In this document: positions 1 through 22,803 of the stretch, piece after piece
Layout of the letters: each line of letters starts with the position of its first letter
Position numbering within the stretch: the first letter of the stretch is position 1
Assembly: GCF_000003605.2 (NCBI RefSeq)
Contig: NW_003143808.1
Coordinates: 274,609 to 297,411 of the forward strand
DNA length: 22,803 nt
DNA from: Saccoglossus kowalevskii
Lineage: Eukaryota > Hemichordata > Enteropneusta > Harrimaniidae
Direction: 5' to 3'
Position numbers and translations under genes: made by a program
Notes under the pieces: model-generated
The model's database searches: none
Told to the model about the DNA's origin: nothing
Seen by the model: the letters and a program-made list of their open reading frames with translations, nothing else

Positions 1-430
1 CTGTGAATGACATACCTTAACTTCGTGGTGATCTAAACAATTGTAACACAGTTACGCTTCACATAGCCCAAGCAGTCATTACAGGACGGTATAGTTTGAC
101 AGTTCAGTTGGTCGATCGATGGGTAGATTCATTTGACGATTCAGCATTTCGGTGAGTTGGAGTCAGTAAATTCAATACATGACTAGCGGTGTATACAGGT
201 TTTTCGGACCGGTTCGGGTAGCGGGGTTTAGGATGCGTTGAACCGCGTTGCTTGGACGAGCGTTTTGCCAAGTATTAGAGGTAGCGACCGAGTTGAAAGT
301 ACGTTATCATGTCCGACACTCAATACATGTATTTTTTGTAGCATTGCTTTGTTGAGAGAATCTAGTGTCCAATTTTGGTCACCTTTGGAACGTGTCATTT
401 ATTGTAAAATAAGCAACTGGAAGTTTTGAT
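1..430. other. Non-coding stretch, nothing identified
   Basis: No reading frame here resembles a known protein. The one open frame of 63 codons on the + strand (238-429) has no recognisable domain and no codon pattern that supports it. The base composition is less AT-rich than the rest of the window, which fits repeat-derived sequence, but I cannot name the repeat. Confidence 0.4.
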
Positions 431-645
431 AACAATACTGAAATTAATAGTATATCGTACTGTTGTTCATCTTGACCGAGACTTTATAATTCTCTCACTG
501 TAGATTCGATTTCGTCGTGGAATTCTCTCAGGCTGACTGCATTATAATTCGGAGGTGCTCGGGACCACAGGAATGACACGGTTTAATAATTTCCTGGGAA
601 TGACCATTGTCGCATATGACTTGTTTACCACTTCCGTGTGACTGA

Positions 646-658
646 GAATGTTCTAGAA
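646..658. promoter_or_regulatory. Perfect heat-shock element, distal copy
   Basis: The 13 bases are GAA-TG-TTC-TA-GAA, three alternating inverted 5-bp units with exact spacing, the binding site expected for an HSF1 trimer. A second perfect copy lies 62 bp downstream and a TATA box follows, so the site sits in a promoter-like context on the + strand. Its activity is inferred. Confidence 0.6.
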
Positions 659-707
659 CCGTACTGTGTCTGGGTGGAATTTTTAGAAGTTGGTTGAATA
701 GGTAATG

Positions 708-720
708 GAACATTCTAGAA
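708..720. promoter_or_regulatory. Perfect heat-shock element, proximal copy
   Basis: The sequence is GAA-CA-TTC-TA-GAA, again three perfectly spaced units. It lies about 65 bp upstream of the TATA box at 786-793, the distance usual for proximal heat-shock elements in animal hsp promoters. Having two perfect elements this close together is unlikely by chance in AT-rich DNA. Confidence 0.62.
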
Positions 721-785
721 ATTTGTAGTAAGTTCCAGACTCATTATGTATGCTGATGTAATGGTCTATTTATAGACAGTGTGGG

Positions 786-793
786 TATATATA
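786..793 (+). promoter_or_regulatory. TATA box of a promoter-like module
   Basis: TATATATA followed by a purine-rich stretch, downstream of two perfect heat-shock elements. Transcription would start near 815-825 and run right. The next coding-like sequence to the right is a BEL/Pao Gag fragment on the opposite strand, so no partner gene is visible. The block about 460-1010 may be the LTR of a retroelement (promoter, leader, no long frame) or a displaced hsp promoter. I could not place LTR ends or a target-site duplication. Confidence 0.45.
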
Positions 794-1024
794 GGGGAGT
801 TGTTCAGCACTGAGATCAGATCGGAGATCTCGTTGAATTGTATTGGAGTTTAGGTATCTGGTTATTGGAGTGGTGGAGTTTTACCGCGTTATTGTACTTG
901 ATGTCTGCAGAGTATAATTATACCAGTACCAGTTGAAACCTCATCTCTTGGCTCCGTGTTCGTATTTTATCATCGCCGCCAGGGAAGTCTTTTTGTTACT
1001 GTTGCCATTTTGGTATTTGAACCA

Positions 1025-1318
1025 TCACACCTGTGCTATACCAATTACGGTAATATTACGTTGCGTGTGACAACCATCTCTTTTGTTGAACAGGTTGAGT
1101 CCTAGTTTGTAATTGTCAGCAGATGTAGGAAAGTCATCTATTAATCTTTTAGCCTCGCCGTCCACAAAGCTACGGAGGTAGGTGAACTTATGATTGTCAG
1201 ATATTTTGTATATATCAATGTGGGAACAACACGCATGAATTGGTAAAAGAATAAACTCAAAATGGAGACAACAACGTAAAGACATTAAATATAAACACTC
1301 AAAATGAGTCTTATTCAC
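1025..1318 (-). pseudogene. BEL/Pao retrotransposon Gag fragment (DUF1759-like)
   Basis: The 97-codon frame matches the conserved core of BEL/Pao Gag (DUF1759) from about residue 30 on. It has the IH...DIYKIS stretch, then HKFTYLRSFVDGEAKRL, then SADNYKLGLNLFNKR, close to the family pattern 'KF.YL...l.GeA...i......nY..a...L..rfG'. The usual 'rfG' reads RDG here. The frame ends after GIAQV, and no protease, reverse transcriptase or integrase follows on the minus strand, so this is an isolated piece. The N-terminal 25 residues look less like the family and may be degraded. It lies head-on to the heat-shock-type promoter module on the + strand. The family call comes from remembered motifs. Confidence 0.72.
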
Positions 1319-1420
1319 AACAAATAGTTGCGAATTGATAATGACCAGGTTTCCAGCTCAAAATGATATATCTGCCATTTGAATAGCTGAAAGAGATAAA
1401 AATGGGTATACTTAGATTAA

Positions 1421-1985
1421 AGCAATGAAGATAATATTTTTATCCTGTCAACGTTAATTGAGAAATATAGAGCCGCTAGAAAGAGATTATACGTTTGTTT
1501 TGTAGACTACAAAAAAACATTTGACTATGTTGACCGAGCTAGTTTATTTTTAAAGCTTGTTAGAGTATGCTTTAGTTGTAAAATAGTCAATCTTTTGCAG
1601 AGTATGTACATCGTGGTTAAATATTGTGTAAAATTACCGCATGGTTACACAAAAACATTTACATCTGAGATTGGGGTACAAAAGGGGGCATATTAAGCCC
1701 AATTTTATTTGCATTTTTTCTAAACGATTTAGAAAGGGATTTGAATAAAGTACCATTTGATGGGGTTGAATTGGATGATTATCCACTAACATGTCTTTTG
1801 TATGCCGACGGCACGGTTATTGTATCTGATAGTGCTTCGGGTTTACAGTTACTTGCCAGATTTCAATTTTATTGTTATACCTGGAAAATGTTTGTAAACA
1901 CCACTAAAACTGAAATTATTATCTTCAATAAGGATATTGTTGACTGTGATGACGATAACTTGGATTTTAAATTATTTGGAAATCA
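1421..1985 (+). pseudogene. LINE reverse transcriptase domain, frameshifted
   Basis: From 1421 the frame reads NIFILSTLIEKYR and then LYVCFVDYKKTFDYVDRASL, the first catalytic motif (usual F.DykkAFD). Motif B follows as GVQKGA then LSP, but one base is missing between them, so a TAA (1694-1696) appears in the first frame and LSP is read in the next one (1696 on). The catalytic box reads YADG (1801-1812) instead of YADD, so the second catalytic aspartate is lost. The downstream VNTTKTEIIIF fits the usual 'vN..Kt.i..f'. A further frame change near 1980 leads into the C-terminal frame. This copy cannot encode an active enzyme. Confidence 0.88.
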
Positions 1986-3037
1986 AAATGGATATTGTTG
2001 TAAATTATACATATCTAGGCGTTGTCTTTGCCGAAAATGGTTCATTTAAGTTGACATGTGCAATTCTGGCCGGAAAAGCTTCAAAGGCAGCGTACGTGGT
2101 CAGTGAAGGAATTGGTAACGAGATTTCACCAAAATTACTTCAAAATATATTTGACTCGAAAATTAAACCAATTTTAAACTATGGAGCTATAGGCTATGGA
2201 GTTATAGGAAATCTATATTGTAAACCAATTGAAGATGTTCAGTTAAAGTGGTGTAAATATATATTATATATATTAGGTATGGGTCAAAATACAACCAACA
2301 ATGCAGTTATGGGTGAACTCGGACAATATCCACTTAGTATTGGCAGAAATATAATCCGTATTAAATTTTGGAAACGTATTCTGAAAATGTCATCTAATCG
2401 ACTCGTTTACAAAGCCTATAGAGAGTCTGAAAAATTGGCACAGATAGGAAAGCCATGTTTTGCTTTAGCTATTAAGAAATTATTAATTAAACACAATATG
2501 CATAATATTTGGGAGAATAGGTTTGCCTCCCAAATTACCGATGAAACAACGTTGTTAATTGGAAAGAAAGAGAGAGATTGTTATTTCAAAAGATGGACAG
2601 ATGCGTTATTTGACGATGTTCGTAGATCCCCAAACAGTAGAAATAAGTTACGAACGTTTCGCCAATTTAAAACAAATATTTTTTATGAGAATTATTTGGA
2701 TATCGTTTGTGTTTCCCTGTACAGACAAGCTTTAACTAAACTCCGGTGCTCTAATCATAAGTTACACATTGAGATCGGAAGATATTATGGAACTCCAGTG
2801 GAAAATAGAACTTGCCAAATATGTATAGATGCTGTTGAAGATGAAACTCATTTTCTGGTAGTTTGTCCAGCGTTCGAAAACCGCTTTTTGGTCGAATTAA
2901 CCGCATTGAACCACAATTCGAGTTTCGTTCGCCTATCAGTAAACTTACATATATTTTTCCTCAGGATAACCATGAAATCATCCAAATTCTTGCAAGATTT
3001 GTATACACAGCTTTTCAGATTGGATATAATTTGTTAG
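1985..3037 (+). pseudogene. LINE ORF2 C-terminal region with CCHC zinc knuckle
   Basis: A long open frame of about 350 codons. It begins with NYTYLGVVFAENGSF, the 'YLG..f...G.f' segment just after the reverse transcriptase domain. It continues with KIKPILNYGAIGYG, VMGELGQYPLSI and FWKRIL, all typical of the thumb and connection region of these LINEs. Near the end, KLRCSNHKLHIEIGRY precedes a zinc knuckle of the form C-x2-C-x8-H-x4-C (CQIC ... DETHFLVVC, about 2812-2868). A stop at 3035-3037 is likely the natural end. That the frame stayed open here but broke upstream suggests a fairly young insertion. Confidence 0.88.
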
Positions 3038-3057
3038 GGTGAGTTCTCCAATAGATG

Positions 3058-3088
3058 AGTTGTGTATGTGTATGTGTGTGTATATGTA

Positions 3089-3162
<74 letters not shown>
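3058..3162. repeat. Compound microsatellite (TG/TA)n, pure (TA)34
   Basis: A TG/TATG-rich start passes into an uninterrupted run of 34 TA units at 3095-3162. It lies inside the LINE 3' UTR, between the ORF2 stop and the A-rich tail, so it expanded after or during insertion. Length is probably polymorphic and may be misassembled. Confidence 0.95.
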
Positions 3163-3165
<3 letters not shown>

Positions 3166-3221
3166 CTCCCAGGTTAGTGGGGTATATTTCTTTAGAGAAA
3201 TGGAAATAAATAATAATAATT

Positions 3222-3914
3222 AAACACATCAACTGTGTTTCACAAAATATCTATCTGAAAATCAATACAATTATTATTATTTTGTTTCCTTCTTATTTAC
3301 CAAAATATACTTCAATATTACGTATTTTTTATGTAGGATAAAGTTCATCGATATAAACTAGGCCATTTAATATGTATGAATAATTATGATGACATACCCA
3401 TATCAATAGACCCATATTATCTGACATAATTGTATTTTCATAGCTAAGACTGGCATAATAGTCTATGAAAGTTGTCCTATTGGCCTTTTCATGCACATGC
3501 AGAAAACATATAATTAGACACCAAAATTGTCAAAATTGAATCATTATGACAGATTTTATGAATTTGACCCTTCACGAAAAGTGTGTTGACATTTTAACAT
3601 TTTCGATAATTGTGATGTAACGCAAGGTCAAAGCTGAGTCAAACTATATATTTTTGAACTCAACTCGTCAAGACGAGAAGATTGATTGGACCATTTTTGA
3701 ATTTTGACCCAAAAATGGGGGGTTTGTGACCCAAAAATGATTTTTAATTTTGGCATCGCCCCTGACGTGAAACTTACTATATAAGGACTTGATTTAGCAA
3801 AGATGCCTGCTTGTAACAAACAATACCGAAACAAATTTTATTTGAGCACTGTCTGAACTGATTCTTCCAAGAACGAGGCACTTGTGAATATAAGTTGCTG
3901 TTTAATAACATTAA
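3222..3914. other. AT-rich intergenic stretch with one short direct repeat
   Basis: No coding signal is visible. The 12-mer GACCCAAAAATG occurs twice in the same orientation (3706-3717 and 3728-3739). The part around 3640-3800 looks repeat-derived, but I cannot assign it to a family. Confidence 0.4.
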
Positions 3915-3952
3915 TTAATGGGAAATCAATTCATGAATCATCTTGTTTACTA

Positions 3953-4002
3953 CCGGTAACACCTGAGCGGAGCGAAACAACAACTCGGCGCAGTCAACAA
4001 CG
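3953..4002 (+). repeat. Left inverted repeat of the candidate transposon
   Basis: This 50-base segment matches the reverse complement of 8538-8587 at 42 positions, beginning with an identical 15 bases (CCGGTAACACCTGAG). It is GC-richer than its surroundings. Similarity fades inward after CAACG and continues weakly outward to about 3915. Confidence 0.8.
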
Positions 4003-4170
4003 ACGTTTACAGTGGGTGTAAAGTAATAATATTAATGATTGTTTCCCCGATAAGCACCGCGTGATATTTACAGTTGTGACAATGTATGTTTCTGTTTATT
4101 TAAAACTAGTGTTCGATTTCAAATGTTATTGGCGCTAATATTGCCTAGCGTTGTAATTAGCAAAGGATCA

Positions 4171-5293
4171 ATGCAAACCAAAACCCAATCGTAGAAATGC
4201 AGGTGAATCAGCTTGGGTGAGAATATCGTTCTGGCAAACCTGTCAGGGAAGACCTTGTTCTCTCCTAATGAATGACGTCAGTGAAAACGGGGGTGACAAG
4301 TCAAGTGGTTATATTCATGGAGGAGTGGTACAGCGCACTGCCGAAAAGTTTTCCAGGTATAGTGTAAAACGAATTTGGAACCGTTACGTCGAAAATGGTA
4401 CATGTAAAGCAGCAGTACGAGAAACGGTATAGCGAAAGAAGCTCATTGAGAATGACCTCGCCTACTTGGAAAGCCTGAAGACAGACGAACCTTCCATAAC
4501 GTATGAAGAAAATAAAACAACAATTTGAACAGTTTTCACCAACTGCAGTGTCAAAGATGACGATATTGCGCGCAGTGAAGATTGCTTTCACAGGTGGAAA
4601 GTGGACGTACAAGCGATATCTGAGATTCTCATTAACAAATTTACACCATGCATTATCAGTCCATGGCGACTGAAGTTTATAGACGAAAGCGGTTTTAGGG
4701 TTCCCACTGCTGCGAATCCTAATTATGGACATGCTTTGGTGGGATAGCGATGTGTACAATTTGCTCGGTACGACCCCAATCCTAATATTACATTAAACTT
4801 GCTAATATGATTTCATGGGTGACTCAAATTGAAGTCCTTGATTGAACTTCAAATTCGATGCACTTTGCAGACTTCATATGGCAGTGCGTAAAGATAGTTG
4901 ACTGGTACGGTGTACCCGCCCTCCAACCGGGTGACTTTCTAGTGCTCGACAACGCACCAATCCATTACAATGAGATTGCACAAAGACTCAATATGTGGCT
5001 TAATACACAGGGAATAGAAGTCATTTTCACGCCAACCTACTCGCCTGAATTTAACCTAGCTGAATTTTGCTTCGGCAAAGTGAAAAAAACACCCTCACTA
5101 TCTATACTTGCATACCACAACTTGGGCATTGCTATTTATTCCGCTGTGGAAGAGGTGTCCGGTGCAGATGTACTCGGATTTGTTTAAGCAACCGGATATG
5201 TTTTTGTTCAGTGAAACTTTTGTTTGTTTTAGGGGTTCGGCAATTGGGCAATTAGAGTTTTTTCAGTATCTGTGCGATTTATTATGTGTGTAG
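4171..5293 (+). pseudogene. Tc1/IS630-like DDE transposase (DD37E), decayed
   Basis: Pieces of one transposase read in order but in shifting frames. The N-terminal DNA-binding part is at about 4185-4430 (RTAEKFSRYSVKRIWNRY, a helix-turn-helix of the type seen in Tc1/paired-like transposases). The linker is at about 4430-4620. The first catalytic aspartate is in FIDESGFRVP (codon 4682-4684), followed by NPNYGHALVG and a TAG stop. The second aspartate is in LVLDNAPIH (4948-4950). The catalytic glutamate is in SPEFNLAEF (5062-5064). Exactly 37 codons separate the last two, hence DD37E. All three catalytic residues survive, but several frameshifts and stops break the gene. A possible start ATG is at 4171, one base out of frame with the following codons. 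The frame ends near 5293. Confidence 0.85.
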
Positions 5294-6660
5294 ATTTTGT
5301 TATTCCCTGAATTCAATACGTCCTATAATTTCCATCGGTCCATTCTTGAATGTTGTGTTGAATAGTTTCCATGTGTGCAACATTATAAGCAGGGCTGATA
5401 ATAACAAACATTTCGTAGAACATATTTTTATTGTATACACTAATAAAGTACAGCTATAGTTATTTCAGAAACAAACGTTTGCCTGGAAGCCGTTTTTGTA
5501 TGTGATATGTTCACACAGTATGTTGTCAAGAAAACAAATTTGACAAATAAATGATCATGTTAAAACGTCACATTATTAATGAAATGACTGTTTTTGCTAA
5601 ATTCGGCGATTGTTTCCTCAGTGAAAAATGTTATTGATAGTCATCGAGTCGATAATAATGTCCAAAGGTAGCCCATATATAAAACTAAATGTAGCCCAGT
5701 GACAGCAATTATTGATGTCGTTATAATAATACAGAAATTGGATTAACAAAACTGATAGGTCATACCCATTCCATATGAGTGCTGGCATGTGAGAAAGAGG
5801 AGAAAAACTACCCCTGAACATTTTTTTTTTTAAATGAATAAAATAAATGATTTGAAGGAAAAAGTCAATGAAGGCCTATTCTTTGAATTTTAATGGGGCG
5901 CGAGGGTGTTTTAATAAAAAAAAAACATTATTGCCTTCATTTAATTTAGTGTATTGTTTTGGCATTGTGAGTATGAGTTCTAATCTATATCTATATAACT
6001 TCAACACAAAGCAAATTGACAACAGGTTGAACACAGTGAATCATGTACTAAGTATTAATAATTTAAATAATGCGCTGTCCGTACAAAATAGTGGTATGAT
6101 GATACGGGATGATTTCATGTCCGAATTGTTAATGTTCATCTGGTGGTGGTGGTGGTGGTTGTGGTATCGGTAGCGGTGACGGTGGTCTAGCCGGAAGCGG
6201 AGGGGGCTGTGATAGGTATTTTTGATGTTTCGAAACCTTTCACTTAGGTAACCGGGATTCGATTATTCCCCACGTTGGACTCACAAAAACACTCGCAGAA
6301 GCTCAATTCGTGTCACATTCGATTCTCTGACTGACTCGTGCTTCCCTTCCCGAGACAGCTTCAAATCACTTTTATTACTTGTCAACCATTAGCCAATTGC
6401 AATAGAGTGTCAGTAACTTTGAGGCGTTGTCTCTAAACAAACAGCCAATCACCAAGTTTTACACATCATAATACAATTGATTAATAGTGTCAACGTCAGT
6501 TTATATTTATGGGCGCTAATGGTCTTGCAATAACATTCCACAGTTGACATCAATTTACATCATTAGTTCTGGACTACGACCAAGGTACCGCATAAGCTTG
6601 AAATCGCAAACTCATGAAAATATGTCGACTGATCTCAACCAGTCCCGTCATCTGGCCTCA
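5294..6660. other. Spacer between the two convergent genes
   Basis: Between the 3' ends of the transposase and the PB1 protein there is about 1.4 kb without coding signal. It is AT-rich to about 6130, has a TGG repeat at 6141-6158, and is more balanced in composition from 6180 on. A 101-codon open frame at 5868-6173 ends in a run of tryptophans from the TGG repeat and is not credible as a gene. Confidence 0.45.
6141..6158. repeat. (TGG)6 microsatellite
   Basis: Six perfect TGG units followed by imperfect ones up to about 6166. It lies in the spacer of the candidate transposon. Confidence 0.9.
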
Positions 6661-8262
6661 TCATTTAACCTTTTCAGTAGATGTCATGGCAACCACCATT
6701 AAGCCGAAATATAAATCATGATAGGACACAGAAGGTTGAACTGTCGGCAATAGTGGCTGCACATATCGTAGCTGTGGTTGAACTTGTAATGGTTGTGGTT
6801 GATCAGGAGATGGCACTGAATGATTATGTAGCGGGTACACTTGGGGGTACTACATGTGTTAGCACATGGATAATAGCCGTACATGTTTGCATTCATACCA
6901 GGCATATAAGGATACGAGTATTGGTAGTACTGGGACCACGGAGAATAGACATTTTGTGGTGATGTCATCGCGGTGGGCATCATATGTGTGGATTGAAACG
7001 AACTACTAAGCTGTAGAACTTGTTGAATTTGTTTTTCTTCCTCATAGCTGGTTTGAGGATAAAGTTCAGAATGAGTACTGCTAATTTTATTCTGATCCTT
7101 TTTTAGTTTTCAGTAAATCATGGTCCAGACAAAAAATGACTAGGTGTTTTTTCAGAGACCTTTAATTTGTATTCTGCGGTATTTTCTAAACGTTCGCGAA
7201 CTCTGTCTTTTGGTTTCACGGATTTGCCATTTTGTAAGTGAACGAGTTCATAATCAGAAATTATACTAGGGAATCCACGATATTCCTGTTTTATTTGCTT
7301 TGGTACTTTGCCGTGATAATGTTCGTTCAAAATTCTGGCATGTTTGTTTATTAACCACTGCTTAGGTGTATCGCCGGTTACTATTGATCAACCAACTTTC
7401 GATTTGCCGCTCGAATGTAGACAAAAACTTATTCTTCGTGTTTATCTTCTGCTGAAGTTCGAGCTCTTTCGTCTTCATATTTTTCGACAGATCGTCACGC
7501 TGTTTACCTAGGCTAATCAATGTAGTTTTCTCCGTGGCATGGTCGGGGTGGTTGATGTCCCCACAAATTTCTGCTGAACAACAGATTTCGTATGGACAAT
7601 TTCGAGAGTATGAAAGTCACTAAGATGACATTTTCCGCAGCGTTTTTTCTTTGAACCTTCGGGTACACATTTGGCATGTTTGTCATTTTGGTCACAGATC
7701 TGGGTTTGAACTGCTGCCAGTTCTACTTTCATATCATTCAATTCTGTTTCTTTCATTTTGATTGCTGGCTCGAGCGGTGATTGGTAAACAAAATGCTCGC
7801 GTTCATCAGGGTCACTTGATTCCTGTTCGTTGTTTTTTTCTCTGTATCATCCAATTTGTCATCACATTCAAACCTCTACCTTTTCGACACGCTAGTTTGC
7901 TCCCTGTAAACATGGGAACTGGCGTTGGGGCTGGTGAACACCCTTCAACGACAGACACCTTTATCCGCCTGTAATCGGCGCCGGCAACTGTCTTTTCACA
8001 GCGAAACAATTCCGCCATGTCCAGTTCATGATTGGAGAGTGTCATCGTGGTCCCTTCCTCATTTTTGTACTGGATCTGAAACTCTGAACATTGTAACTAA
8101 GGAACTTGCTCCTTGATATATTCGATGAACTCAACATGGCTGAACGTTTCCCTGCTGTAAATATGTCTTGATTTATTCCAATAATTTACTTGGATTTGAT
8201 ATACATGGTCAGAATTGAACGTCTCGACCTCGACCTGAAATCTGTTTCGGTTGATTATTGTA
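6661..8262 (-). pseudogene. Decayed intronless PB1-domain protein with coiled-coil, Cys motif and Q/P/Y-rich tail
   Basis: Reading leftward, one protein can be followed through several frames. (1) About 8255-7960: a PB1-like domain with HIYSRETFSHVEFIEYIKEQ, then YKNEEGTTMTLSNHELDMAE, matching the OPCA pattern 'Y.DedGd.v.l.sd.dL' except Asp to Asn; an in-frame TAG (8097-8099) splits it. (2) About 7810-7520: a short helical stretch (MKETELNDMKVELAAVQTQI) and a Cys/His cluster (KKKRCGKCHLSDFHT). (3) About 7545-7390: a charged, coiled-coil-like stretch (KTKELELQQKINTKNKF). (4) About 7370-7118: KQWLINKHARILNEHY, then KIQ-like basic sequence and SDYELVHLQNGKSVKPKDRV. (5) About 7080-6661: a tail rich in Tyr, Pro and Gln (SPDQPQPLQVQPQ), stop at 6661-6663. 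At least four frame changes occur. PB1 domains mediate protein-protein binding. The function of the whole is unknown. The lack of introns fits an element-borne or retrocopied gene. Confidence 0.6.
8097..8099 (-). other. In-frame TAG stop inside the PB1 domain
   Basis: The PB1 reading frame passes through this TAG without any shift: IKEQVP lies before it and LQCSEFQIQY directly after it in the same frame. This is a clear inactivating point mutation. Confidence 0.7.
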
Positions 8263-8299
8263 ATTCACAGGAGGGGCACACGCAACCCCATCAAACACA

Positions 8300-8415
8300 T
8301 TCTATGGTATGGTATGGTAATGAAGCATAAACTATGTTATGCTACAACAGTTTATGTATATAATGCTTCTAATCATTAATTCCTATTTTAGATTTGTAGA
8401 TTTGTAGATTTGACT
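8300..8415. repeat. Short tandem repeats (TATGG and GATTTGTA units)
   Basis: Near 8301-8320 a TATGG-type unit is repeated, and near 8390-8412 the unit GATTTGTA occurs in tandem. Both lie between the start of the PB1 protein and the right inverted repeat. Confidence 0.6.
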
Positions 8416-8537
8416 ACGTGTGCGATTTGTTAGCTGAGACTGAACTGCATTTAACAGCCCCTTTACTTGAAAATGGACTCGCCCGTGACGTCTGGATCAC
8501 GCCCACTCTAACAAATATTCCATCAGTCAAATGCAAA

Positions 8538-8587
8538 CATTGTTGACTGCGCGGAGTGTTCGTTTCTCCCCACTCAGGTGTTACCGG
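8538..8587 (-). repeat. Right inverted repeat of the candidate transposon
   Basis: The reverse complement of this stretch matches 3953-4002 at 42 of 50 positions. Inward of it the sequences differ. Outward, reading right, a CATGAAT match and an AT-rich ATTAAT block suggest the repeat continues to about 8620. Confidence 0.8.
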
Positions 8588-8619
8588 GAGTATTCATGTG
8601 CTGCGTCAGCCATATTAAT

Positions 8620-9200
8620 AATAGCTCCATAATACCAGTGCTATTTACGTCACGGAGTATTAGTAGCTGAGTATGTCAGTTCATGTGTTTGAACAACATA
8701 GCTGTTTTCACATTCACCAGATTTCAGGTATATTATTTGTTTGTTTAAATGCAGAAATATTTTTTATGTTATAATGATGAAAAAAATGGATTTGCCGAAT
8801 GTCTAATTTATCTTGTCCTATATATAGTTCAGAATATAATCTGTAATACAGTAGATTATCAAAACATCGTTCAGAACAAAACTGTGACCGTCTTCTTAAA
8901 TTTCAACATAGCCACTGTAAATATGCAAATATGTAATATATTAGCCTTCAGGGCACCTAGAAGATTTAGACTGTATTCCCATGTTTTTAAACCCCAGGGA
9001 TTTAACAAGACCGTAAAATATATGATACATCGCTCAGTGAACGTATATGCTTCTGTTTTTGAGGCACATTATTCAGAAAGATATGTTAAATCTTGTAATG
9101 TTTTTTATTCCATTCAGTTAGGACGATGGCATATTCCAGCACAACCGCACAGTTGAGTACAATTAATGGAGGTCGGCTTGCTTTCTTGAAACCACTGTTG
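8620..9200. other. Non-coding stretch with an unconvincing open frame
   Basis: A 135-codon open frame (8749-9156, +) is present, but its product has no recognisable domain, is rich in codons expected from AT-rich random sequence, and lies between two mobile-element-like remnants. I do not call it a gene. Confidence 0.4.
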
Positions 9201-10970
9201 GCATTCAATGTCCATCCCCAGTTTTCTTTTTGAAAACATTAATTTCCTTGCCTGGTTGACTTGGGTACACTCACTTGACCTGTCAAAAATAGTATGATGA
9301 ACCTTTCAATCAGACACACTATTTTTTTGGAATAGACATTTATGTGGGTTTCTGATTCTTTCTGAGGATTCGAAGCTGTTGTCAACATAACAGTCCCATA
9401 TAACATCAACTCGCCTTGTGTTTCCAAGGTTTTCATCAAGTAATGCATCATTTTGGAAGAAGCATGTTGACAATTACAGAGCCATCAAGAATTTTAGCAT
9501 CAACAGTGTATGTAACCAGTTGCAAATCTGAATTCAACCTATTCTCCAAACAGCCCATCAGATCAGACTTTGTACACAAGGTGGACTTCCTTAATTTTTA
9601 TGGCGGAAAAAATCATTCATGTCCCCCTTTCTGGATTGGCAAGTAAATCCTGCTAAATAACTCCAAAGCTGTACCATAATCATGATGTGGATTGGAAGCC
9701 ACCTGGAGTAGTTAATATGGTCCATGGTGCTAGCTGTCCCATACATTGAACATACAATTGGAAGTCTGCCTGATGCAGGGATTGGACAAAATGCATGACC
9801 AGCAGTTCAGGTACTAAAGCCCAGATAACTGAAGAAAGCAAAAGGCAGCTGTTGTAACTTGGTGTACTTAACAAGACCGGGTTACATGTAGTCCTTTCAG
9901 TATAGCATTAGCTCTGCCAGATGTAATAATTTCTGATTGAACAATAACTGTTGACCAGCCACTTCCAGCCAAAAAATCTCAAATTAGTTTCATAGCATTC
10001 ATTTCGATGGTCTATATTATCAACTGTCCCAACAGTAAACAGCTGACCTTTCAATCTAGAAGGGCAGAAACATCCATCACTGTTGAATTGGGCACAAACG
10101 CTAATGACAAGACTTTTGTCAATTTATTTAACTTTTCCATACAAAATACATAGACCACATTTGGACAACTTGTCAATCAGTGCTCTCTGCCTAGTCTTTG
10201 AGTGGGGCATAATGCCAGTGTATATTAAAAGTAGATTCTCCCTAGCTTCATTGTGGCAAAATGCAGATGTTTCCTGGTCGTGATACGTTGTGTTGTACAT
10301 TATTAATACTCTTAGTGATAAACGTTGATGCTCCTGAAGCATGTTTCTGGTTCTGAATACTTGGTCCATGCAAAGTGTCTCTGGAAAAAAAACGTCGAAA
10401 TTGTAATCCATTGCCAATATTCTCAATATTCCTACAGTTGCTGTAAGCGGGTGGTCTCATCATTATCACTGTAAGCGATCTTAATAGATCATAGTTATAC
10501 GTATCGTCCCTGCTGTTGTGCTGCTAAGTCTGGAATGAGGGTTGGTAATTTTTCTTTGAATCTGGTGGTTTTAACTTTTCACACAAATTATGGATCCTGT
10601 TCTCTCAATCTGGACTCGTATACCTTCCTAACTCAGAAAACTTGAAAAATGGTAATCTCTCGTCTTGATGAAATTCATCAAGCTCGGCTAATACAAGGCT
10701 AGCAGATTTACTCCTTTGATTGTTTTTTACATGTTCAGCATTGTATTTCCGGATAAGTTTATTTAATGAAGTCATACAGCTCAGATGGTATCTGGCATCT
10801 AATGTATGCATATCATCTTCTGAGAGTTTCCTGTTCTGCAATACTTGTGCATACTCACAAACTCGAGGGTCATGTTTGGTAGTCAGAGCATTGAGAAGTT
10901 TATCTTTTGTATCATCACAACAAAAATCAACCTTGCCATTGAAGCACTGCTCTGTCTGGTCTTAACAGGA
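9200..10970 (-). pseudogene. Frameshifted copy of an uncharacterised multi-copy invertebrate protein
   Basis: Reading leftward, conserved-looking blocks appear in order. Near 10965-10605: KLLNALTTKHDPRV, then LSEDDMHTLDARYHLSCMTS and FFKFSELGRY. Near 10575-10500: VKTTRFKEKLPTLIPDLAAQ. Near 10426-10124: MPHSKTRQRALIDKLSKCGL. Near 10105-10010: GQLFTVGTVDNIDHRN. Near 9975-9880: SGWSTVIVQSEIITSGRANA. Near 9830-9740: LVMHFVQSLHQADFQLYVQ. Near 9725-9600: INYSRWLPIHIM. Near 9550-9470: LVTYTVDAKILDGSVI. I recall the same order (LDARYH, DN.DHNPSS, YARWLPVH, L.LDT) in many unannotated mollusc and cnidarian proteins, often in many copies per genome. At least six frame changes show that this copy is dead. 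No catalytic motif is recognised. A mobile-element origin is plausible but unproven. Confidence 0.65.
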
Positions 10971-11543
10971 TGTTAGTCTTTCCTTTTTTGTGCACGATTG
11001 AGGTTGTGTGTATCAAATCTGTTTCTACATGTGTTATGCCACACAGTTTTGTTCTTGTTTATTTCAAGAAAAAATGTTAGGGTCACAGGATAATTTGTTG
11101 ATGAAAATTTGGTTTATTTTTCTCCTGTCCTTGTGTATTTCGAAATATACTGGTAGTTCGTTATTTATTTGAACACAGCACAACACAACAAGTGCATTGC
11201 ACATATATAATTAAATCAGCAAAGCTTGACCTTTTGAGCAGCGGACTTGTATATGGTAAGGTCCAAAATTTGGTCATCGGGGTTAATGAGAAATCAATTC
11301 ACGAAACATTCTAAGCAGACCCATGAGTATCATCGAAAATGTCACTTTCGCGTGATCTTCTAGCCGACAACAACAAAATGAGCAAGGTCGCCTGTTTATT
11401 ACGGCACGTCATGGCAAGCATACACCCAACTTTACGGGGAAAATTATGCATGTATGACTTTTGTAGAGAAGATACCACTGTCATGAATTTGTTTTCGCGT
11501 ATCTGTTGACCGACTTAATTAGTTGATTACGAGCGAATTGCTG
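10971..11543. other. Non-coding stretch
   Basis: No gene is seen. A 27-base piece at 11283-11309 matches 3915-3941, the outer left end of the candidate transposon, at 24 positions and in the same orientation. Otherwise the stretch is AT-rich and unremarkable. Confidence 0.45.
11283..11309 (+). repeat. Second copy of the candidate transposon's outer left end
   Basis: It shares 24 of 27 bases with 3915-3941, including the stretch AAATCAATTCA. It faces the same way as the left end at 3915. Similarity does not continue into the 50-bp inverted repeat core, so it could be a truncated or diverged relative. Confidence 0.5.
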
Positions 11544-12082
11544 TGTTATGTCTGTCATCGTTTAGGTCTATTTGAAGTTTTGGACGGAACTTGGCTCAGT
11601 GATTTGGAACTAATTACCAGATAACCGTCGCGATTCTGACAGTTTATATTCATAGTTATTAATGTAGTGAACGATTAATCAAAAGATATGACGTATTCAG
11701 TACTTAGTGTGATTGGCTTATGATTGAAGGTTACGCCCTAGAGTCTTTTTACTGCTTTGTAATTGGTTAGAGTTTTGAAAATGAATAAAGAGAGTTTGAG
11801 TTGGTCTTGGGGAGCACAGCACGATAGAGGCAGTCGAGAGAGAGTGCAGTCCTGGAGAGTCGAGTCCAGTCCAGGGGCGAGCCTTGAGGCAGTCCAGTCT
11901 TGGGCGAGTCTTGGTTCAGCCTTGTGAGAGTCTTGGGGACTTTTCCCCAGGGCGCTGTGTCTTATAGAGTGCTCCAAAAGATCGACTAAGACGAGAGTTG
12001 AAACGTATTTCGTTGTGTGTGCCTTATTTGACTGTAAAGTTAAAGTGACTTTCCCGATCCCGTACCTCAAGGGGACGAGATA

Positions 12083-12108
12083 TAGAGACGAGACGAGATT
12101 CCCCCCTG
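12083..12108 (+). repeat. 26-base direct repeat, copy left of the assembly gap
   Basis: This stretch is identical to 12159-12184. The two copies directly abut the N run on either side, so they look like the overlapping ends of two contigs that were not merged. Confidence 0.9.
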
Positions 12109-12158
12109 NNNNNNNNNNNNNNNNNNNNNNNNNNNNNNNNNNNNNNNNNNNNNNNNNN
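12109..12158. other. Assembly gap of 50 N
   Basis: Fifty undetermined bases, a conventional placeholder length. Flanks share 26 identical bases, so the true distance may be zero or negative, or the gap may hide further copies of a tandem repeat. Confidence 0.97.
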
Positions 12159-12184
12159 TAGAGACGAGACGAGATTCCCCCCTG
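12159..12184 (+). repeat. 26-base direct repeat, copy right of the assembly gap
   Basis: Identical to 12083-12108. After it the sequence continues uniquely (ACAAGTGTGGAG), and a partly similar CCCCCTGACA recurs near 12208. Confidence 0.9.
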
Positions 12185-12274
12185 ACAAGTGTGGAGAACC
12201 CAGAGAGAGAGAGTTTCCCCCTGACACCACCATGCAACGCCAATAGGATTTTTTTTTCAGAAATCCTTACAACA

Positions 12275-14685
12275 GTGAGTAGTGGAGAGCGTTCTTATTA
12301 AAAACCAATGACCTTTACTATACTGGATTTATTTACTAGAATTTCTTCGGTACCGCGAGACTAGATTGGGTAACTTATATAGGTATATTAAAACAAATTG
12401 TGGCCTTGCAGTAGGAGAGATGCAATCGTACAGATATTGTTCCCTGAGAACAAAGAGGTCAAGGGGCTGGAGTGTTGTAATAATACTTACAGTGTTTCTC
12501 TCTCACTAGGAACCTTTGCACAGAAAAATTTATTTGTACTAAATTGTATATAGAAAAAGTTATTGTTATGCGTTTAAGAATTCGCATCGTATATTGAATC
12601 CATTGAATATGTATATGGTTACTCATTTCATCTGTTTTCACACCTACAGCTGCCGTCAGACGAGTTCCAAAATACTTGTATTCTCATAGCATACAGCATT
12701 CAGCTAGTGCAAAGCACCGCCCAGAATGGTCTCACCCAGATATTTCAGTAGTAATGTGGTATGTACATGGTAGTGTTAACTTACTTTGAAAATTACAACG
12801 TTTCTATTTAGCATACACTGTAAGTGTATCCCACTTTAAAACAGTAAGATGTTTGAAACTGTTGTTTTAAATAAACAATTTACTTGGACAATTATTTAAG
12901 TCTTATTAAAACACTTTAAGTTTGTATAATATGATTAATTAGTTCCGTTTAATATGGTGAACACAACGTTCGTCAGAAACACCTTCATAACAGTGTCAAA
13001 CAGTAGCATACACTTATTGCCAATTAGATTAATGTAAGTACGTAATGTTTTTTAAGGAAATTGCATTGAAAATATGTAAACAATAATAAACATTTGCATG
13101 GAGAATATATATTCAAGCATATTTAGTTGTTCGATGTATGCTTATAAAGTGTGTTTACTGTAATTAACACAGTCAATTCATTTCGACTTGATGATTTTAT
13201 TTATTTCTGTTAAGTAAATTTTGGTTGTAAACATTCTGTGAAAATACATGTGGCAGATATTTTGCTATGATGAGTGTGGTAGAAAGATTTCCCCAGCATT
13301 TTGAACGCTATTCAAATATTATAATCAAATAAATAATCAAAAAAGAAACATTATTTATTTAAATATGAGCGTTTCCCGTCTTCGTATAAATTCATCTAAC
13401 GCGTTCCGACTCGAAATGTATAGTGGAGATGTTTTAAGCCCGATCAGTATCACCTAATACCTGGGACAATGATATAAATAATAAAAATGACGTGTCGTAA
13501 CTGTCGCATCTGAAAAAAGATTTTCTAAGATTGTAATGTGAATAACCCCAACGCCTCCAAATATAAGCGTCATATCCTCTATGACGTATATTCGTTCATA
13601 ACAATTTGGATAACTAAAATTGTATTATGTATGTGTATATTTAAGGTTGTATGTATTTGAACTGAACTTGAAATATACTAGCATAATTTCAAAAGTCAGA
13701 TGCAATTCAACATCTCGTTTAAATATCAAAATACAAAAACATAATGTTAAATAAATCACAATTATTTGCGTATAGTTCCTACAAATTGTGATGATAAATG
13801 AATAACAAAACGAGAGACACTACCACAAGACGTTTTTTTGTTAAATTGAAACTTTGTGTATGCTGGCATTGTCTTATAATTGAATATCCTCTTCTACAAA
13901 GAATCTGTTGAAATAATTGATTATCAGCATTATATTTCCTCAATAGTAAATAATTCTGTAAATAATTGACTTTGTACCTGTCAATGACACTATAATTTAC
14001 AGATAGCTAATATATAATGTTAAAATAATAAATAACCAATTCATCCATAGTAACAGTGGCCCCAATATTATGAAAAAATGCAAATTGTAACTTGTCAATA
14101 ATTTGCCAATCATTTTAGTGTTTTTTTGTTTTTGTTTTTTTGACTTGTAAATTGGATCCAAAAACTATTTATTAGTATATCGTTTGGATATGTTGCTGTT
14201 TCTACTTTGTATTGGTCATTACTATGGAACACATTTCAATGAGTTAATCATTCAAATTGTGGCATTCAATGTTAAATATGTTGATTTGAGATTAATGTGA
14301 AGATGTTTTACTATTTCCACGTATAGATAAATTATACAAATCAATTAAAACTTATATGAGGAAGGGAATGATTCTCACACAAGTCTATGTGTGTCTGGTG
14401 GGGGTAAACAGCGTCGTACAACATATAAATGTTATTGACTTTCTATGAAATGTTGCCGATATGTGCTTGATTAGTTTCTAGGATTGAAGTGCGCATTAGT
14501 TCAAGTTAAGAGCATATCACATCTGACCGGATTTTTCATAATAAGGTTGTATTAATAATAATAATCTGTATTATCCAAATGTGAAAATAATACTTAACAA
14601 ACAATAAATAAGTAGTAGTGAAAGATATAGATATTAGAATAAATAACCACAAATACAAAATAAAGGAAATAAACTAATTTGGATA
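12275..14685. other. AT-rich intergenic region, nothing identified
   Basis: About 2.4 kb without a credible reading frame. Two small hairpins are visible: ATACACT-GTA-AGTGTAT near 12813 and CGTCATA-TCCTC-TATGACG near 13569. The first exon of the downstream SLC17 gene could lie here, but no start codon plus donor pair stands out. Confidence 0.45.
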
Positions 14686-14689
14686 AAAA

Positions 14690-15640
14690 GAGTCTGAAAA
14701 TAGCTTAAACAGCCAGATCAATATCAACGCCTGATGAAAATATATTAAACAGAATCGAATCATCTTCAAACACGCTAAAATTGAGAAGGATGATTTAAAA
14801 ATAAAAGAGAGTGGCTTGGAAATAAAATTTAGGGCAATGTCCCTAGGATTACGTACGATTTTGTTGAAACCATCAGAGTTAATTTGCAGTTCTTTCGGGG
14901 TGTCATTTTTATTTGCATTGCCAATAATTTCATTGATTATGTCTTATGTCTTTCCTGTATCAATTTGATAATTTTGGCGTAATTTCACCAAGTATACTTG
15001 TGAGGATGTTTCTGCAATTATTGTAGCATGTCAGATGTTGTCTAGAATAGTTTGTCTGAATGACTTTTGAATAAAGTTCGTGCTTAGTTCTGATTTTATA
15101 ATAGCCGGTGTAATCAAACGTTTGGTGTATTTGTTACTAATACAGTTTAAATTTTTATTGACTAATGGCACATGGACATATCACAGTACATTAAATGTTG
15201 AATACAGCATGTTCTAATGTTACATCAACTGAGATTTGCCATGTCCTTTTAAATTAATCGTGTTTACGGGGTTAAACTTTCTAAAATCTTGATACAATAT
15301 ATTTTAATTGTGTGTGTAGAAGATTTACAAAGAACATTTTCGAAGGAAGCATAACATGAGAAGTGGTCTGAGATATCTGTGCTATTATGTGTACAACAGG
15401 AGTTGATATTAGCATAAATATGATCTATTGTAGAACCACTAGTTTTTGTATTACATGTGGGATCAAATTATTAGTTAAATCACCCATAAAGTTACGATTA
15501 TGTTTATCTATTTTAAGCTAGGATAAAACGCTCATTAAACTAGTTTCGAATTCGCCAAGGTTAGTGTTTGGTTTCCTGATAGGAATATAGGCTGAGACCA
15601 AATAGTGGCTCTTCGTATGTTGAATTCAGTAGTTTACCAA
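14690..15640 (-). mobile_element. Remnant of a second LINE: endonuclease C-terminus and linker
   Basis: Reading leftward from about 15600: an endonuclease/exonuclease/phosphatase-type stretch VSAYIPIRKPNTNLGEFE, then KHNRNFMGDLTNNL (the usual GDFN site reads GDLT). Then IPHVIQK and TSGSTIDHIYANI, matching the family's 'P.I..pTR...StlIDhIftN', and DISDHFSCYA, matching 'iSDH.pi'. Further left come KRLITPAIIKSELS (the family's 'kPWiT..I..S'), then IINEIIGNANK and DIALNFISKPLSFIF (the family's 'dIa..fN.fF') leading toward the reverse transcriptase, which is absent. A TAG and frame changes are present. About 25-30 residues between GDFN and the 'P.I' motif are missing. It is a separate insertion from the + strand LINE at 1380-3221 and lies just upstream of the first known SLC17 exon. 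Confidence 0.72.
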
Positions 15641-15853
15641 ACGGAAATATGCATACAAGGCTATATATGGAACGAGTTGTGGTGGGTATGATATTAGCTT
15701 AAACAAAATATAAAACTATAAAGTTTAATTAGACGGGCCACCTGCCTGGAACATTATTCTTAAAACACGTAACACATGCGTATGAATAGCAAGAACAGTG
15801 GCCTAACTGCCTGACCACTGATGCACCATTCATTTTTTCTTAATTATTCACAG

Positions 15854-16066
15854 ATTACGGATCTTATCGATGCTCGTCACGTGATGTGCCTGTTTTTATT
15901 CTTTTCGTCATTAAACTCAGAAGCATTGCGGTATAATTTAAGTATTACCATAGTTGCTATGGTGAAAACAACTACCAATGAACAATCAGCGAATGATACA
16001 CGAATACAGTGCAATATTATTAGCAATACTTATCATACCACCACATTGGAGATTCCTAAACAAGAG
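15854..16066 (+). CDS. SLC17-like gene, exon 1 of those found (TM1)
   Basis: The exon follows a pyrimidine-rich acceptor ending CACAG and ends at a GTAATG donor, phase 0. It encodes DARHVMCLFLFFSSL and ALRYNLSITIVAMV, the TM1 signature with the conserved arginine. A 70-residue luminal loop follows, with possible N-glycosylation sites (NDT). If the acceptor is not used, an in-frame ATG at 15821 could start the protein. Confidence 0.85.
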
Positions 16067-19000
16067 GTAATGAACGATCAAATCATAGTATTCTTAAACG
16101 CATGAGCAGCTGTGGTGCTATTTACACTGTGGTGTTGGTATTACACCGAAATAAACGCGGAATAAAGTATAAAGTAGAACGGTATTAAATCAGATACATT
16201 TGGATAAACTACTATCATTATTGCAGCAAATATAGTGTGTATTATACTGCGATTCTTTTTCTTTGATATTCTAGCTCGTTGGATTTAATTGGAGTAGTTA
16301 CCAACAAGAACTCGTTCTTGCTGCATACATGTATGGTCATAATTTATCACAATGTTTGTTTATATCGCTGACTAGAATAACAGGGCCGTATTTAATAAAC
16401 GGCATAAGTCTGCTCCTCTCTGCATTACTCTCGACGCTGACGCCAGCGTCTGCCGTGTTGGGATTCGGCGCGTGCTTTGCAGTTCGTTTCATAATGGGCG
16501 TTTTCCAGGTATAAGACACAAAATAAATTACAATCAGTATGTAATAATGTTGTTGTTCACTAAAATGGTGTGCAGCTGGAGAAAATAATTGTCAAAATAT
16601 GAATTTTTAATTTGAAAACTGGGCAAAAACGTTCATCTCATAAAAGGGAAATAGTATGTTTTGGAAAGGATAACTCCATAGTACGTACTATTCCCTCAAC
16701 CCCATTGTTAATAATAACATCTTATTGGTTTTCTCAGTTCGAGAATATTATTTTGTACTCCATGTGGGAAAGATGGGCACCATCAAAGGAAAGGAGCAAG
16801 CTGTTGTCATTTTCAACATCGGATATAGTATGCATTAATTTCTGCTGCAACGTATAGATACAATGTGGTCAACTATTAACCAACGGATACCGTCGTGTAG
16901 ATATCTGTTTCTCAAATGTTTTGCTATATTTCCAATGATTATTTGGTCGTATTGTATTTGCATACAAAAGGTCTGCGACCTGACGTGTACCATCATAACT
17001 CACAGGCACATTTACTTACGCAGTCATCAATTAGAATTGTTTGCCGCCTAAAATAAACCGTTCATGATATTTACAAGTGGTTCAGTATGTGATGTTACCG
17101 AATAAGAATTTCATTGACACAAATATTCCTATGTCCAAGTATATTATACAAAAAGCTGTCTCTTTCGAAGCAAGTCGACATAAATTACTAAAATCGTCAT
17201 CTAAATATATATGTGTCACATAAATACATGGCAACGAATTATTTAAAAAGGTACATTCAACTGTTGCATTCAAAAATCTATTACATCAACAAACCCTCGA
17301 AATAATATGTATCATAAACTAAATTCATTCAATAAATATATCATTTCTAGATCATTCAAATTTGCTGCAAATATATCACTAACGTCCAATGTTCACACTG
17401 AAATCGAAGCAAGCTGTAGAAAGAATTCTTAGAGTAGACTTAATATCGCGTAGCCAACAAACAACTGCCGGGCTGTTGTCGCGTTGTAGTGTAGATTACC
17501 ACTTCGCGTCATCTCACGACTTCTTAGTTCAGTTTACATATACGGTAGATGTCGGTTCCAAAAGCCCAATTGACTAAATATTGGCAGACAGCAAAACCAT
17601 GAAATATCTTGAAACTGTTGCAAGGAATGTCTACAAAATGCATGACCCAGTGTACCAGTAAACCAGGCTAAAACCACCAGCTTCTATTCAACTCAAATTC
17701 TACCACAGTACTGAAATTCAGACTGGCTGTACTATTTATACTACCGAAAATCATCCTAGGTGTAGTAGATATCATAATATGGCTCAAATTTCATCACATA
17801 TGTAAATCAGACTCAATGAAATTAAAACAAAATAATGACTGTGATAAATAAACTTGTGTACACACAAATTACAGTTCTATGATATAGAATATTGAAACAT
17901 CGTCACATAACATTTAGATAAATTCGGTTTTATCCGAGAGACGTTGATCATGCGGGCCATGATTCAACTATGAACGTGTCTAAAAGTCATTGACGTGATC
18001 AGACAACATATCACATGCACACGCAAATTGGTTACGTTGAATGGTTTTCATATGTATTGACTCACATGAAAGCCCTATCGTCAAACATGTATAACCAATG
18101 TGTTTTCCATCACCAGGTTCTTATCTAGGAAATGTAACATCATATTTTGTCTCTGGTATACTGAGCTCAACATTTGGTTGGGAGTACAGTTTTTATTTGT
18201 TTGGTAAATACAATTTTCTCTCTAGTTTTTCCCGTGCCATATAGGTGATTCAATATGATTACTTGCCGATGAAAAATATATACAGTAACAACACATGCGT
18301 GGATAAAGTTGATTCCTTATAAATGGACTCCAATAAATAAATGTGTATAATGTAATCACATTGTGTTTCTATTGTATCAAACGGATCAGGCTGTACAAGC
18401 CTTATTTTAGGCCTACTGTGGTTGTGGCTAGTGTTTGCGACGCCCGACGATCATCCTCGAATTTCAGAAATCGAACGAATTTACATAAACAAATGGAATG
18501 GCGTAACAGGTATAAAACAGGTCGAGTATAAAGTACAATAAGTTATGTTTATTATTTATGATTGATGACTTTGTCAAGGATTTTGGAGCTATTTATTAAA
18601 TGATCATTATTATGATTTGTGATATTTTTTCTAGAAACGAAACATTCCATGGAAATGTATTTTAACATCGGTAGCAGTGTGGGGACAAGCCATTGCAAAG
18701 TTTTGTCAAAACTGTTATATAATGTTGTTACTTCTAGCTCTACCGACCATTCTATATAACATGTATAGTATTGACATAAATACAGTAAGTGGCATATGTC
18801 AGATGAAAGTGTCACTGTATCGTATAATTAAACAGACTAATAGAACATTTTATACAGTTTGGATCGATTATTAACATAACATAATGATAGTACCATTTAG
18901 AAAACAAATAGTCTTAAATAGAGTGCAGTATATGTATATACGAGTATAAATTTAAACATACGTTTACGCCTCGCCAATTTATGGTTGTCCATAAATAAAT

Positions 19001-20302
19001 GAAAAGGTTACTAAATATGCAGAACCAAGTAATTTCGGATTAACGGGATATTAATAGATGTTTGTTACATCAGAATACGATAAATCAATATAATCTATAT
19101 CAGTATTTTGATTTATATGATCAATACATTTTGTCGATAGAATGGATTACTCTCTGCCATGACGGCTTTCTGTGTTTGGGTTTTTATGATGTTCTTTGGA
19201 TGGCTATCGGAATTCATTCTGAAAAAGAAGAGTCTATCTGTTATGAATATCAGACATTTATTCACCGTGTTGTGTAAGTAAACCAAGTTATGTATAAATT
19301 ATGAATTATTATTGCACGGGAGATAAATTTTATGTGTTCTACTTCTTGTGAATAAATATCAAACAAACAAAGGTGGAACATATTTTAACGGGAATGTCAG
19401 TACTCAAAAACATTTTCTTCAAATATGTTTTCACTCAACCATTCTATAGGTAGCATTATATCTGTACTATTTTTTAAATAGATGTGATTATTTTTTAACA
19501 AATTTCGCATTCGGTATATAGTGGAACAATGAAATATTTGTATCACACTATAATGTAGGCCTTATCAAAATAAAGTTTCCCAAATGCGTTTACAATTTGT
19601 CAATGTCCAGATTGATTTATATCGTTTTTAGAAAGCAAATATAAAATGGCACAATATAACTTTTTTTGTGTGTAGGTATGATTCTCCCGGCTACATTGTT
19701 GATCATCGTGGCACACACTGGATGTAATGACTTCTTCTGCAGCATTCAAAGTCAATATCTTTGAAATTGCTCCGAGCTATGGGGGCGATATTTATACGTT
19801 AATAGACAGCTTTAGTTCAATGAGCGGGTTTTTGGTTCCTGTTCTAATTACTGCACTGAGCAGCGATAAGGTAAATCTATTTTGCATTGTATCTTTTTGT
19901 ACGACTCTTCATTATTGTTCCGGCGACAGAATATAGGGCAAGATACTAAAATGTACATGATCATGCATAACCTCCTGACTCCCGAAAAATGTAAACAACT
20001 TCTTCAAGAGAACTATGTTTATCTGAATAAGACATTTCAAATGCCGTCGATTACGTCTTTCCAACACCCAGAAGTAATTGCCGTTGAATACACATTATTT
20101 ATTAATTTTAGATTAAACCCTTTTCCAGAATTTCTTTCTTCGATGGAAGACTATTTGCTGGATTACGTCAATAATAAATATTATTGGTGCCGTTGTCTTT
20201 CTCATAACATGGAGAGTTGACGTTCAGAAATGGGCTATGGTGGATAACAACCAACAGGGCACTGAATACAAGCCATTGGAATATGTTAGCGATAAGATTT
20301 GA
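15854..20302 (+). CDS. SLC17-family organic anion / vesicular transporter, multi-exon, possibly defective
   Basis: A major-facilitator transporter of the SLC17 family (sialin, vesicular glutamate and nucleotide transporters, Na/phosphate relatives), expected in lysosomal, vesicular or plasma membranes. Exons: 15854-16066, 16275-16508, 16738-16822, 18117-18203, 18411-18502, 18635-18784, 19141-19273, 19676-19723, 19743-19870, 20129-20302. They total 1344 bases, 447 residues plus stop; sialin has 495. Family signatures in order: ALR.NLSI.IVAM (TM1), WAP..ERSKL (loop after TM4), W...DDHPRIS, PWK.ILTS.AVW (TM7), LALPT, NG..SA, EIAPSY, and W..I......GAVVF in the last TM. All junctions are GT-AG and phase-consistent except exon 3/4 (AT donor) and 19724-19742 (19-base GT...AG stretch replacing about 16 conserved residues). 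A 5' exon with the start codon is expected but not found; an ATG at 15821 is in frame with exon 1. Which SLC17 member it is cannot be told; such genes are expanded in invertebrates. Confidence 0.88.
16275..16508 (+). CDS. SLC17-like gene, exon 2 (TM2-TM4)
   Basis: Acceptor ATTCTAG, donor GTATAAG, phase 0 on both sides. It encodes FNWSSYQQELVLAAYMYGH (the family's 'f.W....Qg.il..f..GY'), then ISLLLSALLSTLTPASA and VRFIMGVFQ. The usual glycine-rich 'PGG..a..fG' pieces are altered (SLTRITGP). Confidence 0.9.
16738..16822 (+). CDS. SLC17-like gene, exon 3 with abnormal donor
   Basis: Acceptor TTTTCTCAG. It encodes ENIILYSMWERWAPSKERSK and LLSFSTS. To join exon 4 in frame and without extra residues, the exon must end at 16822, where the intron would begin ATATAG instead of GTATAG. 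The nearby GT at 16828 would put exon 4 out of frame and hit a stop within four codons. Confidence 0.75.
16823..18116 (+). other. Third intron of the SLC17-like gene
   Basis: About 1.3 kb, the longest intron found, AT-rich. No other gene is visible in it; the open frames at 16863-17051 and 17389-17577 have no recognisable content. Confidence 0.6.
18117..18203 (+). CDS. SLC17-like gene, exon 4 (TM5)
   Basis: Acceptor CACCAG, donor GTAAAT; phase 1 in and phase 1 out. It encodes SYLGNVTSYFVSGILS and TFGWEYSFYLF, the family's 'G...G.v......G.l....gW...Fy.fG'. Confidence 0.88.
18411..18502 (+). CDS. SLC17-like gene, exon 5 (TM6 and DDHPRIS loop)
   Basis: Acceptor TATTTTAG, donor GTAACA at 18503; phase 1 in and phase 0 out. 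It encodes LLWLWLVFATPDDHPRISE and IERIYINKWNG. The better-looking donor at 18510 (GTATAA) would shift the frame into exon 6, so 18503 is chosen. Confidence 0.85.
18635..18784 (+). CDS. SLC17-like gene, exon 6 (TM7)
   Basis: Acceptor TTTTTTCTAG, strong donor GTAAGT, phase 0 on both sides, exactly 50 codons. It encodes IPWKCILTSVAVWGQAIAK and LALPTILYNMYSIDI. Confidence 0.9.
19141..19273 (+). CDS. SLC17-like gene, exon 7 (TM8 and basic loop)
   Basis: Acceptor GTCGATAG, donor GTAAGT, phase 0 in and phase 1 out. It encodes NGLLSAMTAFCVWVFMMFF, GWLSEFILKKKSLS and IRHLFTVL. A 71-codon frame in another phase over the same bases is a shadow. Confidence 0.88.
19676..19870 (+). CDS. SLC17-like gene, exons 8-9 with a deletion or 19-base intron-like stretch
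   Basis: Acceptor TTTTTTTGTGTGTAG. The first part encodes MILPATLLIIVAHTG (TM9). After 19723 the frame changes; from 19743 it reads FKVNIFEIAPSYGG and SMSGFLVPVLITALSSDK (TM10-11), ending at a GTAAAT donor in phase 0. Compared with the family, about 16 residues (most of one membrane helix) are missing at the break. Bases 19724-19742 start with GTAATG and end with CTTCTTCTGCAG; removing them restores the frame. Confidence 0.82.
20129..20302 (+). CDS. SLC17-like gene, last exon (TM12 and C-terminal tail)
   Basis: Acceptor CCCTTTTCCAG, phase 0, stop TGA at 20300-20302. It encodes FLRWKTICWITSIINIIGAV and VFLITWRVDVQKWAM, the last helix and the family's '.G..Q.W', then a hydrophilic tail with YKPLEYV, a possible tyrosine-type sorting signal. 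Confidence 0.9.
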   Translation, partial: NFFLRWKTICWITSIINIIGAVVFLITWRVDVQKWAMVDNNQQGTEYKPLEYVSDKI

Positions 20303-20720
20303 ATGGTTGATGTAAACGTTGATCTAAATGATGATGATCCAGATAATTTCACAAATCGTGTGCCTACAACGAAGTCAAAATTGATAACATATACATAAAC
20401 TGAACGCTTAGCAGATATGATTAAATATATGGTAAATATATTGTTTGGATCCATATTTTTCAGCAATATGTTATGTAACATCTGCTGCACACAATGCAAA
20501 GGAACACTGGTAGATAATGTTAAGACTCAAAGCCCATGGCACTCCAGGCCTTAATGTTGCTGTACATCCTTTATCAACCTGGACGAATAGTTCAATCAAC
20601 AGAACATTTCCTATGTTGATATATTGTTTTCAGTCATATTGGTTTTATTAAAAGCAGGGTCTCGGCAATGTGGGCGTTTTGTAGCACCAGCAAGTTCGTA
20701 AATAAACGGAGTTCATATGA
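20303..20720 (+). terminator. Probable 3' UTR with polyadenylation signals
   Basis: After the stop codon an ATTAAA occurs near 20647 and an AATAAA at 20701-20706, the likely cleavage signals of the SLC17-like transcript. The end of the transcript is inferred. Confidence 0.4.
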
Positions 20721-22803
20721 CATTTGCCGCCAAATTGAATTTTTAAAAAGGCATACACGACCTAAAATCGTCTTCGCAACCACTAAACACATTGATCTGA
20801 AATTGTGTCTGTTGTAATTATGTACCAAGCGCATTGAAGTTTGAGAATCGTTTAATGATTGATCATGTGGTTTGGCCTCAATCTTGGATTGAATACAAAC
20901 TGTGGCAGTTGGCTTATATCCTATAAAATGAAATTCTGGATGCAAACATCTGTTTTCTGAAAATCAAAAATCAAATCTAGTGATCACGTTACGATTGGCT
21001 ACAAAACGATATAAATGGCACTTGCACTTGTGTAGCATCGATGTATCAAGGTTGTGTATATGTTGCTAAGTCCATATTGAGGAGTACATGTGTAAATAAA
21101 GACAAATAAAAAAACAATTTCCACACTAAAAGAGATTACATTATAGGTTAACTCATGAGAGTAGATGACTAAAAAGGTACAATTAACAATCAAACCAACA
21201 TATGTTTTAGAGGTGAAAATGAAATCAGCGTAACCAGCATTCATTCGGTATTGTTAATCCAAAAAATCGTCTAAATTGACATTATAACACAGGTTTTATT
21301 GTGGGATCATCTCTCAAACTTTGGCTTGAAAACATTGGATGTAAAAGTCATATATTATTCATACAAATCCAAATAAAAAAACGCGAAATCTACATTCCTT
21401 TCAAACTGCCTTAAATTGTCCTTTAGTCACGCACGACACTACTACCAAAATCGATAAGCGAGAGATTAAAACTTAATAAAAATCATAGTAATAATTTGAG
21501 AAGTATTTTGCAAAACCTCTAATTAACATATGTATGCACGATTTAACTTCCAAAAATAGGGTTACGTCTGACTGTCAGATGTGACAAATAACTACCGAAT
21601 CCTTAGCCACCTTCAACTAAACTAATGCACCGGCATCCAAAGAAGCTGCTTTTGTAGGTGGTAGTGATTTCATGACACAGATCGCCCATAGCAATTTGCG
21701 GTTCACAGTGCATTTATGGTGAGAAGCGGGTATGTAAGAAAATCCTTGAATAAATCAGATGTTTTCACCATGTGAGCATTATTAGAGATAAAGGGGGGGG
21801 GGCGTTGTTCCACCCCATTTATTTTCTATATTATCAACTTGAAAGGGACGTTTTCCAGAACTATGCATTTTCATCCTGTCAAATGAGGTTTTTATATATT
21901 AATGATTTTAATAGAGAGTCATTAATTTGAGTCATCAGGGGGAAAGATGAATTGAGCGGTTTGAAATCACACCTCATATTTATAATTCAGTTTTGCGAGA
22001 TAAATTAATATTAACATGTATGGTATTAGCGAGGGAGTATTAAATCAACCATATTTTTAATCCAAGTCTGTATGAAGCATTAATAGTAAAGAGAATTGTC
22101 TAGAGAGTCTTTGAACTTCCGAGTATTTTATTAACTATTGCATCTTAAACTTTGATAGCTTATGAAATGTTTAATTTTTCAATCATTCTTCTATAATGTC
22201 AAATTATCCCCAAAGACCTACGATCAAATTGTCACGTACAAATACATTATCTTCAGTATATTATGTTTCTGATAGTTTTCTTTTGAATGTGATGGATTGA
22301 TGGATTTGTTTCACACACGATCTGATCTTTGTACCTCTAATATGGTTATTTGGGATGATATGTATTATAACGTACTAGTATTTACATTTCACATGTACAT
22401 GTACGAGATGATTTCATGGGGAGGGGGGGGCGAACACTTCATGTTTAGTTTACTCATTGACATGTTCATATACTGTATAAAGTAAAATTTGTCTGGATTT
22501 GACTCGAATTTGGATTGTGTTATTTCTACATATTTTAGGAAAAAAAATCCCTTCTGAAAATTCTTCAATCCCATAAACCGTCATATCAGTGAACTATTTA
22601 ATATATTTGCTTGTTATACCCATTTGCCCAATGACAATATGCCACCACAGGTATCAAACTACTCTGTGAAATAGAGACATCAGATGGTAACCTTTTTATT
22701 ACATTACCAGCTCAGAGTCTCAAAACGACAATGAAATCGTGATTTTTACGGAGCTATGTTTATGAGTTCAAATTTATGCAAATCTATGTTAAAGCGATGA
22801 AAA
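20721..22803. other. AT-rich intergenic region, nothing identified
   Basis: No credible coding frame on either strand. Two G-rich runs (about 21793-21803 and 22418-22431) are present; each is a single run, so they are not quadruplex candidates on their own. Confidence 0.45.

What the first reader, a model, noticed from the sequence alone, without database searches (positions are those of the whole stretch)
3915..8600. Possible new two-gene DNA transposon: DD37E transposase plus convergent PB1-domain protein
Inverted 50-base repeats (42/50 identical) bracket 4.6 kb. Each of the two enclosed genes starts a few hundred bases inside one repeat and reads inward. Tc1/IS630-type elements normally carry only a transposase. 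An accessory protein with a PB1 interaction domain, a Cys/His motif and a Q/P/Y-rich tail would be a new arrangement, perhaps for oligomerisation or host-factor recruitment. The repeats are seen; the joint mobility is inferred.
Basis: partly seen in the sequence, partly recalled or inferred. Interest (0 to 1): 0.78.

Follow-up and report, generated by a model that had tools for sequence, protein, structure and literature searches.

The report
Decayed two-gene Tc1-like DNA transposon
This stretch is a broken, ancient copy of a jumping gene that carried two genes between its ends, a cutting enzyme and a second protein of unknown role, where relatives of this kind in animals usually carry only one.

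Summary
The inverted repeats are real and the bracketed 4.6 kb moved as a unit. True ends are 3948 and 8592 (TA...TA, 45/53). The host assembly (species not named by any tool) has 36 other places with this end; 30 start within two bases of 3948. Other copies link both genes: C2925 keeps left end, a second-gene piece and right end; C3324 carries transposase plus spacer; C1343 and C3354 carry spacer, second gene and right side. The left gene is a DD37E transposase. The second protein resembles PB1 only weakly (best Pfam E 8e-4, below cut-off), with a Cys/His motif and P/Q/Y-rich tail. Both genes are broken. A common 0.52-kb repeat is nested at 6207-6723. A divergent second-gene relative lies between the ends of another DD37E family (C2916), but a search found none in that family's other copies, one of them a 1.95-kb transposase copy. 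So the two-gene arrangement is supported; an accessory role is inferred. New variant of a known kind. In passing: related DD37E transposases end in a histone-type 3' stem-loop (Rfam RF00032 over cut-off at 4 loci), not found in the window copy.

The parts
3948..4000 (+). left terminal inverted repeat, beginning with the TA target dinucleotide (TA|CTACCGGTAACACC)
   Evidence: 45/53 with right arm; 30 of 36 other genome places start within 2 bases of 3948; TA at the extrapolated end in 26 of 30 loci (the window and C1297 are each in twice)
8540..8592 (-). right terminal inverted repeat, ending with TA
   Evidence: (C3473:283148-283200)
4224..5187 (+). transposase pseudogene (N-terminal HTH-like part by alignment to C3770, plus DDE_3), several frames; first catalytic D in 4667-4744, second D and E in 4858-5187 (DD37E)
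   Evidence: 45% identical over aa 218-343 to the 343-aa ORF at C3770
6132..8234 (-). second gene, pseudogene: PB1-like region (8198-8016), coiled-coil-like part (by eye), Cys/His motif (7651-7539), middle part, Q/P/Y-rich tail, poly-P end (6206-6132)
   Evidence: piece coordinates; PB1, sub-threshold; homologues at C2393, C1343, C2925, C3354, C2916
6207..6723 (.). nested unrelated high-copy repeat inserted into the end of the second gene
   Evidence: dozens of places matching only this stretch; absent from the C1343 copy
5188..6131 (.). spacer between the convergent genes; parts shared by copies C3324 (5258-5826), C1343 (5591-5987) and C3354 (5503-5612)
8235..8539 (.). right subterminal region, parts of which are kept in the deletion derivatives C2925 and C1297

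Best explanation
The stretch 3948-8592 is an old, inactivated copy of a two-gene cut-and-paste DNA transposon of the IS630-Tc1-mariner group (DD37E transposase, TA target). Shown: two convergent genes between one pair of TIRs, with other copies and deletion derivatives in the same genome that join the parts. Inferred from the families: the transposase binds the TIRs through its paired-like part and excises and inserts at TA. Inferred and less certain (about 0.45): the second protein is an accessory factor that links transposase, DNA or host proteins through its PB1-like part, Cys/His motif and P/Q/Y-rich tail, comparable in role, not in descent, to the Myb-like protein of Harbinger. The confidence below is for the two-gene mobile unit.
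For: TIR far above chance with sharp ends at 30 of 36 other places. Left end + second-gene fragment + right end in one 594-bp derivative at C2925. Left end + transposase C-terminus + right subterminal region in a 1073-bp element at C1297. Transposase + spacer at C3324 and spacer + second gene + right side at C1343, overlapping at window 5591-5826. Spacer + tail of second gene + right side at C3354. Second gene + right TIR at C2393. Second-protein relative at C2916 (27/56 aa) with nucleotide identity 0.59/0.68/0.25 by codon position, as expected of selection for protein; the transposase shows 0.58/0.66/0.28 against C3770. In C2916 it lies between TIRs (29/30) beside a transposase N-terminus, in the same convergent layout.
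Against: No second full-length copy and no intact copy was found. Within the family (window, C2393, C1343) changes are even over codon positions, so no selection on the second gene is visible there. In the family of C2916 the second gene is found in that copy only, truncated at both ends; C2503 (1954 bp), C4320 and C2264, read in full, lack it. About 8.5 kb around each of the C3770 and C1343:8k transposases shows no second-gene match. C1297 joins the transposase end directly to the right end and could come from a shorter single-gene form. No TIR was detected at C3354, and C1343 keeps only an inner part of one. PB1 is below Pfam's cut-off, and a PDB profile search gave no PB1 domain.
Confidence: 0.78

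Rival explanations
1. The second gene is a passenger: a host or foreign gene captured once by a single-gene Tc1-like element, mobilised with it but not needed for transposition.
For: Two related TIR-bounded copies, C2503 and C4320, have no second gene, and second-protein searches match at few places (3, 2, 2, the query's own place included in each); C1297 fits a short single-gene form; even codon-position changes within the family; capture of a PB1 domain by a transposon is on record for MULE-derived MUGB genes (passage in PMC8616336).
Against: A 46-48% identical relative lies inside a different DD37E family with its protein apparently preserved by selection; no place outside these elements was among the matches.
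Confidence: 0.35
2. C2916 is a recombinant: a fragment of a second-gene lineage dropped into a single-gene element, so the association with DD37E elements is peculiar to the window family.
For: The second-gene piece is unique to C2916 among the matches and is cut at both ends.
Against: It is only about 46% identical in protein to the window family, so the donor was not a copy found here; orientation matches the two-gene layout.
Confidence: 0.3
3. Chance bracketing: two unrelated neighbours enclosed by two separate MITE-like insertions of one short repeat family.
For: The repeat does occur in short elements.
Against: Interior segments recur joined to these ends in C2925, C1297 and C2393, and the spacer links to each gene in other copies.
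Confidence: 0.03

Closest known systems
DD37E Tc1/mariner families of animals (Mosquito/MS, TRT, L18; abstract and passages of PMC10379824)
   Same: TIRs, TA target, paired-like plus DDE transposase of about 340 aa, DD37E
   Different: MS is given as about 1.3 kb with one ORF, most 1.3-1.8 kb; variants over 4 kb are mentioned there, but their content is not described in the passages seen; no second gene described in those passages
DD37E(L31) / Mariner-31_CGi of oyster (mentioned in PMC7325037; original paper not seen)
   Same: DD37E, animal host, outside the main Tc1 and mariner clades
   Different: placement not testable here (no reference sequence); whether L31 carries a second ORF could not be read
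Multi-ORF ITm elements of ciliates: Tec, TBE, Paramecium elements (passages of PMC7325037, and PMC5405496)
   Same: IS630-Tc1-mariner transposase with further ORFs; TBE has a zinc-finger protein; one Tec ORF lies on the complement
   Different: Tec/TBE are DD34E and restricted to ciliates; extra ORFs named there are a recombinase, a zinc-finger protein or unknown
Harbinger / ISL2EU two-gene transposons (passages of PMC9179366)
   Same: DDE transposase plus a second protein; Harbinger's Myb-like protein binds TIRs and is imported with the transposase
   Different: different transposase superfamily and unrelated second proteins (Myb-like, YqaJ)
MUGB MULE-derived genes with PB1 (passage of PMC8616336)
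   Same: PB1 domain gained by a DNA-transposon lineage, there thought to be by transduplication
   Different: Mutator superfamily; PB1 is an additional exon of a domesticated gene, not a separate convergent gene

Membership tests
IS630-Tc1-mariner transposon | terminal inverted repeats with TA at both ends | tested here: met
   TA at 3948-3949 and 8591-8592
IS630-Tc1-mariner transposon | DDE_3-type transposase with HTH/paired DNA-binding part | tested here: met
   DDE_3 E 2.4e-13 on the window fragment; relative at C3770 DDE_3 E 4.1e-20 and PAX E 5.9e-4, the latter below cut-off (20.2 against 22 bits)
IS630-Tc1-mariner transposon | single transposase ORF (usual, not strict) | tested here: not met
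   second convergent gene within the same TIRs
DD37E families (MS, TRT, L18, L31) | 37 residues between second D and E | tested here: met
   37 in window and in C3770
DD37E families (MS, TRT, L18, L31) | grouping with the named family in a DDE-domain tree | not testable with these tools
   no reference sequences held; only a small tree of 7 of this genome's own copies was made
PB1-domain protein | match above Pfam gathering score to PF00564 | tested here: not met
   best E 8.3e-4 of 4 homologues, 3 of 4 hit; window 18.6 bits against cut-off 23.6
PB1-domain protein | ubiquitin-like fold with OPCA acidic motif and/or basic Lys (recalled) | not testable with these tools
   structure prediction switched off; an NEEG stretch is kept in both families, but a motif call would rest on recall
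Harbinger-like two-gene transposon | Harbinger-type transposase with 3-bp target (recalled) | tested here: not met
   DDE_3 transposase and TA ends

The most novel reading that the evidence does not exclude
An animal Tc1-like lineage evolved an obligate second transposition protein (PB1-like, Cys/His, low-complexity tail) encoded convergently from the opposite end. It lies within a DD37E clade several of whose other transposases end their mRNAs with a histone-type stem-loop; the two-gene lineage lost that signal, so the two lineages would control transposase supply in different ways.
Probability: 0.25. Interest if true: 0.78.

Novelty: new variant of a known kind. Interest (0 to 1): 0.56.

Why it matters
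Tc1/mariner elements are the model of self-sufficient, one-protein transposons. A two-protein version in an animal would offer a natural test of what a partner protein adds (assembly, import, control, host recruitment) and would parallel Harbinger in an unrelated superfamily. The histone-type 3' ends seen in related transposases would tie transposase mRNA to S phase, which is directly testable.

Tried and rejected
Chance bracketing was rejected from junctions in other copies. An intact or second full-length copy was looked for with the TIR, both proteins and three DNA stretches (these searches score only the best candidates) and none was found. C3770/C1343:8k transposases (343-aa ORF at C3770) were first taken as possible intact members, but their DNA shows only a 50-base match (C3770) or none to this family and none to its ends. 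C2916 was first read as clean proof of an older two-gene element; after one search showed sister copies without the second gene, it was downgraded. An empty insertion site was sought within the window only: none. The direct repeat 3915/11283 is flank, not part of the element. Two viral-contig scans gave no relatives. PDB searches with the second protein gave only non-significant hits, mostly PD-L1. A protein search with the middle part of the second protein was asked twice, not answered, and not completed.
Full report
OBSERVATION. The window is C3473:274609-297411 of a 572-Mb assembly in 4830 contigs; no tool named the species. An inverted repeat joins 3948-4000 and 8540-8592 (53 nt, 45/53). 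Against 200 dinucleotide shuffles of a 6-kb stretch it scores 60.8 bits; the shuffle maximum is 34.6. Searching the genome with 3915-4020 gives 38 matches. Leaving out the query itself and the window's own right end, 30 of 36 start within two bases of 3948 (the two ends of C1297 count as two). The extrapolated end reads TA in 26 of the 30 loci inspected (the window and C1297 are each in twice). So the element is 3948-8592; 3915-3947 is flank.

CONTENT. [quoted passage not shown] Pfam DDE_3 E 2.4e-13. On the minus strand, 8234 to 6132, lies a second broken gene: a PB1-like region, a coiled-coil-like part (by eye), a Cys/His motif, a middle part without Pfam match and a Q/P/Y-rich tail ending in poly-proline. 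PB1 is hit by 3 of 4 homologues but stays under the cut-off wherever a score was printed (best E 8.3e-4); the Cys/His part of C2916 hits PHD_4 at E 9e-6, also below cut-off. Stretch 6207-6723 is an unrelated repeat found at dozens of places (40 of 166 candidates scored) and missing from the C1343 copy.

OTHER COPIES OF THE FAMILY. Window coordinates are used. C2393: 7488-8592, second gene plus right TIR, 81%. C1343:318k: 5591-5987, 6724-6764, 7666-8505, then an inner part of the TIR. C3324: 4445-4616, 4750-5754, 5788-5826, transposase plus spacer, no TIR found. C2595: about 4009-4616 and 4750-4802, no right end found in the 4 kb read. C3324 and C2595 share the lack of 4617-4749, which holds the first catalytic D. 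C3354: 5503-5612, 6796-7425, small pieces, 8439-8527; no TIR detected. C2925: a 594-bp element with left end 1-208, second-gene piece 7494-7585, 8434-8545 and right TIR. C1297: a 1073-bp element with left end, a 417-bp filler also found at C4507, transposase C-terminus 5100-5285 and the right subterminal region. C3324 and C1343 overlap at 5591-5826, so outside the window the spacer is joined to the transposase in one copy and to the second gene in another. With C2925 this supports one mobile unit with both genes. Of 27 distinct other loci among the first 30 fetched, 8 have an inverted partner within the 1.5 kb held.

STATE. Every copy inspected is broken. Between window, C2393 and C1343, differences are even over codon positions: these are decayed copies, and selection on the second gene cannot be seen within the family.

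A SECOND FAMILY. C2916 (L067 4658-5872) has 30-bp TIRs (29/30) with TA ends, a transposase N-terminus (two frames) reading in from the left and part of a second-gene relative reading in from the right. The second-protein piece matches the window at 27 of 56 residues, with nucleotide identity 0.59/0.68/0.25 at codon positions 1/2/3; the transposase of the window against C3770 gives 0.58/0.66/0.28. Both proteins thus look conserved during divergence. Against the reading of an old two-gene state: a search with this element (13 candidates scored) finds 9 further contigs with parts of its left side and C2950 with its right end, but none with the second-gene piece. C2503 is a 1954-bp TIR-bounded copy with a near-complete broken transposase and no second gene; C4320 and C2264 also lack it. 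The piece in C2916 is cut at both ends. C2916 may be a deletion product of a two-gene element or a recombinant.

MECHANISM. Shown: anatomy and joined parts in several copies. From family knowledge: TIR binding, TA target, cut and paste. Inferred: the second protein assists. By analogy, Harbinger's Myb-like partner binds TIRs and is imported with the transposase (passage in PMC9179366). Whether PB1 would act by self-association or by recruiting a partner cannot be told.

KNOWN RELATIVES. Abstract and passages of PMC10379824 describe Tc1/mariner as a rule with one ORF and MS at about 1.3 kb, with some variants over 4 kb. Passages of PMC7325037 and PMC5405496 report multi-ORF ITm elements in ciliates, and PMC7325037 names DD37E(L31) from oyster. 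A passage of PMC8616336 reports PB1 capture in MULE-derived genes. Passages of PMC10294476 on bivalve transposons had no DD37E or L31. In ten literature searches I saw no listing of a PB1-bearing Tc1-like element, but the library is partial and the L31 papers did not appear in it.

IN PASSING: HISTONE-TYPE 3' ENDS. Rfam RF00032 (histone 3' UTR stem-loop) lies on the coding strand about 25-55 nt past the transposase stop (seven loci; at C366 the stop is unclear): above cut-off at C3770 (40.8 bits), C1343:8.5k (40.8), C13 (39.6) and C1007 (35.8); below cut-off at C4320 (29.4), C2340 (28.4), C2503 (23.8, E 0.029) and C366 (21.8, E 0.16, two broken pairs). Of 29 distinct sources scanned, the other 21 gave none; some of these were scanned at the gathering threshold only, and not all contain a transposase 3' end. 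The window has none. AAAGAGA follows in 6 of the 8, as expected of a U7 site (recalled). The genome search scored 75 of 50,532 first-look candidates: 73 matches, 65 over cut-off, 3 of them at these transposase loci; the rest were not examined, and the C1007 hit is not in that list, so it is incomplete. A rough chance expectation, taking 75 stem-loops and 26 loci, is 0.0002; with more stem-loops it would rise in proportion. No paper listing seen links such a stem-loop to a transposon.

Noticed in passing
L057 6137-6092 (-), L058 2501-2546, L048 1845-1890, L035 1330-1285 (-); weaker in L080, L046, L038, L037: Histone 3' UTR stem-loop (RF00032) shortly after the stop of several related DD37E/DD38E transposase genes, with AAAGAGA downstream in 6 of 8: possible histone-type, S-phase-linked 3' ends of transposase mRNAs. 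Not found in the window element.
   Followed up: partly
window 6207-6723: High-copy repeat of about 0.52 kb nested in the second gene; dozens of places in the genome.
   Followed up: partly
window 1421-3034 (+): Remains of a reverse transcriptase (RVT_1 E 8.6e-9 on 1669-2046, 0.048 on 1421-1693).
   Followed up: partly
C3324 and C2595 (window 4617-4749 missing in both): Two transposase copies share the same 133-bp loss covering the first catalytic Asp, suggesting a non-autonomous lineage that was copied after the loss.
   Followed up: no
window 12083-12108 and 12159-12184: Perfect 26-bp direct repeat, 76 bases start to start.
   Followed up: no
window 10608-10961 (-): Open frame of 118 codons with several Cys residues; no Pfam match.
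   Followed up: no
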